From: Synechococcus sp. WH 7803
GTDB taxonomy: Bacteria > Cyanobacteriota > Cyanobacteriia > PCC-6307 > Cyanobiaceae
NCBI GenBank assembly: GCA_000063505.1
Contig: CT971583.1
Coordinates: 961,918-1,025,917, forward strand
Direction: 5' to 3'
Length of the DNA stretch: 64,000 nt
Part shown: positions 1 through 64,000 of the stretch, piece by piece
How positions within the stretch are numbered: the first letter of the stretch is position 1
Layout: every line of letters begins with the position of its first letter
Notes under the pieces: generated by a model
What the model was told of the DNA's origin: nothing
What the model saw: only the letters and a program-made list of their open reading frames with translations
Databases searched by the model: none
Position numbers and translations under genes: made by a program

Positions 1-1
1 G

Positions 2-346
2 TGCGTGACGATGGCGGAAGTGAGCGAATCCTCTGATCTCGCCAAAGCACTTCTTGATGCTGTTGTTCTGCGTTATCGCCAATCGGAATACCTGCTCTCA
101 CTTCTTGGGTTGCGCCGCGTTGAAGAGCGGGTTCGCGGTTTTCTTGAATTGCTGGCCCAGGATTACGGTCAGCCCTGTGATGAAGGATTGCGCCTGAACC
201 TGCGTTTGACCCATCAGGAGATGGCGAGCGCCTTGAGTACAACACGCGTGACAGTGACCCGTGTGATTGGCCTCCTCAGGGATGAGGGTTGGCTCAAGAT
301 TGATGCCCAGCGTCACCTTGTGATCACCCATCTGCCCAAGAAATAA
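2..346 (+). CDS. Crp/Fnr-family transcription regulator, C-terminal part (5' end outside window)
   Basis: The reading frame is open from the first bases of the window, so this is the C-terminal ~114 residues of a longer protein. It carries the winged helix-turn-helix typical of the Crp/Fnr group, with a recognition-helix segment reading STTRVTVTRVIGLLRDEG, close in style to cyanobacterial NtcA. The cyclic-nucleotide-like sensor domain would lie upstream and cannot be seen. It ends 59 bases before a same-strand run of small membrane and redox genes, so it may regulate them, but that is inference from position only. An internal ATG at base 11 exists but is unlikely to be the true start. Confidence 0.8.
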   Translation, partial: CVTMAEVSESSDLAKALLDAVVLRYRQSEYLLSLLGLRRVEERVRGFLELLAQDYGQPCDEGLRLNLRLTHQEMASALSTTRVTVTRVIGLLRDEGWLKIDAQRHLVITHLPKK

Positions 347-359
347 ATCAACCGGATTG

Positions 360-393
360 TCAGCTCCAGGGAGTCTCCCTAGAAATGAGCTGA
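360..393 (+). promoter_or_regulatory. Nested inverted repeat between regulator gene and operon
   Basis: TCAGCTC (360-366) pairs perfectly with GAGCTGA (387-393), and inside it AGGGA (368-372) pairs with TCCCT (376-380). The structure sits in the short gap between the Crp-type gene and the next gene. There is no U-tract after it, so it is not a standard terminator; it could be an operator, an mRNA-stabilising hairpin or an attenuator. Confidence 0.35.
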
Positions 394-405
394 TGGTTTA
401 AGGCC

Positions 406-672
406 TTGGCTGATTCCTCGTTTCCATTGGTCCTGTTGGCCCTGCATGCCGTGCAGGGTTATTGGTATGCAGGCCTGCTGATGGCCATTCTGTTCTCACT
501 GTTCGGTGTGCAGGCGATCGATCCGGCGGCCAAGGGGTGGTCCCACCCCCTGTTCCGACTGGTGATCATTCCTGGCGTTTCACTGTTCTGGCCGCTCCTG
601 CTTGTGCGCTGGGTGCGCCGTCAAGGGCCACCGCAGGAGCGCAATGCCCATCGCCTGGCTGTGCGGCCATGA
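406..672 (+). CDS. Small hypothetical membrane protein (88 aa)
   Basis: Predicted to start at a TTG codon, as no ATG or GTG lies nearby in frame. The product has two hydrophobic stretches (about residues 8-33 and 46-64) and a basic, Arg-rich tail, which suggests a two-pass inner or thylakoid membrane protein. No family is recognised. Its TGA overlaps the ATG of the next gene (ATGA), which indicates translational coupling. It is the first gene of the run that leads into the Rieske fusion and cysteine-dioxygenase-like genes. Confidence 0.6.
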   Translation: MADSSFPLVLLALHAVQGYWYAGLLMAILFSLFGVQAIDPAAKGWSHPLFRLVIIPGVSLFWPLLLVRWVRRQGPPQERNAHRLAVRP

Positions 673-1181
673 TTCGTTCCCATCGCATCGTGCACAGGCG
701 CCTGTTTCCGCTGATTGCGCTGCTTGCGCTGGTGCTGTCTGTTTCGGCTCTGGCTCTACGACCGGCTGTCCCCATTTCGTCGCCTGCCTCAGCCCCGCTG
801 TTTCAGTCACTTGGTTTTTCCAGTGCACCTCTTTCGGCGTCTAAGAGTGTTCGGGTCAAGGTGAATGGGCATCCCGTCCTGCTGGGTTACCAGCAGGACG
901 CATTGGGTCAGCCAACGCTTTTGATCCAACCCCTGCAGATTCAATCCGAGGCCCAGGTTCAGGTCTTGTGGACCCGCGGCAATGCTTCAGGTGACACGCC
1001 TCCAGCGGCGGTGTTTCTCGGACAGCTCTCTGGCGCATCGGCCCTTGCCTTGCCTTTGCCAAGCGACTTTTCCACGGACCGCCCCGGTGGGCTTGTGTTT
1101 CGCAGTCTTCCTCTAGCCAAAACCCTCGGACGCGTTGATCTGGCTGCGCTTCCTTCCAATCTGTTTCAAGAGAGTCGCTGA
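669..1181 (+). CDS. Hypothetical exported or membrane-anchored protein (170 aa)
   Basis: The start chosen is the ATG that overlaps the upstream stop. The N-terminus is basic (MIRSHRIVHRRL) followed by a hydrophobic segment at about residues 14-32, so it is either a signal peptide or a signal anchor; the remaining ~135 residues are polar and would face the periplasm or lumen. No domain is recognised. Only two bases separate it from the ferric-reductase/Rieske gene downstream, so it probably belongs to the same membrane complex or pathway. Confidence 0.65.
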   Translation: MIRSHRIVHRRLFPLIALLALVLSVSALALRPAVPISSPASAPLFQSLGFSSAPLSASKSVRVKVNGHPVLLGYQQDALGQPTLLIQPLQIQSEAQVQVLWTRGNASGDTPPAAVFLGQLSGASALALPLPSDFSTDRPGGLVFRSLPLAKTLGRVDLAALPSNLFQESR

Positions 1182-1183
1182 TC

Positions 1184-2293
1184 ATGGGGCATCCGTATCA
1201 AGCCGTTCAGTGGACCCGTAAAAAGCTGATTTACGACGGCATTCTTCTTGCCTTGGTGATGGGCTATCTGGTGGTTTTCACCCAGATCACCTATGCCCTC
1301 AACCGTGCTGTTGGTTCTGTTGCTGAATGGGAAGGGGTCGAAATCAGGGCCTACGGAAGCGCCGCCTTCATCCTTCTCAGCATCATCCTCTGCATCGGTC
1401 CTCTCAGTCGTCTGAACAAGCGCTTTCACGTGCTGCTGTTCAATCGGCGACACATGGGTGTTCTTGCCTTTCTGCTGGCGCTGTTCCATGTGCATGGCTT
1501 CCGTTTGCCTGCCCAGCCGTTTCAAGCCCTCGGACTGTCTGTTCCCAGAATTCCGTTTCAGTTCTTTGGGGCCCTGCCCTGGTACAACGATTTCGGCGAT
1601 CTCGATCCCCTCGTGTCCCTGTTTGTGGGGAATCGCCATTTCGACAGCCTCACGTTTTTTCCGTTTGAACTTCTCGGGCTTGGGGCTCTGCTGGTGATGT
1701 TCGTGATGGCTGCCACCAGCCACGACTTCTGGCTTGTGAATCTCACGCCTCCGATCTGGAAGGCCATTCATATGGCTGTGTATGTCGCCTATGCCCTGCT
1801 TGTCGGACACATCCTCCTTGGTCCTCTGCAGACCAACCGTGACCCCTGGCTCACGGCTCTGGCTCTGGTGTCGTTTGTGTGTGTGATCGGGTTGCATCTC
1901 ATCAGTGGCTGGCGGGAACGCAAGGCCGATCGATCCCTTATGTCTCAGGCGGATGCTCGTGCTGGCGAGGGGTTTGTGGATGTGATGGCGCTCGCTGACC
2001 TAGAGGAGGGATGCGGCATACCGGTTGTGATCCGTGGTGAACGGGTTGCCCTCTTCCGTCAGGGCGATGCGGTCTATGCCCTCAGCAATGTTTGCGCCCA
2101 TCAAAACGGTCCTCTGGCCGATGGTCGTCTTAATCACGGTTGCGTGGTGTGTCCCTGGCATGGCTGGGAATACCGCGCGGACACTGGCGTTTCCCCTCCG
2201 CCGTTTGAGGAGCGTGTTCCGGTGTTCCCCGTGCGCATTCAAGAGGGCCGGGTGTACGTGGCGCTCCAGCCCGTTCTCAACGCAGTGAGTTGA
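1184..2293 (+). CDS. Ferric-reductase-like haem membrane domain fused to a Rieske [2Fe-2S] domain (369 aa)
   Basis: Residues ~15-240 form about six membrane helices with well-placed histidines (H90, H102, H104, H196, H209, H238), as in ferric-reductase/YedZ-MsrQ-like b-haem proteins. Residues ~262-362 form a Rieske domain with C304-x-H306 and C323-x2-H326 (CAHQNGP and CPWHGWEY), the standard [2Fe-2S] ligands. The protein would pass electrons between a soluble donor and membrane haems. The stop overlaps a TTG (TTGA) of the next frame, and neighbours on both sides are membrane or exported proteins. The physiological partner is not evident; a redox role in a small-molecule modification pathway with the downstream genes is inference. 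Confidence 0.85.
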   Translation: MGHPYQAVQWTRKKLIYDGILLALVMGYLVVFTQITYALNRAVGSVAEWEGVEIRAYGSAAFILLSIILCIGPLSRLNKRFHVLLFNRRHMGVLAFLLALFHVHGFRLPAQPFQALGLSVPRIPFQFFGALPWYNDFGDLDPLVSLFVGNRHFDSLTFFPFELLGLGALLVMFVMAATSHDFWLVNLTPPIWKAIHMAVYVAYALLVGHILLGPLQTNRDPWLTALALVSFVCVIGLHLISGWRERKADRSLMSQADARAGEGFVDVMALADLEEGCGIPVVIRGERVALFRQGDAVYALSNVCAHQNGPLADGRLNHGCVVCPWHGWEYRADTGVSPPPFEERVPVFPVRIQEGRVYVALQPVLNAVS

Positions 2294-2298
2294 TCGTT

Positions 2299-3057
2299 AT
2301 GTCAAAGAGCAAGACTCCTTTTTTTGTTCATTACCTGCCACTGCCGCCTGGGCTGCGTGCCTTCGTGATTTGGCTTGTGTTTGGCCTCAGTGTGCTCACG
2401 TTGATCCTCTCGATCGTGGTTCCAGCCCTTCAGGATCAGTTCGGTCCTGGCTGGCGCCAACCAACCCGGGAGATCAGTGGTTTGCTCCTCGATGGTCCTG
2501 GTGCACCGCAATTGCTGATCCCAAGGCCTGAGGGGTCGGGCGAGTCTGCATATTCCAGGGTTCTGCTGGCGAGCACCGTGAAGCTCGCGCCGCCGGCATC
2601 GGTGCTGGATAAGTCCGGTGAATGGGTGAAGCTGCGCGGAGCTTTGTTTTCCAATGGCAGCCTGACGGTGATGAACACCAATCGCGCCACGGTTCTGGAT
2701 GCGCCTCTTTCGGCCCAGCCGGTTCCGAGCGAAGCGACGCCCCTTGGGACATTCACCCTGAAGGGAGAGATTATCGACGCCAAATGTTTCTCCGGGGTGA
2801 TGAAGCCCGGTGCTGGTAAAACCCATCTCGGTTGTGCCGTTCGCTGCATCAGTGGAGGTGTGCCTGCTCTGTTCCACACGCGCAACGCGCAGGGTCAGGA
2901 ACTGGATCTCCTGCTTCTTGATGAGCAGGGTGATGCCGTCAACGACAGGGTGCTTGATCGCGTTGCCCTGCCTCTGGAGATCCGCGGGGAAGTGCTGAAG
3001 TTGAATGATCTCCTGTTGCTGCGTGCCGACCCTTCCACATACCGCTCGCTGCTCTGA
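2299..3057 (+). CDS. Membrane-anchored protein with a Cys/His motif (252 aa)
   Basis: The ATG at 2299 is preferred; a TTG at 2290 overlapping the upstream stop is also possible. One strong hydrophobic segment (residues ~17-41) anchors a C-terminal soluble region. That region contains the spaced motif GEIIDAKC ... KTHLGCAVRCISGG, meaning one Cys, then His, then Cys-x3-Cys. Similar Cys/His patterns occur in small exported proteins of unknown function; metal or haem binding is possible but not shown. Being downstream of the Rieske fusion, it could be its periplasmic partner. Confidence 0.7.
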   Translation: MSKSKTPFFVHYLPLPPGLRAFVIWLVFGLSVLTLILSIVVPALQDQFGPGWRQPTREISGLLLDGPGAPQLLIPRPEGSGESAYSRVLLASTVKLAPPASVLDKSGEWVKLRGALFSNGSLTVMNTNRATVLDAPLSAQPVPSEATPLGTFTLKGEIIDAKCFSGVMKPGAGKTHLGCAVRCISGGVPALFHTRNAQGQELDLLLLDEQGDAVNDRVLDRVALPLEIRGEVLKLNDLLLLRADPSTYRSLL

Positions 3058-3090
3058 ACGTTTTCGTTGTTTCGCCTGCCGATTCAGTCC

Positions 3091-4089
3091 ATGGTTTCCC
3101 CCCAGCTCGAGGTCCTGTTTTCGCGATCTCTGGCCTCCCTTCGCCCGGTCATCGTTTCGTTCCTGATCGTTCATGCCATGAGTCTCAGTGGCGGACTCGA
3201 TCAGGCGTTGTCACCTTGCAACGTGCTGTTGGTCGGCAATTTCTGTGCCGCGATGCTCGTGCTCACGTTATTCAAACCGGCAGCCATCCTCAGGGAGATT
3301 TCTGATCTTCCGTGGTCGATCAAGGGCTTGATGTTGCTGGATGGTGCGCTGACCGCGCTGATATCGGCCCTGATCTTCACCGGACTTGAGTACACCACTG
3401 CCAGTAACGCCATCCTCATCGGCCGCATGGCTCCAGTTCTGTACGCCTTAATCGGTGCCCTTGCTCTGGGCACCGTGCTGTCAAGGCCTGTTTGGATTGG
3501 CAATGGCTTCATCATTGTTGGTGTGTTGATGATTGTGTTATTCAGTACCGGCGGCAATGTCAATAAAGGCGACGCAATGATGATCGCTTCGACGTTCGTT
3601 TTTTCGATTGTCTCGATCATTGGCAAAAAGCTAGTTGCCAGGAAGATCTCGATGCCGGTGTTGCTCTTTGCGAGGAATCTGTCTGGCAGTGTGATTTTCT
3701 TCTTCGTTGCGATCTATTTGTTTGGTGTCCATCATTTCGCTGATGTTTTTGCCGGCTCTCTCTGGGTTGTGATGCTTGTTTATGCTGGTTTGATTATCGT
3801 AGTCTCCCAATGGCTTTGGTATAAGGCGTCTGCTGAATTGAGCTCCGTGAGTATGGGGCGTTGGGCTTCACCAGCCCCGCTTGTGGGCCTCACCTTCGCC
3901 TACTTTGTGAATAACAACATTCCCGATAGCAAGCAGTTAATCGCAGCAGTTGTGATTCTGGTGGGGATCGCCATCACCACCTTCGGAAAGCCAGCACCTG
4001 TGGCGCAAGTCGCGGAAGATAAGCGTGAAACCAGTAGTAAGGCTGATCTGTTGATGCAAGGGGACAACGTCGTTTCCCCGTCCGTATGA
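3091..4089 (+). CDS. EamA/DMT-family transporter (332 aa)
   Basis: About ten hydrophobic helices in two repeated halves, as expected for the drug/metabolite transporter superfamily (EamA), with the family's usual length near 300 residues. Typical features are the helix-4 region reading LEYTTASNAILIGRMAPVLYAL and the second-half ASPAPLVGLTFAY. The ATG at 3091 is used; an upstream TTG at 3067 is an alternative. It would export (or import) a small organic molecule. It overlaps the next gene by four bases (ATGA), so it may export the product of the ATP-grasp/GNAT and cysteine-dioxygenase-like enzymes encoded after it. Confidence 0.85.
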   Translation: MVSPQLEVLFSRSLASLRPVIVSFLIVHAMSLSGGLDQALSPCNVLLVGNFCAAMLVLTLFKPAAILREISDLPWSIKGLMLLDGALTALISALIFTGLEYTTASNAILIGRMAPVLYALIGALALGTVLSRPVWIGNGFIIVGVLMIVLFSTGGNVNKGDAMMIASTFVFSIVSIIGKKLVARKISMPVLLFARNLSGSVIFFFVAIYLFGVHHFADVFAGSLWVVMLVYAGLIIVVSQWLWYKASAELSSVSMGRWASPAPLVGLTFAYFVNNNIPDSKQLIAAVVILVGIAITTFGKPAPVAQVAEDKRETSSKADLLMQGDNVVSPSV

Positions 4090-5594
4090 CGGTGGGCATT
4101 GGTGTGATCTGCGATGCCCTGGCGTATCGCGATCAACCCGGATCTGACGTGATCCGCTTCTATCAGGCATTGGCCAGAGATCAGGCGTTTGAGTCGTTTC
4201 ACCTCCCTTTGCCCGCCTTGCGAGCGGCGTTGATGAAGGGTGATGCAAGCCAGATTCCTGCTCTTCGCCTCAGTGACCGAGCTGCGGCCACCCTTTGGAT
4301 GGCGGAGTCTCTCGGGGATCTGGAGCTCCTGCCTGCCGAGCACTTTGATCTGCTGTTTTGCAGAACGCTGAAGCCGTTTCCTCCCCGTCACCTCGAAGTG
4401 CTGCAGCAGCTTGAGCCCTTCACGCGCTTTCTGAACCGGCCCTCGAGCAAGATCAGGCAGCTGGCCTCTTGGTTCCTGGCTGATATCGCCGGAGCTTTTA
4501 CGCCTGCGTCGCGGTTGATCCGTTCGCCTGAGGCTCTGGCCGACGTTCTTGAGCTTTGGGGCGACATTGTGGTGAAGCGCCCGAACAGCACTCAGGGCCG
4601 TGGGGTGTCCCGCTTGCGTCGATCTGCTGGGGGTGTCCAATTGAGTCAGGGGTTCCGCGAGGTCGAAACGTTTCCCTCGTTGGACCCTGTGATGGCTTTG
4701 ATCGGTGATGTTGCGGAGGAATGGTTGGTGATGCCGTTCCTTCCTGGCACTTCCAAGGGAGACAAGCGCGTTCTGGTGGTGGACGGGGAGGTTGTCGCCG
4801 GCTACCGCCGGCGCTCGCGGAGTGGGCACTGGATCAACAATGTGGCCTTGGATGCCGACTGTGAACTGGAAGCGGTCTCGGACGACGAGCGTTTTGTCGT
4901 TGCCGCCACCGCTCCGGCCTATCAATCGATGGGTCTGCGCGTGCTCGGTTACGACTTTCTGGCCGGTGACCGGGGAGAGCCTGTGGTGAGTGAGATCAAT
5001 GTGGGCAACATCGGCGGCTTTTCCAGGGTGGCTGAACTGGGTGGTCCTGATGCCATGCAGCAGCTCTTGAGCTGGATCCAGCTCTTCGCTCAATCCGAAG
5101 GCGAGGCCTCGATTGCCCCTGCTCGGGAGCACCATGCTGCTGCGATGGCTGCGATTTACCAGCAATCGGTTGATCAGGGTGGCGTCACCATGGATGCCGG
5201 ACTGATGACGGCCGAGTGCTTTCGGCAGCGGTTGAGCGCTTGCGGTGAGAGGTCTGGCTTCTGGGTGCTCAGCGTGGCAGGCGAGGTGCTGGGTTGGACG
5301 GAGTTGCGGGCCTACTCACCGCGTTGGGGGTATCGCTTCACAGCCGAGACATCAACCTATGTGCATGCCTCTGCCCGGGGAAGGGGTTTCGGTTCCAAAC
5401 TTCAGCGTTTTGTGATTGGCCAGGCAAGGGAGATGCGTTACCGCCATTTGGTGGCCAAAGTTGTGTCCAGGAATGACCAAAGTGTGGCGTTTCATCTGAG
5501 GCATGGGTTTGAGCGTGTCGGCATTCAGAAAGAGGTGGGTTTCCTCGGAAATTCATGGCACGATGTTGTGATCCTTCAGTGCTTGTTGGTCTGA
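4086..5594 (+). CDS. ATP-grasp ligase fused to a GNAT acetyltransferase (502 aa)
   Basis: Residues ~1-335 resemble the glutathione-synthetase/RimK-type ATP-grasp fold: an ATP-binding segment DIVVKRPNSTQGRGVSRL, a central GDKRVLVVDGEVVAGYRR, and the C-terminal Mg-binding EINVGNIGGF. Residues ~345-500 are a GNAT domain with the acetyl-CoA-binding region ARGRGFGSKLQRFVI and a later RNDQSVAFHLRHGFERVG. The pair suggests an amide- or peptide-bond-forming enzyme whose product or substrate is N-acetylated. N-acetylglutaminylglutamine synthetase combines the same two activities in the opposite order, so the present order is unusual. Substrates are unknown; the adjacent cysteine-dioxygenase-like gene hints at a sulfur amino acid. 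Confidence 0.8.
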   Translation: MTVGIGVICDALAYRDQPGSDVIRFYQALARDQAFESFHLPLPALRAALMKGDASQIPALRLSDRAAATLWMAESLGDLELLPAEHFDLLFCRTLKPFPPRHLEVLQQLEPFTRFLNRPSSKIRQLASWFLADIAGAFTPASRLIRSPEALADVLELWGDIVVKRPNSTQGRGVSRLRRSAGGVQLSQGFREVETFPSLDPVMALIGDVAEEWLVMPFLPGTSKGDKRVLVVDGEVVAGYRRRSRSGHWINNVALDADCELEAVSDDERFVVAATAPAYQSMGLRVLGYDFLAGDRGEPVVSEINVGNIGGFSRVAELGGPDAMQQLLSWIQLFAQSEGEASIAPAREHHAAAMAAIYQQSVDQGGVTMDAGLMTAECFRQRLSACGERSGFWVLSVAGEVLGWTELRAYSPRWGYRFTAETSTYVHASARGRGFGSKLQRFVIGQAREMRYRHLVAKVVSRNDQSVAFHLRHGFERVGIQKEVGFLGNSWHDVVILQCLLV

Positions 5595-5595
5595 C

Positions 5596-6267
5596 ATGGC
5601 TGTGCCTGGATCAGTGCTTGGCATGTCGCGGCGTTTGCAAGCGCTGATTGCCTCAATTGGTGAACAGCCTCCCTCGAGCCTCAGCCAACTTGAGCGCTGC
5701 GTTGCTGATGCTCAACTCGTTGAGCAGGATCTCTTGCCGTGGGCAGATTTCCGTCATCCTGTTGAAGATAGTTATGGACGGCGATTAATCTGGAAATCTG
5801 ATTTTGTTGAGCTCATGGTGATGAGCTGGATCCCTGGCGATTTCAGTGCGATTCATGATCATGGGACTGCACACTGGGGTGTGGTTCAGTCTTTCGGGCC
5901 TGCAACGCATTCGTTGTTCAGGCTTCATGGATCACAACTTGAATTTGACCGTCAAAGTGATTATCGGCCCGGTCAGATTCAAACAGTGGATCATCGCTTG
6001 ATTCATCAGATGGGCAATGCCAGTGGCACCCCTTTTGTGAGCTTGCATGTCTATGCGGCTCTGCAGCCCTTGGCCACAATCACCGCCAATGCCCGGGTGT
6101 TTGATGTGGTGGAGGGGGTGATCCAGTTCACCGACGGCGGTGTGTTCTTCGCCCTTCCTGACGCTCAGGTGAAACGTCAGATCACAGGACTGAAGGCCAC
6201 CCCTTCGCTGGTGAGCGATCAGCGCCGTCTGCGCGATGCGCGGCTGCAAGTGATGGCCCACGCCTGA
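5596..6267 (+). CDS. Cysteine dioxygenase type I-like cupin (223 aa)
   Basis: A cupin with the iron-binding histidines expected of cysteine dioxygenase: H87-x-H89 in IHDHGTAHWG, a third likely ligand H137 in LIHQMGNAS, and the SLHVY segment (H151, Y153) that matches the catalytic His/Tyr region. The family oxidises a thiol (usually L-cysteine) to its sulfinate using O2. The gene begins one base after the ATP-grasp/GNAT stop. An alternative ATG nine codons in (5623) would remove a short N-terminal tail. The substrate could be cysteine or a thiol made by the neighbouring ligase. Confidence 0.85.
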   Translation: MAVPGSVLGMSRRLQALIASIGEQPPSSLSQLERCVADAQLVEQDLLPWADFRHPVEDSYGRRLIWKSDFVELMVMSWIPGDFSAIHDHGTAHWGVVQSFGPATHSLFRLHGSQLEFDRQSDYRPGQIQTVDHRLIHQMGNASGTPFVSLHVYAALQPLATITANARVFDVVEGVIQFTDGGVFFALPDAQVKRQITGLKATPSLVSDQRRLRDARLQVMAHA

Positions 6268-6269
6268 GC

Positions 6270-6294
6270 AAAAAAAAATCCCCCCGAAGAGGGA
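6270..6294 (-). terminator. Rho-independent terminator after tRNA-Pro (minus strand)
   Basis: On the minus strand TCCCTC-TTCG-GGGGGA forms a six-pair stem with a UUCG tetraloop followed by nine T residues (the A run at 6270-6278). It lies just downstream of the tRNA-Pro gene and three bases past the stop of the convergent cysteine-dioxygenase-like gene. Confidence 0.85.
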
Positions 6295-6320
6295 CTGCTT
6301 GCCTTGCGGCGACGGTCAAA

Positions 6321-6397
<77 letters not shown>

Positions 6398-6408
6398 GAA
6401 TCAAGTTA

Positions 6409-6756
6409 TCACAAGGCATCCACGCTCTTGATCCGTCGTCGGATCCGGGCGAGAAGACGGACGGTCAGCCGCTCGCGTGATTCGCCTGAATACCCCCAGA
6501 TCCGCAGTTCTCTCGACAGCTCGCGCAGCTCTCGCATGCCCATGGAGGCAAGCTGCAACTCCGGCAAGGTCCTCCAGGCTCGCGAGCTCATCGGCAACGG
6601 TGCTTTCGCCCCCCGCTCTCCGATGTTGATCGTGCCGTCCGCGATCCATTCCGGGATCAACACCACGAGCACCGCAATCAGGCCATACAGCTCCACGAGA
6701 CCTCTTGGCAGTGGATGGAGGCGACGCTTTGCGGTTGGTTTGGGAGGGGAGGACAC
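6409..6756 (-). CDS. Hypothetical protein with one TM and a SAP/Rho-N-like tail (115 aa)
   Basis: A basic, proline-containing N-terminus is followed by one hydrophobic segment (about residues 20-38). The last ~45 residues (MGMRELRELSRELRIWGYSG ... LLARI) look like a SAP or Rho-N-type helical motif, which in other proteins binds nucleic acid. No full family match is claimed. It follows the 59-aa membrane protein and lies between that gene and tRNA-Pro on the same strand. Confidence 0.6.
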   Translation of the reverse strand: MSSPPKPTAKRRLHPLPRGLVELYGLIAVLVVLIPEWIADGTINIGERGAKAPLPMSSRAWRTLPELQLASMGMRELRELSRELRIWGYSGESRERLTVRLLARIRRRIKSVDAL

Positions 6757-6769
6757 AGGGCTGTCTTGG

Positions 6770-6949
6770 TCAGATCGCGAGGGTTCCAGGATTGCTCGGA
6801 GCGCTGTCGAGCGCTGGTCCAGAGTCTCGCCAAAGGAAGGGCTGGCCGTCTGGTGACGGTGCTCGGAGGGAGAACGCCAGGGCGAACACCATGAGCACGG
6901 TCGCGACCAGAATGGCGATCACCCAGCGATCCGGGAGGGTGCGATTCAC
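6770..6949 (-). CDS. Small single-pass membrane protein (59 aa)
   Basis: The GTG at 6949 is chosen because it overlaps the msrA stop as GTGA, the coupling pattern common in this genome; an earlier ATG would put 25 residues inside msrA. The product has one strong hydrophobic segment near residues 8-27 (WVIAILVATVLMVFALAF) and a polar tail. Function is unknown. Confidence 0.55.
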   Translation of the reverse strand: MNRTLPDRWVIAILVATVLMVFALAFSLRAPSPDGQPFLWRDSGPALDSAPSNPGTLAI

Positions 6950-7668
6950 GGATTCAACGCAATCGGACTGTTGTCGCCACGCAGCACGCAATGGCTGATG
7001 GTCCAGTCGTAGTGACTCCAAACCGTGTCGGGCAAGCGGTAGTCAGCCCCGTCGAAGTCTCCGAGGGCGACCCCTGTGGGCATCGCCGAGCAATAGGGCC
7101 TGCTTCCTGGCCTTGCCAAGTACTGCTGGTGATAGCCCTCAGCGAAGTAATACGGACGATCGGCGGCGATCTCCGTGGTGATGTCACCGTGGCCAGCCGC
7201 GGAGAGGGCGGTTTGATACCAAGCACGACTGGCCTGGGCCAATTGCATCTGGCGGGCATTGGTGGTGTAGATCGCTGATCGGTATTGGCTGCCTCGGTCG
7301 TTGCCCTGGCGATCACCCTGGGTGGGATCGTGACACTCCCAGAACAGTTTGAGCAGGTCACTGACGTCGATAGCAGGGGTGCTCCACACCACGCGCACCA
7401 CTTCGGTGTGGCCGGTTCGTCCGCTGCAAACCTGGTCGTAACTCGGTTGGTCGGTCTGACCGCCTGCATATCCCACAGACGTTGAAATCACGCCTGGGAG
7501 CCTCCAGAAGCCTTTTTCGGCGCCCCAGAAGCAACCGCAACCGAACACGATCTCTTCCTGGTCCTCCATCAGGGGAGCGCGCAGGGGAGATCCGAGCACG
7601 ACATGGCGCTCGATGCCATCGCCCTGCTCACGAGTCCCCGTGGACCCTGTCAACCAATTGGGGAGCAT
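6946..7668 (-). CDS. msrA: Peptide-methionine (S)-S-oxide reductase MsrA (240 aa)
   Basis: Reduces the S-epimer of methionine sulfoxide in oxidised proteins. The catalytic GCFWG motif (residues ~44-48) and downstream SVGYAGG, YDQVCSGRTGHTEVV, FWECHDPTQ and GNDRGSQYRSAIY are all present. A Cys near the C-terminus (HCVLRG) could be the resolving cysteine. The N-terminal ~35 residues before the core are variable; an internal ATG at residue 34 is an alternative start. It is followed by two small membrane-protein genes and then tRNA-Pro, all on the minus strand. Confidence 0.95.
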   Translation of the reverse strand: MLPNWLTGSTGTREQGDGIERHVVLGSPLRAPLMEDQEEIVFGCGCFWGAEKGFWRLPGVISTSVGYAGGQTDQPSYDQVCSGRTGHTEVVRVVWSTPAIDVSDLLKLFWECHDPTQGDRQGNDRGSQYRSAIYTTNARQMQLAQASRAWYQTALSAAGHGDITTEIAADRPYYFAEGYHQQYLARPGSRPYCSAMPTGVALGDFDGADYRLPDTVWSHYDWTISHCVLRGDNSPIALNP

Positions 7669-7692
7669 GCCAAGGACACATCAGAGCCCAAA

Positions 7693-7950
7693 TTAGGGGG
7701 TTGTCACTGGATCGAGGCGAATGTGATTGAGCAAGGTGGTGACAAAGGCAAAGAGCAGGAACGGCAGGCTCAGAACAAGAATCAATCCCACCCCAACGAG
7801 TGCAAAAAGAGGTCTTGATGACCCCATGAGCGCCAGGCCTGAAGCGAGGCTCACGAAGATCACGGCCATCCAAGCCAGGATTTGGACGTAAATGTCACCG
7901 AACGTGAGCGTGCAGCGAACGTGAAATGGGGTGTCGTTGCCTGACGTCAT
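7693..7950 (-). CDS. Small two-TM membrane protein (85 aa)
   Basis: Two hydrophobic helices (about residues 21-43 and 47-71) after a short polar N-terminus (MTSGNDTPFHVRC). No family is recognised. It lies 24 bases upstream of msrA and 72 bases downstream of the ABC exporter gene on the same strand, so it may belong to either transcript. Confidence 0.6.
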   Translation of the reverse strand: MTSGNDTPFHVRCTLTFGDIYVQILAWMAVIFVSLASGLALMGSSRPLFALVGVGLILVLSLPFLLFAFVTTLLNHIRLDPVTTP

Positions 7951-8022
7951 GATTCCAGGGCAGTGATCTCAGCTAAGCCGAAGGCGTGAGCTTTGTCCGC
8001 CGTTCATTGCGCAAGCGTTGCG

Positions 8023-9774
8023 TCAGGCCACGGATTCCAGCCGTTCCTCGGCCTGTTCCCGCTCCCAAAGACTGCGGTAAAGCCCCCTTTCTTGGATCAG
8101 CTGATTGTGATGTCCTTGCTGCACAAGGCGACCCTCTTCGAGCACGAGGATCCGATCGCATGCAGCAGCGGCAGAGAGCTGGTGGCTGATCATCACCACG
8201 GTTCGTTGGGTCTGACGGCGCACTGATGTGAGGATTTCAGCGGCTGTGTTGTTGTCCACGCTCGCGAGGGCATCATCCAGCACCAGCACAGGACAGTCCA
8301 TCAGCAGGGCCCGTCCCAGGGCCGTGCGCTGGCGCTGGCCTCCACTGAGGGTGATCCCCCGTTCCCCGACCAGGGTGTCCATGCCGTCAGGGAAGCCGCG
8401 AACGTCGCTCATTAACCGTGCTTGCTCCGCTGCGGACTCCACCCTGTTCATGGAAGCCTGAGGCTCGCCGTAGCGGAGGTTGTCTGCCAGCGAATTGGTG
8501 AACAGATAGCCCTCCTGAGGGACGAGAGCGATCTGAGCACGCAGATCATCGAGGCGAAGTCTGGTCACGTCATGACCATCGAGGAACAGCTCTCCAGCTG
8601 GAACATTCACCATCCGGCCGAGGGCCCTTGCCAAGGTCGTCTTCCCGCATCCCACGGGACCCACCACGGCCACGAGCTCTCCAGGGCGAATGCTGAAGGT
8701 CAGTCCGTTCAAGGTGTCCTTGGCACTGTCCTCGTAGCGGATGTGCAGGTTGCGGGCTTCGAGTGCACCGCGCACCGGTTGTTGAAGGGTGACTGGTTGG
8801 CTGCTGTTGCGGATCAAGGGCTGGCGCGACAGCAGCTCTTCCACCCGTTCGAGACTCACCTGCCCGGTCTGGAAGGTGTTCAGGGTGAATCCCAGCAACG
8901 CAGTTGGGAACACCAACCGTTCCACATACAGGATCAGGGCCACGAGTCCGCCGATCGACAGCGTGCCCTGCTGCAGTTGGCCACTGCCGAGGGCTAGGAG
9001 AAGGAGGAGGGAGATCGATGAGATTCCCTCCAGGAGGGGGAACAGGGTGCTGCGGGTTTTGGCCAGTTGGATGGCGGAGTCGCGATAGCGGCGATTGCGA
9101 GAACTGAACGCATTCAGTTCCTGATCTTCCTGGTTGTAGATCTTGATGGCGGCGATGCCTGAGAGGTCTTCCTGGATCAGTTCACTCAGGCCTGACAGGG
9201 CTTCCTGCTGCCGGCGTTGCTGATGCATCATCCGCCGCCCGAACAGTCGCACCGATCCCAGCATCACCGGGTACAAAGCGATGGCTGCCAGGGTGAGTCC
9301 CGGATCGATGGCGAGCATGGCCGGCAGGGTGAAGGCGTAGGCCAACGCGGTGTTCGTGAGGCTGAGCACGGCAAATCCCAGCAGCCGGCGAACGTTTTCC
9401 ACATCACTGGTGGCCCGGCTGATCACCTCACCGCTGCCCGTTTTTTGAACCCACCCGGGCTCCTGCTGCAGCATTTGGTCAAAGAGCTTCTGGCGCAGCT
9501 CCACCTCCACCTGCCGCCCAACACCGAACACGAGTTGCCGCGAAATCAACCGCACCACAGCCATCGAGCTCGCCAGCAGAACAATCCAGCCGGCCTGGGT
9601 CAGCACATCCGCCAGCGCGAAATCGTTCTGCAGGTCGTCCACCACCCGCCGCACTTCTAGGGGGATGGTGACGCTGAGAATGTTCACCACCACAAGTGCG
9701 ATGGCGCCCAACACAACCGTGCGCCGGTGAGGTTTCAGGTAGCGGCCGATCAGATCGAGGCGGAAGGCGGCCAT
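8023..9774 (-). CDS. ABC exporter, fused membrane and ATPase domains (MsbA/LmrA type, 583 aa)
   Basis: Residues ~1-310 hold six membrane helices (ABC transporter type-1 domain) and residues ~335-570 the ATPase. The nucleotide-binding motifs are complete: Walker A GPVGCGKTT, Q-loop in ALVPQEGYLF, signature LSGGQRQR, Walker B VLVLDDALASVD and the switch His in MISHQLSA. The length fits a half-transporter acting as a homodimer. The substrate (lipid, peptide or drug) cannot be read from sequence. It begins just upstream of a divergent DUF3288 gene. Confidence 0.9.
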   Translation of the reverse strand: MAAFRLDLIGRYLKPHRRTVVLGAIALVVVNILSVTIPLEVRRVVDDLQNDFALADVLTQAGWIVLLASSMAVVRLISRQLVFGVGRQVEVELRQKLFDQMLQQEPGWVQKTGSGEVISRATSDVENVRRLLGFAVLSLTNTALAYAFTLPAMLAIDPGLTLAAIALYPVMLGSVRLFGRRMMHQQRRQQEALSGLSELIQEDLSGIAAIKIYNQEDQELNAFSSRNRRYRDSAIQLAKTRSTLFPLLEGISSISLLLLLALGSGQLQQGTLSIGGLVALILYVERLVFPTALLGFTLNTFQTGQVSLERVEELLSRQPLIRNSSQPVTLQQPVRGALEARNLHIRYEDSAKDTLNGLTFSIRPGELVAVVGPVGCGKTTLARALGRMVNVPAGELFLDGHDVTRLRLDDLRAQIALVPQEGYLFTNSLADNLRYGEPQASMNRVESAAEQARLMSDVRGFPDGMDTLVGERGITLSGGQRQRTALGRALLMDCPVLVLDDALASVDNNTAAEILTSVRRQTQRTVVMISHQLSAAAACDRILVLEEGRLVQQGHHNQLIQERGLYRSLWEREQAEERLESVA

Positions 9775-9812
9775 CGGAGATCCTGAACAGACAACAACCT
9801 AGGCATCAGTCG

Positions 9813-10160
9813 ATGCGGCAGGCTGCGGGAAATCGCGACCGTGGCGTGTCCGAGTCTGTTGATCAGAACCATCCTCTCGAGGCGATTGATCGCGACACCG
9901 TGGATCATCTGCTGGCTTGTGAACGCCCAGGCGATCAGGAAATCACAGACCTGGCGAGGCTTTTCATGCGTTATGAACCGTTCCCCGGTGCCGCTTCCCT
10001 TCGCAACGATCTCGATCGGGTTCTGACCTTCTGGGGGCTATCCCGCGAGGAGCTCAACAGCAAGGCGCGGGCGCTCTGGTCTGCAGGTTTCCGTCCCGGC
10101 CAATCCGAAGCGGACGGTGTGGGATCCGGTTTCGATGCTCAGCAATCCGACAGCCCGTAA
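9813..10160 (+). CDS. DUF3288 family protein (115 aa)
   Basis: A small soluble protein of a cyanobacteria-specific family; the stretch from DQNHPLEAIDRDTVDHLL through FPGAASLRNDLDRVLTFWGL is the conserved core. Function is unknown. The ATG at 9813 is chosen; a GTG at 9846 would begin closer to the conserved region. The gene is divergent from the ABC exporter with a 38-base gap and is followed by a strong terminator. Confidence 0.75.
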   Translation: MRQAAGNRDRGVSESVDQNHPLEAIDRDTVDHLLACERPGDQEITDLARLFMRYEPFPGAASLRNDLDRVLTFWGLSREELNSKARALWSAGFRPGQSEADGVGSGFDAQQSDSP

Positions 10161-10237
10161 CGCTGAGACGAAGAGGCGCCGGAAGAACTGGCCAGCAAGC
10201 GCATTGTGGGTGATATTGGTTTATCCCCATCACCTGG

Positions 10238-10267
10238 CCCGGAGTGCTCAAGCACCCGGGTTTTTTT
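10238..10267 (+). terminator. Rho-independent terminator between DUF3288 and trpD
   Basis: CCCGG-A-GTGCT then CA loop then AGCAC-CCGGG folds into a ten-pair stem with one bulged A, followed by seven T residues. It ends the DUF3288 transcript and separates it from trpD. Confidence 0.85.
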
Positions 10268-10307
10268 CTGCTCACGGGTCGCTGCAACGCGTCAGAGGCT
10301 CTGCTCC

Positions 10308-11354
10308 ATGGTTTCTTCGCCCATGTCCTGGTCCAAGCGTCTTGATCACTTGCTCAATGGCGGTGTGTTCAGCCATGCCGAAGCCACAGAGCTGATGGAA
10401 GCCTGGCTTGCGGAGGCGCTCACGCCTGTGCAAACGGGTGCCTTTCTTGCGGCCCTGCGCTCGAGGGGCGTGGATGGAACCGAATTGGGAGCGATGGCCG
10501 CAGTGCTGCGCCAGGCCAGCCCCCTCCCTTGCGAGCGACCGACTCTGGGCCTGGTGGATACCTGTGGCACGGGCGGAGATGGTGCGGACACCTTCAACAT
10601 TTCCACGGCTGTGGCGTTCACGGCTGCCGCTTGCGGAGCCACCGTGGCAAAGCATGGCAATCGCAGTGCGAGCGGCAAGGTCGGCTCTGCTGATGTTCTC
10701 GAGGGCTTGGGTCTCCATCTCAAGGCTCCTGCCGCTCAGGTGGTAAGTGCCTTGCCTGCCACTCGGGTGACCTTTCTGTTTGCACCCGCTTGGCATCCCG
10801 CACTGGTGAATCTCGCTCCGCTGCGCAAGAGCCTGGGTGTGCGCACCGTGTTCAACCTGCTGGGCCCTCTTGTGAATCCCCTGCGTCCTGATGGCCAGGT
10901 GCTCGGCGTGGCGACGGATGACCTGCTCGATCCCATGGCCGAAGCCTTGCGCTCGCTGGGGCAGGACAGAGCTGTGGTGGTGCACGGATCAGGCGGTTTG
11001 GACGAAGCCTCCCTGGCCGGCCCCAACCCTGTGCGCATCCTGGAGAAGGGTCAGGTGCGCTCGGAATGGATTGCTCCGGAGGATCTGGGTTTGCAGCAGG
11101 CACCGCTCGATGCCTTGCGTGGAGGTGATCTGGTTCGCAATCAGACCATCCTTGAAGAACTGCTGAGTGGGCGCGGCAGCCAGGCGCAGAACGAGGTGGT
11201 TGCTTTCAACACAGCGCTTGTGCTCTGGGTTGCTGGTGTGGAATCCGATTTCAAGCAGGGTGCGCAGAAGGCTCTCGCAGCCCTGTCCCAAGGCTCTCCA
11301 TGGTCGCGCCTGGAACAGCTGCGTGCTGCGCTGTCCCCCGCCAAGGAAGAATGA
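10308..11354 (+). CDS. trpD: Anthranilate phosphoribosyltransferase (348 aa)
   Basis: Transfers phosphoribose from PRPP to anthranilate, the second committed step of tryptophan synthesis. The PRPP-binding [14 protein letters not shown], the [18 protein letters not shown] segment and the later [12 protein letters not shown] are characteristic. The ATG at 10308 lies after the upstream terminator; longer readings into the terminator are unlikely, and an ATG at 10323 is possible. It precedes carA by 34 bases on the same strand. Confidence 0.95.
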
Positions 11355-11388
11355 ACGTATCTGACGTGCTGAAGGGATCAGTTCGACA

Positions 11389-12534
11389 ATGAATGCAGCC
11401 TCATCCGGGAACACGGCGATGCTGATGCTCGCTGATGGAACCGTGTTCCAAGGCCTGGCCTGCGGAGCTTTGGGGACTGTCGTGGGTGAGGTGGTCTTCA
11501 ACACGGGGATGACCGGTTACCAGGAGGTGATGACCGACCCCAGCTATTCCGGTCAGCTGGTCACGTTCACTTACCCAGAGCTGGGCAACACCGGCGTGAA
11601 TGCTCACGACCAGGAGGCTGATCACGCCCACGTGCGTGGATTGATCGCCCGCCAGCTGTCTCCGGTTTCCAGCAACTGGCGCTCCACCCAGAGTCTGCAG
11701 ACCTGGCTGGAACAGCAGGGTGTGGTGGGTATCCAGGGAATCGACACGCGCGCTCTGGTGCGTCACCTGCGCGAAACGGGCGCGATGAACGGGATCATTT
11801 CGTCCTCAGGGCGCCATCCGGTCGATCTGCGCGAGGAGCTTCTCGCCGCTCCTTCCATGGAGGGGCTCAACCTTGCCGATCGGGTGTCTACCGCAGAGGC
11901 CTACACCTGGGAGAAGCCCTGCAGCGTGGCCTTTGACCGTCGTTTGCAACCCGGCCGACGCGATCACCCCTTCCGTGTTGTGGCGATTGACTTCGGCATC
12001 AAGCGAGCCATCCTCGATCGGCTCGTGGGCCACGGTTGTGCCGTCACGGTGCTTCCCGCATCGGTGGATCTGAACACCGTTCTGTCCCATGAGCCCGAGG
12101 GGGTTTTCCTGTCCAACGGTCCTGGTGACCCCGCGGCTGTCACCCATGGGATTGAGCTGGCCCGTGGCCTCCTCGCGCAGCAAACGCTGCCGTTGTTCGG
12201 GATTTGCCTCGGCCATCAGATCCTCGGTCTGGCCCTCGGTGGTGAAACGTTCAAGCTTGGTTACGGCCATCGCGGACTCAACCATCCCTGCGGCACCACG
12301 GGCCAGGTGGAGATCACCAGCCAGAACCATGGGTTTGCGCTCGACGCCGCAAGCCTTCCCCAAGACCAGGTGGACATCACCCATCTGAACCTCAACGACC
12401 GCACGGTGGCGGCGATGGCCCACCGCCATCAACCTGTGTTCAGCGTGCAGTACCACCCGGAAGCCAGTCCTGGACCTCACGACGCGGATCATCATTTTTC
12501 CCGATTCGTCACACTGATGTCGGATCGCCGTTGA
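11389..12534 (+). CDS. carA: Carbamoyl-phosphate synthase small subunit (381 aa)
   Basis: Glutaminase subunit that feeds ammonia to CarB for carbamoyl phosphate (arginine and pyrimidine synthesis). The N-terminal CarA domain includes [18 protein letters not shown], and the C-terminal class I glutamine amidotransferase has the nucleophile in FGICLGHQ plus the His-Glu pair in [11 protein letters not shown]. The length is normal. Its TGA overlaps a TTG that opens the next frame. Confidence 0.97.
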
Positions 12535-12965
12535 TCCGTGGTCTGCACAGGTATGCATCCCTACACTTCGCACGACGCGATCCAAGGGGGTCTGTTCCCA
12601 TCACTGAACTTCAGCGACTGACTGTTTCCCTTCGTGGCGGCTTTGAGCAGAAGGATGGGTGTCTGGTGTTTCACTTCACAGGACAGCTGGATGCCTATTC
12701 CGAGAAGCAGTTCCTCAGCTACGTCACTGATGTTCTCAAGGCCAATGCCTCCCCGACGGTTCTCGACCTGAGCAAGATCGATTTCCTTGATTCATCTGGT
12801 TTGGGGGCTCTGGTGCAGCTCGCCAAGCAGTGCAAAGACGCCAAACGCAGTTTCGTGATGGTGGGCAATGCCCGGGTCACCCAAACGGTGAAGCTGGTCA
12901 GGCTTGAAGAGTTTCTGCACCTGGTGAACGACCTGCAGACGGCCTTCACGCAGTTGGCTGCTTGA
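12531..12965 (+). CDS. STAS-domain anti-anti-sigma factor-like protein (conserved part from ~12600)
   Basis: The STAS fold is clear: a core [17 protein letters not shown] and the phospho-acceptor-type loop [19 protein letters not shown], where the Ser of DSSG is phosphorylated in SpoIIAA homologues. It probably acts in a partner-switch pathway. The only normal start is the TTG at 12531 overlapping the carA stop (TTGA); it adds ~23 residues that do not look like STAS. The conserved protein seems to begin at [11 protein letters not shown], where an ATC at 12600 has AAGGGGG nine bases before it. The true start is therefore uncertain. Confidence 0.85.
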
Positions 12966-13372
12966 GCGACTGGATCCGGCTTCAGCAGGCCTTGCCTTCG
13001 CAAGCATCAGACCTTGGACCTCTCCAGCTCGCCTGGCTTGGTGATGCGGTTTGGGAACTCCATCAACGGCTGCGACATTGCCGGCGGCCTGGTCGTTCCG
13101 CCGACTTGCATCGTGCGGTTGTGTCGGAAGTTCGGGCTGATGCGCAGGCTCTTGCCCTGGAGCGCCTTCAGCCTCTGCTGACCGATTTGGAACGGGATCT
13201 CGTGCGTCGCGGTCGCAACCGTGCCGGTAAGGGGCCCCGTGGTGGGGACCCCGCGGCTTATGGGAAGGCCACGGGATTTGAGACAATGGTTGGCTGGCTC
13301 TTTCTTCACAGTCCGGCGCGGCTAGCCCAGCTTCTCGATCGCCTTGAAGAAACCGAATCATCCCTGTCATAA
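12962..13372 (+). CDS. mrnC: Mini-ribonuclease III (136 aa)
   Basis: An RNase III catalytic domain without the double-stranded RNA-binding domain. The signature region LAWLGDAVWELHQRLRH (with the catalytic Asp) and the C-terminal GFETMVGWLFLHSP (with the catalytic Glu) are present. In Bacillus this enzyme matures 23S rRNA ends. It starts at a TTG that overlaps the STAS stop as TTGA and is followed by the rRNA methyltransferase gene. Confidence 0.9.
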   Translation: MSDWIRLQQALPSQASDLGPLQLAWLGDAVWELHQRLRHCRRPGRSADLHRAVVSEVRADAQALALERLQPLLTDLERDLVRRGRNRAGKGPRGGDPAAYGKATGFETMVGWLFLHSPARLAQLLDRLEETESSLS

Positions 13373-13383
13373 CCATCGATCCC

Positions 13384-14754
13384 ATGAGCTCACGCTTCGA
13401 CCGCCGCCCGTCCCGTCCCCTTCGCGGCGGGGGTCCTGGGGGTGGGCGCCCGTCCCGAGGCGGACCGCGTGGCCGGTCGTCGCGACCGGATGAGGGAGGG
13501 ACAGGACTGCGTCGTCGTGAGCAGCGCAGCGATGCGCGTGATGCGCGTGACGCCTCCCCCTGGCGCGGAGAGCGTGATGGTGGTGACGGCAGGCGCAGAG
13601 GTCCTTCGCGCAGTGACTCCCGCGATTTCAAGCGACCTGCAGGGCGCTCAGGGGCGCGCCCGCTCGACGGTGGTGGGCGAGGCCGCCGCGATCAACGCAC
13701 GGACGACCGACGTTTCCCTGAACGCAACCGCGCCTTGCCCCTGCGCAGTCGATCGCCGCGATCGGATCGGCAGGATCGTTCGGATCGCCCGGACCGTCGG
13801 TTTGAAGAGAAGCCCCGCGGCGAGTCCAGTTCCCATTCCGCCGATCCCGTCGCCGACGATCTCCTCTGGGGACGACATGCCACCCAGGCTGCCCTTGAGG
13901 CCGGTCGCCCCATTCACCGCATCTGGTGCACCAGTGAGATGCGCAGTGCACCGCGGTTCATGCAGCTACTGAGAGACGCCAAGTCGTCTGGAGTGCTCGT
14001 GGAGGAGGTGACGTGGGCCCGCTTGGCGCAGATGACCGGTGGCGCGGTTCATCAAGGCATTGCCCTGCAGACCGCTGCTGCAGACACCCTGGACCTTGCT
14101 GATCTGATCGAGGGCTGTGCCGCCCTTCAGGAAGCTCCTCTGTTGTTGGCATTGGATGGTCTGACCGACCCTCACAATCTGGGAGCCATCGTGCGCTCCG
14201 CAGAAGCCCTCGGTGCCCACGGCGTGGTTCTGCCGCAGCGTCGGAGTGCTGGCTTGACCGGGTCGGTGGCCAAGGTGGCGGCCGGCGCTCTGGAGCACCT
14301 GCCCGTCGCGAGGGTCGTGAACCTCAACCGATCCCTGGAAACCCTCAAGGATGCGGGCTACCGGGTGGTCGGCCTGGCTGAGGAGGGCGACCAGACGCTG
14401 GAGGAGGCTGACCTCGAGGGTCCGCTGGTGGTGGTGACCGGTTCAGAAGGACAGGGCCTGTCGATGCTGACCCGGCGCCACTGCGATCAACTGATCCGCA
14501 TTCCCCTGCGGGGCGTTACGCCCAGTCTCAATGCGTCAGTGGCGACCGCTCTCTGCTTGTACGAAGTGGCCCGTCGCAGCTGGATGAAAGGTCTGCGCGG
14601 ACAGAACCCTTCACCCCAGATCGTGCGCCCCAATTTGCAGGCGGCACCGCAACCTGATGCCAGCGTTACGGCGCCGGAAACCGTTCTGGACCTTCAGCTT
14701 GAACGGTCCACCGAGCTGGCGACTCCGCGTTTCGATGGAAGTGTTGAACTCTGA
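13384..14754 (+). CDS. rlmB: SPOUT 2'-O-methyltransferase of the TrmH/RlmB family with an Arg-rich N-terminal tail (456 aa)
   Basis: Residues ~160-405 form the family enzyme: a substrate-binding domain beginning DDLLWGRHATQAALEAGRP and a SPOUT knot with NLGAIVRSAEALGAHGVVLP, VVTGSEGQGLS and IPLRGVTPSLNASVATALCLYE (S-adenosylmethionine site). The likely reaction is 2'-O-methylation of a guanosine in 23S rRNA. About 150 N-terminal residues are almost wholly Arg, Gly, Ser and Asp and are probably disordered and RNA-binding. It follows Mini-RNase III by 11 bases, fitting a shared ribosome-maturation role. Confidence 0.9.
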   Translation: MSSRFDRRPSRPLRGGGPGGGRPSRGGPRGRSSRPDEGGTGLRRREQRSDARDARDASPWRGERDGGDGRRRGPSRSDSRDFKRPAGRSGARPLDGGGRGRRDQRTDDRRFPERNRALPLRSRSPRSDRQDRSDRPDRRFEEKPRGESSSHSADPVADDLLWGRHATQAALEAGRPIHRIWCTSEMRSAPRFMQLLRDAKSSGVLVEEVTWARLAQMTGGAVHQGIALQTAAADTLDLADLIEGCAALQEAPLLLALDGLTDPHNLGAIVRSAEALGAHGVVLPQRRSAGLTGSVAKVAAGALEHLPVARVVNLNRSLETLKDAGYRVVGLAEEGDQTLEEADLEGPLVVVTGSEGQGLSMLTRRHCDQLIRIPLRGVTPSLNASVATALCLYEVARRSWMKGLRGQNPSPQIVRPNLQAAPQPDASVTAPETVLDLQLERSTELATPRFDGSVEL

Positions 14755-14809
14755 AAGCCGACAGCTGTGCTGAATCGGGGCACAATGGCATCGACTTCAT
14801 CGCTCCGCC

Positions 14810-15055
14810 ATGAGCCCACTGAACAGGCCGATGCGCTCCCTTGCCAACGGTCTTGGACTCGCCTGGTGGGCCAGGGTTCAAACGCAGAGCCCTGATGTCA
14901 CCTACTGGTACGGCCCTTTCGTTCGCCGTTCCAGCCTTCAGGCAGCCCTTCCGGATTTTCTTGCAGACCTCGCATCTGAGTCGCCTGCGGCCATCGAGCA
15001 TTCCCTGATCCGTTGCCGTCGCACGGAGCCCTTCACGATTGAATCCCAGTCCTGA
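14810..15055 (+). CDS. DUF1816 family protein (81 aa)
   Basis: A small soluble cyanobacterial protein; the segment GLAWWARVQTQSPDVTYWYG followed by GPFVRRSSLQAALPDFLADL matches the DUF1816 pattern. Function is unknown. It sits alone between rlmB and gatA with gaps of about 55 bases on each side. Confidence 0.75.
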   Translation: MSPLNRPMRSLANGLGLAWWARVQTQSPDVTYWYGPFVRRSSLQAALPDFLADLASESPAAIEHSLIRCRRTEPFTIESQS

Positions 15056-15113
15056 GGGGATCACTGGTCTCTCGACTGGCTGATAGCGTCTCAACTGCAC
15101 GAAAATCCTGACC

Positions 15114-16577
15114 ATGGCGATCGCCGAATGGCGTCAGCAACTGGCGAACGGAGAGGTTTCAGCGCGGGAACTCACCGACCACCATCTGGCCAGGATTGAA
15201 GCGGTCGAACCCGGAATCCATGCCTTCCTCGAGGTCACCGCTGAGCGGGCCCGGGCTGATGCCGATCGCGTTGACGAAGCACGGGCCTCCGGTGAAGACC
15301 TGCCTCCGCTCGCAGGCATTCCTTTGGCGATCAAGGACAACCTCTGCACCCGCGGAGTGCGCACCACCTGCTCCAGCCGGATGCTCGAGCAGTTCGTGCC
15401 GCCTTATGAGTCCACGGTCACCGAACGTCTCTGGGCTGCCGGCGCTGTGTTGCTCGGCAAGACGAATCTCGATGAGTTCGCCATGGGTGGATCCACCGAG
15501 ACGTCGGCCTTCGGTCCAACGGCGAACCCCTGGAACCCCGAGCATGTTCCCGGTGGCAGTTCCGGTGGCAGTGCCGCGGCTGTGGCTTCCGGTGAGTGCT
15601 TGGCATCCATTGGCTCCGATACCGGTGGTTCCATTCGTCAGCCGGCCTCGTTCTGCGGTGTTGTTGGTCTGAAACCCACCTACGGGCGCATCAGTCGTTA
15701 CGGCCTTGTCGCCTTTGCCAGTTCCCTTGATCAGGTGGGCCCCTTCAGCCATTCCGTGGCCGATGCTGCTGAGCTGCTTCAGGTGATGGCTGGTGCAGAT
15801 CCCCGCGACTCCACCTGCTTGAACGCTCCCGTTCCCGATTACTGCGCGGCCCTGGGGCGGCCTGTGGAGGGCTTGAAAGTTGGTCTGGTGAAGGAATGCT
15901 TCGAGCAGGAAGGCCTGGATCCTCAGGTGAAAGCATCCGTTCTCGCTGCTGCTCAGCAGCTTCAGGCTCTGGGAGCAGACCTCGTGGATGTGAGCTGTCC
16001 TCGCTTCAACGACGGCATTGCCACCTACTACGTGATCGCACCGTCTGAGGCTTCGGCCAACCTGGCCCGCTACGACGGCGTGAAATATGGATACCGGGCC
16101 GAAGATGCGGCCTCACTGGCTGCCATGACCGCCCGCAGCCGCGCTGAAGGGTTTGGCAGTGAGGTGCAGCGTCGCATCCTGATCGGCACCTATGCCTTGT
16201 CTGCGGGCTACGTGGATGCCTACTACAAGAAAGCCCAGCAGGTGCGCACGCTGATTCGGCGTGACTTTGATGCCGCGTTCCAGTCTGTGGATGTGTTGCT
16301 CACGCCCACAGCTCCCGGCACGGCCTTCAGGAACGGTGCCCATGCGGATGACCCCCTGGCGATGTACCTCTCCGATTTGCTGACCATTCCGGCCAATCTC
16401 GCGGGACTCCCAGCCATCAGCGTCCCTTGCGGTTTCGACACCGGTGGATTGCCCATTGGCGTGCAGCTGATCGGAAACGTGCTCGAGGAACCACTTCTTT
16501 TGCAGGTGGCGCATCAGTTCGAACAGGCTGCTGATGTGATGAAAACCCGTCCAGAAGCGGCGTTCATTCCTGGCTGA
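15114..16577 (+). CDS. gatA: Glutamyl-tRNA(Gln) amidotransferase subunit A (487 aa)
   Basis: Amidase subunit of GatCAB, which converts Glu-tRNA(Gln) to Gln-tRNA(Gln). The amidase-signature triad is present: Lys in [10 protein letters not shown], Ser in [14 protein letters not shown] and the nucleophile Ser in [16 protein letters not shown]. The length is typical. gatB and gatC are not in the window. Confidence 0.97.
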
Positions 16578-16646
16578 ATGCACTAGATGCGGTGTAGGTG
16601 TGTGGGCGCTTCCACTGCATGTTGCGCCGGCCCTTAGGCTGTGGGT

Positions 16647-19600
16647 ATGGCTTTCGTCCCCCTTCACAACCACAGCGATTACAGCCTTCTTGATGGTGCA
16701 TCCCAGCTGCCCCAGATGGTTGAGCGCGCCAAGGCGTTGGGCATGCCGGCACTGGCCCTAACGGATCACGGTGTGATGTACGGGGCCGTGGAGCTCCTGA
16801 AGCTTTGCAAGGGCGCGGGAATCAAGCCCATCATCGGCAATGAGATGTATGTCATCAATGGCTCCATTGATGACCCCCAACCCAAAAAGGAGCGGCGCTA
16901 CCACCTGGTTGTGCTGGCGAAGAATGCCGTTGGTTATCGGAATCTCGTCAAGCTCACCAGCATCAGTCACCTGCGCGGCATGCGTGGTCGGGGGATTTTT
17001 TCGCGCGCCTGCATCGACAAGCACCTTCTTCAGCAACACAGTGAAGGCCTGATCGTGGCCACCGCTTGTTTGGGTGGTGAGATTCCTCAAGCGATCATGC
17101 GCGAGAGGCCCGATGTGGCCAGGGATGTGGCCCGTTGGTATCAGGAGGTGTTCGGCGACGACTTCTATCTCGAGATTCAGGATCACGGCTCTCCAGAAGA
17201 CCGCATCGTGAATGTGGAGATCGTCAAGATTGCCCAGGAACTGGGAATTCAGCTGGTCGCCACCAACGATGCCCACTACCTGACCAGCAACGACGTGGAA
17301 GCCCACGACGCCCTTCTCTGCGTGCTCACGGGCAAATTGATCAGCGACGAGAAACGCCTCCGTTACACCGGAACTGAATACCTCAAGAGTGAAGAGGAGA
17401 TGGGTCGGTTGTTCGCCGATCACCTCGATCCTGCTGTGGTGCAGCAGGCCATTGCCAACACGGTGTCCGTCGCTGAAAAAGTTGAGGATTACGACATTCT
17501 CGGCCGCTACCAGATGCCCCGCTTCCCGATTCCGGAGGGGCATACGCCAGTCACCTACCTTCGCGAGGTCACCGAGCAGGGTCTGCGCGATCGGCTTGGA
17601 CTGTCAGCTGACGGGACGATCGAGGCGACCTATGCCGATCGTCTCTCCCATGAGCTTCAGATCATGGAGCAGATGGGATTTCCCACCTACTTCCTGGTGG
17701 TGTGGGACTACATCCGTTTCGCCCGCGAGCAGGGGATTCCTGTTGGACCAGGCCGCGGCTCTGCAGCGGGTTCACTGGTGGCCTACGCCCTTGGGATCAC
17801 CAATATCGACCCGGTGAGCAATGGCTTGCTGTTTGAGCGTTTCTTGAACCCTGAACGCAAGTCGATGCCTGATATCGACACCGACTTCTGCATCGAACGC
17901 CGGGGCGAGGTGATCGATTACGTCACGCGCCGTTACGGCGAGGAGAAGGTGGCACAGATCATCACCTTCAACCGGATGACGTCGAAAGCCGTTCTCAAGG
18001 ATGTGGCCAGGGTGCTGGATATTCCTTACGGCGATGCCGACCGGCTGGCCAAGCTCATCCCTGTGGTGCGCGGCAAGCCAGCCAAGCTCAAGGCCATGAT
18101 CGGCGATGAGTCACCGAACCCCGATTTCAAGGAGAAGTACGACAAGGATCCTGTCGTACAACGCTGGGTTGATATGGCGATGCGCATCGAGGGCACCAAC
18201 AAGACCTTCGGTGTGCACGCTGCCGGTGTGGTGATTGCCGCGGATCCCCTCGACGAGTTGGTCCCCCTGCAGCGCAACAACGATGGTCAGGTGATCACCC
18301 AGTACTTCATGGAGGATGTGGAGTCGATGGGCCTCCTGAAGATGGATTTTCTGGGGCTCAAAAACCTCACGATGATCGACAAGACCCTTGAACTTGTCGC
18401 TCAGAGCAGTGGGGAGCGGATTGATCCCGACCAACTCCCTCCCCAGGATCAAGGCACCTTCGATCTTCTGGCCCGGGGTGACCTGGAAGGCATCTTCCAG
18501 CTGGAATCGACCGGGATGCGCCAGATCGTTCGCGATCTCAAGCCATCGTCGCTGGAGGATATTTCCTCAATCCTGGCTCTGTATCGACCTGGACCTCTCG
18601 ATGCCGGTCTGATTCCCAAGTTCATCAACCGGAAGCACGGCCGGGAGGCGATTGACTTCGCCCACAGCACCCTGGAGCCGATTCTCAGCGAAACCTACGG
18701 AATCATGGTGTACCAGGAGCAGATCATGCGGATCGCGCAGGATCTTGCTGGTTACTCCCTCGGGGAAGCTGACTTGCTGCGCCGGGCCATGGGTAAGAAA
18801 AAGGTGTCTGAGATGCAGAAACATCGGGGCATTTTCGTGAAAGGTGCTTCCGAGCGCGGCGTCGACGAGAAGGTTGCCGATGAACTCTTCGACCAGATGG
18901 TGCTCTTCGCCGAGTACTGCTTCAACAAAAGCCACTCCACGGCGTATGGGGCTGTGACGTATCAGACCGCATACCTCAAAGCGCACTATCCCGTGGCCTA
19001 CATGGCTGCGTTGCTCACGGTTAACGCCGGCGCCAGTGACAAGGTTCAGCGTTATATCTCCAACTGCAACGCCATGGGCATCGAGGTGATGCCTCCGGAT
19101 GTCAACGCGTCAGGCACCGACTTCACCCCCCGCGATCAGCGCATCCTGTTCGGTCTCTCGGCAGTGCGCAATCTCGGTGATGGCGCCATCCGCGCCCTGA
19201 TTCGTTCCAGGGAAGCGGATGGGCCCTTCGAATCCCTCGCCGATCTATGCGATCGCGTTCCCTCCAGTGTGATCAATCGCCGCAGCCTCGAATCCTTGAT
19301 TCACTGCGGTGCCATGGATGCGCTTGAGCCAGAGGCCAACCGCGCCCAGTTGATCGCCGATCTTGATCTACTGCTGGATTGGGCGACGTCCCGCGCTCGC
19401 GACCGCGCCAGTGGTCAGGGCAATCTCTTTGATCTGATGGCAGGTGCTGCCGGCGGCGAGGCTGATGCCCCCACGGATCTGAGCCTGGCGCCCAAAGCTG
19501 CACCGGTGAAGGACTATCACCCCAGTGAAAAGCTCAAGCTTGAGAAGGATCTGGTGGGCTTCTACCTCTCAGACCATCCGCTCAAGCAGCTCACCCCTCC

Positions 19601-20168
19601 GGCCCGACTGCTCGCTCCGATCGGGCTTGGTGGTTTGGAAGAGCAAGCGGATAAGGCCAAGGTGAGCGCGATTGCCATGGTGAGCGAGATGCGCCAGGTC
19701 ACCACCCGAAAGGGAGACCGCATGGCGGTGCTTCAGTTGGAAGATCTCACAGGGTCTTGTGAGGCGGTGGTTTTTCCCAAGAGCTACGCCCGGCTTGCGG
19801 ATCATCTGCTCGCTGAGGCCCGTCTCTTGGTGTGGGCCGCTGTGGATCGCCGCGATGAGCGTGTTCAGCTGATTGTGGATGACTGCCGCGCCATCGATCA
19901 CCTGCGCCTGTTGATGGTGGAACTGGACGCCGATCAGGCCAGTGATGTGGCGGTTCAACACAAGCTGAGGGAATGCCTCCAGGCGTATCGCCCCGAACAG
20001 GATGAACTCGGCGTGCGCGTGCCGGTGGTGGCCGCCGTGCGACGGGGTTCTGATGTTCGGTATGTGCGCCTTGGGCCCCAATTCTGCGTTCGTGATGCCG
20101 CTGCGGCGCAGAAGCATCTACTCGAGAGCTCCTTCAGGGTCAGTTGTAGTGACCCGTTACTGGTTTGA
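16647..20168 (+). CDS. dnaE: DNA polymerase III alpha subunit, undivided (1173 aa)
   Basis: Replicative polymerase. The N-terminal PHP domain starts [18 protein letters not shown]; the polymerase palm has [18 protein letters not shown] and the acidic [15 protein letters not shown]; an OB-fold region lies near residue 1000. The ATG at 16647 is used rather than a GTG six bases earlier. Many cyanobacteria split this gene with an intein at the Tyr/Cys before [10 protein letters not shown]; here the site (Cys758, codon at 18918) is intact and uninterrupted. Confidence 0.97.
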
Positions 20169-20190
20169 ACACTCTGATTTCGTCCCCTAC

Positions 20191-20226
20191 TGAGCGTCTG
20201 ATTTCAGTTGAGCGTCTGAGTTCAGC
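20191..20226. repeat. Two tandem 18-bp imperfect repeats after dnaE
   Basis: TGAGCGTCTGATTTCAGT at 20191 is followed directly by TGAGCGTCTGAGTTCAGC, a tandem copy with two mismatches. The second copy overlaps the stop codon region of the convergent PAM68 gene. Confidence 0.7.
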
Positions 20227-20599
20227 TCTGCTTCTGCGCGCGGATTGAACTGCGCATTCTCTGCAGGTTGGGTTTGATGTGTTCGAGGCCCAGAAGCGTT
20301 CCGGGTTGGGGTTCCCAGCTCGCTGACAAAACCCCGTAGCTCAGTCCAACCAGGCCCAGAAGGAAAAACAAGCCTGAGGTGAGCAGCGTTATTCCAGGCG
20401 GGATGTCCAGAATTCCGCGACTCACCAGCAGATAGCTCCCCACAAACACGCCCATGCCCATCAAAGAGGGCAATCCGGTGGCGATGGCCACCCTGCGGGC
20501 CATGCGGTTGGCCACATCCTTGGGAATCGGCTGACTCGCCGAAGCGCTCCGTTCCGATCGCCGCGGTTCAAAAGGCAGGGGATCGCGTCGTTCGGCCAT
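20222..20599 (-). CDS. PAM68-like photosystem II assembly protein (DUF3464, 125 aa)
   Basis: A two-TM protein (about residues 39-60 and 69-92) with a charged N-terminus and the family-type start of the membrane region IPKDVANRMARRVAIATGLP. The PAM68/DUF3464 family helps insert chlorophyll into or assemble photosystem II, where it acts with the translocon in thylakoids. It is encoded 26 bases downstream of rpsO on the same strand, probably in one transcript, and converges on dnaE. Confidence 0.85.
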   Translation of the reverse strand: MAERRDPLPFEPRRSERSASASQPIPKDVANRMARRVAIATGLPSLMGMGVFVGSYLLVSRGILDIPPGITLLTSGLFFLLGLVGLSYGVLSASWEPQPGTLLGLEHIKPNLQRMRSSIRAQKQS

Positions 20600-20625
20600 G
20601 GCTCAGAAAAAACTGGAACCGCGGA

Positions 20626-20895
20626 TCAGCCGCGGATGCCCAGTTTGGCGATCAAATCGCTGTAACGCTTCTCGCTTTTGCCTCGCACGTAGCCCAGCAG
20701 GCGCTTGCGCCGGCCGATCATCTTCAGAAGTCCCTGACGGGAGGAGAAGTCGTGGATGTTTTGCTGCAGGTGGCTGCTGAGCTTCGAGATGCGCTCAGTG
20801 AGCATGGCCACCTGAACCTCGGCCGATCCTGTGTCGGTGGCGTGGGTCTGATGAGCGTTGATCAGTTCTTGCTTTTCGGTGGTATCGAGCGACAT
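20626..20895 (-). CDS. rpsO: 30S ribosomal protein S15 (89 aa)
   Basis: Binds 16S rRNA early in small-subunit assembly. The sequence [20 protein letters not shown] ... [14 protein letters not shown] ... [13 protein letters not shown] is typical S15. The ATG at 20895 gives the standard 89-residue protein; a longer in-frame start is not needed. Confidence 0.97.
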
Positions 20896-20949
20896 GCGCG
20901 GCGTCTGGCCCTGACAGTGCAAACAAACAATTTACTCTGCCGCCGGGCC

Positions 20950-21597
20950 CTAGGCCGATTGGCTTAACCACTTCAGGCTGGCCCGCAGCCAGGCGTCGCC
21001 GTCATCCTCCGCCGGAACGTCAGGACCTGAGGCCACCGCCCGCATGGCCCTGCGGATTTCAAGATCCTCATAACCCAGGGTCTCCAGCGTGATCTGCAGG
21101 TCCCGCAGGCATGGTTCGCCGAGGGGAATCGCCTTCACGTCGCTGCGGTCCACCAAAGAAAGGCTCGGTTCTTGCAACGGTGCCCAGTTGCCAAGGCGAT
21201 CACGCAGTTCCACCGCGATCCGCTCAGCGGTGCGTTTGCCCACACCTTGCGCCTGGGTGAGGCGTTTCAGGTCGCCATCAACGATGGCAGCCACGAGCTC
21301 GTGAACCCGGCAGCAATCGAGCAGGGCCAGAGCCATCTGGGGACCAACCCCATTGACGCCAATGAGCGTTCGGAACAGATCGCGCTCCTGTTGATCGCAG
21401 AATCCAAACAGCGTGGATCCATCGTCCCGCTGCACTTGGTGCACCCAGAGCGTGCAGGCGCTGCCAGTGCCTTGCCCGTTCTGATCCCGGGACGTGAGCT
21501 GCACTTCGTAGCCCACCCCGCCACAGGCGACCACCACGCCCCTGCGCCCGCCCTGCTCCCAGCTCTGGATTCGTTCTCCCTGCAACCAGCCGATCAT
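20950..21597 (-). CDS. ruvA: Holliday junction DNA helicase subunit RuvA (215 aa)
   Basis: RuvA tetramers bind Holliday junctions and target the RuvB motor. The N-terminal OB domain ([17 protein letters not shown]), the helix-hairpin-helix segments [19 protein letters not shown] and [20 protein letters not shown], and a C-terminal helical domain contacting RuvB are visible. ATG 21597 is the conserved start. It is upstream of rpsO on the same strand and divergent from a lipoprotein gene. Confidence 0.95.
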
Positions 21598-21648
21598 GGG
21601 AGAGTTCCTGTTGAAGCCATGCTGCCTGATCTGTCGAGCCTGTCCTCC

Positions 21649-22086
21649 ATGCACGTGCCGTTTCGTCGCTGGCTCCAGAGCGCGGTTTCAGTGCTGCTTT
21701 GTTTCGCGCTCAGCGCAGGCCTGTCGGCATGCGTTGCTTCCGATCAGCCTCCGCGCTCCGTTCTGCTCAGTGCCCTGAGCCAGCAGATTCAGCTCACGCA
21801 AACCTCGATCGCCCGCTCCCTGGATCTGGATGCCGCTGGCGTTCCCGAGGTCAGCCGGGTTCGGCTGGAAGATCAGGACGCGATCCGCATCGGTGAGCAG
21901 AAAGGCATGCACCTCACCGGGCGCTTTGACTGGCGTCTGCCTGGTGATGCCGTGAAGGTCGACAGTGCATTTGAGCTGTATCTCGAACGGGGTGAACGGG
22001 GTGAAAGCTGGCGCCTGGCGATTCCCAGCGGCTCAGACGATGGGGCATCGCAGGCCTGGGTCACCTACCCCCTCGCCATCGACTGA
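21649..22086 (+). CDS. Putative lipoprotein (145 aa)
   Basis: The ATG at 21649 gives a clean signal peptide: [10 protein letters not shown] then a hydrophobic stretch and the lipobox LSAC, so Cys after residue ~23 would be lipidated. An earlier ATG at 21619 would lengthen the N-terminus. The mature part is soluble with no recognised domain. Its 3' end overlaps the convergent DMT transporter gene by 22 bases. Confidence 0.7.
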
Positions 22087-22991
22087 CGGGCACTCAAGCT
22101 GATCAGCGTGGCTCCAAGAACGCAGAGCGCACCAACAATCACAGTTCCGGTAACCGGCTCTGCGAAGAAGAGCACACCCCAGAGGGTGGCAAACACCACT
22201 TGGACGTAATTGATCGATGTGGCGCGCGCTGCCGGGAGTGCGGCCAGACCCTGGGTGAGCCAGACCTGCCCCACCTGCGTTAACAAACCAACCCCGATGA
22301 GCCAAACCCAGTCCATGGCACTCGGGAGAACCAGCTGGTTCACGAGAAGCGGCAGCGTGGCGGGCACAGACACCAGGGGGAAATAAAAAACGATCACCAG
22401 CGGATGCTCTCTGGCCGACAGTTGGCGCACGCTCACGTAGGCCAAGGCCGTCATCAGGGCTCCGCCCAGTCCGATCAGCGCAGCCATGGCCGGCAGTCCT
22501 GCCACCGACTGCCCCATCCATTCGGGTTGGACCACCAGGACCACTCCGATGAGGCCGAGCACGATGGCCAAGCCGATGCGTTTGCGGATCGGTTCCTTGA
22601 GCAGCGCCCAGGCTGAGAGTGCTGTCAGCGTGGGGTAGGTGTACTGAATGAGCGTCGCTGCCGCGAGGGGCAAGCTGGCCAAGGCCTGGAAGAAGAGCAG
22701 CAATGCAATGGTGCCGAGCGCCCCGCGCACCAGGAGAAGTCCTTTCTGATGGCCCCAGGGGGAAATGTTCACTTGCGCCAGCATCGTGAGGGTGATCGCG
22801 ATGCTGATCAGTGATCGGATCAACACAATCTCCGCCACGGGCAAACGGCCGCCGAGGTGCTTGACGCACACCGTCATCAGGCTGAAGGCCAGTGCTGCAC
22901 CCAGCAGATAGGTGCAGGCTCTCCACTCCTGGGGCGACTGCGTTCCGCGGATCGCTGCCAACAGGCTCCGCATCAACACGTCCGCCATCAC
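22065..22991 (-). CDS. EamA/DMT-family transporter (308 aa)
   Basis: About ten membrane helices in two EamA repeats. The first half includes RGALGTIALLLFFQALASLPLAAATLIQYTYPTLTALSAWALLKEP and the second half ends in the FAEPVTGTVIVGALCVLGATLI pattern, as in S-adenosylmethionine/amino-acid exporters. The substrate is unknown. A second ATG one codon in is equally plausible. It is divergent from dnaG. Confidence 0.85.
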   Translation of the reverse strand: MMADVLMRSLLAAIRGTQSPQEWRACTYLLGAALAFSLMTVCVKHLGGRLPVAEIVLIRSLISIAITLTMLAQVNISPWGHQKGLLLVRGALGTIALLLFFQALASLPLAAATLIQYTYPTLTALSAWALLKEPIRKRIGLAIVLGLIGVVLVVQPEWMGQSVAGLPAMAALIGLGGALMTALAYVSVRQLSAREHPLVIVFYFPLVSVPATLPLLVNQLVLPSAMDWVWLIGVGLLTQVGQVWLTQGLAALPAARATSINYVQVVFATLWGVLFFAEPVTGTVIVGALCVLGATLISLSARQSMARG

Positions 22992-23074
22992 TGCAACAAC
23001 CTTGCCACCCCTCGCGTCGACCGGTGTGAGGCGGATGTCTCGTCGCCAGCGCCTGGGTCTTTCACAATGGGTCC

Positions 23075-25156
23075 ATGGTTAGTGCCCGCCTGCATCCCCG
23101 AACCATTGAGGCCGTCAAGGAGCGGGCCGACATCGTGGATGTGGTGGGTGAGCACGTGGTGCTCAAAAAAAAGGGCAGGGAGTTTGTGGGGATCTGCCCC
23201 TTCCACGACGACAGCAAGCCGTCGATGACGGTGTCGCCAGCCAAGCAGTTCTATTACTGCTTCTCCTGCGGTGCCGGCGGCAACTCCATCAAATTCCTGA
23301 TGGAGTTTCAACGCCAGAGCTTCAGCGAAGTGGTGCTGGATCTGGCCCGCCGCTATCAATTGCCTGTGGAGACCGTGGACGGTCCCCAGCAGGAGCGGCT
23401 GAAACAACAGCTGTCGCGACGGGACACGTTGCATCGCGTGCTGGCGCTGGCGGCGGGTTGGTTTCGTAGCCAGTTGAAGGTCGCCTCCGGCGCCGAGGCG
23501 CTGCGTTACCTCCAGGACAAGCGTGGGCTCAGTGACGCCACCCTTGAGCAGTTTGAACTGGGCTATGCGCCTGATCAGTGGGACGGCCTGCTGAAGCACC
23601 TCCAGCAGGTGGAGGGATTGGATCCTCAGCATCTCGAGGCCGCAGGTCTGGTGGTGCCCAGGAAGGGCGGCAATGGTTTTTATGACCGCTTCAGGCATCG
23701 GGTGATGGTGCCGATCAAAGATCGTCAGGGGCGCGTGATCGGTTTCGGCGGCCGCAGCCTTGATGGCACCGAACCCAAATACCTCAACTCCCCCGAAACG
23801 GAGGTGTTTGAGAAGGGCAAGCACCTCTTTGGCCTTGATCGGGCGGCTTCAGCGATCCGCAAGGACGATCGTGCCGTTGTGGTGGAGGGGTATTTCGATG
23901 TGATCGCCCTGCACGCCGCCGGCGTGACCAATGCTGTGGCTTCTCTGGGCACGGCTCTGAGCAGCCAGCAGATCACGCAGTTGTGCCGCTGCTGCGATGG
24001 CAAGCGCATCGTGCTCAACTTCGATGCTGATGGTGCCGGTGTTCGCGCCGCCAATCGCGCCATCGGCGAAGTGGAACAACTGGCCCTTCAGGGGCAGCTT
24101 GAGCTGCGCGTGCTTCACCTGCCTTCCGGGAAGGATCCCGATGAATTCCTCAAGGACCATGGCGCCGGCGACTACCGGGCTCTCCTTGACCAAGCGCCTC
24201 TCTGGCTCGACTGGCAGATCGAGCAGGTGCTGGAGGGGCGTGATCTCAGCAAGGCCGATCAGTTCCAGCGCTCCGTTTCGGCCCTTGTGGAACTGCTGGG
24301 CAAGTTGCCTCAGTCGGCGATTCGCACCCACTACATCCAGCAAGTGTCCGAGCGCCTCAGCGGCGGCCAGGGGCGCTTGGCTCTTCAGTTGGAAGAGGAT
24401 CTGCGCCAGCAGGTGCAGGGCCAGCGCTGGCATGGGCGTTCAGCCCGTCATGAGAAGTCAGGGGAAGCCAGTCAGCGAGAGCGTTGTGAAGCGGAAATCC
24501 TGCGGCTCTACCTGCATTGCCCCTCCTACCGCGGTGCGATCCGCCAGGAGCTGCGCAAGCGTGAACTCGAGGATTTCGCCCTGCAGCATCACCGTCTGCT
24601 CTGGTCGTGCCTCACGGAGTTGGAAGAGGGAAACCTTGGCAGTGTGCGCCTCGAAGCGATCAGCCGCGGCGACGATCGCGGCGATGAATTGGCTGATCTG
24701 GATCTGCCCCGCCTGCTCACCGATCAACTGCTTTTGGAGAACAGCACCCTGGTGACACGCCTCACCCCCTTGCTGGAACCCGGTGAGCTTCAGAAAGTGG
24801 CGCTGTCTCGGCCGATGGAACAGCTGCGGGGAACGGCCGCCATGCTTGAGCGTCAGAAAAGCAACAAGCGCTGCCGCCACCTGCTTGAGGCCTGGGCCGG
24901 GCAGCGGCTGCAGACGCTGGAACGTTGCATCGCCGTGCTGATCGATGAGGAGCGTGAGCAGCAGCAGCCCCAAACCGAGGACATGGAACAGCGCATTCAA
25001 GCCATGTTCGACGACCTCAATGCCGAAGCCTTGCGGTTCCAGGAGCTGTACTACAGCGAACGCCGCCACATCCTGCATCTGGATCAACAGCGCTGCGCTG
25101 GTTACGGCGACGGCGTGGCTCCTGCGGCCACGGATCCATCGGCCATGAGCGCCTGA
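23075..25156 (+). CDS. dnaG: DNA primase (693 aa)
   Basis: Makes RNA primers at the replication fork. The N-terminal CHC2 zinc finger (CPFHDDSKPSMTV ... YYCFSCGAGG), the RNA-polymerase domain (KGRVIGFGGRSL-like segment, here GRVIGFGGR) and the Toprim acidic residues (VVEGYFDVIAL and LNFDADGAG) are present, followed by a C-terminal helicase-binding region. It overlaps the convergent HExxH gene by 55 bases at the 3' end. Confidence 0.96.
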   Translation: MVSARLHPRTIEAVKERADIVDVVGEHVVLKKKGREFVGICPFHDDSKPSMTVSPAKQFYYCFSCGAGGNSIKFLMEFQRQSFSEVVLDLARRYQLPVETVDGPQQERLKQQLSRRDTLHRVLALAAGWFRSQLKVASGAEALRYLQDKRGLSDATLEQFELGYAPDQWDGLLKHLQQVEGLDPQHLEAAGLVVPRKGGNGFYDRFRHRVMVPIKDRQGRVIGFGGRSLDGTEPKYLNSPETEVFEKGKHLFGLDRAASAIRKDDRAVVVEGYFDVIALHAAGVTNAVASLGTALSSQQITQLCRCCDGKRIVLNFDADGAGVRAANRAIGEVEQLALQGQLELRVLHLPSGKDPDEFLKDHGAGDYRALLDQAPLWLDWQIEQVLEGRDLSKADQFQRSVSALVELLGKLPQSAIRTHYIQQVSERLSGGQGRLALQLEEDLRQQVQGQRWHGRSARHEKSGEASQRERCEAEILRLYLHCPSYRGAIRQELRKRELEDFALQHHRLLWSCLTELEEGNLGSVRLEAISRGDDRGDELADLDLPRLLTDQLLLENSTLVTRLTPLLEPGELQKVALSRPMEQLRGTAAMLERQKSNKRCRHLLEAWAGQRLQTLERCIAVLIDEEREQQQPQTEDMEQRIQAMFDDLNAEALRFQELYYSERRHILHLDQQRCAGYGDGVAPAATDPSAMSA

Positions 25157-26088
25157 TCCAGCCGGCTTCTGCAGAGTCGTTGCAGCAGGGGCATGGCCTC
25201 ATCTGGCCACTGTCCTGTTCGCAGCAGCGCCTCCAGCTCCCGTGCTCGCTCGAGCACCATCTGGCAGGCCGCACCCCGATCGTTGGGCTGCAGCTGCGAC
25301 ACGTACACGTGCGCCCTGGCCTGATCATCGGGCGTGCCGTCTGCCGATAAACCAAGCGCCAGCTGAAAGAGTTCGGCATCAAAGGTTCCAAGGGCAGCCA
25401 GCATGCCGAGGGCATCAGCGATCAGTTCGTCGTACAAGTTGATGCGCATCTCACCCACCAGTCGCCTGCAGGCGATGTGCGCCAGCTCGTGTTCGCGCCT
25501 CCACTGCTGGGATTGGTTCAGCCAACGCTCGTGGTCGGGACGGCCAGGACTGCGTTCTGCCGGAATTGAGGCGTAGGGCGCCCGATGCAGCAGCAGGATC
25601 TGGCACCGCGTCTTGGCACTGAGATCGCGGATGAGTCCCCAGTGAATCAAGCCGCTGATGGCCTGAGCATGCACCGTGGACAGCACGGGCCTGTCTTCGC
25701 AGCGATAGGCAAGACAGCGCACAATCAGCACGAAATCGTCGTGATCCTTCAGGGTGAGCACGGGGACCGCGCCGGTCGGATGCTCGGCGATCTCCAGCAT
25801 CAAGCCATCGGGATCCTTCAAGACGGGGGCCTGATTCATGTCCTCGGCGAGAGGTGCAGCCCCCTGCAGCACCAACCGTTTGTAGGCCTCTCCTTCTCGC
25901 ACGCCTGTGCCGGGTTGGAGCAGAAGCTGGGGCAGCTCAAGACGCAGCCGGTTCCACACCTCGGCGGTTGGTGTTGTCTCGAGCCAGCGTCTCCACCAGA
26001 GCTCCCGTTCCTCAGCAGGCAGCGGCAGTGCAGGCCAAGGTGCCTCAGCCCCCTTGAACGGCCGGCAGTACTCATCGAGTGTCTGCAT
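25102..26088 (-). CDS. Uncharacterised protein with an HExxH zinc-peptidase motif (328 aa)
   Basis: The clearest feature is H200-E201-L202-A203-H204, a zinc-metallopeptidase signature, followed by [12 protein letters not shown], whose Glu221 or Asp225 could be the third ligand. The arrangement of a HExxH, then a short basic spacer, then NxxDELIAD resembles DUF7005-type proteins, recalled rather than searched. No signal peptide or membrane segment is seen, so it would be cytoplasmic. The ATG at 26088 is preferred over one at 26121. It overlaps dnaG tail to tail. Confidence 0.6.
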
Positions 26089-26183
26089 TGGGCGATTGCA
26101 CTTCTCCTCGGTGGTTAGCAAGAGATCGGTTCATGTGGGGACCCCGGCGTCAGCGACAATCCCATCGAACTCCTCAAAGCCTG

Positions 26184-27194
26184 ATGGGTGTTTTCGAGCG
26201 CTTTCTCAGTCTGTGGGTCGCCCTGGCGATCATCGCCGGTGTCGCCCTCGGTGCAGCGGTTCCGGCCTTGCCGGAGGCGATCGCATCGCTTGAAGTGGCA
26301 GGGATCAATCTCCCGATTGCCCTGCTGATCTGGGGAATGATCTACCCGATGATGCTGGCGGTGGATTTCTCCGCAATTGGAGGCCTCAGCCGTCAACCGC
26401 GCGGGTTGCTCATCACCGTTGCGGTGAACTGGCTGATCAAGCCCCTCACGATGACGGCGTTGGCCTGGCTGTTCATCCGCGGCCTTTTCTCTGCCTGGAT
26501 TCCAGCTGAACTCGGCGATCAGTACGTGGCCGGCATGATCCTGCTTGGTGTGGCCCCCTGCACCGCCATGGTGTTCGTTTGGAGTCGTCTCAGTGATGGA
26601 GACGCCAATTACACCTTGGTGCAGGTGGCGGTGAACGACCTGATCATGGTGTTTGCCTTTGCACCCATTGCCGCCTTGCTGCTTGGCGTGAGTGAGGTTC
26701 TTGTTCCATGGGACACCCTGATTGCGGCGGTTGGATTGTTTGTTGTGGTTCCGTTGGCGGCCGGCTGGCTGACTCGGGTTTTTCTGAACAACACAACGCG
26801 CATCAGCAGACTGGAGCAGCGCTTGAAACCGCTCACAGTGGTGTGCCTCATCGGCACGGTGCTGCTGTTGTTCATGGTGCAGGCGGGATCGATCCTGGCG
26901 GACCCCCTGGCGATCGCGTTGATCGCCGTGCCCCTGATCGTGCAGACCTATCTGATCTTCTGGATCACGGCGCAGTGGATGCGTCTCTGGGGGCAGCCGC
27001 GCGTTATTGCCGCACCGGGCGCCATGATCGGCGCCTCGAATTTCTTTGAGCTGGCTGTTGCCGTTGCGATCAGTCTGTTCGGTTTGCAGTCCGGTGCTGC
27101 TTTAGCCACTGTGGTGGGCGTGCTGGTGGAAGTGCCGGTCATGCTGTCGTTGGTGGCGATCGCTAACCGCAACCGTCGTCTGTTTCCTGTTTGA
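26184..27194 (+). CDS. ACR3-family arsenite efflux transporter (336 aa)
   Basis: Ten membrane helices with the ACR3 landmarks [10 protein letters not shown], the conserved [17 protein letters not shown] (with the essential Cys) and the [18 protein letters not shown] half-repeat. It pumps As(III), and in some members Sb(III), out of the cell. The ATG at 26184 starts at the first membrane segment; longer readings add non-conserved residues. No arsR or arsC is adjacent. Confidence 0.93.
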
Positions 27195-27195
27195 G

Positions 27196-27453
27196 ATGTC
27201 TGAATTTTTTGAGGCGATTTGGCACGGGGAGGGCATCGGTGATGGTGGTGACCTCGAGGAAGCCCTTCAGGCTTATGTGGCGGTGAAGCCCGACGACAAC
27301 GACTGGATCAAGGCCTGTGCCGCCGAAGGTGCCGAGCCCCGCATCGAGCGTTTTGCATCGTTCGATGCCTACCTCGACAACAACGATGCCCTGGAAACCA
27401 TTCCGGTGACGGCGCAGATGATTGTGGTGGCCATTGAGCAATTACCGGTCTGA
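27196..27453 (+). CDS. Hypothetical acidic protein (85 aa)
   Basis: A short, acidic, soluble protein starting one base after the ACR3 stop and overlapping the next start by one base (TGATG), so it is translationally coupled to both. No family is recognised. Its position suggests it is co-expressed with arsenite export. Confidence 0.6.
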   Translation: MSEFFEAIWHGEGIGDGGDLEEALQAYVAVKPDDNDWIKACAAEGAEPRIERFASFDAYLDNNDALETIPVTAQMIVVAIEQLPV

Positions 27454-27749
27454 TGACGGGATCGTCCATTGATTTCAGTGCCTGTGAACCTGTGAATGGT
27501 CTCTGGCCTTCGCTGGTGGAGCGCTTGGGCCTCGAGAGGGCGCAGCGGGCTGCGCGGCAGGCTCTCGATCTGCAGCAGATGTCGGGCCATGGCGGCACGC
27601 TGCCGGTGCTGTTCTGCGAAACCTGTGGACTGGCGCTCGCCAGTACCGATCTGCTGAGGGAGCAGACAGGGCTCAACGCCCATGGGGAGCGCATGGTGCT
27701 CTTGTACAGCAGCCGCTCCCAGGAAGTGCAGTTGCTGCAGCACGCTTGA
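27453..27749 (+). CDS. Hypothetical protein with a CxxC motif (98 aa)
   Basis: A small soluble protein with a Cys-x2-Cys in LFCETCGLALAS. It could bind a metal or act as a redox pair, but no family is recognised. It is the third gene of the ACR3 transcript and converges on the DUF481 gene two bases away. Confidence 0.6.
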   Translation: MTGSSIDFSACEPVNGLWPSLVERLGLERAQRAARQALDLQQMSGHGGTLPVLFCETCGLALASTDLLREQTGLNAHGERMVLLYSSRSQEVQLLQHA

Positions 27750-27751
27750 GC

Positions 27752-28720
27752 TCAATCCAGCTTGACCCCCAGCTGCATGGAAACGCTGTTGTTGATTGTT
27801 GGACTCTGCAGTTCGTTGTAGATCGTCTGGCCATTCAGTGACGTGAATAGCCGTTGATTCCCCATGGGAAAGATCTTCAGGGCAACCGAAAAGGTGTTGT
27901 TCGTGGCGATGCCATTGACGTAGGCGCCTGTGTAGCTGTTGGTCACCGTGATGCTGGCGAGCGAGCTTGGTTTCCATTCCAGCTCTGCTCTGGCGGTTCC
28001 TGCCGCAAAGGCTTGTCCGCAGACTGGATCCGCTTCACAGCCTGGCCCTCCCCAGATCTGCTGAATGGAGGGGCCCAAAGAGACATTCAGGGTTGTGGTT
28101 TTGTTCTTGATCAGGTCGTAGCCCAAGCCAGCGGACCCCACAAACACGTCGGTTCCGATGGTGTTGAGCGTGTCGTAATTGAAGTTGGTGGCTGCGTAGG
28201 CATTCAGGCGACCCCCCAGCCTGCGCGTGTAGCGCAGTTCGCCATTGCCTTCGTTGGTGTCTGTTGTTGAGGCGGTTTCTCCTTGATCGCGCGACACTTC
28301 ATAGGTCGCACGTCCTTTCAAGGCCACCTTGTCAGCGCCCTCGCTGTAGCTGGTGTCGAGCTGAAAGGTTCCACCAGCAGAGAGGTCATCGTCTGTGTTG
28401 TTGGCAGAGAGTCCTCCGGACACACTCAGCTTCCATGGTTTTGCTGGTGGTTGAGGGATCAGGGCCGTGGCAGGGATCCGTAAGCGACCGAGCACCGGAT
28501 GCAGAAGAATCGTGACGGCCTCTGTGCTCTCGTCGGGAACCAGCACGCCCTTCAGCGTGTCGCCGTTCTTCAGTTTGAGCGTGATCTGCTGCGCGCTGGC
28601 CGCTGGCGCAGCAATCACTGGAGCCGCAACGACTTGTTGACCAACCAGAAGCAGCGCTGCAGTGAATAACCGTTGGCGCAGCACTCTCTTACCTAAATTT
28701 GCGAGTGCCGATCCTGTCAC
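27752..28720 (-). CDS. DUF481-type outer-membrane beta-barrel protein (322 aa)
   Basis: A hydrophobic signal peptide (FTAALLLVGQQVVAAPVIAAP) is followed by a short SH3/Sm-like stretch (QITLKLKNGDTLKGVLV, residues ~45-75) and then amphipathic beta strands ending in an aromatic-rich C-terminus typical of DUF481 barrels (the last residues read SMQLGVKLD). The protein is expected in the outer membrane. Its ligand is unknown. Confidence 0.75.
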   Translation of the reverse strand: MTGSALANLGKRVLRQRLFTAALLLVGQQVVAAPVIAAPAASAQQITLKLKNGDTLKGVLVPDESTEAVTILLHPVLGRLRIPATALIPQPPAKPWKLSVSGGLSANNTDDDLSAGGTFQLDTSYSEGADKVALKGRATYEVSRDQGETASTTDTNEGNGELRYTRRLGGRLNAYAATNFNYDTLNTIGTDVFVGSAGLGYDLIKNKTTTLNVSLGPSIQQIWGGPGCEADPVCGQAFAAGTARAELEWKPSSLASITVTNSYTGAYVNGIATNNTFSVALKIFPMGNQRLFTSLNGQTIYNELQSPTINNSVSMQLGVKLD

Positions 28721-28747
28721 AACACAGCTGTTCTGCTGTGTTTTCTG

Positions 28748-29122
28748 ATGCCTGACGATCCCCGCCGAGACCGTTCACCCGCTGATGACGGCCTCTACCT
28801 CGTTCCCTACTGGGTGCAAGGTGGACGCTTGTGGACCTTGATCCTGGCTGTGCTTGTTGGCGGAGGCGTGATCTTGCCGGTTTCAGCAGCCTGGTTCGGG
28901 CGTCGTGCGTTCTCCAAGGGTTTTGGCTACGGAGCGGCGGCCAGCTTCTGTTCGTTGGTCAGAGACGACAAGGTGCTGTCCCCTGAGGCAGCAGCGTCCC
29001 AACTGCAGGCGCTGAAGGCCAGCTTCGCCAGAACCGGCGCGATCGATGACCGTCGTTTTCAAGCTGGAGTCAGCGAGGTCGTCACCTCCCTTGGTGATTG
29101 CGCGTTTCTTTCCCCGCGCTGA
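28748..29122 (+). CDS. Hypothetical single-TM protein (124 aa)
   Basis: A polar N-terminus with many Asp and Arg is followed by one membrane segment (about residues 29-48), then a soluble tail with two Cys that could form a disulfide outside the cytoplasm (SFCSLV and GDCAFL). Function is unknown. It is divergent from the DUF481 gene and converges on umuC. Confidence 0.6.
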   Translation: MPDDPRRDRSPADDGLYLVPYWVQGGRLWTLILAVLVGGGVILPVSAAWFGRRAFSKGFGYGAAASFCSLVRDDKVLSPEAAASQLQALKASFARTGAIDDRRFQAGVSEVVTSLGDCAFLSPR

Positions 29123-29130
29123 CATCCGGT

Positions 29131-30405
29131 TCAGGCTTGCACGATCGGCACATCGCTCAGGCGGGTGGTGGCAGCGCGGCCAAGCTGCCCACGCCGCATC
29201 GCCCAGCTCGGATGCAGGCCGCAGGCGGCCCACTGAATGGTTCCCCGCCCATGCCGCTGGTTGAGCTGATCGATGGTGCGCATCAGCACCTCCCGGCGTG
29301 CCTGATCCACCGCGTTGCAGGGCACCAGCAGGTGGTGTTGCAGTTGCTCGGTGCCCTGCAGGTGCTGCATGAGAACTCCAGCTTTCGCCAGTTGCCGATG
29401 GGGTTGAAAGATGCGCTCCACCAGGGGAAGGGCTGCCTGCAGCAGCACCTGGGTGTCGTTGCTTGGCAGGTCGAGCGAGGTGCTGGCGCTGCGGCTGTAG
29501 AAGGCGGGCACGAACGGACTGGTGCGGGTGTACACACTCAGGGCCGCGGCCCGTTGATTCTGCCGGCGTAGTTTCTCGGCTGCTCGCACCACATAGGTGG
29601 CCACGGCTTCGCGCAGCTCGTTCACACAGGTGACCGGTCGACTGAAGCTGCGGCTGACGCAGGTTTCCTGTTTGGGTGCCGGGGTGAGATCGAGGGGGAG
29701 GCAGGCGTGACCCTGCAGTTCCCGTTGCAGGCGCAGCCCCACCACACCGGCTTTGGCCCGCAGCGGGCCGCTGGCCATGTCGCGCAGCTCCCGCGCATTG
29801 CGGACGCCCCGCAGGCGACACCAGTGGGCCAGCTTGCGGCCGATTCCCCACACATCCTCAATGGCGATCGTCTCCAGCCAGTGATCCCGGTCGTCGCAGT
29901 CGCCGAGATCGAACAAGCCGGCATGGCTGGCCTCCACCTTCGCCAGGCGGTTCGCGAGCTTCGCTTGGCCTTTGCTCGCTCCCAGTCCGATGGCGATCGG
30001 CAGCCCCAGATTGCGCCGTGCCAGGGCTCGCATGCGTCGGCCCCAGGGGCGTAGATCGCCAGTCGCAGGACGGCTGATGCGCGCGAAGGCCTCATCGATG
30101 GAATACACCTCGAGCTCTTCCACCTGGCTTTCCAGCAGGCTCATCAGCCGCTGGCTCATGTCGGCATAGAGGGCGTAGTTGGAGCTGCGCACCACGACGC
30201 CCTGGGCCTCCAGGGTCTGTTTCGCCTTGAAGTAAGGGGTGCCCATGGCGATGCCGAGGGCCCGGGCTTCGGCGCTGCGGGCCACGATGCAGCCGTCGTT
30301 GTTGGACAGCACGACGACGGGGCGTCCCAGCAGGGATGGATCGAGGCTCTGTTCACAGGAGGCATAGAAATTGTTGGCGTCGATCAGGGCGGTGACCCGG
30401 CTCAT
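29131..30405 (-). CDS. umuC: Y-family DNA polymerase UmuC (DNA polymerase V catalytic subunit, 424 aa)
   Basis: A translesion polymerase. The catalytic Asp residues are in ALIDANNFYASCEQSLDPSL and SIDEAFARISRP, followed by a helix-hairpin-helix-like VWGIGRKLAHWCRLRG, and the little finger with LDLPSNDTQVLLQAALPLVE. It needs processed UmuD to be active. It starts five bases after umuD on the same strand, as one SOS operon. Confidence 0.95.
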   Translation of the reverse strand: MSRVTALIDANNFYASCEQSLDPSLLGRPVVVLSNNDGCIVARSAEARALGIAMGTPYFKAKQTLEAQGVVVRSSNYALYADMSQRLMSLLESQVEELEVYSIDEAFARISRPATGDLRPWGRRMRALARRNLGLPIAIGLGASKGQAKLANRLAKVEASHAGLFDLGDCDDRDHWLETIAIEDVWGIGRKLAHWCRLRGVRNARELRDMASGPLRAKAGVVGLRLQRELQGHACLPLDLTPAPKQETCVSRSFSRPVTCVNELREAVATYVVRAAEKLRRQNQRAAALSVYTRTSPFVPAFYSRSASTSLDLPSNDTQVLLQAALPLVERIFQPHRQLAKAGVLMQHLQGTEQLQHHLLVPCNAVDQARREVLMRTIDQLNQRHGRGTIQWAACGLHPSWAMRRGQLGRAATTRLSDVPIVQA

Positions 30406-30410
30406 GGTGT

Positions 30411-30854
30411 TTAGAGGGGGTGAATCACATGGATCGCCACCCCCCAGATCTGCACATCACCGCAGCGGTGCAGATCGAGGGGTGGATAGTCGGGATTGGC
30501 GGCCTCCAGTCGCAGCTGGCCGCGATGGCGTGCCAGGCGTTTGAGTGTGAAACCGCCATCCAGCACGGCCACCACGACCCGACCCGGCCTGGGGTCGAGG
30601 CTGCGGTCCACCACCAGCAGGTCGCCGTCGTGAATCCCGGCACCGGTCATGGAATCGCCGCTCACGCGTAGAAAGAACGTGCTGGTGGGATGGCGGATCA
30701 GCTGGTCGTTGAGATCAATTCCCACCTCCACGTAATCGTCCGCGGGGGAGGGAAAGCCTGCGGCCACGCGCTCGCCGGCCAAGGGCAGGTGAAGCGGAGG
30801 GCGCTGGCAGCGCAGGGGCAGCGGGACTGGGCTGAAGGAGTGATCGATCGCCAC
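30411..30854 (-). CDS. umuD: UmuD, self-cleaving subunit of DNA polymerase V (147 aa)
   Basis: An S24/LexA-type protein. The self-cleavage site is Ala32-Gly33 (AAGF), the nucleophile Ser68 lies in VSGDSMTGAGI and the general base Lys105 in FTLKRL, all with normal spacing. RecA filaments stimulate cleavage to UmuD', which joins UmuC. A LexA box precedes the gene (30888-30901), so the operon is SOS-controlled. Confidence 0.95.
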   Translation of the reverse strand: MAIDHSFSPVPLPLRCQRPPLHLPLAGERVAAGFPSPADDYVEVGIDLNDQLIRHPTSTFFLRVSGDSMTGAGIHDGDLLVVDRSLDPRPGRVVVAVLDGGFTLKRLARHRGQLRLEAANPDYPPLDLHRCGDVQIWGVAIHVIHPL

Positions 30855-30887
30855 AAAGAGGCAACGAGCAAAGCAGACATCCAGGCT

Positions 30888-30901
30888 AGTACAGATGTTC
30901 T
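30888..30901 (-). promoter_or_regulatory. LexA (SOS) box upstream of umuDC
   Basis: AGTACAGATGTTCT matches the cyanobacterial LexA consensus RGTACNNNDGTWCB. It sits 34 bases before the umuD ATG and is on the edge of the convergent-facing SGNH hydrolase gene, whose last bases overlap it. Confidence 0.85.
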
Positions 30902-31619
30902 AATTGTCTGGGTTTGGGTGCTGCTCCAGGTTCTGGCGGATGCATGCAGCAAGCCCGGCAGCGATCAGTGCCTGAGCTTGCGCATCGAAGTGAACACCGT
31001 CCAGAGGCGAGGGCTTGGCCACGGGCTGCACGTCGAAGCAGCTCACCCCAAGTTCAGCGGCCAGTCGGTGGTAATGCTCGGCCACGTCCTTGGATTTCAG
31101 TGCAGCGCCCTCGAATCCCCAGGCCAGCGACTGGCTGGTGATCAGCACAGCCGGTGGCGTCATCAGGATGATCTGCGGTGCCATGTCTTCTTGAAGGCGG
31201 GGACCGCAGTTCAGGGCCCGGCGGGTGTCGTGAATCAGGATGCGAGCACCTGCCGCGATCTGAGCGGCGGAGAGATTGAGGTAGCCCTTGCAGTCGTTGC
31301 ATCCCAGGGCGAGGATCACGACATCGATCGGTTTGTGGCTGTGTAGAGCCGTCATCAAGTCGGCCCTTCCGTTGCAGCTGTAGTCGCCTCCATAGTTCGC
31401 GGCTCCGATGGGATCGTCATGCAGCCAGGTACGGGAATTGAGTCCCTCCTCGACGGTTCGCCAGGGGAGTGCAGGCTTGGTTCGGTTCAGAGCATGCTCC
31501 AGCTGATTCGGCCATCGCGTTGACTGCGGAAAACGCCCGCTGCCATCCGGGTTGAATCCCCAGGTGTTGGAGTCGCCAAAGCAAAGGACGGTTCGGGGGT
31601 CCTGGAGGGTCGTTGGCAT
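30900..31619 (-). CDS. SGNH/GDSL-family hydrolase (239 aa)
   Basis: The family blocks are complete: block I GDSNTWG (nucleophile Ser), block III GCND (Asn) and block V DGVHFD (Asp and His). These enzymes are esterases or lipases acting on acyl esters, sugar esters or similar compounds; the substrate cannot be told. No signal peptide is visible, so it is probably cytoplasmic. Its 3' end reaches into the umuDC LexA box. Confidence 0.88.
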   Translation of the reverse strand: MPTTLQDPRTVLCFGDSNTWGFNPDGSGRFPQSTRWPNQLEHALNRTKPALPWRTVEEGLNSRTWLHDDPIGAANYGGDYSCNGRADLMTALHSHKPIDVVILALGCNDCKGYLNLSAAQIAAGARILIHDTRRALNCGPRLQEDMAPQIILMTPPAVLITSQSLAWGFEGAALKSKDVAEHYHRLAAELGVSCFDVQPVAKPSPLDGVHFDAQAQALIAAGLAACIRQNLEQHPNPDN

Positions 31620-31717
31620 CGATGGCGCGGACGCACGTGCTTTCAGTTCAGCGACGGCTGGGGTGGAGTGCCAACGCAGTTCCGATCAGTGAGGATGCCC
31701 GCACTGCATGCGCTCCA

Positions 31718-32110
31718 ATGGCTGAAACTCCCTACCTCGTGGCTCTGGCTCTGATCGACCAGGGAGGAGCGCGAGCGCTTCCCCTTGCGGGGCGTTCTCT
31801 CAAGGCCGAGGAAGCCAGTGCTGATCAGCCAACGCAAGCAGCCCATGGCCTGGCTCTGGAGCTGTTGCTGCGTGTCTGGCAACGCAGTGACGACGGCGTT
31901 CTGAAGCGAGCCTGCGGAGACGAGAGTCTGCTGCTGGTGGAGCTGGCGATGGAGCGACTGCCCGAGGACCTTCCAGCGTTGAAAGCAGCCTGGTTGAACA
32001 GCGGCGATCGCGAGGCTTTCTGCACAGGATTGCGGGCGATGTGCGGACGCGCCTGGACGATGAGCATCGCCAAATTTCAGCCGGTGACCCTCACGCCCTG
32101 GAAGGTCTGA
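31718..32110 (+). CDS. Hypothetical soluble protein (130 aa)
   Basis: The ATG at 31718 is chosen; an upstream start at 31613 would overlap the divergent SGNH gene and adds non-conserved Arg-rich residues. The product is mostly helical and Ala/Leu-rich, with a Cys pair near the C-terminus. No family is recognised. Confidence 0.6.
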   Translation: MAETPYLVALALIDQGGARALPLAGRSLKAEEASADQPTQAAHGLALELLLRVWQRSDDGVLKRACGDESLLLVELAMERLPEDLPALKAAWLNSGDREAFCTGLRAMCGRAWTMSIAKFQPVTLTPWKV

Positions 32111-32229
32111 GTCGATCATGACCTCCTCTCGGGCCCCATCCACGCTGGTGCAGCTGCTGATGGAGGTGTTGCAGATTCGACAGACCACAGGCTCTAATTC
32201 GGCAGACTGATCACAACAGGTGCAGTTCC

Positions 32230-32898
32230 ATGGCCGATCAGATGGGTGCTGATCCCTGCGTGACACCCGAGCAGATCATGGGAGCGTCTCAGCAGAGCGC
32301 TGGAGGGCATCGCAAAGGAACCACCTCAGCGTTTTTTCTGAATGCGGACTGGGCGCTGCGCCAGCCGCAACGCACGGAGCATGACCGCCTACAGGCTGCT
32401 GCCTGTGAACGGATGCTGCGCCGCCAGATGGTCGACATCGTGCGTTCCAACGGCGTGGGTGATCTGTTCGAGTGGCGTGATCAGGACATCGCCGAAATCT
32501 GCCGTCAGGAGCTCGAGCAGCGTGGCGGGGAAGCGGTGCAAGCCTTCGATGCTGACAATCGGGCGGCACTCGCCGCCGGTGAAGTGTGTGGATTCACCGG
32601 TGAAGATCTCCTGCCAGGGGATCAGGATTACGGCGCTTCAGCTGCCGCCACTGAGGTCAGCACCCACCGCTGTGATGCCTTGCTGCTCAAGCATCTGGAG
32701 CGCCAGAAAGGAGTGAGAAAGGGAACGTTCGGGGCGTTCTGCGCCAACTACCGCTTGGCGCGGCAGCATCCCAACCCGGCGGGTTCCGCCGCTGCGGCCA
32801 TGATGCGCGAGCTGTTGCCCCATGTTCGCCAGCTGGGGTATCTGCAGTGGTGGCGCTGCCGGGATGCCTGGGCAGACGCGTTGACTGCGGACGCTTGA
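32230..32898 (+). CDS. Hypothetical soluble protein (222 aa)
   Basis: A polar, Ala- and Arg-rich protein with no membrane segment or recognised domain. Codon use and length argue for a real gene. It is followed, tail to tail, by rlmH on the minus strand with a 12-base gap. Confidence 0.55.
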   Translation: MADQMGADPCVTPEQIMGASQQSAGGHRKGTTSAFFLNADWALRQPQRTEHDRLQAAACERMLRRQMVDIVRSNGVGDLFEWRDQDIAEICRQELEQRGGEAVQAFDADNRAALAAGEVCGFTGEDLLPGDQDYGASAAATEVSTHRCDALLLKHLERQKGVRKGTFGAFCANYRLARQHPNPAGSAAAAMMRELLPHVRQLGYLQWWRCRDAWADALTADA

Positions 32899-32910
32899 GC
32901 TGCAGTCCAC

Positions 32911-33345
32911 TCAAGCCCGGTGATACGGGCTCCCCTGCAGGATCGCCTGAGCCCGGAACAGCTGCTCGAGCAGCAGCAGCCGGGCCAGTTCATGGGGAAA
33001 GGTCATCGGTGAGAGGCTCAGTTGCCAGCGGGCGGCAGCTTTGAGCTCATCGGTGAGTCCATCGGCGCCGCCGATCACAAAGGCCAGGCGTTCATTGCCC
33101 AGACGCTCGAGCCGTTGTGCGAAGGGAATGGAGGCCAGCGGCGTGCCCTGCTCCATCAACATCACCGGGAGTTCATCGGATCGCAGAGCGGCACGGATCG
33201 CCTCCGCCTCCTTCTCTCTGCTGCTGTCCTTGAGTTCCACTACGGTGAGCCCAGGGAGTCGTTTGAGGTAGAGCTCCACCCCTTCCTGCACCCAACCCTT
33301 GCGCACCTTGCCAACAGCGATGATTCGGCAGCGGGAGACGTTCAT
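32911..33345 (-). CDS. rlmH: 23S rRNA pseudouridine-1915 N3-methyltransferase RlmH (144 aa)
   Basis: A small SPOUT methyltransferase. The S-adenosylmethionine-binding knot includes [16 protein letters not shown] and the C-terminal [19 protein letters not shown], with the usual end [10 protein letters not shown]. It methylates pseudouridine 1915 in helix 69 of 23S rRNA after subunit joining. It overlaps the upstream ATP-grasp gene by four bases. Confidence 0.95.
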
Positions 33346-34682
33346 GCCGCCACGTCGAGAATCCAGGTGTCCTTGAGGCTGCCGCCGCGGTTCAGATTCA
33401 CGATCGAAGAGCCAGGAGGTGCCACGCGGGTGAGTGCTCCTGGAAGCACCTGGGGCGTGTCTCCGAGCAATGAGACGGGCCGAAGATCAACGGCGCAGGG
33501 CTGGAGCCGTTCCCCAACCAACGTCGGCAGGGTGTGCAGCACCTGCGCTGGTTGGGCGATGAAACGCTCAGGTTGGGCCTGCAGAGAGGCGGTCATCGCA
33601 TTGCATTCAGCTGCGGAGGCGGTTGGACCATGGAGCATGTCGAGTCCCCCGGCACCATCCACCGGCTTCACCACCAACTGATTGAGATGCTGAAGCACAT
33701 GCTCCAGTTCTTTGGGATCTCGGCAACTGAACGTAGGCACCTGCTCGATCAGAGCCTCTTCACCGAGGTAGTAGCGGATCATGGCGCCAACGTGTCGATA
33801 CAGGGCCTTGTCGCTGCCGATCCCGGCCCCGGGGAGATTGGCGATCTGCACGTTTCCCTCTGCGGCCACCCGTTTCAGACCTGGCACGCCAAGCCAGGTA
33901 CTGGATCCGTCGGGCTCCATGCCGATGCGATCCTCGTTGCGGCGATAGATCACATCCACCGGCAGCTTCTGTTCGTGTTGAAGGAGCAACACCTGGTTTT
34001 GATCGCAATGCAGATCCTCTGGGCGCGCCAGGGCAATCCCCATCGCTGCAGCTAGAAAGCGGTGCTCACTGATCTCGGTGCTCACGGTGCTGGGGGTGAG
34101 CAACACGATCAGCGGATCATCCTGGTGAGGGCAGAGCTGATGCAGCGCAGCGCGCAGCTGCTGCAGACCCTCCTGAACTGGACGCGGTTGATGCGCTGTG
34201 TTCTTCGCGAGTCCGGCCGCCCAGGAAGCCTCTCGGATGCTCGCGGCGTAGCCATGGCCTCCGACCCGGCGGAGGTTGTCTTCCAGAACCCGCCAGCCCT
34301 GTTGGCTGCCACCGATCAAATCCAACCCGTTGATCAGACACCAGCAATGGTCGGGAGCAAAGAGACCGTGCAGGTCTGGCTGCCAGAGCGGTGACTCTTC
34401 AATCTCCTGCCTGGAGATGACGCCGTCCCGGAGGATCAGCTGGCGGCTGTACACGTCAGCCACAAAGCAATTAATCGCCTGGTGACGCTGCGAAATGCCT
34501 GCGCAGAGTCCGTCCCAGTCCGCTCCATGAATCACCCTGGGCCAGGGGTCATAAGGAACCACACGGTTCTGGATCTGCACCCCATGCCTGGCGAGGTGGT
34601 CATGGCCAGACGCCTGAAGTTCCTGCCATTCCTTCAATGCGATCTGCTGGAGGGGAGTGTGGATGGCCTCAGCCGGCGTCAT
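33342..34682 (-). CDS. Circularly permuted ATP-grasp family protein (446 aa)
   Basis: A member of the circularly permuted ATP-grasp (CP-ATPgrasp) proteins: it has the family elements [52 protein letters not shown] and the C-terminal ATP-binding-type [15 protein letters not shown]. Such proteins are thought to form amide bonds in an uncharacterised peptide-like pathway, often next to an alpha-E and a transglutaminase-like gene; neither partner lies beside it here. The ATG at 34682 is used; a longer start at 34715 lies inside the upstream gene. Confidence 0.85.
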
Positions 34683-35115
34683 CGTCTTCGAGCAGGAGCT
34701 GCCCGAAGGCCACATACAGGCTTTCCTCTTCGCTGCCGGGTGCCACGGCGGGCCGTTGCGGGCGGGTGTTTTTTCCGGGGCCGGCGTTGCGGGTCGGCGT
34801 TGGAGCCAGCGGGAAACTCGCCTCTTGGCGGGAGGGGCTCTGCGCTGGACCCCGCGGTTGTTGCCGCCGTTCCGCTTCAGCTTTGTTTTCGGCTTGGCGA
34901 AGGCGATCCATCAGGTGCTCGGGGACCGAGCCATCGGCGCTGACCTTCATCAGCTCATGGAACAGAGCCTGGGGGTTCTCTTCGGTTTCCACCTTGTGAC
35001 GCCGCTCGCTGGCGCGAGGGGAATCTCTGGTCTTTTCTGTCGGGGTCGGCAGCGCTTGCGGCAATTCCCGCCCCAGTTGTTTCAGCCGTTCGAGGCTGCG
35101 CGGGTCAAAGCTCAT
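34669..35115 (-). CDS. Hypothetical soluble protein, Pro/Arg-rich (148 aa)
   Basis: A charged N-terminal helix (SLERLKQLGRELPQAL) and a second helical segment (PQALFHELMKVSADGSVPEHLMDRLRQAE) are followed by a Pro/Arg-rich, likely disordered linker and a short acidic C-terminus. No domain is recognised. The ATG overlaps the pentapeptide-repeat stop (ATGA), and its own 3' end overlaps the ATP-grasp gene by 14 bases, so the three genes probably form one transcript. Confidence 0.6.
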   Translation of the reverse strand: MSFDPRSLERLKQLGRELPQALPTPTEKTRDSPRASERRHKVETEENPQALFHELMKVSADGSVPEHLMDRLRQAENKAEAERRQQPRGPAQSPSRQEASFPLAPTPTRNAGPGKNTRPQRPAVAPGSEEESLYVAFGQLLLEDDDAG

Positions 35116-35591
35116 CAGCAGCCCAGGGTGTCGCGGGTGTCCCGTCCAGTCACGGGGTTGGTGCCCTCTGCCGCTGCACAAAGGGTTTTGAGCACATCAC
35201 CACGCAAGGGCACGTTCGTGAAGTCAGCGCCGCTGATCGTCACGTCGATGAAACGGGTGTTGAACGCGAAGGCGTCTTCCAGAACGGCATCGGTGAGATC
35301 CGTCCCGTTGAGCACAGCGGAATCCAGCGTGGCGTCGCGGAGATTGGTGCGGCTGAGATTGGCGTCCTGCAGCTTGGCGCCGTACAAGCTGGCCCCTTGC
35401 AGGTCACTGCCCGAAAGGTCAGCCTCGCGCAGGTTGGTGAGGTTGAAGGTCACCCCCTGCATGTCCCGGTTGGAGAAATCAGCTCCGATCAGCACCTGTT
35501 TGGCGTAATCCATCGCTGCCTCAGCGGAGGGAAGCAGGAGGCCGAACACCAGCCACAAGGCAAGCAGTGGAGCCAGCAGACGGCGTTGCAT
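35115..35591 (-). CDS. Pentapeptide-repeat protein with signal peptide (158 aa)
   Basis: An N-terminal signal peptide ([21 protein letters not shown]) precedes a right-handed quadrilateral helix of A(D/N)LxX repeats ([20 protein letters not shown] and the following [20 protein letters not shown]). It is probably exported to the thylakoid lumen or periplasm, as is known for cyanobacterial pentapeptide proteins. It heads the transcript leading to the ATP-grasp gene. Confidence 0.85.
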
Positions 35592-35642
35592 GAGTCAGAA
35601 AAGGGCTCTGCATCAGCCTAAGCGGCCTGAGGCGTGGAGCCT

Positions 35643-36236
35643 TCACGCCCTGATGACTTTTTCAATGCGGTCAAGCCGCTCCTCGCGGGATTCCCAAAGT
35701 TCGATCAGTTGCGGTGCGTTCAGCGAGGGCATCACATTGAATCACTGGTCGCGGTAGATCTGTTTGAAAATGGCATCAACCTCACTGCGGTAGGGCAGGT
35801 CAATAGGGCGAATTCCATCGTCTTCCATCTCCACAGGCCATTGGTCGCTGATGGGGATGAAAACGATTAGATCCAGGTTCTGAAGTGTGTTTCTCACCCT
35901 GGGAACCATGGCTTCAACGAATGCATCGTTGATGTCAGTGGTGCCGTAGTCGGCGGTGTGTTGCGAGTATGCGATGTAATCCACTGGCGCGCGATCGAAG
36001 ATCACGCATTCGTCGCTGGATTGATAGGCATTCACTCGGCTGGCGTTGTAATACATCTGAATGCCGTTATGCAGGCAATTGCATTCCTGGCGAAATTGGA
36101 TGTCATAGCCCTCGTTGTGAAGCGCTCGAAAGGGCTCCTCCTCGCGCATGTAGTGAGGATGCCGTTTCACCCAATCCCAAACCAATGTGCTTTTTCCCTG
36201 GGAATGGGCTCCGCTGATCGCGATTCGCACGTGCAT
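35643..36236 (-). pseudogene. P-loop kinase-like gene interrupted by an in-frame TGA (AAA_28/NadR-type)
   Basis: From ATG 36236 the protein has a P-loop (GAHSQGKST, residues ~8-16), a DRAPVDYIAY acidic segment and the fold of small nucleotide or metabolite kinases (AAA_28 type), and ends at TGA 35742-35744 after 164 residues. Beyond that TGA the same frame continues for 32 clean codons (FNVMPSLNAPQLIELW... then a charged helix) to a second TGA at 35643. Those residues look like the natural C-terminus. It is either a recent nonsense mutation, a readthrough gene or a sequence error; which cannot be told here. Confidence 0.7.
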
Positions 36237-36459
36237 TGGCTGCTTTTGCGCTCTTCTAGCGCTGAATCGAAGATGCGGCCGCTCGGCCTCTTTGGGTTGG
36301 AGCCGGCTTTTCAGAGGCTCATGACCGGGTGCTTGGCCCAATCAGCGTCTGCATCTCCAGAGGCCCGTCATCGAAGAAGGAACTCGGTGGTGGGAATGAT
36401 GTTAACAACGAGGAATAAGTCTGGATGCTGTGCTAGCTAGGCGGTGTATGGAGAGATGC

Positions 36460-36488
36460 TTGACAATAATGCCGCAAGACACTAAAAG
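36460..36488 (+). promoter_or_regulatory. Probable sigma-70-type promoter for the Nif11-like gene
   Basis: A perfect -35 box TTGACA (36460-36465) is followed after 17 bases by a weak -10 box TAAAAG (36483-36488). Transcription would begin near 36495, about 16 bases before the ATG at 36511, which fits a short leader. Confidence 0.55.
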
Positions 36489-36510
36489 TGAGAATAGATT
36501 CAGGCTTTCA

Positions 36511-36816
36511 ATGTCACTCGATCAATTCAAAGCTTTTTTGGAGGCTGTTGTCGCAGACTCAACTCTTCATCAGAAGATGGACGCTGCTACCAGCGAAGAA
36601 GATGTCGTGGCCATTGCTTGTTCGTCTGGCTTTGAAGTCACAATTGAAGACCTGAAAAGCGGACAGACTCCTGCGGGTGAGGAGCTTTCCGATGACGAAA
36701 TGCTGAATGCTGCAGGCGGGGCTGGAAGTAATGAATGGAATTGGAAAACGCAAACTGGCGCAGTTGCAGTTTTGTACGGCACGCCTGGAGTTGTTCCGCC
36801 AAGTATTTATAAATGA
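36511..36816 (+). CDS. Nif11/prochlorosin-like leader peptide precursor, core without Cys (101 aa)
   Basis: The leader (residues ~1-70) follows the Nif11 pattern: an N-terminal helix MSLDQFKAFLEAVVADSTL, a FEVTIEDLKS segment and the LSDDEMLNAAGG double-glycine end (Gly69-Gly70) where a C39 peptidase-type exporter would cut. The 31-residue core is rich in Trp, Asn, Tyr and Pro and has no Cys, so it cannot become a lanthipeptide like known prochlorosins. The ATG at 36511 is preferred because a promoter lies just before it; upstream ATG/TTG codons would lengthen it. No LanM-type or other modification enzyme gene is in the window. Confidence 0.85.
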   Translation: MSLDQFKAFLEAVVADSTLHQKMDAATSEEDVVAIACSSGFEVTIEDLKSGQTPAGEELSDDEMLNAAGGAGSNEWNWKTQTGAVAVLYGTPGVVPPSIYK

Positions 36817-37380
36817 TCATTTTCGATAAAGCATATTGTTCCTAGCCGAAATTGGCTTTGCATATGTATGAAATGGATTTGATATAGTTTTTATTGGCTG
36901 AAGATGATTGGAAATTTATGCTCTTTATGCTTTATATTTTTAACTCTGTGCTTGCATTGCCAAGCAAAATGTTTGTCGTTTTTTAGGGCAGCTAATGCAC
37001 GTTGCTTACGGTTCATCTGCCGAGTTGGGGATCTCAAGAAGCCAGCTACAGCAAAAATTCATCTTCGGTATAGCTGAGTTTTTGCTGTCTCAGCAAATGC
37101 CCCTTGCGCTTCGTGCCAACGACTCCAATGCTTTCAAGGCTTGACTGTCTCTTGGAATCGAATGGCTTGGAGAGCCTGCTGTTGTTGGGCTGATGCTTGA
37201 TGGGCTGAACCCAATCCCCGCGACAGACGAAGCAGATAGGCTGGTCGGTTGGCGCCTGGGGGTAAGCCTCTAGGCCAGCTGGGGGAGTCAGACGGCTGAA
37301 ATCGGGAAAATAAATAGCTCAGTTTGCCGATGTGCGATTCGGCGGTTTTTGCCACTTTGAACAAACCGAGACATAACCCC
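36817..37380. other. AT-rich intergenic region with inverted repeats, no clear gene
   Basis: About 560 bases of lower GC than the neighbours. It contains a perfect ten-base inverted repeat ACAGCAAAAA/TTTTTGCTGT (37048-37057 and 37079-37088), a small hairpin TGCTTG/CAAGCA (36949-36966) and a weak terminator-like hairpin GCCGA/TCGGC followed by GGTTTTT (37326-37350). A 49-codon ORF at 36995-37144 and others are open, but none is convincing. It may be a remnant of a deleted gene. Confidence 0.5.
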
Positions 37381-37569
37381 ATGCAGTTCACAGTGGTCAT
37401 CGTGGATGCTGCGGCAACTCAGCCCGTCACCACACTCCAAGCAGATAACAAAGAGCAGGGGTGGGAAAAGCGGAGGAGCTATACCCCTTCGCTGACCTCG
37501 CCTTGGTTGCTCTCTAAGAGGATTGAGTCATCTGTCGCTGCTACCGCTTATTGCGCCATGCCAGCCTGA
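37381..37569 (+). CDS. Small orphan ORF (62 aa), possibly a gene remnant
   Basis: The first residues (MQFTVVIVDAA) look like a real protein start, but the rest is low-quality and has no homologue known to me. It converges on the 107-aa membrane protein gene and its 3' end overlaps it. It may be a decayed gene or spurious. Confidence 0.25.
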   Translation: MQFTVVIVDAAATQPVTTLQADNKEQGWEKRRSYTPSLTSPWLLSKRIESSVAATAYCAMPA

Positions 37570-37864
37570 GGATGTGACCCGTGATTGGGAATCCACAAGG
37601 AAGAAGTCCCACCAGGGCAAGCAAAATAGAGGCTTCTAGATAACAGTTGCCGATGAAGCCCTTGCTGCAGCTCCAGCTGGAAAATAAATCGCCATATAGG
37701 TCAAAAGACATGACCAAAACAGCACTCCCCAGAACTATATGGGTAATGACTGCAGCAGATCCGCCGATCTTGGAGGATTGAGTAAGAGAATTACGACTCC
37801 AAATAAGAGCAAAAATAAAAAGCCCCAATGCCACACCAAGGGCCGGGAGAAACAATATGATCAT
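37541..37864 (-). CDS. Hypothetical membrane protein (107 aa)
   Basis: About three or four hydrophobic segments (residues ~2-23, 35-56 and 79-100) and two Cys (SCSKGF and GNCYLE) facing the same loop. Lower GC and rarer codons than the neighbours suggest it was acquired with the Nif11 island. No family is recognised. Confidence 0.5.
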   Translation of the reverse strand: MIILFLPALGVALGLFIFALIWSRNSLTQSSKIGGSAAVITHIVLGSAVLVMSFDLYGDLFSSWSCSKGFIGNCYLEASILLALVGLLPCGFPITGHILRLAWRNKR

Positions 37865-38127
37865 CTATTTGGCAACACTCTGGTATCACCCAATTTTAGT
37901 TCATTATCAATAAATCTGGAAGCCGCTCTGCCCGATGGAGTAAGGCAGTCATCCTTTCGCCAGTGTCACGCACGCCTAGCCAACAGCATCTGCCATATGG
38001 GAATGATCGCTCTATGAGTCGGGGACGCTTGATCCTGCTTTGTACTCAAGAGTCGGCAAACTCCTCATCACTCGATTGCAGGCGGGATGCGCCTTCATCC
38101 GCCGATAGCCGTTCGCGTCTTTCACCG

Positions 38128-38895
38128 TCAAGAGGGTGGCAACAACTGCTCTTCCAGCAGCATGTTGAATCCCAACAGTTGTTCATCACTGAGTTGCTGC
38201 CGGGACCCAACCTGGAAGTTGCTTTGCAGAAAGTCGCGGGCTTGCTGTTGCTGCCAATTGAGGCGCTTCAGGATTTCATCGCACTGGTTCACAAGGTCCG
38301 AGCGTCTTAGGGGGATCGCCGCTGTTCGGGCGTCACTCGAGGCTGGTAGGTCCCGCAGGCGCTTGAGATAAGCCACGAGATCACTGAAGCGTGTGAGGCG
38401 ATGTCTGCTGCTGTGCCCAAAGGCTCGCTCCAGATAGATGGATTCATTGGCTCGATCCCAGCCGATGCGTTGCAACTCAAGGTCGATGGCAGTGAGTTCT
38501 TCGCTCCAATCGTCTGGATCGGTGGGTGCTTCGTTTACTGCGTTCGTGGGAGCGTCTGGCTCTGGAGTGCTGACCGCCGGTGGAGAGGCTTGATCCACGG
38601 CAGGTTGGCTGGGTTCGATCGCCTTGGGTGGTTTCTGATCGGAAGCCGGTCTTGCGTTCTGTGCAGTCTGATCCTGGTTCTGGCTGTTGCGCCGCACAAG
38701 CTCCTTGTGGCTGGCTGCTGTTGCTTTGGGCGTGTCCAGTCGTTGCAGCAGCCTGGCGATGGCCTGATCTTCTGCATCCGTTGCCGTGGGCGCTTCGCCC
38801 AGGGCACTGCCCAGTGACCTGTCGCCGTCAAAGGCTTCCACGCGAACAATGCAGCGCTGGTCGTTGTGATGGCAAAGCTGGACTTGCGTTTTCAT
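38128..38895 (-). CDS. Hypothetical protein with a Pro-rich linker (255 aa)
   Basis: An N-terminal domain of ~60 residues (CIVRVEAFDGDRSLGSALGE ... DQAIARLLQRL) is joined by a long disordered Pro/Ala/Asp linker to a C-terminal helical domain (~residues 135-255) with SRHRLTRFSDLVAYLKRLR and RQQLSDEQLLGFNMLLEEQL. This architecture recurs in cyanobacteria but its function is not known to me. Confidence 0.65.
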   Translation of the reverse strand: MKTQVQLCHHNDQRCIVRVEAFDGDRSLGSALGEAPTATDAEDQAIARLLQRLDTPKATAASHKELVRRNSQNQDQTAQNARPASDQKPPKAIEPSQPAVDQASPPAVSTPEPDAPTNAVNEAPTDPDDWSEELTAIDLELQRIGWDRANESIYLERAFGHSSRHRLTRFSDLVAYLKRLRDLPASSDARTAAIPLRRSDLVNQCDEILKRLNWQQQQARDFLQSNFQVGSRQQLSDEQLLGFNMLLEEQLLPPS

Positions 38896-38932
38896 GCCAC
38901 TGGTCGGCGCGTCCCATTTCTAGGCTGCGTTG

Positions 38933-39652
38933 ATGGATACAGCTGCACTGACGTCCCTAACTCCCTGGCTTGATGGAGTCGATCAGCTCGGTGAGCTGCT
39001 TCCGTTGTTGCCGGTGCTTGTCAGTTTGGAACTGCTGCTTTCAGCAGACAACGCCATTGCTCTGGCTGCAATCGCCCGCAGACAGGATGACCCTGAACTG
39101 GAGCGCCGGGCTCTCAATTTGGGCGTGTTGATGGCGTTTGTGCTCCGCGTCGCTCTCATCTTGATGGCGCAATGGGTGCTGGCTTTCCCGCCGATCCAAT
39201 TGCTGGCCGGTGGTTACCTCCTGTGGCTCTGTTACCAGCACTGGCGCCCCGCTGCGCCCGAGAATGATGCCCTGGTTTCGCAGAACGCTCTGCCTCCGTT
39301 GAGTTTTCGGCGCACGGTTCTCACCCTTGCCCTCACCGATCTCGCCTTTTCGGTCGACAGCGTGGCTGCGGCGGTGGCCATCAGTGATCAACTTTTGCTG
39401 GTGATCAGCGGTGCACTCATCGGTGTGATTGCCCTCCGTTTCACGTCAGGATTGTTCATCCAATGGTTGAAGATCTATAGCCGGCTCGAGTCAGCCGGTT
39501 ATCTGGCCGTGGCTTTCGTTGGCTGCAAGCTGCTGATCCAGCTGGTGTTCCCCACGATTGATATTCCTGAGTTGGTGACGCTCTTCGTGGTGACCCTGTT
39601 GATGATCTGGGGGTTTTCGTTGCGTCTGCCCCCCGTCGTCGAGGAGGCCTGA
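38933..39652 (+). CDS. TerC-family integral membrane protein (239 aa)
   Basis: Seven or so helices and the family's acidic membrane motifs: LELLLSADNAIALAAIA early and TLALTDLAFSVDSVAAAVAIS in the middle. TerC homologues move or handle metals (Mn2+, with links to tellurite resistance and thylakoid protein insertion in plants). A TTG one codon earlier is in frame but ATG 38933 is used. Confidence 0.88.
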   Translation: MDTAALTSLTPWLDGVDQLGELLPLLPVLVSLELLLSADNAIALAAIARRQDDPELERRALNLGVLMAFVLRVALILMAQWVLAFPPIQLLAGGYLLWLCYQHWRPAAPENDALVSQNALPPLSFRRTVLTLALTDLAFSVDSVAAAVAISDQLLLVISGALIGVIALRFTSGLFIQWLKIYSRLESAGYLAVAFVGCKLLIQLVFPTIDIPELVTLFVVTLLMIWGFSLRLPPVVEEA

Positions 39653-39655
39653 GTT

Positions 39656-40015
39656 GTGCTGATCGAGATTCGTCAGTTCGGCAGCGAGCAGCCGATCGAC
39701 CGAGTGGAGATGGAAGACCCACCCCATCCAGGTCGTTGGTTTTCGCTTGATGCCAGAAGTTTTCTGGTGATGCAGAGACGGCATCGGTACCGGTTGTGCT
39801 CCGGACGCTACGAACTCCGTTCGGTGGTTCTTCTGGTGAAGACGCAGAAGCAACCGGAGGATGCCCGTTGGTTCCGTCATGGCTGGGTCATTGGAGATCC
39901 AAGTTGCCGCTTCAATGCCCTCAGCCCACTCCTGCGCTGTGCGGTGCTCCCGGAGGGTCCCTGTGAACGCTGCGTGCACCGTGAGGTCGCTCCGTCGCTT
40001 CAGCTTTCAGAATGA
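39656..40015 (+). CDS. DUF6464 family protein (119 aa)
   Basis: A small soluble cyanobacterial protein with the family-type FLVMQRRHRYRLCSGRYELR and a C-terminal Cys pair (PCERCVHREV) that could bind a metal. It starts at a GTG three bases after the TerC stop, so it is co-transcribed. Function is unknown. Confidence 0.7.
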   Translation: MLIEIRQFGSEQPIDRVEMEDPPHPGRWFSLDARSFLVMQRRHRYRLCSGRYELRSVVLLVKTQKQPEDARWFRHGWVIGDPSCRFNALSPLLRCAVLPEGPCERCVHREVAPSLQLSE

Positions 40016-40038
40016 GGCGGTGAAAACAGCGTGGATCG

Positions 40039-40263
40039 ATGAAACGCGAGCGATGCTGGGTCTGGTTTCGCGGTGGGTTGAACGAACGGCCGCATTGGGT
40101 GAGTGGCTTTTATGGCTCCACTGATGATCAGGAGGGCATCCTGATCCAGCATCCGAGCTATCGCGATTGCAGGTTGCCTGCCTGGAGAGTCACGCAGCAG
40201 GAACCCAGTGATCCCCATGCGGCACCCGACATACCCGACAATGCGGTTTGGCAATTGTTCTGA
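40039..40263 (+). CDS. Small hypothetical protein (74 aa)
   Basis: A short soluble protein, rich in Trp and Arg, with no recognised domain. It follows the DUF6464 gene by 23 bases on the same strand. Start at ATG 40039. Confidence 0.5.
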   Translation: MKRERCWVWFRGGLNERPHWVSGFYGSTDDQEGILIQHPSYRDCRLPAWRVTQQEPSDPHAAPDIPDNAVWQLF

Positions 40264-40273
40264 GGCCTCTGGG

Positions 40274-40483
40274 ATGCAGCACTCCGCTCCACGGGTCAGA
40301 GCTGTGCTGCTGGAATTTCTCAAATTTCGTGTGCTTGCAGCTCAGCAGACTTTTTTCAGTGATGAGACCCCAGAGCACCGCCGCGCCTGGCTGGCGCGCG
40401 TTCACCCTCAGGCGCTTGTGCTCAGTGACCAACAGCTCGATGCGGTTTGGAAACAGGCGCAGCAGCTTTACGCCGACCATTAG
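40274..40483 (+). CDS. Small hypothetical protein (69 aa)
   Basis: A basic, mostly helical protein (VRAVLLEFLKFRVLAAQQTFF ... ALVLSDQQLDAVWKQAQQLYA). ATG 40274 is chosen; an earlier in-frame ATG at 40208 would overlap the preceding gene. Function is unknown. Confidence 0.5.
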   Translation: MQHSAPRVRAVLLEFLKFRVLAAQQTFFSDETPEHRRAWLARVHPQALVLSDQQLDAVWKQAQQLYADH

Positions 40484-40583
40484 AGCCGAAGGGTTGGCCC
40501 CGTAGGGTGAGGCTTGCGGCGGCACCACAATCAGCGCAGTTTCTGTCTCCACTGATCCTCAGGTCCTGTTTTCAGATCTGGGA

Positions 40584-41798
40584 TTGGGTGAACCCTTGTT
40601 GGAAGCACTCCAGGCCAAGGGCTACTCCCACCCATCCCCGATTCAGGCGCAGGCGATTCCGGCAGTGATCGATGGCAGGGATGTGATGGCAGCTGCACAA
40701 ACGGGTACGGGGAAGACAGCTGGTTTCACCCTGCCGGTGCTGGAGAGATTGCGCCATGGCAAGCGCGCAGGACGGGCCCAGATTCGCGCTCTTGTGCTGA
40801 CGCCCACCAGGGAACTTGCTGCTCAGGTTTTGGAGAACGTGAAGGCCTACAGCAGGCATCTGCCTCTCCGCAGCGATGTTGTGTTTGGTGGCGTAAAGGC
40901 CAACCCACAGATTGATCGCTTGCGTGGGGGGGTTGATCTGCTTGTGGCCACCCCAGGGCGTTTGCTTGATCTTCACCAACAGGGTGCTCTGCGCTTTGAC
41001 CAGCTCGAATGTCTCGTGCTGGATGAAGCGGATCGCATGCTCGATATGGGCTTCATCCATGACATCCGCCGCCTGATCAGGCTGATGCCTGCGAAGCGCC
41101 AAACGCTTCTTTTTTCAGCCACGTTCAGTGCGCCGATCCGCAAGTTGGCATCTGGCCTCCTCCATGATCCTGTGCATCTTCAGGTCACGCCTGAAAATCA
41201 AACGGCGCGATCGGTGGAGCAAGTGGTGCACCCCTGCGACATGGCGCGCAAGAGCGATTTGTTAAGCCACCTCATTCGCACGGGCGAATGGCGTCAGGTG
41301 CTTGTGTTTTCACGCACGAAGCATGGCGCCAATCGGGTGGCTGACCGTCTCAACAAGGAGGGGCTTGCGGCGGCAGCCATCCATGGCAACAAGAGTCAGG
41401 GGGCGCGGACCCGTGCCTTGCAGGGTTTCAAGCAGGGAAGCGTCCGCGTGCTTGTTGCCACGGATATCGCCGCCAGAGGCATTGATATCCAGCAGCTCCC
41501 CCATGTTGTGAACCTCGATCTGCCGAATGTGGCGGAAGACTATGTGCATCGCATTGGCCGTACCGGCCGTGCCGGGGAAACGGGGCATGCCGTGTCCCTT
41601 GTGGCCGCCGAAGAAGCGCTACTGCTGAAAGCGATCGAGCGGCTGACGGGAGAAGAGCTGACGCGACAGACCGTTGATGGCTTTGAACCCACCGTGCTCA
41701 AAGCTCCCCCTCTGGATCTCAGCGGAGGCCGCAGACGCTCACCCGGGAAACCCAGAGCGCGCAGGGCACCCTCACCCGTTCGTGGTCGTCATCGTTAA
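40584..41798 (+). CDS. DEAD-box RNA helicase, RhlE-type (start uncertain)
   Basis: An ATP-dependent RNA helicase. All motifs are present: Q motif [18 protein letters not shown], Ia [10 protein letters not shown], Ib TPGR, II DEAD (VLDEADRML), [34 protein letters not shown] and [12 protein letters not shown], with an Arg-rich tail. The only usual start is TTG 40584, but this removes FSDLGL, which holds the aromatic residue that precedes the Q motif; the frame is open back to a stop at 40503 without ATG, GTG or TTG, so initiation at CTG 40566 or ATC 40530 is possible. Confidence 0.92.
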
Positions 41799-42823
41799 GG
41801 CTTCGCGGCCAGCCCCAAGCTGTCTCCAGGCTGCGCTTGCAGTTGTTGGATGAGAGCCTGGCCATGGCTGCGAGCTTTCCCTTCCAGTTGGGCTTCGCGA
41901 ATCAGAATTGGGCAGCCATGGGTACTGACCACCAGTCCTGAATCGGCGCTGTGAAGCACCTGGCCGGGGGGATGCGCACCGGTGTTCCAACGCCCGACCA
42001 AGGCCCGCGCCTCATCAGATAAGTCATCGGCAAGACGTTCGATCAGGGGTTCTGTTGCCAGCACTTTCAGGCGCCGGTCTTTCCAGACCGTCACAGCTCC
42101 TGGATACAGACCCATCACCTTCCGATGAATCGTCAGGGCGGAATCACCCCAGTTCAATTGAAAGTCTTCTTTGCTCAGCATGCGAGCGTAGGTGCCCTCC
42201 TCTGGCTGATGGCGCACCTGGAGGCGCGACCATCGCTCCGCCTCGAGTCCTGGGCCTGCCGCCTCAATGACAGGCATGGCTTGCAGCATCAGATCAGCAC
42301 TGAGCCTGCTGAGTCGCTCTCCCAGTTGATGGGCATTCTCGAGAAGGTTGATCGACAACCGTTGCTCCAGGAGTACGGGCCCTGTGTCCAACCCCTCCTC
42401 CATGGCCATGATCCCCACGCCGGTTTCTGGGTCTCCTTCAAGGATTGACCATTGAATGGGGCCCGCCCCTCGCCAACGGGGGAGCAGAGATCCATGCCCG
42501 TTCCAGCATCCCAAAGGCGGATGTTGAAGGATGTCCTTGGGCAGGATCTGGCCGAAGGCAACCACGACAGACACATCGGCATCCAGAGCATTGAGCTGTT
42601 GCTGACAGTCCAGGTCTCGTCGAATCCTCTCCGGGGTGAACACTGGGCAGCCGAGCTCTTGCGCCCTGGCTTTTACAGGTGAAGGCATCAATTGCTTACC
42701 CCGCCCACGCCGCCGATCGGGTTGGGTCACCACACCGACGATTTGATGCCCGGCTTCATGGAGTGTGTCGAGGGTTGGTACGGCGTAGGCCGGTGTGCCC
42801 CAGAACAGGATCTTCAAAGCCAA
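41795..42823 (-). CDS. fmt: Methionyl-tRNA formyltransferase (342 aa)
   Basis: Formylates initiator Met-tRNA. The N-terminal formyltransferase fold has [14 protein letters not shown] and the catalytic Asn/His/Asp region [19 protein letters not shown] with [22 protein letters not shown]; the C-terminal OB-like domain binds tRNA. It is the last gene of the acsF-tldD-tldE-fmt run. Confidence 0.96.
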
Positions 42824-42844
42824 AGCGGTCGTGCGGTGAGTGAC

Positions 42845-44212
42845 TCAGGCTTCGCCGGTGATGGCGAGACCATCCACCCACACATGGGGACACACCCCTT
42901 CATGGGTGACGATTGGATCGGCTTCGATCTGAACGATGGATCGAAGGAGCTCTCGGATGTCGCCAGCAACCGTTGCTGCCTCAACGGAAATGCGCTCACC
43001 TCCATTCACCAGCCAGCCGTCGAAGGGGAGAGAAAACGAACCCTGACTGGCCTTGACGCCGGCATGGAGAGCGTTGAGGCTCTCAATCAGCACGAAGGAG
43101 TCGCTGGTTGTGCGGTGATCCAGGTGATCGCCTGGGAGCGTGGCCCCTTCACTGCGATGCACCTCAAACCAGTCGGGGCCGACGGACACCTTGGCGCCCA
43201 AACCGGCATGACCGGTGGGTTGCACACCGAATGCACGAGCGGTGGCTTCCGAGTGCAGAAAACTCTCCAAACGACCATCACCTATCAAGCGCAAGGCTCG
43301 GGTTGGTGTTCCCTCTCCATCAAATGGCATCGCTCCCACATGGGCGGGGTGAAGACCGTTGTCAATCAAGTTGAAGAAGGGAACGGCCAGTTGCTGGCCG
43401 ATGGTGTCGGCCTTGCTCAGGCTCACACCGTCTAGAACGGCGCGGGCATTGAACATGCTGCTGAAGGATCCGATGAGATCGAGAAAGGCTTCAGGTGTGA
43501 AGCACACCAGATAGCGACCCGTATCAATCGGTTTGTAGTTGAGATGGCTGATGGTGCGCTCGGCAGCCTCGTCGATGCATCCGTTGAGGTCCAGCTCAGC
43601 GCTGCCGAGCGCCAGTCGCACCGCTCCTCCGCTTCGGGGTTTTCGCCCTGCCTCTTCCGCGCGGGCGAACAGATAAAGGCTGGCTTGGGTGCGTTGTGCC
43701 TGCCGCAGAGCACCATCGCTGTTGAGGTAGATGCGCTCGCTGCTTCCCTCGTTGAGTCCGTTGTAGGGAACCGTTTCGATGGCGGGATGCCGGCTGAGGA
43801 GTTCTTTTTCAGCTTCAAGAAGATTCTTGAGCAGGGATTGAATGCCTTCGGAGTTTTTGAGTGGTCGATCGAGAGGATCGGTGGGCGCCTTCGCCAGAGG
43901 GGAGAAGTGGGGGACATCATCAGCGTTTCCAAAGGCGCTGGCTTGATGGGCGCCCATCAGCGCCTTTTCCAAGCCAGCATCCGACAGATCGGAGGTGCTG
44001 GTGATGCCGACCAGGCCATCCCGATTCCAAACACGCACGGTGATGGAACTGCGTTGTGAAGCCTTCAACTGTTTGGCTTCACCGCGATCTACCTGAACAG
44101 AAGCACTGTTGCTTCGGCTGGCTCCAAGATCCCATTGCGTAATTCCTTCGCGCGAGGCGAGCTGGTGGAGCCGATCACGCAGAGCCGACACGTTCAGTGG
44201 TGCATGTCCCAT
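42845..44212 (-). CDS. TldE/PmbA-family metallopeptidase subunit (455 aa)
   Basis: TldE partner of the TldD-TldE heterodimeric protease, which cleaves unfolded peptides and the leader of microcin B17 in E. coli and others. This subunit has the family N-terminal (WDLGASRSNSASVQVDRGEAKQ) and C-terminal (PSWVNGGERIS-type, here LVNGGERISVEAATVAGDIREL) regions but not the HExxxH motif, as expected. It begins two bases after tldD. Confidence 0.88.
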   Translation of the reverse strand: MGHAPLNVSALRDRLHQLASREGITQWDLGASRSNSASVQVDRGEAKQLKASQRSSITVRVWNRDGLVGITSTSDLSDAGLEKALMGAHQASAFGNADDVPHFSPLAKAPTDPLDRPLKNSEGIQSLLKNLLEAEKELLSRHPAIETVPYNGLNEGSSERIYLNSDGALRQAQRTQASLYLFARAEEAGRKPRSGGAVRLALGSAELDLNGCIDEAAERTISHLNYKPIDTGRYLVCFTPEAFLDLIGSFSSMFNARAVLDGVSLSKADTIGQQLAVPFFNLIDNGLHPAHVGAMPFDGEGTPTRALRLIGDGRLESFLHSEATARAFGVQPTGHAGLGAKVSVGPDWFEVHRSEGATLPGDHLDHRTTSDSFVLIESLNALHAGVKASQGSFSLPFDGWLVNGGERISVEAATVAGDIRELLRSIVQIEADPIVTHEGVCPHVWVDGLAITGEA

Positions 44213-44214
44213 GA

Positions 44215-45660
44215 TCAGCGGCCTCCAACGGTGATGGAATCAACTTTGATGTGGGGTTGTCCCACGGTGACGAACACGCTTCCGCTCACGGAACCGCAAT
44301 AGCCGGCTGCAAGATCGAGATCGTCGGCACACATCGAGATCCTTGGCATCACCTCTTTGGCCTCACCGATCAAGGTGGCACCTTTCACGGGCTTACCCAG
44401 GCTTCCATTTTCGATGAGATAGCCCTCTTCAACCGAGAAGTTGAACTGGCCGGTGGGACCGACACTGCCGCCTCCCATGGATTTGCAGTAGAGACCACGA
44501 TCAACGGATCCGATGAGGTCATTGATGCTGTGAGGGCCGGCAGCGATGTAGGTGTTGCGCATCCGACTCGCGGCAGCGAATCCATGGCTCTGACGACGTC
44601 CGCTGCCGGTGCGGGCATGGCCGGTGCGTAATTCACCAGCACGGTCACTGATGAACCGCTTCAGGACCCCATCTTCGATCAAAACGGTGCGCTGAGGTTC
44701 CATCCCTTCGTCGTCCATCGACAGGGAGCCAAAGGCTCCATCACTCAAGCCTTCATCGATGGCCGTGACGGCTGGGTGGGCAATGGATTCACCGATGCAC
44801 TCCGCGAATGGTGTCGTCCCGCGTTCGATCTGGGTTGTTTCCAGCAGATGGCCGCAGGCTTCATGGAAGATCACGCCACCAAATCGGTTGGCGAGCACCA
44901 CTGGCATCTGGCCTCCATCCACGTAGTCGGCGCGAAGCATCGTGGAGGCACTGCTGCACACCTCCTGCGCAGACGCCTCGATCGCCCAGTCGCAGAGATC
45001 ATTCGGTTTGTCGGTGCTTCCGTAGCGGCGCGCGATGCTGGCGCGGTGGTCACCATCGGCAGCCAGCACACTGAGACCACTGGATTGGTGCAGCCTGATG
45101 TCTCGGGCGAAGGTTCCGTCGCTAGCTGCGACAAGTACTTCCTGCCAATCACGGGAGAAGCTGCTGCGCCGCACGTCGAGGTGCTGACCAAGACGTTCCA
45201 GGCATTGCGTGCCTTCAAGCAGTCGCTGGGTGATCACATCGAGATTGGGTGTGCGATCCAACCAATCGTGCTTGGTTGCTGCGAAATTTTTCAGAGCGCT
45301 GAGACCCTGAAATGCGCTGGAGCCAGAGAGAGTGGAACGTTCCAGTTGAAGCATGGCCAAAGCCTGATCCAGTGCTTCGGCCAAACCAGCGTCACTGAGA
45401 TCGTTGGTGCTAACGAAACCATCACGCACACCCCTGAATACCCGGATGCCGGCCCCCATGCCGAAGGCCGGAGAAACGCTGGTGATCTTGTCTTGCTCGG
45501 CGAGCACACCCAGGTGGTCGGTGCGCTCGAGGAAGACCTCTACGAGATCGGCGCCGGCTCCCAAGCCGGCGTTCAGAAGGGTGTTGAGACGCTGTTCCCA
45601 AGGCGTACAACTGGGATCAAGGTTGAGAATCCCAGTTGCGGAGATCGTGTTGGTTTGCAT
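44215..45660 (-). CDS. TldD-family metalloprotease (481 aa)
   Basis: Catalytic subunit of TldD-TldE. The zinc motif HEACGHLLE (HExxxH) lies near residue ~265, followed by ATIDEGLSDGAF-like VTAIDEGLSDGAFGS and the C-terminal PHIKVDSITVGGR. In E. coli it matures the RiPP microcin B17 and degrades CcdA. It overlaps the acsF stop by one base and precedes tldE. Confidence 0.9.
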   Translation of the reverse strand: MQTNTISATGILNLDPSCTPWEQRLNTLLNAGLGAGADLVEVFLERTDHLGVLAEQDKITSVSPAFGMGAGIRVFRGVRDGFVSTNDLSDAGLAEALDQALAMLQLERSTLSGSSAFQGLSALKNFAATKHDWLDRTPNLDVITQRLLEGTQCLERLGQHLDVRRSSFSRDWQEVLVAASDGTFARDIRLHQSSGLSVLAADGDHRASIARRYGSTDKPNDLCDWAIEASAQEVCSSASTMLRADYVDGGQMPVVLANRFGGVIFHEACGHLLETTQIERGTTPFAECIGESIAHPAVTAIDEGLSDGAFGSLSMDDEGMEPQRTVLIEDGVLKRFISDRAGELRTGHARTGSGRRQSHGFAAASRMRNTYIAAGPHSINDLIGSVDRGLYCKSMGGGSVGPTGQFNFSVEEGYLIENGSLGKPVKGATLIGEAKEVMPRISMCADDLDLAAGYCGSVSGSVFVTVGQPHIKVDSITVGGR

Positions 45661-46742
45661 CAGCGCACGCTGGGCTGAAATGACTCGCTGCGCACGGGTG
45701 CCATCAGGAAGAGCGACGCCATCTGTGCCCCGTTGGCGATCCAGTGGGGAAGTTTCCGCAACACTTTGATCGGTGCGGATGAAGCACTGGCATCAACGGC
45801 GTCCAGGGCTGCGTTGTTGGTCACGAGGTTCTCGAGACCGGCGTAGAACTTCGGATTTTTCACATCCAACACAACCGGGAACACCCTCGCGGTTGTTTCG
45901 TTGGTTTTGTCGATGACCAACCGGTCGTAGTCGCGCGCATCGAGACCCAGCGCTTCGTAGAACTCCTTGCGGGCGACATCGCGCACATACATGGTGGCGA
46001 AGACAGCCAAGAGGAAGAAGCGGCACCAGAGGCGTGCCCGGAATCCCCGCACGGTGTTGGGTTGTGCCTTCATCAAGGCATCGAAGAAATCGCCATGGCG
46101 GTTTTCGTCCTGGCACCAGTTCTCGAAGAAATTGAAGATTGGGAAAATCTTGCTGTCGGGATTCTTCTCAAGGTGGCGGAAGATGGTGATGTAGCGCCAA
46201 TAACCAATCTTTTCAGAAAGATAGGTGGCGTAGAAGATGAACTTCGGCTGGAAGAACGTGTAACTCTTGTTGGCGGTCAGGAAGCCCAGGTCGAGCTGCA
46301 AGCCGAAATCACTCATCGACTTGTTCAGGAAGCCGGCGTGACGGGCTTCGTCTCGGGCCATGTGAGCAAAACACTCAGCCAGAAGGGGGTTTCTGGTTTT
46401 GATGCGACGGCTGAGTTCTTTGTACAGCAGGAAACCTGAAAATTCTGATGTGCAGCTCTGCTCGAGGAACTCAACGAAAACGCGACGGGTTTCCGGATCA
46501 AGTTTGTCTGCAGCACCCTCAAATTCGTCGTTGCGGACAAAGTGATGGCGGTTGTAGTCCTTGCGGAACTCTTCGCAGATGGCCTCCAGTTCTGCCTCGT
46601 TGGGCCGCAGATCCATTGCGGCCATGGCTTCGAAGTCCGTTGTGTAGAAGCGCGGCGTGAGGATCGTGTCTTTGGCCGGGTCCTTGACGGATACGGCTGA
46701 TCCTGCTGCAGGTGCGTCGTTGACAGCGGTTGGAGGCACCAT
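45660..46742 (-). CDS. acsF: Magnesium-protoporphyrin IX monomethyl ester (oxidative) cyclase AcsF (360 aa)
   Basis: Aerobic enzyme that forms ring E of chlorophyll. Diiron-ligand motifs are present: [37 protein letters not shown] (Glu-x2-His) and [13 protein letters not shown] (Glu-x2-His). The gene heads a run with tldD, tldE and fmt. Together with psb30 and PAM68 it shows the host is an oxygenic phototroph. Confidence 0.96.
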
Positions 46743-46813
46743 CTGTTTCGTCTAAGTGCTCACCATCGTAAGTGGCACCGTGAGGTTGCCGGGGTTTCTG
46801 TGACGTGAGTCGT

Positions 46814-47251
46814 TCAGTTGCCCCCCAGCCATTTCTGCCCGTTGAGCCGCTGGAGCAGTCTCGATTGCAGCAGTGCGAGGGTGATTCTCTTTTCGTCGAT
46901 CAGAAACGACTCCAGCAGACTGGGTGCCGTGCCCGACTCGGCTAAGGCAATGGTTTTGCCGGAGGTGATCGCATCGGATTCGAAACAGAGCCAGAACCTG
47001 CGCTCGCCGCTCAGCTCTCCTTTCACCATCCAGCAGGAACCCCCCACCACGGGCCTCTCGCCCTCAATGAGGGACAGGCTCACGGCCCTTTGACCTCGAT
47101 CGTCCAGGGCTTTCGTGAGCGACGGAAGGAAGTCCTCCTGCATGAAGGAGGCAAAGGGTTTGTCCTCGAGCTTGGGTTTGGCGGCAGGTTTTGCTTTGCC
47201 TTCACCAGCGGGTTTGGTCTCGCCTTTCGGCTTGGCAGGGGTTTCGCTCAC
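46814..47251 (-). CDS. DUF2996 family protein (145 aa)
   Basis: A Lys/Pro/Ala-rich N-terminal tail (residues ~1-30) and the DUF2996 core ASFMQEDFLPSLTKAL through LESFLIDEKRITLALLQ and a conserved end RLNGQKWLGGN. A cyanobacteria-specific family of unknown function. It is the last gene of the run from the YkgJ gene through ubiX. Confidence 0.75.
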   Translation of the reverse strand: MSETPAKPKGETKPAGEGKAKPAAKPKLEDKPFASFMQEDFLPSLTKALDDRGQRAVSLSLIEGERPVVGGSCWMVKGELSGERRFWLCFESDAITSGKTIALAESGTAPSLLESFLIDEKRITLALLQSRLLQRLNGQKWLGGN

Positions 47252-47310
47252 CGGATGTTGGTCACTGGCCGGACTGTAGACAGCTCCGGTGGTGCCTCAC
47301 CAGTCGCCGG

Positions 47311-47814
47311 TTACCAGTCCTCGCTGAGGGGCTGATTCCAGTCATCAGCTGCCTCTGCGTTGGATGCTCCAGTGGTCGTGGTTGTAGTCGTTTCCGGAGC
47401 CGACGCCGTCACGGTTTCGGCTTTGGAGTCGCCCCGCCGGATCACGCGAAAGGGCACCGAGACCGTCGGCGCCGGATCGCGCACATCCCGCTCAGGCCAC
47501 GTGACGGTCGCAGCATCGGAAGGAGACGTGGGAGGTTCAATCGGTTCTGAATGCTCAGGTGGCCATGCGATCGGTCGTCGAACTTCGCGCTGCAGCGTTG
47601 GTGCTTGAGGCGTTGCTGCCAAGGCACCTCCTGAGCCCAGTGCAGCGCCTGTTGCGGCGGCAATGGCCATCCAGGCTCCAATGGGCAGGGTGGGTAATTG
47701 CCAGGTGAGGATTCGTAGCGTTCCTCCCTTTCCGAGATTCAGCCCTGCCACCAGCAAGGTGAGCAGCAAAGGGGACAGGCAGGGAATCAGCAGCAGCCGT
47801 TGCAAAGGGGTCAT
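47311..47814 (-). CDS. Hypothetical two-TM protein with a Thr/Pro-rich tail (167 aa)
   Basis: Two hydrophobic segments (about residues 8-27 and 44-66) followed by a long Pro-, Ser- and Thr-rich C-terminal region, ending in a tract of seven Thr and an acidic DDWNQPLSEDW. The ATG overlaps the ubiX stop (ATGA). Function is unknown. Confidence 0.6.
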   Translation of the reverse strand: MTPLQRLLLIPCLSPLLLTLLVAGLNLGKGGTLRILTWQLPTLPIGAWMAIAAATGAALGSGGALAATPQAPTLQREVRRPIAWPPEHSEPIEPPTSPSDAATVTWPERDVRDPAPTVSVPFRVIRRGDSKAETVTASAPETTTTTTTGASNAEAADDWNQPLSEDW

Positions 47815-48422
47815 GGGCGTCGTCCCTGCCAACGGTTCTGGTCTGTTAGCGACTCGCCCAGGCCATCAAACAGACGCATGACGAGAAAATCGATCATGTC
47901 ATCGAGGGACTCCGGCTGGGTGTACCAGGCAGGAATGGGCGGCGCAATCCTGGCTCCAGCTTCTGCAAGCGTTGTGAGGTTGCGCAGGTGTATCAAGTTC
48001 CACGGCATTTCCCTCGGGGCAATCACGAGGGGTCTGCCTTCTTTGAGGTGCACATCAGCACTGCGCTCAAGAAGATCCCCTGCCAATCCAGCCGCCAGAC
48101 GCCCCACGGTTCCCATCGAGCAGGGAACAACCACCATTCCCCGGGTCATCACACTGCCACTGGCCACCACCGCGGCTTGATCATCCCAGCGATGACAGAC
48201 CAGTTCGCCGCTTTGCACATCGAGATGGTCACGCCAGAACCGTTGCTGCTGATCGGGGTCCACCGGAACGGCGATGGCCCGTTCAGCTCTCCAAACTTCA
48301 TGGGCTCCTCGGCTCACGATCACGTGCACGCTGTGACCCCCGCGGAGAAGCCATTGCAGGCTGCGTTCAGCGAGTTGTTGGGCCGATGCGCCGCTGATGC
48401 CGATCACGAACGGAGCGCTCAT
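47811..48422 (-). CDS. ubiX: Flavin prenyltransferase UbiX (203 aa)
   Basis: Makes prenylated FMN, the cofactor of UbiD decarboxylases. The FMN site VIGISGASA at the N-terminus, VVVPCSMGTVGRLAAGLAGDLLERSADV and the PLVIAPREMPWNLIHLRNLTTLAEAG region are characteristic. No ubiD is in the window. It overlaps the RNase II-like gene by four bases. Confidence 0.95.
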   Translation of the reverse strand: MSAPFVIGISGASAQQLAERSLQWLLRGGHSVHVIVSRGAHEVWRAERAIAVPVDPDQQQRFWRDHLDVQSGELVCHRWDDQAAVVASGSVMTRGMVVVPCSMGTVGRLAAGLAGDLLERSADVHLKEGRPLVIAPREMPWNLIHLRNLTTLAEAGARIAPPIPAWYTQPESLDDMIDFLVMRLFDGLGESLTDQNRWQGRRP

Positions 48423-50797
48423 GAGTCTGAGACGGCCACAGGCAGGGGGGCTGCCTGCTCGTCAGATTCTTCCGCGGGCACCACTTCAAGGTCGATCTGG
48501 TTGCGCAGCACATCCACTTTCAACACCTTCACCTTCACTTCATCGCCGAGCTGATAAACCCTGCGACTGCGTCGTCCGACGAGTCGATTCTGGCGCGAAC
48601 GGTATTCGTACCAGTCGTCATTCAATGAGCTCACATGCACTAACCCTTCCACCATCGATGGAGGGATCTCCACAAAAAACCCATAACTCTGCACACCGCT
48701 GATCACTCCGGTTTGCTCCTGATTCACCATGGGTTCAGCGCTTCTGGCTTGCGCCATGGCGACCACGTCTTTGCGCAGCTCTGACACCTGCCGGCGGCGT
48801 GTGTTCAAGCGCTGGATGATGCGCTCCCGAAACAGCTCTGAGAGTTTTTGATCCTGCGAGGCCGTGAACAGCGGCCAGGTGATCTGATCGCCTGCTCCTC
48901 GAGACCCAATCCCCACCTTGGTTTTGTGCCGCACGCTTGGACGGTCCTTGCCTTCATTGAGCAATTGACAAAGAACCTGTTGATTCAAAAGATCGGCGTA
49001 ATGCAGCGTTGGGCAACACCAGGGAGCCAGGGATTGAGCGCCAACCGAACCGGGACTCTCCGCTCGGCTGGTCTGCTCGTCAACATCGTCTGATGTGGTG
49101 GTTTCAGAGTCTGGATCGGTGGTGTTGTCAGCATCGGGCTGCGGGTTTCCGGCGGTCGCAGCAGCCTCATTGAGGCGATAAAGGCTGTCAGGCAGTGCAT
49201 GACGAAGCTGGAGATTGAGCACGCGGCTTGATTGACAACCGGCAACAGCCTTGGCGAGTTCATCGGCGGACGGTGTTCCGTCTTCATCGAGTTCGAGAGG
49301 AACATCCAGGGCAATGGCTGCCTTGGCCACGTCCATCAGAGCGGAGTCGTCGGCTGGGGGTGCACCCAGCAGAACGGACGGGAGTTTCAAATCTTCGCTC
49401 TGCGCATGCCAGACCCTGTGAGCCGTGCGCAACAGCACCGCCATCACCGATTCCGGTGAGCTCGGATTCAGCGGCTCTGCCCAGTTGGCTGCATCACCAT
49501 CGGGGGCCAGTGGGTTTAAATCCCCGAGCATGTCGAGCTGAGGCCTGGGCAGGTCGAGTTCGATCAAACCGGCAGATCGTTCGCTTTCATGAGCACTCTT
49601 GGCACTGAAAATCAAAGTTTCCAGTTGGCTGATCTGCTCTTTGATCGCTTTCAAGTCCGCTGGAATCGCCCTTGATTTCGGTTTGCGTCCTGCGAGAGCT
49701 TCCAGATGTGTTTGGGTGATCTGTGCAACCGGACGGATTCTGGTTAGGGAGAAGTCCCAATCCTTCCATTCACCGTCAGCACTGAGATCCAGCCGAAGCG
49801 TGACCGCATCCTGCACTTCGCCAACGCGAAATGCGCTGGCCTTTGTCAAGGCAGGGCTCAGAAGCGGCAACCAATGTTGGCCGAGGCAGATACTCTCCGA
49901 TTGATTCAACAGCCACTGGTCGAGACTGTTTCCAGGGGCCAGCCGTTCGGCGACTGCTGGAGCATGGATCCAAAGGCGCGTCCCTCCTTCGTGGGGAATG
50001 ACGTGCAGTGCCGGCAGGGAGACAGCGTCGGTTGCAGACCAGCCTGTGAGCAGGAGTGCAGGTTGATCTGTGCAGTCCACTCGCTTTTTGGCTGCCGGTG
50101 CCTTCAGCGAAGCGCGAGGTGGGGTGGGCCGCTGATGGAAATTAGCTTTCGTCAACATCAGGTCCCGATCCGCTTCGGGTCCGCCATTGAGAGGCAGGGA
50201 GCGGGAGACATGGCCCTGGGCTGAGAACTGGGCGACGGGATAGCGGTCAAGAATGACCTCGGCAACCGCTTCATTCGCGGGTGTGTCCGCATGGCCTGCA
50301 TCCTCGGAGGCAAGCTCGATGGTCGCCAGAATCCTGTCGTCGAGGGGGATCGCCACCAGCTTGTCCTCTTGCTGTTCCACGGCCGCAAGCAGACTCGTGG
50401 TGGCCCGTTCCAGGATGCATTGCACACCTCCTTCTGGAGACCGACGGCGACCCCCTTCCCGGGTGATGCGCACCAAAACGCGATCACCGTTCCAGGCGTG
50501 ATTCAACTGATGGTCGCGGATGTAGATGTCATCACCGCCGTCATCGCGGATTGCAAAACAAAAGCCTTTGCTACTGCAACGCAGGCGGGCTTCCACCAGG
50601 TCATCAGTGATGCAGCGTTGAACCGCTCCGCTGTCATCGGTGCTCAGGATCCCAAGACGCGAGAGCGCCTGCAGTGCCAGCCCCAGAGACTGCTTTTCCG
50701 TTCGATTCGACAGCCTTAGGATCTTCTCGAGTTTTGCTTGGTCCAGGCTTCCATCAGCGGGAACCTGGTCGAGCAGATCGGCGACCGTGAATTTCAT
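48419..50797 (-). CDS. RNase II/R-family protein with degenerate catalytic site (792 aa)
   Basis: The family order is recognisable: N-terminal helical and cold-shock-like domains (with FAIRDDGGDDIYIRDHQLNHAWNGDRVLVRI), an RNB-type core (~residues 240-615) and a C-terminal S1 domain (VISGVQSYGFFVEIPPSMVEGLVHVS). However, the four catalytic Asp of RNase II (DxxxxxDxDD) are replaced by TGWSATDAVSLPAL (residues 251-264), and the conserved Arg of SPxRRYADL is gone (CPTLHYADLLN, 595-605). An acidic insertion lies at ~550-585. It is probably catalytically inactive or very altered; an RNA-binding or chaperone role is possible. Confidence 0.85.
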   Translation of the reverse strand: MKFTVADLLDQVPADGSLDQAKLEKILRLSNRTEKQSLGLALQALSRLGILSTDDSGAVQRCITDDLVEARLRCSSKGFCFAIRDDGGDDIYIRDHQLNHAWNGDRVLVRITREGGRRRSPEGGVQCILERATTSLLAAVEQQEDKLVAIPLDDRILATIELASEDAGHADTPANEAVAEVILDRYPVAQFSAQGHVSRSLPLNGGPEADRDLMLTKANFHQRPTPPRASLKAPAAKKRVDCTDQPALLLTGWSATDAVSLPALHVIPHEGGTRLWIHAPAVAERLAPGNSLDQWLLNQSESICLGQHWLPLLSPALTKASAFRVGEVQDAVTLRLDLSADGEWKDWDFSLTRIRPVAQITQTHLEALAGRKPKSRAIPADLKAIKEQISQLETLIFSAKSAHESERSAGLIELDLPRPQLDMLGDLNPLAPDGDAANWAEPLNPSSPESVMAVLLRTAHRVWHAQSEDLKLPSVLLGAPPADDSALMDVAKAAIALDVPLELDEDGTPSADELAKAVAGCQSSRVLNLQLRHALPDSLYRLNEAAATAGNPQPDADNTTDPDSETTTSDDVDEQTSRAESPGSVGAQSLAPWCCPTLHYADLLNQQVLCQLLNEGKDRPSVRHKTKVGIGSRGAGDQITWPLFTASQDQKLSELFRERIIQRLNTRRRQVSELRKDVVAMAQARSAEPMVNQEQTGVISGVQSYGFFVEIPPSMVEGLVHVSSLNDDWYEYRSRQNRLVGRRSRRVYQLGDEVKVKVLKVDVLRNQIDLEVVPAEESDEQAAPLPVAVSDS

Positions 50798-50923
50798 CAG
50801 AACGGAATCGGGAACCGGCCTTCAGGACCGGGAGAGAAACGATGCAGGCTCGCAAGCAGCAGGGGATGCGTGCCCTTCTTGATCTTTTGGATCTTACGAG
50901 CCGATGCCTTGCTGGGGTGTGGG

Positions 50924-51229
50924 TCAGTCCTGTTCCGGGATGATGCTGCCGTCCGTTTTCAGCATCGGCCAGAGAAGGCGCAGTCCGATGACCAGGAAGC
51001 CGATGGAGGCCAAGAGCTGAAGCCAATCGGCGGGAATCACTGCCGACAGAGAGCCTCCCGCGACCGCTCCGATCAGGCTTGCAATCACCAGGGCGCTGGA
51101 TGATCCCAGAAACACCGCAAGTGGCCGATCCGATGTGCCGCTGATCGCAACCGTTGCCAACTGCGTTTTGTCGCCGAGTTCAGCCAGAAACACGGTGACG
51201 AAGGTTGAGAGCAGCAGCGTGATGTTCAT
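50924..51229 (-). CDS. Half-size GDT1/Mnx-family Mn2+/Ca2+ exporter subunit (101 aa)
   Basis: Three helices and the single GDT1 signature ELGDKTQLA (residues ~17-25). The usual GDT1/UPF0016 protein has two such halves in one chain; in Synechocystis there are both full-length and half-size (Hmx) forms that pair. The second half is encoded just upstream (51278-51607), so the two probably form a heterodimer that exports Mn2+ to the thylakoid lumen or periplasm. Confidence 0.9.
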   Translation of the reverse strand: MNITLLLSTFVTVFLAELGDKTQLATVAISGTSDRPLAVFLGSSSALVIASLIGAVAGGSLSAVIPADWLQLLASIGFLVIGLRLLWPMLKTDGSIIPEQD

Positions 51230-51277
51230 CGATGGGTTGGCGCGATGGATCGGAGAGTTGAGCGTTCTCGGTCTCGC

Positions 51278-51607
51278 TCAGAGCAGATGGCCGTGCAGCA
51301 CTGATTGCAAAGCCTGAGATCCGAGCCACAGACCCAGTCCAACCATCAGCAAGCCAGCCATTTGTTCCAGGCGTTCGGGTTGCAGGACCGACGAAAGCCA
51401 GCGGCCGACGAGCACTCCTACCAGGCTGGAACAAATCAGTGCCAGAGCGGCACCACCGAAGACCAGCCAAGGCTGTCCCGATTCAGCGGAGAGCAACAGC
51501 GTTGCCAACTGCGTCTTATCGCCCAGTTCCGCCAGGAACACGGTGGTGAACGTACTCACCAGAACGGTTGTGAACCCTGGACGCTGAGAGCTTCCGGCGT
51601 CGGTCAT
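51278..51607 (-). CDS. Half-size GDT1/Mnx-family Mn2+/Ca2+ exporter subunit (109 aa)
   Basis: The second half-sized GDT1 protein, with the motif ELGDKTQLA and three helices, plus a polar N-terminal extension (MTDAGSSQRPG). Its start overlaps the YkgJ gene stop by four bases (ATGA), and the other half follows 48 bases downstream. The motif sequences of both halves are identical, as expected of a tandem duplication that has kept both active sites. Confidence 0.9.
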   Translation of the reverse strand: MTDAGSSQRPGFTTVLVSTFTTVFLAELGDKTQLATLLLSAESGQPWLVFGGAALALICSSLVGVLVGRWLSSVLQPERLEQMAGLLMVGLGLWLGSQALQSVLHGHLL

Positions 51608-51975
51608 CGCGATGGAGGCGTGGATCGAATCAGCCGTTCGAACTTACGCAGTTCCAGACTGCGTCCGCCGTGAACCGATCGAATCTGCTGGCGGCAGCAA
51701 GCGATGGCGAAGGCATCAGCGCGGTCTTCAGGAATGTTGAAAAGGCTGCAGAGGCTCGCGACACGACAGAAATCCGGGCGCTCGGCGTAGATCCGACAAC
51801 GTCTGGCACCGCTGTCGAAGTGAATGCACCACCCATCGTTCCCAACCATGGCGAGATATTGGCTCTGCTGTTCAGGTGTCAGGGCTTCGATCGCTTCCTG
51901 ACGTTCCTCTGGGGCAAGCCTGCAACAAGCTCCGCAATGCTGCAGACAGGCCCAGTTCTGGGAGTGACGACTCAT
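51604..51975 (-). CDS. YkgJ-family Cys-cluster protein (123 aa)
   Basis: A small soluble protein with clustered Cys (CLQHCGACC near residue 10, then GWC, RRC, DFC and SLC), probably a zinc or Fe-S site, as in the YkgJ family. Function is unknown. It heads the transcript of the GDT1 halves and the RNase II-like gene. Confidence 0.85.
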   Translation of the reverse strand: MSRHSQNWACLQHCGACCRLAPEERQEAIEALTPEQQSQYLAMVGNDGWCIHFDSGARRCRIYAERPDFCRVASLCSLFNIPEDRADAFAIACCRQQIRSVHGGRSLELRKFERLIRSTPPSR

Positions 51976-52125
51976 GATGGCGGTCCGTTTTGGGTTGCTT
52001 TCAGCCCGAGCTGTGACGCGTGTTGCTGTGACAAGCCGTCACAGAGACCAGGACGGATTGAAGTGTTTCTGGCGGGAGGCTCGTAGCCTGGCGGCGGCAA
52101 ACTGTTGCTTACCTGCTTTCGACCC

Positions 52126-52233
52126 ATGGGAATCGATTTCCACCTGATCGCCAATTTCGGCGCACTGGCCTTGATCACCCTGGCTGGCCCGGCAGTGATC
52201 TTTATCCTCTTCTACCGCCGCGGCGCACTCTGA
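52126..52233 (+). CDS. psb30: Photosystem II reaction centre protein Psb30/Ycf12 (35 aa)
   Basis: A very short gene, easy to miss. It encodes [20 protein letters not shown] followed by a typical single thylakoid-membrane helix and the basic end FYRRGAL, the conserved Psb30 pattern. The subunit sits at the edge of PSII near cytochrome b559 and stabilises it. The last 22 bases overlap the convergent ClC channel gene. Confidence 0.93.
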
Positions 52234-53582
52234 CGCTTGAGCTTGCTCAAGCCGTGATACACCGGGTCCCTGCAAACCAGGCGCCCGGTGTAGGAGGCCA
52301 GAACAGCTGCAAGCACCACTCCGGCGAACAATTGCTGATCTCCAGCGAGACGCCACGCGAAAATGATGGAGACCAGGGGGAGCTGAGTTGCTCCTGAGAG
52401 TCCTGCAGCCAGACCCAATCCGATCCCCAGCTGACCGCTGTAACCAGCGATTGCGCAGACGGTGTAGCCCAGCACAGCTCCGAAGGTGAGGGATGGATCG
52501 ATCAAGCCGCCTGGAACGCCAGGGCTGAGAGCCAGCATCGGAGCGATCACCCGCACAACGGTGATCCAAAGGCTGGTGAAGCCTGTTAACCACTGACTCT
52601 CGTTTTCAACAGGATTGGGCATGCCCTGCTCAATCAGCTGCCTCACCAGCGATTCACCATCAGAGGTGGATGTTCCCCAGCTCATCAGAGCCAGGAGGCT
52701 CAAACCTCCTCCGAGATAGAGGCCTGTGCGCAGGGGCCGTTGCCTTACCGATGTCGACAGCCGCTGGGTGAGCCAGACAAGCCCCTTGTTGAACAGACCG
52801 CCAACAACACCTGCGACAAGACCAACCGGGATTGCCATCATCAGCTGTTCCCACTCCGGTGTCACGATGTTGAGAACGCCAAGGCCGAACATCGGTTGTC
52901 CACCGATGTTCGACAGTCCTGCTGCCGCAACGCTGATCACGAGAGCAGGCCAGATGGTGACGATGGCGTAATCAGCCGTGAGCTCCTCCAGCATGAAAAC
53001 GGCCCCGAGCAAAGGCGTGTTGAAGCCCCCGGCCAGGCCGGCACCTCCGCCGATGGCCACCATCTGCCGCTCGGTCAGCGACGGCAGCCATCCCTTGAAA
53101 CGCCGATGGCAGGCTCTGGCCACAGCAGCACCGAACTGCACAACAGGTCCTTCCCTGCCCAGGGGAAACATGGCCACGGTGGCGATCGACCAGAGAAGGC
53201 CCCGTTGCACCGTTCCTGGAGCTGCCATCGCCCGCGGCAGCAGCGACGGATCTTTCAATCCATTCATCGTGGAGGGAATTCCAGACCCTGCTCCCTCATG
53301 CCATGGACCTCGCTGCAGCAGCAGGAGAACAGGCATCACGACCAGCGGCGCCAGTGCCACAAGAACACCGGGCAACGTCCATGGACTGGCTGCATTCGTT
53401 GGCAGCAAGACATACAACCGTTCCTGAATGCGGTCCACCAGGTTGAGTGGCAGACAGGCGACGCCGATCAGCACGCCAACGATCACCAGGCTGATGAAAT
53501 GACGTGCGATGTCCCCCAACTGGCGTTGGGAGGGCAAAGTTCCTGGAATCAGGGCGCTTTCCTGGCGACGATCCGGACTCAT
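52212..53582 (-). CDS. ClC-family chloride channel or Cl-/H+ antiporter (456 aa)
   Basis: Many helices with ClC signatures: [10 protein letters not shown] (GSGIP selectivity loop), [16 protein letters not shown] (GREGP with the gating Glu) and [15 protein letters not shown]; later [18 protein letters not shown]. The start overlaps the recJ stop (ATGA). In cyanobacteria a ClC protein could balance charge across thylakoids. It overlaps psb30 tail to tail by 22 bases. Confidence 0.9.
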
Positions 53583-55474
53583 GGGCAAAGGCCGAGACCC
53601 ACGCAGGCCTCTTGCAGCAGACCCGCAACGTAGGGGTGCCGGGCCCGGCTGTCGTCACTCTCCAGCACACCGATGGCGTTGATTGTGCAGATCATGGACT
53701 CACCGGCAGGGTTCAGCACTTGCAGGGCCTTCGGACCGACACGCTCCATCCTGTAAGTGCCAGATCCGCGTTTGAGTTCCATCACGGCATGGTGCGTGCG
53801 CAGGGCCTGCACCTCCAGCTGGAAACGGGTTTCTCCACGCCAGTGATTCTGGGTGAGTCGGTAGGCCAGATCAATTGTCTGCGCAATCGCAGTGCCGGCT
53901 GGCCAGCGCCAGATGATCGCCTGACGTTCCGTGCCGTTCTGCTCCAGGGTCAAGCGTCGATGCCCACCGCGCAGCGACTGTTGATCGGCAACACGGCACC
54001 CCCTCGACCAGAACAACGGCTTGGGATGACCTGCGCCGAAGGGTTCCAGCTTCTGCAGGCCTGCCCAGAGGTCATGGTTGATCTCCTCGAGGGTCAGCAG
54101 GGCCTCCGGTTCCACCAGCAAGCCCTCCCCCCTCTGCTCGATCCAAGTTGCGGCCAGCTTGTTAAGACCGGCGTGGAGCTCCGTCACGGCTGAGGCGTGA
54201 ACCGTGAAGCCTCCCGCTGCAGGGTGGCCTCCAAAGCGTTCCAGCAGATGACCGCAGTGCTTGAGCGCTTCATCCACGGCAAACCCCTCGGGGGCACGGA
54301 CGGATGCCCGCATCAAACCATCCCCATCCGCCGCCAGCAGGGCCGCCGGCCTCTGATAACGCTCAACCAAACGGGCGGCCACGATTCCAATGACGCCATG
54401 ATGCCAATGGCCCTGTGCCAAGAGCAGGAAGGGCGGCAGGGGGGATGGATCACTCTCCAGCAAGGCAATCGCTTCCGCTTCGATGGCATCGCAGAGCTCG
54501 CGGCGTTGGCGGTTGAGAACATCGCAGCGTCGCCCCAGTTCGTAGGCCTGGTCTTGATCCTCTGCGGTCAGAAGGTCCACCACCAGCACAGGATCCCCGA
54601 TGCGGCCGACCGCATTGATCCTCGGTGCCAGCTGGAAACCAATGTCGTCGGCGACGAGGGGACGTTCCCCTAGCCCAGCCAGTTGCTGCAGGGCCTGCAC
54701 ACCCGGACAGCGGCTGCGGTGCAGGTGTTTCAACCCTTCCTTCAGCAGGCTGCGGTTGGCACCTGTCAGGGGTGCCATGTCCGCGACGGTGCCGATGCAA
54801 AAGAGATCCCGGGAGCTGGCAATCGCTTCGGGCCGGTTCATCTCCAACGCCAGGGTGTGCGCCACGATGTAGGCAAGCCCGACCCCCGCAAGACCTTGAT
54901 AGGGCGAGTCTTCAGGGGTTGTGGCCGGATGAATCAGGGCCATGGCCTTCGGCGGCTGATCCGGAAGGGTGTGGTGGTCCGTGAGGATCACATCCACCGC
55001 GAGGTCATCGGCACGCTGCAGTGCTTCCGTTGCGGCAACACCGTTGTCGACGGTGATCAGGAGCCTGATGCCTTCCGCATGCAGCTGTTCCACCATCCCC
55101 GGGTTTAACCCGTAGCCGTCATCCATCCGGCTTGGAATGGCTGCTTTCGGATTGGCACCAAGCACGCGAAAGGCCCGCAGCAGCAGGGCGGTGCTGGTCA
55201 TGCCGTCAGCGTCGTAATCACCGCAAACGGCCAGAGATTCACCTGTCTGGCATGCCGTTTTTAAGCGCGCTATTGCTGCTGCGAGCTGGGGGAAGTGGTC
55301 GTGAGGAGAGGGCGGTGCCTGATCGCTCAGGAGCGCTTCCACGTCTGCGCTCGTCGACATGCCGCGCCGTATAAGCACAGCTCTGAGTGGTTCAGGTAAA
55401 GCAAGACCTTCGAGGGGGAGGCCAGCGATGGGCCGCGGTAAGCGCCACTGCTGCTGACGGGCGACCTCCACCAT
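53579..55474 (-). CDS. recJ: Single-stranded-DNA exonuclease RecJ (631 aa)
   Basis: A DHH-family 5'-3' exonuclease for recombination and mismatch repair. The motif series is complete: VCGDYDADGMTSTALL (motif I), LLITVDNG (II), LTDHHTLPD (the DHH motif III), FCIGTVADMAPL (IV) and GHPAAGGFTV in the DHHA1 region. It is encoded with the ClC gene on the minus strand. Confidence 0.95.
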   Translation of the reverse strand: MVEVARQQQWRLPRPIAGLPLEGLALPEPLRAVLIRRGMSTSADVEALLSDQAPPSPHDHFPQLAAAIARLKTACQTGESLAVCGDYDADGMTSTALLLRAFRVLGANPKAAIPSRMDDGYGLNPGMVEQLHAEGIRLLITVDNGVAATEALQRADDLAVDVILTDHHTLPDQPPKAMALIHPATTPEDSPYQGLAGVGLAYIVAHTLALEMNRPEAIASSRDLFCIGTVADMAPLTGANRSLLKEGLKHLHRSRCPGVQALQQLAGLGERPLVADDIGFQLAPRINAVGRIGDPVLVVDLLTAEDQDQAYELGRRCDVLNRQRRELCDAIEAEAIALLESDPSPLPPFLLLAQGHWHHGVIGIVAARLVERYQRPAALLAADGDGLMRASVRAPEGFAVDEALKHCGHLLERFGGHPAAGGFTVHASAVTELHAGLNKLAATWIEQRGEGLLVEPEALLTLEEINHDLWAGLQKLEPFGAGHPKPLFWSRGCRVADQQSLRGGHRRLTLEQNGTERQAIIWRWPAGTAIAQTIDLAYRLTQNHWRGETRFQLEVQALRTHHAVMELKRGSGTYRMERVGPKALQVLNPAGESMICTINAIGVLESDDSRARHPYVAGLLQEACVGLGLCP

Positions 55475-55556
55475 CCCTCTCCTCCGCTGGCTGCATTGTG
55501 GGAGAGATCAGCTCCGATGGTGTTCCATCAGGCTGAACCCATGCTGAATCGCTGCA

Positions 55557-56312
55557 ATGTCTCGACTGCAAGCCGTCTTTTGGGATGTAGACGGAACCCT
55601 TGCCGATACGGAGATGGACGGCCATCGCGTGGCCTACAACCGTGCGTTTGCTGAGCTTGGTGTCGACTGGCACTGGGATCAAGGCCTGTACGCCGAGCTC
55701 TTGACCATTCCCGGGGGCACCGCGCGCATGCAGCGCTATGCGCAGAGGCGGTCTGTGTTGCTCACATCCGATCGGCTGAAACGCTTGCGCGAAGCGAAGC
55801 AACGCCATTACCTCGCCCTGATTCGCTCCGGTGCCGTGCAGTGGCGCCCAGGCGTGTTGCGGCTGCTCAAGGAGCTTCAGCAGGCCGGTGTTCAGCAGTG
55901 GATTGTCACCAGCAGCGGACTCGCTTCTGTTCAGGCTCTCCTGGACGGTCTCCACGGATTCAGCACAGGCCCTTTCCGCGGTTGGGTGACAGCAGACGAT
56001 GTGCGGTGCTCGAAACCTGATCCAGAGCCTTATCAGCTCGGGCTGCGTCGCAGTGGGGTCGATCCAAACGCCGCGATCGCTTTGGAGGATTCAGCGCAAG
56101 GGTTGCGTTCGGCCCGCGCGGCCGGACTGCGCTGCCTGCTGACCCCATCTCCCTGGGACCCTGAACTGCCAGCGGAGGTGGGGGCTGCGACGGCCGTTGT
56201 GGATCACTTCGGAGCTGATACCCCGTGCCGGGTGCACGTGGGCCCCCCTTGTGAAGGCGGTCAGGTCACGCTGAAGTACCTGGAGATGCTGCTTGATCTG
56301 GAGCAGGGATGA
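55557..56312 (+). CDS. CbbY-like HAD-superfamily phosphatase (251 aa)
   Basis: HAD motifs: the nucleophile FWDVDGTLADTE, WIVTSSGLAS (motif II), a Lys near KPDPEPYQ (motif III) and ALEDSAQGLRSARAAG (motif IV). Related CbbY proteins dephosphorylate xylulose-1,5-bisphosphate, an inhibitor of Rubisco, but the substrate here is not certain. ATG 55557; it overlaps the ycf20-type gene by four bases. Confidence 0.88.
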   Translation: MSRLQAVFWDVDGTLADTEMDGHRVAYNRAFAELGVDWHWDQGLYAELLTIPGGTARMQRYAQRRSVLLTSDRLKRLREAKQRHYLALIRSGAVQWRPGVLRLLKELQQAGVQQWIVTSSGLASVQALLDGLHGFSTGPFRGWVTADDVRCSKPDPEPYQLGLRRSGVDPNAAIALEDSAQGLRSARAAGLRCLLTPSPWDPELPAEVGAATAVVDHFGADTPCRVHVGPPCEGGQVTLKYLEMLLDLEQG

Positions 56313-56647
56313 CGCTGCACGTCACGCGATTTGACCGGCTTCAGCGCCGGGTGGGAACCCATTTCTCCCAGGCGCTGGTTGGCCCTTGGCGGCGCAGGAG
56401 CGTTGGACTGCTCTCCTTGCTGTTCGGGTTCATCGTGGGCAGCAATGTCACGATGTATTGGTATCAGAAATCGGGTCAGGATCGCCCCATCGCCGTTTTG
56501 ACGATGGTTCTGATCCTCGAGGTGCTGGTTCGATTGCGCAGCAGGGTGCGGACCGATCCGTGGCCACTGGGTTGGCTCGCTCTCGACAATCTGCGCATCG
56601 GCACCGTTTACGCCGTTGTGTTTGAGGCCTTCAAACTTGGCTCCTGA
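56309..56647 (+). CDS. Ycf20-like (DUF565) membrane protein (112 aa)
   Basis: Two membrane segments (RRSVGLLSLLFGFIVGSNVTM and IAVLTMVLILEVLVRLRS) and the conserved end NLRIGTVYAVVFEAFKLGS of the Ycf20/DUF565 family. Plant Ycf20 is linked to thermal dissipation of light energy. It overlaps both the HAD gene and the glycerate kinase gene. Confidence 0.8.
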   Translation: MTLHVTRFDRLQRRVGTHFSQALVGPWRRRSVGLLSLLFGFIVGSNVTMYWYQKSGQDRPIAVLTMVLILEVLVRLRSRVRTDPWPLGWLALDNLRIGTVYAVVFEAFKLGS

Positions 56648-57569
56648 TCCTCGACCGGACGCTCCACGCGGAGTCAATGCCCTGCTGGGCCGGTTGGGTT
56701 GGCCCGACCCGGAGCGTTGGTGGCAGCACTGGCAGGACCGTGGCGGTTTGAGTCTGGAGCGCGATCGATGGACCGTTCCTGTCGATGACGCCTGGATTGC
56801 GTCCCTGGCGCTTCCGCTGTTGACGCGTGTCGAACAGGCCCATGCCGCCGACGTTCCGACGCTGATCGGGGTCAGCGCGTTGCCAGGTTGTGGCAAGACC
56901 ACTCTGTGCAGCTGGATCAAGCAGGCTGCCGATTCTCTTGGCTGGTCGGTGGAGCAGTTATCGCTCGATGACTTCTATTGGCCTGCAGAGGAACTGGAAC
57001 GCAGCATGGCTGGGAATCCCTGGCGGGTTCCCCGGGCTTTGCCTGGCAGTCACGACCTCAACGGTATGGAACGATCGCTGCAGACCTGGCTGCAAGGGGG
57101 CTGTTTGCAAGCGCCGCGGTTTGACAAATCCCTTCGGGGAGGACGCGGTGACCGTTGCGGTTCCGTGACCTCCAAGCCACGGGTGGTGTTGCTCGAGGGA
57201 TGGTTTCTTGGTGTGGTGGCTGGTGAGCACCATGAGGACGTCCTGCAGCAACCGCTGACACCAGCAGAACGCCAGTGGCGCCCCAAAGCCATGAGAAGTC
57301 TCAGCGAGTATGCGTCGATCTGGACGTTGCTCGATGAGCTTTGGCACCTGCGGATCGACAGTGTGCAGGCTTCCGCGCGCTGGAAGCGTCAGCAACTGAC
57401 CACGCAGTTGGACAACACCGGTGTGATGTTCGCTGAGAACGATCTCTCTGATTTCAATCGGATGGTTGAGGCCGCTCTCCCGAGCAGTTGTCTCAACAGC
57501 ATTTCTGGAGCCGCGGTGATTGTCGACCTCACGAGTGACAGGAGCATTCGCGAGGTCAGACTGCGCTGA
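56616..57569 (+). CDS. D-glycerate 3-kinase (GLYK type, 317 aa)
   Basis: P-loop kinase of the photorespiratory pathway: Walker A ALPGCGKTTLCSWI (residues ~88-101), the DDFYW segment and a later VVLLEGWFLG, as in plant and cyanobacterial glycerate kinases; it phosphorylates glycerate to 3-phosphoglycerate. GTG 56616 overlaps the ycf20 gene; a TTG at 56637 is an alternative start. It converges on rpmF two bases away. Confidence 0.85.
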   Translation: MCLRPSNLAPDPRPDAPRGVNALLGRLGWPDPERWWQHWQDRGGLSLERDRWTVPVDDAWIASLALPLLTRVEQAHAADVPTLIGVSALPGCGKTTLCSWIKQAADSLGWSVEQLSLDDFYWPAEELERSMAGNPWRVPRALPGSHDLNGMERSLQTWLQGGCLQAPRFDKSLRGGRGDRCGSVTSKPRVVLLEGWFLGVVAGEHHEDVLQQPLTPAERQWRPKAMRSLSEYASIWTLLDELWHLRIDSVQASARWKRQQLTTQLDNTGVMFAENDLSDFNRMVEAALPSSCLNSISGAAVIVDLTSDRSIREVRLR

Positions 57570-57570
57570 T

Positions 57571-57747
57571 TCAGCTTTCGGAGTCGTCGGCTTCCGCCAC
57601 GGGATAAACGAAACCTTGAGCCCGGCCGCTCAACACAGACTTGCCAATGGACAGTGCTCGTTGGGCTGCCGTAGCGGCCTTCGCTTTCCAAACGGCATGG
57701 CGCTGGTTGCGCTTGCTTTTAGAGGTTTTCTTCTTCGGGACGGCCAT
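57571..57747 (-). CDS. rpmF: 50S ribosomal protein L32 (58 aa)
   Basis: Translates as [20 protein letters not shown] with the typical Ala-rich middle and an acidic end, the standard small L32 without the Cys zinc motif. Short enough to be missed by ORF length filters. It is divergent from ftsH. Confidence 0.95.
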
Positions 57748-57813
57748 CTCGGGCTGATCACTGCCAAAGAGCCATGATCCACTTTCGAGAGCCCCTCCGT
57801 CAAATCGCTAGTC

Positions 57814-59697
57814 TTGACTCAACGCAACAGCGGTGTGAGCTCAGAGCAAAAGAGTCAGTCACAGCCGGGCCTTGATGCCCCCAAAGCAGAGGGTGCCAAT
57901 CGACCGAGCAATCCATTCTCCCGCTTCCGTGCTGAGCCTCCCCCGAGTTACAGCGTTTTGCTGAAGCAGATCACCTCGGGGAAGGTGAAGGAGCTGGAGT
58001 TGGTGCCGGCCCGTCGGGAGGTGATCGTCACCTACCCCGATGGACGCACCGCCACGGTGGCGATCCTCGCGAACGATCAACAGATTCTGCGAACCGCTGA
58101 GTCTTCAGGAACTCCCTTGCGTGTCAAGGATGTTCGCCAGGAACAGGCGTTGGCTGGTCTGGCCGGAAACCTGGCCCTGATCGTGCTGATCGTCGTCGGC
58201 TTGTCGCTGTTGTTGAGGCGATCGGCGCAGGTGGCCAACAAGGCGATGGGCTTCGGACGGAGTCAGGCGCGCACCAGCCCGCAGAGCGAGGTGACGGTGC
58301 GTTTCGACGATGTGGCTGGGATTGCCGAAGCCAAGGACGAGCTCCAGGAGGTCGTGACCTTTCTCAAGCAGCCGGAGACATTCATCAAATTGGGGGCGCG
58401 CATCCCGCGGGGGGTGCTGCTGGTTGGCCCTCCGGGCACCGGAAAAACCCTCTTGGCGAAAGCCATCGCTGGCGAAGCTGGTGTTCCGTTTTTCTCGCTT
58501 GCAGCCTCCGAATTCGTGGAGTTGTTCGTGGGTGTGGGAGCCAGCCGTGTGCGCGACCTGTTCCGCAAAGCCAAAGAGAAGTCGCCCTGCATTGTGTTCA
58601 TCGACGAGATCGATGCCGTTGGCAGGCAGAGGGGAGCAGGGATTGGCGGAGGCAATGACGAGCGGGAGCAGACGCTCAATCAGCTGCTTACCGAGATGGA
58701 TGGGTTCGCTGATAACTCCGGCGTCATTCTTCTGGCGGCCACCAACCGCGCCGACGTCCTCGATACAGCCTTAATGCGTCCAGGGCGCTTCGATCGCCGA
58801 ATTGCCGTTGGCTTGCCAGATCGCAAAGGGCGTGAGGCGATTTTGTCGGTGCATGCCCGCACCCGCCCCCTGGCTGAAGAGGTTTCCCTGGCGGACTGGG
58901 CCAGGCGGACGCCTGGTTTCTCCGGAGCTGATCTGGCCAATCTCCTCAACGAAGCGGCCATCCTCACGGCCCGGCATCAGTCCACAACTCTGGGCAATCG
59001 CGAGCTGGAAATGGCTCTCGAACGCATCACCATGGGCTTGACGGCTGCCCCGCTTCAGGATGGGGCCAAAAAGCGATTGATCGCATACCACGAGATCGGT
59101 CATGCCTTGGTTGCCGCCTTGACTCCCCATGCCGATCCCGTCGACAAAGTCACCCTCCTTCCCCGCAGTGGTGGTGTCGGGGGATTCACGCGCTTTTTCC
59201 CCGATGAGGAGGTGCTCGACTCAGGCCTGGTGACCCGCGCTTACCTCCAGGCCCGTCTGGTGATGGCTCTTGGAGGCCGTGCCGCGGAAGTTGTGGTGTT
59301 CGGCGCGTCCGAGGTCACTCAAGGCGCCAGCGGAGATCTGCAGATGGTGGCGCAACTGGCCCGGGAGATGGTGACGCGATTCGGATTTTCAGATCTTGGT
59401 CCTGTGGCCCTGGAGGGACAGGACCAGGAGGTGTTTCTGGGCCGCGATTTGATCCATACCCGGCCGTCTTATGGGGAACGCACCGGACGCGAGATCGACC
59501 TCCGCGTTCGTGTCCTGGCATCGGATGCTCTTCAGCAAGCGATTCAACTGCTTGAGTCCAGGCGTGAACAGATGGATCGTTTGGTTGACGCCCTGATCGA
59601 GGAAGAAACGCTTCAGTCGGATCGGTTTTATTCCCTGCTTGGGATTGATCCTCCGGATCGGAGACCTAGCCTGGGGCAACTGCCGGCCTGGACTTGA
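57814..59697 (+). CDS. ftsH: FtsH ATP-dependent zinc protease with one visible membrane segment (627 aa)
   Basis: AAA+ protease with Walker A GPPGTGKT (205-212), Walker B IVFIDE, second region of homology [21 protein letters not shown] and the zinc site HEIGH (426-430). One membrane helix lies at ~115-134. The N-terminal helix found in most FtsH proteins is absent: TTG 57814 is the only start and the frame is closed upstream by a TGA at 57775. Cyanobacterial FtsH hexamers degrade damaged PSII D1; which paralogue this is cannot be told. Confidence 0.93.
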
Positions 59698-62495
59698 GCC
59701 TGTCCAAGCGAGCCTTCCCTATTCGCCATCGAACCTCGGCCCGTTGGCTGTTGCTTCTGCTTCCTGCGTTGGTGGTGTTGGCACGCCTTCACGTCGAGGT
59801 GGCCTGGTTCCAGCAGTTCAACCTTGAGGAGGTTTACCTCACACGTCTCGGTCTGCAAGCAGCCGGTGGCGCTGTCGCCCTGGGTCTCGCAGTTGTCACG
59901 ATCCTTTGGCGACGGCGATGGATGGCGGCCTACGAGCCGACCCCCAAAGGTGAACTCCCCGCCCTGAGGGGGAGAACCTATGCCCTGTGCTTGGCCAGCA
60001 CGCTGGTGGTGCTGCTGAGCGTGCTGGTGGTTGACACCCGCCTGGCCTGGTTGGCCTTCTCCCAGCCCTTCCTCCTGGCGCACTGGTGGAGTGTTCCCTT
60101 CCAGAGCAGCTGGCCACTGTTTGCGTTCTCGATTCTGCTGATCCTCACGATCACGTTCGGTCTCACACGCAGTCATCGCCTGGGATTGGCCCATCTCTAT
60201 GGAAGTGCCTGTTTTTGTTTGATCACAGCGCGGGCCTGGGGACTCTGGGCTTTGGCGCTGACGATTCCAGACTCCAACCGTGTTGAGCCGCTTCTCGGAG
60301 CTGATGTGAGCTTCGGTCTTGGTCGTTTTTCGGCGATTGCCCTGGCTCTGGAATTGCTGCTTCTGCAGCTGCTCCTCGTTTTGAGCACTGCGATCTGGAG
60401 CCGACTCACCCGCAGTCCATGTCTGAGTGACTGGGGTTTTCCTGGTTGGACAAGCCAGGAACGCCGATTGCTGCGTCCTTTGCTTTCACTGTTGTTTCTG
60501 GTGCTGGGCGCCCTGCTCTGGTTGTCCAGGCATCAGCTGCTCTGGACTCAGAACGGTGTTGTGGCGGGTGCTGGCTGGCTGGACGTGCATCTGGTTTTGC
60601 CACTCAGGGATGGGGGCAGCGTTCTTCTCGTTCTCTTAGCGACCACCGTCTTTCCATGGCCTGGGGTGCCCTCGCGTCGCCGACAGGGGTTGAGGCGTTG
60701 GTTGGTCACCTTGGCAATCCTGTTTCTTCTCACTGAACTTCTGCTCACACCCCTGTTGCAGTGGATGGTGGTTCGTCCCAGAGAATTTCAACTGGAGGAG
60801 CCGTTCCTCGGGCGTGCGATCAGTGCAACCCGGGATGCGTATCAACTCACCGGCATGACGACACGACCGATCAACCCTTCCAAGCAGCTGGAAGCGGATG
60901 ATTTGGTTCAAGGAGAAAGCACGTTGAGGAACATTCGTCTTTGGGACAGTCAACCGCTGCTGGCGTCGAATCGACAGCTTCAACAGCTCAGGGTTTATTA
61001 CCGCTTCGCCAAAGCAGCCGTGGATCGCTACCCATTGCGACCTGATCGCAAGGAACGGCAGCAAGTGATCCTGGCGGCGCGGGAGCTGGATCAAACAGCC
61101 CTTCCCAAACGATCAAGAACCTGGCAAAACCGACACTTTGTGTTCACGCACGGATTCGGTTTTACCCTCAATCCGGTTAATACCAGTGCGCCCGATGGTC
61201 TACCTGTCTATTTCATTAAAGATCTAGGACGTTCAACCAGGATCCAAGGAAACCCAGCCCTTGGTATTACGCAAGATGACGTCAAACGTGAAGTTCCCAT
61301 TGGCCGTGCTGCCCTGTATTTCGGCTTGCTGCCTTCGCCCTATGCAGTGGCACCAACGCGAATTCAGGAGTTTGATTATCCAGAAGGCGATAAAAATACT
61401 TATACCCACTACTCCGGCACAGCGGGGATTCCTCTGTCTTCACTCTGGCAGCGCATCACTTCCTCGATCTACCTCGCTGATCCCAGGCTGCTGAACACCG
61501 GTGCCTTGACGCCGCAATCCAAACTACTTCTCAGGCGCGATGTGAAACAGAGGGTCAAGGCTTTGGCTCCATTTCTCACCTTTATGGGTGACCCGTACCT
61601 GGTCTCTGTGCCCTTGGAGGATCCGCCACCTGGTTACGCAGAGGGCCAACATCAGTATTGGATTGTTGATGGCTACACCACCTCCCGAACCTATCCCTAT
61701 GCAGCCACGCTTCCCGATGGACGACCCCTGCGCTATTTGCGTAACTCGGTGAAGATCATTGTGGATGCCTACAACGGAAACGTTCATTTCTATGTGAGTG
61801 AGAAAGATGATCCAATTATCCGTGGCTGGAGCCGATTATTCCCGGCATTGTTTGAATCATGGGATGGGATGCCGTCAAACCTCCGCGATCATTTGATGGT
61901 TCCTCCGGATCAGTTTGAGCTTCAGGTGCAGCAACTCCTGCGTTATCACGTTACTGAGCCGAGAACGTTCTATAGCGGTGATGATGTTTGGCAAGTTCCC
62001 CTTGAGCTTTATGGGCGCCAACAGATTCCTGTCGCTCCTTATCACATTACGGCTCAGGTGAAAGGTAGCGAACGTTCCGAATTTCTACTTCTACAACCAC
62101 TCACACCATTGGCTCGCCCGAACCTTTCGGCTTGGCTAGCCGCCCGCAGTGATGGGGAGCATTACGGCGAATTGATCCTGTTGCGATTCCCAAGCGATGT
62201 TCCGATTTTTGGTCCTGAGCAGGTTCAGGCTTTAATCAATCAAGACCCTGAAATCAGTCAGCAATTCGGTTTGTGGGACAGGGCCGGGTCCCAGGTTGTT
62301 CAGGGAAATCTCCTTGTGGTGCCTGTCGGCGATTCCCTGCTCTATGTGGAGCCGATCTATCTCAAAGCGCGCCTTGGCGGATTGCCGACGCTCACTCGAG
62401 TGGTTGTCAGTGATGGGCGACGCGTGAAGATGGCCAATGATCTTGAGGCTGGGCTGAAGGCTCTTCTGAATCAATCTGCTGCAACGCAGCCATAA
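59694..62495 (+). CDS. UPF0182 family large membrane protein (933 aa)
   Basis: About nine membrane helices in residues 1-360 (WLLLLLPALVVLARL, GAVALGLAVVTILW and later ones), then a large extramembrane domain of ~560 residues with the family's conserved RNIRLWDSQPLL ... QQLRVYYRFA and VPVGDSLLYVEPIYL. Function is unknown. It starts at a TTG overlapping the ftsH stop (TTGA), so it may be made with the protease. A terminator follows. Confidence 0.85.
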   Translation: MSLSKRAFPIRHRTSARWLLLLLPALVVLARLHVEVAWFQQFNLEEVYLTRLGLQAAGGAVALGLAVVTILWRRRWMAAYEPTPKGELPALRGRTYALCLASTLVVLLSVLVVDTRLAWLAFSQPFLLAHWWSVPFQSSWPLFAFSILLILTITFGLTRSHRLGLAHLYGSACFCLITARAWGLWALALTIPDSNRVEPLLGADVSFGLGRFSAIALALELLLLQLLLVLSTAIWSRLTRSPCLSDWGFPGWTSQERRLLRPLLSLLFLVLGALLWLSRHQLLWTQNGVVAGAGWLDVHLVLPLRDGGSVLLVLLATTVFPWPGVPSRRRQGLRRWLVTLAILFLLTELLLTPLLQWMVVRPREFQLEEPFLGRAISATRDAYQLTGMTTRPINPSKQLEADDLVQGESTLRNIRLWDSQPLLASNRQLQQLRVYYRFAKAAVDRYPLRPDRKERQQVILAARELDQTALPKRSRTWQNRHFVFTHGFGFTLNPVNTSAPDGLPVYFIKDLGRSTRIQGNPALGITQDDVKREVPIGRAALYFGLLPSPYAVAPTRIQEFDYPEGDKNTYTHYSGTAGIPLSSLWQRITSSIYLADPRLLNTGALTPQSKLLLRRDVKQRVKALAPFLTFMGDPYLVSVPLEDPPPGYAEGQHQYWIVDGYTTSRTYPYAATLPDGRPLRYLRNSVKIIVDAYNGNVHFYVSEKDDPIIRGWSRLFPALFESWDGMPSNLRDHLMVPPDQFELQVQQLLRYHVTEPRTFYSGDDVWQVPLELYGRQQIPVAPYHITAQVKGSERSEFLLLQPLTPLARPNLSAWLAARSDGEHYGELILLRFPSDVPIFGPEQVQALINQDPEISQQFGLWDRAGSQVVQGNLLVVPVGDSLLYVEPIYLKARLGGLPTLTRVVVSDGRRVKMANDLEAGLKALLNQSAATQP

Positions 62496-62520
62496 AAAAA
62501 GGACCCACATGGGTGGGTCC
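62494..62520 (-). terminator. Rho-independent terminator for the peroxiredoxin gene
   Basis: GGACCCAC and GTGGGTCC pair perfectly around an ATGG loop (62501-62520), and on the minus strand the hairpin is followed by seven T residues. It also lies directly after the UPF0182 stop, so it may act in both directions. Confidence 0.8.
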
Positions 62521-62542
62521 CCAGTTGTCACTGACGTGGAGG

Positions 62543-63145
62543 TCAGTTCACAGCGGCGAAGAACTCCTTGCTTCCCACGGGATCAGGCTTCATGGTCTTC
62601 TCGCCGGGAGTCCAGTTGGCGGGGCAGACCTCATCGGGGTGGGACTGCACGTACTGGAATGCCTGGAGAACGCGGAGCGTCTCGTCAACGTTACGGCCAA
62701 CGGGGAGGTTGTTGATCGTGGCGTGCATGATCACACCCTCGGGGTCGATGATGAACAGGCCGCGCAGCGCAACACCTTCCTCGTCGTCCAGCACGTTGTA
62801 GGCGCTAGCGATCTCTTTCTTGAGATCAGCGACCAGCGGGTAGTTGATGTCGCCGAGACCACCCTGGTTGCGGGGTGTCTGAATCCAGGCGAGGTGGCTG
62901 AACTGGCTGTCCACGGACACGCCCAGAACCTCGGTGTTCTTGCTGGAGAAATCGGCGTAGCGATCGCTGAATGCCGTGATCTCCGTGGGGCACACGAAGG
63001 TGAAGTCGAGAGGGTAAAAGAACAGCACCACGTACTTGCCGCGGTACTGGGACAGGCTGATCTCCTTGAATTCCTGGTCAACCACTGCTGTGGCGGTGAA
63101 GTCGGGGGCTTGTTGGCCCACGCGCAGACAACCGTTGGCGGTCAT
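62543..63145 (-). CDS. 2-Cys peroxiredoxin (200 aa)
   Basis: Reduces H2O2 and organic peroxides. The peroxidatic Cys is in [14 protein letters not shown] and the resolving Cys in EVCPANW near the C-terminus; the GGLGD and YF-type C-terminal end are those of typical 2-Cys Prx. The usual electron donor is thioredoxin. A perfect palindrome lies upstream at 63190-63206. Confidence 0.96.
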
Positions 63146-63189
63146 GATGAACGGGCGAAGGATGGCAAGGAAGCGTGAGGACCTAGCTC

Positions 63190-63206
63190 GAAGTCGTTAC
63201 GACTTC
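63190..63206 (-). promoter_or_regulatory. Perfect palindrome upstream of the peroxiredoxin gene
   Basis: GAAGTCGT-T-ACGACTTC, an exact eight-base inverted repeat around one base, 45 bases before the ATG. It could be an operator for a dimeric regulator or a leader hairpin; it does not match Fur or LexA boxes by eye. Confidence 0.45.
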
Positions 63207-63313
63207 CATTTGCGCGCAACAATTTATCACGCCTGCGTGCGTCAAGGGCGTGCCTCGCTGCACCGAAGCACGGTGTCGTGGGCTTTTAAGATGAGTCGAT
63301 GATTCAATCATCC

Positions 63314-63589
63314 ATGGCCTGGGATCAGGCATTGCTTCGCAAGTTCAGCAGCACTGGCCATTTCCGTTTGCTGAATCAAGTGCGTAGTGAGCTCAGCAGT
63401 CAGCCTTTGGTTCGCGATCCTTCGACCCGCGTTTTGTTGCTCAAGGCCAGGCCTCATCGCGGGCAGCCTGTTCGTCAACAGCGCAGGCCGAATGCCATCC
63501 CTGAAGGAATGGAGTCTCTCTCTGATGCCGTTGTCGCGTCGTCTCCGAAATCGTTCCGAGAGAGGCTGAACGCCATTGATATGCGCTGA
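63314..63589 (+). CDS. Small conserved hypothetical protein (91 aa)
   Basis: A basic soluble protein whose start, MAWDQALLRKFSSTGHFRLL followed by NQVRSELSSQPL, looks like a conserved picocyanobacterial family. An ATG five codons upstream (63299) is also in frame. Function is unknown. It precedes tRNA-Met by 48 bases. Confidence 0.65.
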   Translation: MAWDQALLRKFSSTGHFRLLNQVRSELSSQPLVRDPSTRVLLLKARPHRGQPVRQQRRPNAIPEGMESLSDAVVASSPKSFRERLNAIDMR

Positions 63590-63637
63590 GGTTGTCCCCT
63601 CAAGATGTATGATGGCTTCTGGCCAAAAGGGCCTTTC

Positions 63638-63711
63638 GTCAGAGTAGCTCAGCTGGTTAGAGCACAGGATTCATAACCCTGAGGTCGAGAGTTCAAGTCT
63701 CTCCTCTGACA
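63638..63711 (+). tRNA. tRNA-Met (CAT), elongator
   Basis: Cloverleaf: acceptor GTCAGAG/CTCTGAC, D arm GCTC/GAGC, anticodon stem CAGGA/CCCTG with loop TTCATAA (CAT), T arm GAGAG/CTCTC with TTCAAGT, discriminator A. An A-C pair closes the anticodon loop. The acceptor has a full first pair, so it is the elongator rather than the initiator. Confidence 0.93.
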
Positions 63712-63731
63712 TTTTCAACACTTAATTTGGT

Positions 63732-63761
63732 CCTCGCAATCGATCAATTGCGAGGATTTTT
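63732..63761 (+). terminator. Rho-independent terminator after tRNA-Met
   Basis: CCTCGCAAT and ATTGCGAGG form a perfect nine-pair stem with a six-base loop, followed by A and five T residues. Confidence 0.85.
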
Positions 63762-63781
63762 GCTGTGATTAGCCTGATTGT

Positions 63782-64000
63782 TCAGCCTCTGCGGGAGGGA
63801 AGCATGGTCATCGGATCCATGGCAGCTCCTCCAGCTTTGCGGATTTCAAAATGAAGGTGGGGTCCAGTACTGCGACCCGTGCTTCCCATCAAAGCGATGC
63901 GGGCACCTTGAGGAACCAGTTGGCCTTTTTTCACGAACAGTCGGCTGCTGTGGGCGTAGCGAGTTGACGATCCATCGCCATGGGAGATTTCAACGAGGTA
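63782..64000 (-). CDS. M23 (LytM-type) metallopeptidase, C-terminal part (5' end outside window)
   Basis: The minus strand encodes the end of an M23 domain: [20 protein letters not shown], then [17 protein letters not shown] with the zinc-site HxH, and a stop at 63782. The start lies beyond the window edge. Such proteins cut or regulate peptidoglycan; this one may be an active or activator type, which cannot be told without the N-terminus. Confidence 0.85.

What the first reader, a model, noticed from the sequence alone, without database searches (positions are those of the whole stretch)
36511..36816. Orphan Nif11/prochlorosin-like precursor with a Cys-free core
The leader ends in LSDDEMLNAAGG as in prochlorosins, but the 31-residue core has no Cys and so cannot form lanthionine rings. 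It carries Trp, Tyr, Asn and Pro instead. It has its own likely promoter and no modification enzyme in the window. It could be a substrate of a distant enzyme, an unmodified bacteriocin, or a degenerate prochlorosin.
Basis: partly seen in the sequence, partly recalled or inferred. Interest (0 to 1): 0.68.

Follow-up and report, generated by a model that had tools for sequence, protein, structure and literature searches.

The report
Cysteine-free prochlorosin-type secreted peptide precursor
A marine cyanobacterium keeps a gene for a small peptide that carries the export tag of ring-forming prochlorosins but has neither the cysteines nor the enzyme needed for rings, so it is probably released as a plain linear peptide; this is a modest twist on a known peptide family.

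Summary
Window 36511-36816 (+) encodes a 101-residue Nif11-leader (N11P) precursor: TIGR03798 85 bits against a 32.3 cut-off, leader end LSDDEMLNAAGG, 31-residue Cys-free core. The genome has no LanM or YcaO match. The only radical SAM peptide maturase recognised is GrrM, beside its own GrrA. There is one C39 peptidase/ABC exporter with three other GG-leader precursors. A paralogue with nearly the same leader end is also Cys-free.

Among relatives, GG-Nif11 cores are Cys-free in 14 of 17 genes from LanM-less genomes and 12 of 101 from LanM-bearing ones (ancestry not corrected). On the target's own branch, leader changes pile up at third codon positions (21 of 33, against 12 of 49 and 6 of 54), so it is not simply decaying. 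At the same place a LanM-bearing relative has a prochlorosin array and another relative has nothing.

Best reading: a functional precursor exported unmodified by the C39 transporter; an N11P variant, not a prochlorosin. Export, cleavage and lack of modification are inferred. The core has no homologue; its activity is unknown.

The parts
36511..36816 (+). Precursor gene, 101 codons plus TGA
   Evidence: TIGR03798 85.2 bits vs cut-off 32.3; Nif11 60.4 bits
36511..36720 (+). Nif11-type leader, 70 residues, ending LSDDEMLNAAGG (Leu at -12, Met at -7, Ala at -4)
   Evidence: sequence; C39 recognition positions -4/-7/-12 from passages of PMC6363468; third-position-biased changes on its own branch
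36721..36813 (+). Core, 31 residues, no Cys; predicted disordered
   Evidence: sequence; no homologue beyond chance in 400 genomes; pLDDT below 50 over residues 53-101 (shallow 7-row alignment)
36460..36488 (+). Promoter-like TTGACA - 17 bases - TAAAAG
   Evidence: read from the sequence; not listed by the scan; candidate only
37091..37335 (+). Decayed copy of a small island gene / dispersed repeat downstream of the precursor
   Evidence: 7 matches in the own genome and matches in 3 of 13 other genomes searched; in-frame stop read by eye against the longer copy at L186 13982-14320
37902..38173 (.). Segment shared with the prochlorosin array of relative G246 (88% over 272 bases)
35742..36236 (-). 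Left flank: AAA_28 gene, conserved neighbour in two close relatives
   Evidence: Pfam; 96-98% identity in G204 and G246
38128..38895 (-). Right flank: 255-residue protein without a Pfam match, followed by TerC

Best explanation
The gene makes a working Nif11-leader (N11P) precursor whose leader is recognised and cut after Gly-Gly by the genome's only C39 peptidase/ABC exporter (encoded about 435 kb away), releasing a linear 31-residue peptide without lanthionine, azole or cyclophane modification. It works like the double-glycine secreted small proteins of Synechococcus elongatus (EbfG, secreted with the help of PteB), using a prochlorosin-type leader. Shown: the precursor, its Cys-free core, no LanM or YcaO match, the exporter gene with its C39 motifs (read by eye), and codon-level constraint on the leader. 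Inferred: expression, cleavage, export, absence of modification, and any signalling or antagonistic role.
For: No LanM and no YcaO match in the genome. One C39 exporter with NHLM-type ABC2 and HlyD partners and three GG-leader precursors. The target meets the LahT recognition positions (-4 A, -7 M, -12 L; passages of PMC6363468). Position -6 is hydrophobic in the target (L), in its paralogue (M) and in the three exporter-linked precursors (M), whereas it is Glu in 86 of 101 leaders of LanM-bearing genomes and in 7 of 19 of LanM-less ones. The paralogue with leader end LSDDEMMNAAGG is also Cys-free and groups with the target at 99/80. Cys-free cores in 14 of 17 genes from LanM-less genomes vs 12 of 101 from LanM-bearing genomes. 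C39 domains of the canonical kind in 7 of 8 LanM-less genomes with GG-Nif11 genes vs 7 of 16 in which I found none (p 0.08). Leader changes unique to the target, by codon position: 12 of 49, 6 of 54, 21 of 33.
Against: No transcript or peptide evidence. Two exoproteome papers that include WH7803 mention neither Nif11 nor bacteriocins in the main text (term searches; supplements not available). The exporter is unlinked, and its own precursors have leaders that score only 22-24 bits with TIGR03798, below the cut-off. One of the exporter-linked positions differs (Thr at -12). The C39 association is not significant, and one LanM-less genome with a GG-Nif11 gene (G075) has only C39 matches in proteins of about 1000 residues. 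The Cys-free association may follow shared ancestry: only two independent pairs on starred branches, too few to test. 12 of 101 genes in LanM-bearing genomes are Cys-free too, among them 2 of the 6 in the G246 array at this site. The core shows no evidence of selection, since nothing aligns to it.
Confidence: 0.45

Rival explanations
1. Relic of a prochlorosin locus: the lineage lost ProcM, Cys codons drifted away, and the gene is on its way to becoming a pseudogene.
For: The same site holds a six-gene prochlorosin-type array in G246, which has LanM, and is empty in G204. Neighbouring sequence at 37091-37335 is a decayed gene copy. A third GG-Nif11 copy in the same genome is frameshifted (L187 6657-6852). 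The target's end branch is long (0.76 vs 0.26 for the paralogue). A Cys-free 31-mer is likely at the Cys rate of LanM-less cores (0.77).
Against: The ORF is intact and its leader carries third-position-biased changes on its own branch. The tree places the leader with other LanM-less, Cys-free leaders and not with the G246 array (88/54), although grouping with the array is not rejected (p-AU 0.37).
Confidence: 0.25
2. Substrate of an unrecognised or distant modifying enzyme acting on Trp, Tyr, Asn or other residues, for example a cyclophane-forming radical SAM enzyme, a halogenase or the JmjC-type protein next to the exporter.
For: The genome has a GrrM-type cyclophane-forming radical SAM maturase (TIGR04261, 570 bits) and a JmjC_2 protein divergently placed near the exporter operon (L055 11813-12994). 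The core has a Trp-Asn-Trp stretch. A circularly permuted ATP-grasp gene lies three genes to the left (33345-34715).
Against: GrrM has its own GrrA precursor just upstream (97.5 bits), and the target has no GrrA match. Of 15 radical SAM matches, 12 best match non-maturase families (three of them below that family's cut-off), one is GrrM and two (L048, L054) had no match at 1e-40. The ATP-grasp gene keeps its place in G204, which lacks the precursor, so it is not tied to it.
Confidence: 0.15
3. Not an export substrate: the Nif11 protein acts inside the cell as a whole.
For: Eight of the eleven Nif11 matches in the genome are neither the target, the paralogue nor the frameshifted copy; the six of these that I read have no GG end.
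Against: The GG end with hydrophobic -4/-7/-12 is that of exported precursors; the DNA match to the paralogue is confined to 36679-36719 and ends at the GG; the core is predicted disordered.
Confidence: 0.1

Closest known systems
Prochlorosins / synechococsins (ProcA/SyncA)
   Same: Nif11 leader with a Gly-Gly end, hypervariable core; same chromosomal site as a prochlorosin-type array in a relative
   Different: No Cys in the core, no LanM match in the genome; -6 is Leu where Glu is usual
N11P family TIGR03798 (Haft et al. 2010, PMC2887384, passages seen)
   Same: Scores well above the family cut-off; that paper already reports N11Ps beside the ABC exporter set in Synechococcus sp. WH 7803
   Different: This gene lies away from the exporter and from any recognised modifying enzyme
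Cyanobacterial bacteriocin survey (Wang et al. 2011, PMC3140520, passages seen)
   Same: Counts three bacteriocin clusters in Synechococcus WH 7803 (table row)
   Different: Whether this gene is among its precursors could not be seen (supplements not available)
EbfG1-4 and the C39 transporter PteB in Synechococcus elongatus (PMC4997328, abstract and passages seen)
   Same: Double-glycine small proteins, C39-dependent efficient secretion, mature parts without homologues in other cyanobacteria
   Different: EbfG genes lie beside the transporter gene and are 6-7 kDa when mature; homology not tested here
LahT-type C39 exporters and their Nif11 substrates (PMC6363468, passages seen)
   Same: Recognition by hydrophobic residues at -4, -7, -12, all present here
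   Different: The exporter of this genome is untested

Membership tests
N11P (TIGR03798 Nif11-leader precursors) | Profile score above the curated cut-off | tested here: met
   85.2 bits vs 32.3
N11P (TIGR03798 Nif11-leader precursors) | Gly-Gly processing site at the end of the leader | tested here: met
   Gly69-Gly70; sequence
Prochlorosin | Cys in the core for (methyl)lanthionine rings | tested here: not met
   No Cys in 31 residues; sequence
Prochlorosin | ProcM-like LanM in the genome | tested here: not met
   PF13575: no match in the 2366980-base genome; 26 of 400 family genomes match
Prochlorosin | Lanthionine in the product | not testable with these tools
   needs mass spectrometry
C39/PCAT exporter substrate | Hydrophobic -4, -7, -12 and GG at -2/-1 | tested here: met
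   A-4, M-7, L-12 in the sequence; positions from PMC6363468 passages
C39/PCAT exporter substrate | An exporter with a C39 domain in the genome | tested here: met
   PF03412 106.6 bits, 744-residue ORF; Cys, His, Asp motifs read by eye
C39/PCAT exporter substrate | Cleavage and export | not testable with these tools
   needs an experiment
GrrA-type cyclophane peptide | GrrA/OscA profile match | tested here: not met
   No TIGR04260 match for the target at E up to 1
Azole/thioamide (YcaO) peptide | YcaO in the genome | tested here: not met
   PF02624: no match

The most novel reading that the evidence does not exclude
Picocyanobacteria without ProcM keep a separate line of prochlorosin-type leaders that deliver fast-changing, Cys-free linear peptides through a C39 exporter: the leader/core scheme working without any ring-forming enzyme, for signalling or competition.
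Probability: 0.3. Interest if true: 0.6.

Novelty: new variant of a known kind. Interest (0 to 1): 0.4.

Why it matters
The biological function of prochlorosins is unknown (PMC10783134, abstract). A genome that keeps the leader under constraint but lacks both the core Cys and the synthetase gives a natural test of whether the rings are needed: if these peptides are exported and active, the leader/export scheme has a use without lanthionines. If the strain is WH7803, as recalled, gene removal is feasible (CRISPR loss-of-function mutants: PMC10651935, start of abstract in the search listing).

Tried and rejected
Core homologues: a core-only search of 400 family genomes gave 66 bits for the gene itself and at best 16.9 bits (E 0.03) elsewhere; 77 of 400 had something at E up to 1, as expected by chance. 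Scans of genome contigs and viral contigs with the whole protein confirmed no relative; those tools may leave out records of the own genome or one very near it.

Shared motif between the two cores in the genome (GVVPPS / GIAPPS): 720 of 20000 shuffles score as high, and 1618 of 10000 with softer gap costs; not accepted. One other comparison, with the 8-residue core QIDWEWLG of the G246 array, had 0.016 among 13 tested; not accepted either.

LanM relic in G204: first taken as a broken LanM from the weak PF13575 match; rejected because the match lies in an open 390-residue ORF inside a YcaO/TfuA/ThiF cluster.

Darobactin-like or triceptide reading of Trp-Asn-Trp, and the X-Tyr-Gly splicease motif, were recalled leads; no fitting enzyme other than GrrM was recognised.

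RNA element: one sub-threshold Rfam match (17.5 bits vs 65), taken as chance.

Descent of the target from the G246 array: neither shown nor rejected. A six-row clade of LanM-less leaders: not rejected, not shown (p-AU 0.34).

Link of the downstream repeat to GG-Nif11 genes: it lies beside or among them in G246 and G204, but no such gene was found in the own-genome stretch or the three G231 stretches with several copies.

Rows dropped before the Cys count: rows without GG at the boundary, among them four from LanM-less genomes (two with Cys, two without, as printed), the VELEGHLW-core family, two YcaO-cluster precursors of G204 (Cys-free), and three peptides from LanM-less genomes under 90% complete (3 of 3 with Cys). 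Two two-leader ORFs of G134 count twice (16 of 19) and once (14 of 17). The LanM-bearing sample covers 20 of 25 such genomes, some of them under 90% complete, with 78 of 101 genes from six of them. The LanM-less sample is 24 genomes that I chose; one search's match list was cut, and I read the best match of each of the 16 genomes counted as lacking a GG end. One of the seven of these with a C39 match (G158) has it in a 272-residue frame.

Full report
What is there. The window comes from a single-contig genome of 2366980 bases; the size and a remark in Haft et al. (PMC2887384, passage) suggest Synechococcus WH7803, but the name is recalled and came from no record title. The ORF at 36511-36816 (+) is a 101-residue precursor. 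TIGR03798 scores it 85.2 bits against a cut-off of 32.3, Pfam Nif11 60.4 against 23.8. Leader residues 1-70 end LSDDEMLNAAGG. The 31-residue core has no Cys.

Enzymes in the genome. LanM (PF13575) has no match, while the same model matches in 26 of 400 family genomes; one of these, G204, has only a partial match in an open 390-residue ORF, so I count 25. YcaO has no match. Of 15 radical SAM matches, one is a GrrM/OscB cyclophane-forming maturase with its own GrrA precursor beside it; 12 best match non-maturase families, three of them below that family's cut-off, and two had no match at 1e-40. Other enzyme kinds such as halogenases or epimerases were not searched. A circularly permuted ATP-grasp gene lies three genes to the left (33345-34715), in the same place in G204, which lacks the precursor.

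An exporter. The genome has one C39 match: a 744-residue ABC protein with an NHLM-type ABC2 partner and a HlyD protein above its NHLP-secretion cut-off (157.7 vs 156.2), next to three GG-leader precursors with Ala/Gly-rich Cys-free cores and leaders ending DDELMAAAGG. The two ABC proteins match the NHLM models strongly but below their equivalog cut-offs. Haft et al. already note N11Ps beside this exporter set in WH 7803. The C39 domain keeps Cys, His and Asp motifs (read by eye). The target satisfies the -4, -7, -12 recognition positions described for LahT (passages of PMC6363468); the exporter-linked leaders have Thr at -12. Position -6 is hydrophobic in the target, its paralogue and the exporter-linked precursors, and Glu in 86 of 101 leaders from LanM-bearing genomes.

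A paralogue and a broken copy. A second intact precursor at G000 364679-365002 (-) ends its leader LSDDEMMNAAGG and has a Cys-free 37-residue core. The two leaders are identical at 35 of 70 residues and group with support 99/80. A third, frameshifted copy lies at 1756656-1756851 (-); its would-be core is Cys-free too.

Comparison with relatives. 47 of 400 family genomes match the protein at E 1e-5 or better, in the listed matches mainly through the leader (the list is cut). With the core alone, nothing but the gene itself stands out. I collected GG-Nif11 genes from 20 LanM-bearing genomes and from 8 LanM-less genomes that are at least 90% complete. Cores are Cys-free in 12 of 101 and 14 of 17 genes respectively (Fisher 9e-9; Cys rate 9.5% and 0.8%). 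By genome, over half of the genes are Cys-free in 7 of 8 LanM-less and 1 of 20 LanM-bearing genomes. These p-values ignore ancestry: LanM-less leaders cluster on the tree (10 changes against 17 in shuffles), and only two independent pairs are available, too few for a test. Dropped rows are listed in Tried and rejected. Among 24 LanM-less genomes, canonical C39 matches occur in 7 of 8 with GG-Nif11 genes and in 7 of 16 in which I found none (p 0.08).

Is the gene alive? Sites where the paralogue and a G204 leader agree have changed in the target at 12 of 49 first, 6 of 54 second and 21 of 33 third codon positions. That is expected of a protein under constraint and not of free drift. It concerns the leader only; the core has no relative to compare. 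The end branch is long, so some relaxation is possible.

The site. In relatives G246 and G204 the flanking genes keep their order. Between the AAA_28 gene and the 255-residue gene, G246 (with LanM) carries about 12 kb with six prochlorosin-type genes, two of the six Cys-free, and other GG-ending small genes; G204 has about 100 bases; this genome has 1.9 kb with the single Cys-free gene. Parts of the 1.9 kb match the G246 array (37098-37334 at 81%, 37902-38173 at 88%). The former is a dispersed, decayed small gene, with 7 matches in this genome and matches in 3 of 13 other genomes searched. It lies beside or among GG-Nif11 genes in G246 and G204, but not in the own-genome and G231 stretches that I read. 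So the site is a variable island position. The target leader nevertheless groups with LanM-less leaders of other genomes and not with the local array, though weakly (88/54), and grouping with the array is not rejected (p-AU 0.37).

Fold. A 7-row AlphaFold2 model shows a helical leader and a disordered core (mean pLDDT 60.5, residues 53-101 below 50).

How it most likely works. The leader is bound by the C39 domain, cut after GG and the linear core exported. The closest working model is EbfG/PteB of Synechococcus elongatus (PMC4997328, abstract and passages), where double-glycine small proteins, secreted efficiently only with an active C39 peptidase, are needed for biofilm formation. For the gene studied here, export, cleavage, lack of modification and function are inferred.

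In print. Nine literature searches were made; those on this question were. In the passages I saw, Cys-lacking cores are mentioned once, for two substrates in a LanM-bearing strain (PMC10783134); N11Ps near the exporter of WH 7803 are mentioned in PMC2887384, and PMC3140520 counts three bacteriocin clusters in WH 7803 (table row). I found no description of this gene or of Cys-free GG-Nif11 genes as a feature of LanM-less genomes; only open-licence papers are held, and supplements could not be read.

Verdict. The gene is a member of N11P and fails two defining features of prochlorosins. It is an interesting variant, not a new kind.

Noticed in passing
L189 and L093 (G204 1842000-1868500): A likely thioamide- or azole-type peptide cluster: C39 exporter, ThiF-rhodanese protein, MoaD/SAMP1-like small protein ending GG (below those families' cut-offs), TfuA, YcaO, a 390-residue ORF with a partial DUF4135 match, and two near-identical Nif11-leader precursors with an Ala/Gly/Thr-rich core.
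   Followed up: partly
L055 2760-12997 (G000 556-566 kb): C39/ABC2/HlyD exporter operon with three similar GG-leader precursors whose cores are Ala/Gly/Thr-rich and Cys-free, next to a YadA-like protein and a divergent JmjC_2 protein; their leaders score below the Nif11-leader cut-off.
   Followed up: partly
L166 4992-13074 (G246): The prochlorosin-type array of G246 also holds GG-ending small proteins outside the Nif11 models: one with a class IIb bacteriocin match just under its cut-off (20.2 vs 21.5 bits) and others with a shared DEFKALRD-type start.
   Followed up: no
L062 and L031 (G156): Two GG-Nif11 genes of one LanM-less genome have diverged leaders but 12-residue Cys-free cores with the same last seven residues (GVGNSGL), which hints at selection on a linear core.
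   Followed up: no
window 37091-37335: Dispersed repeat (decayed small gene), 5 to 13 matches in each of four related genomes and none in ten others searched.
   Followed up: partly
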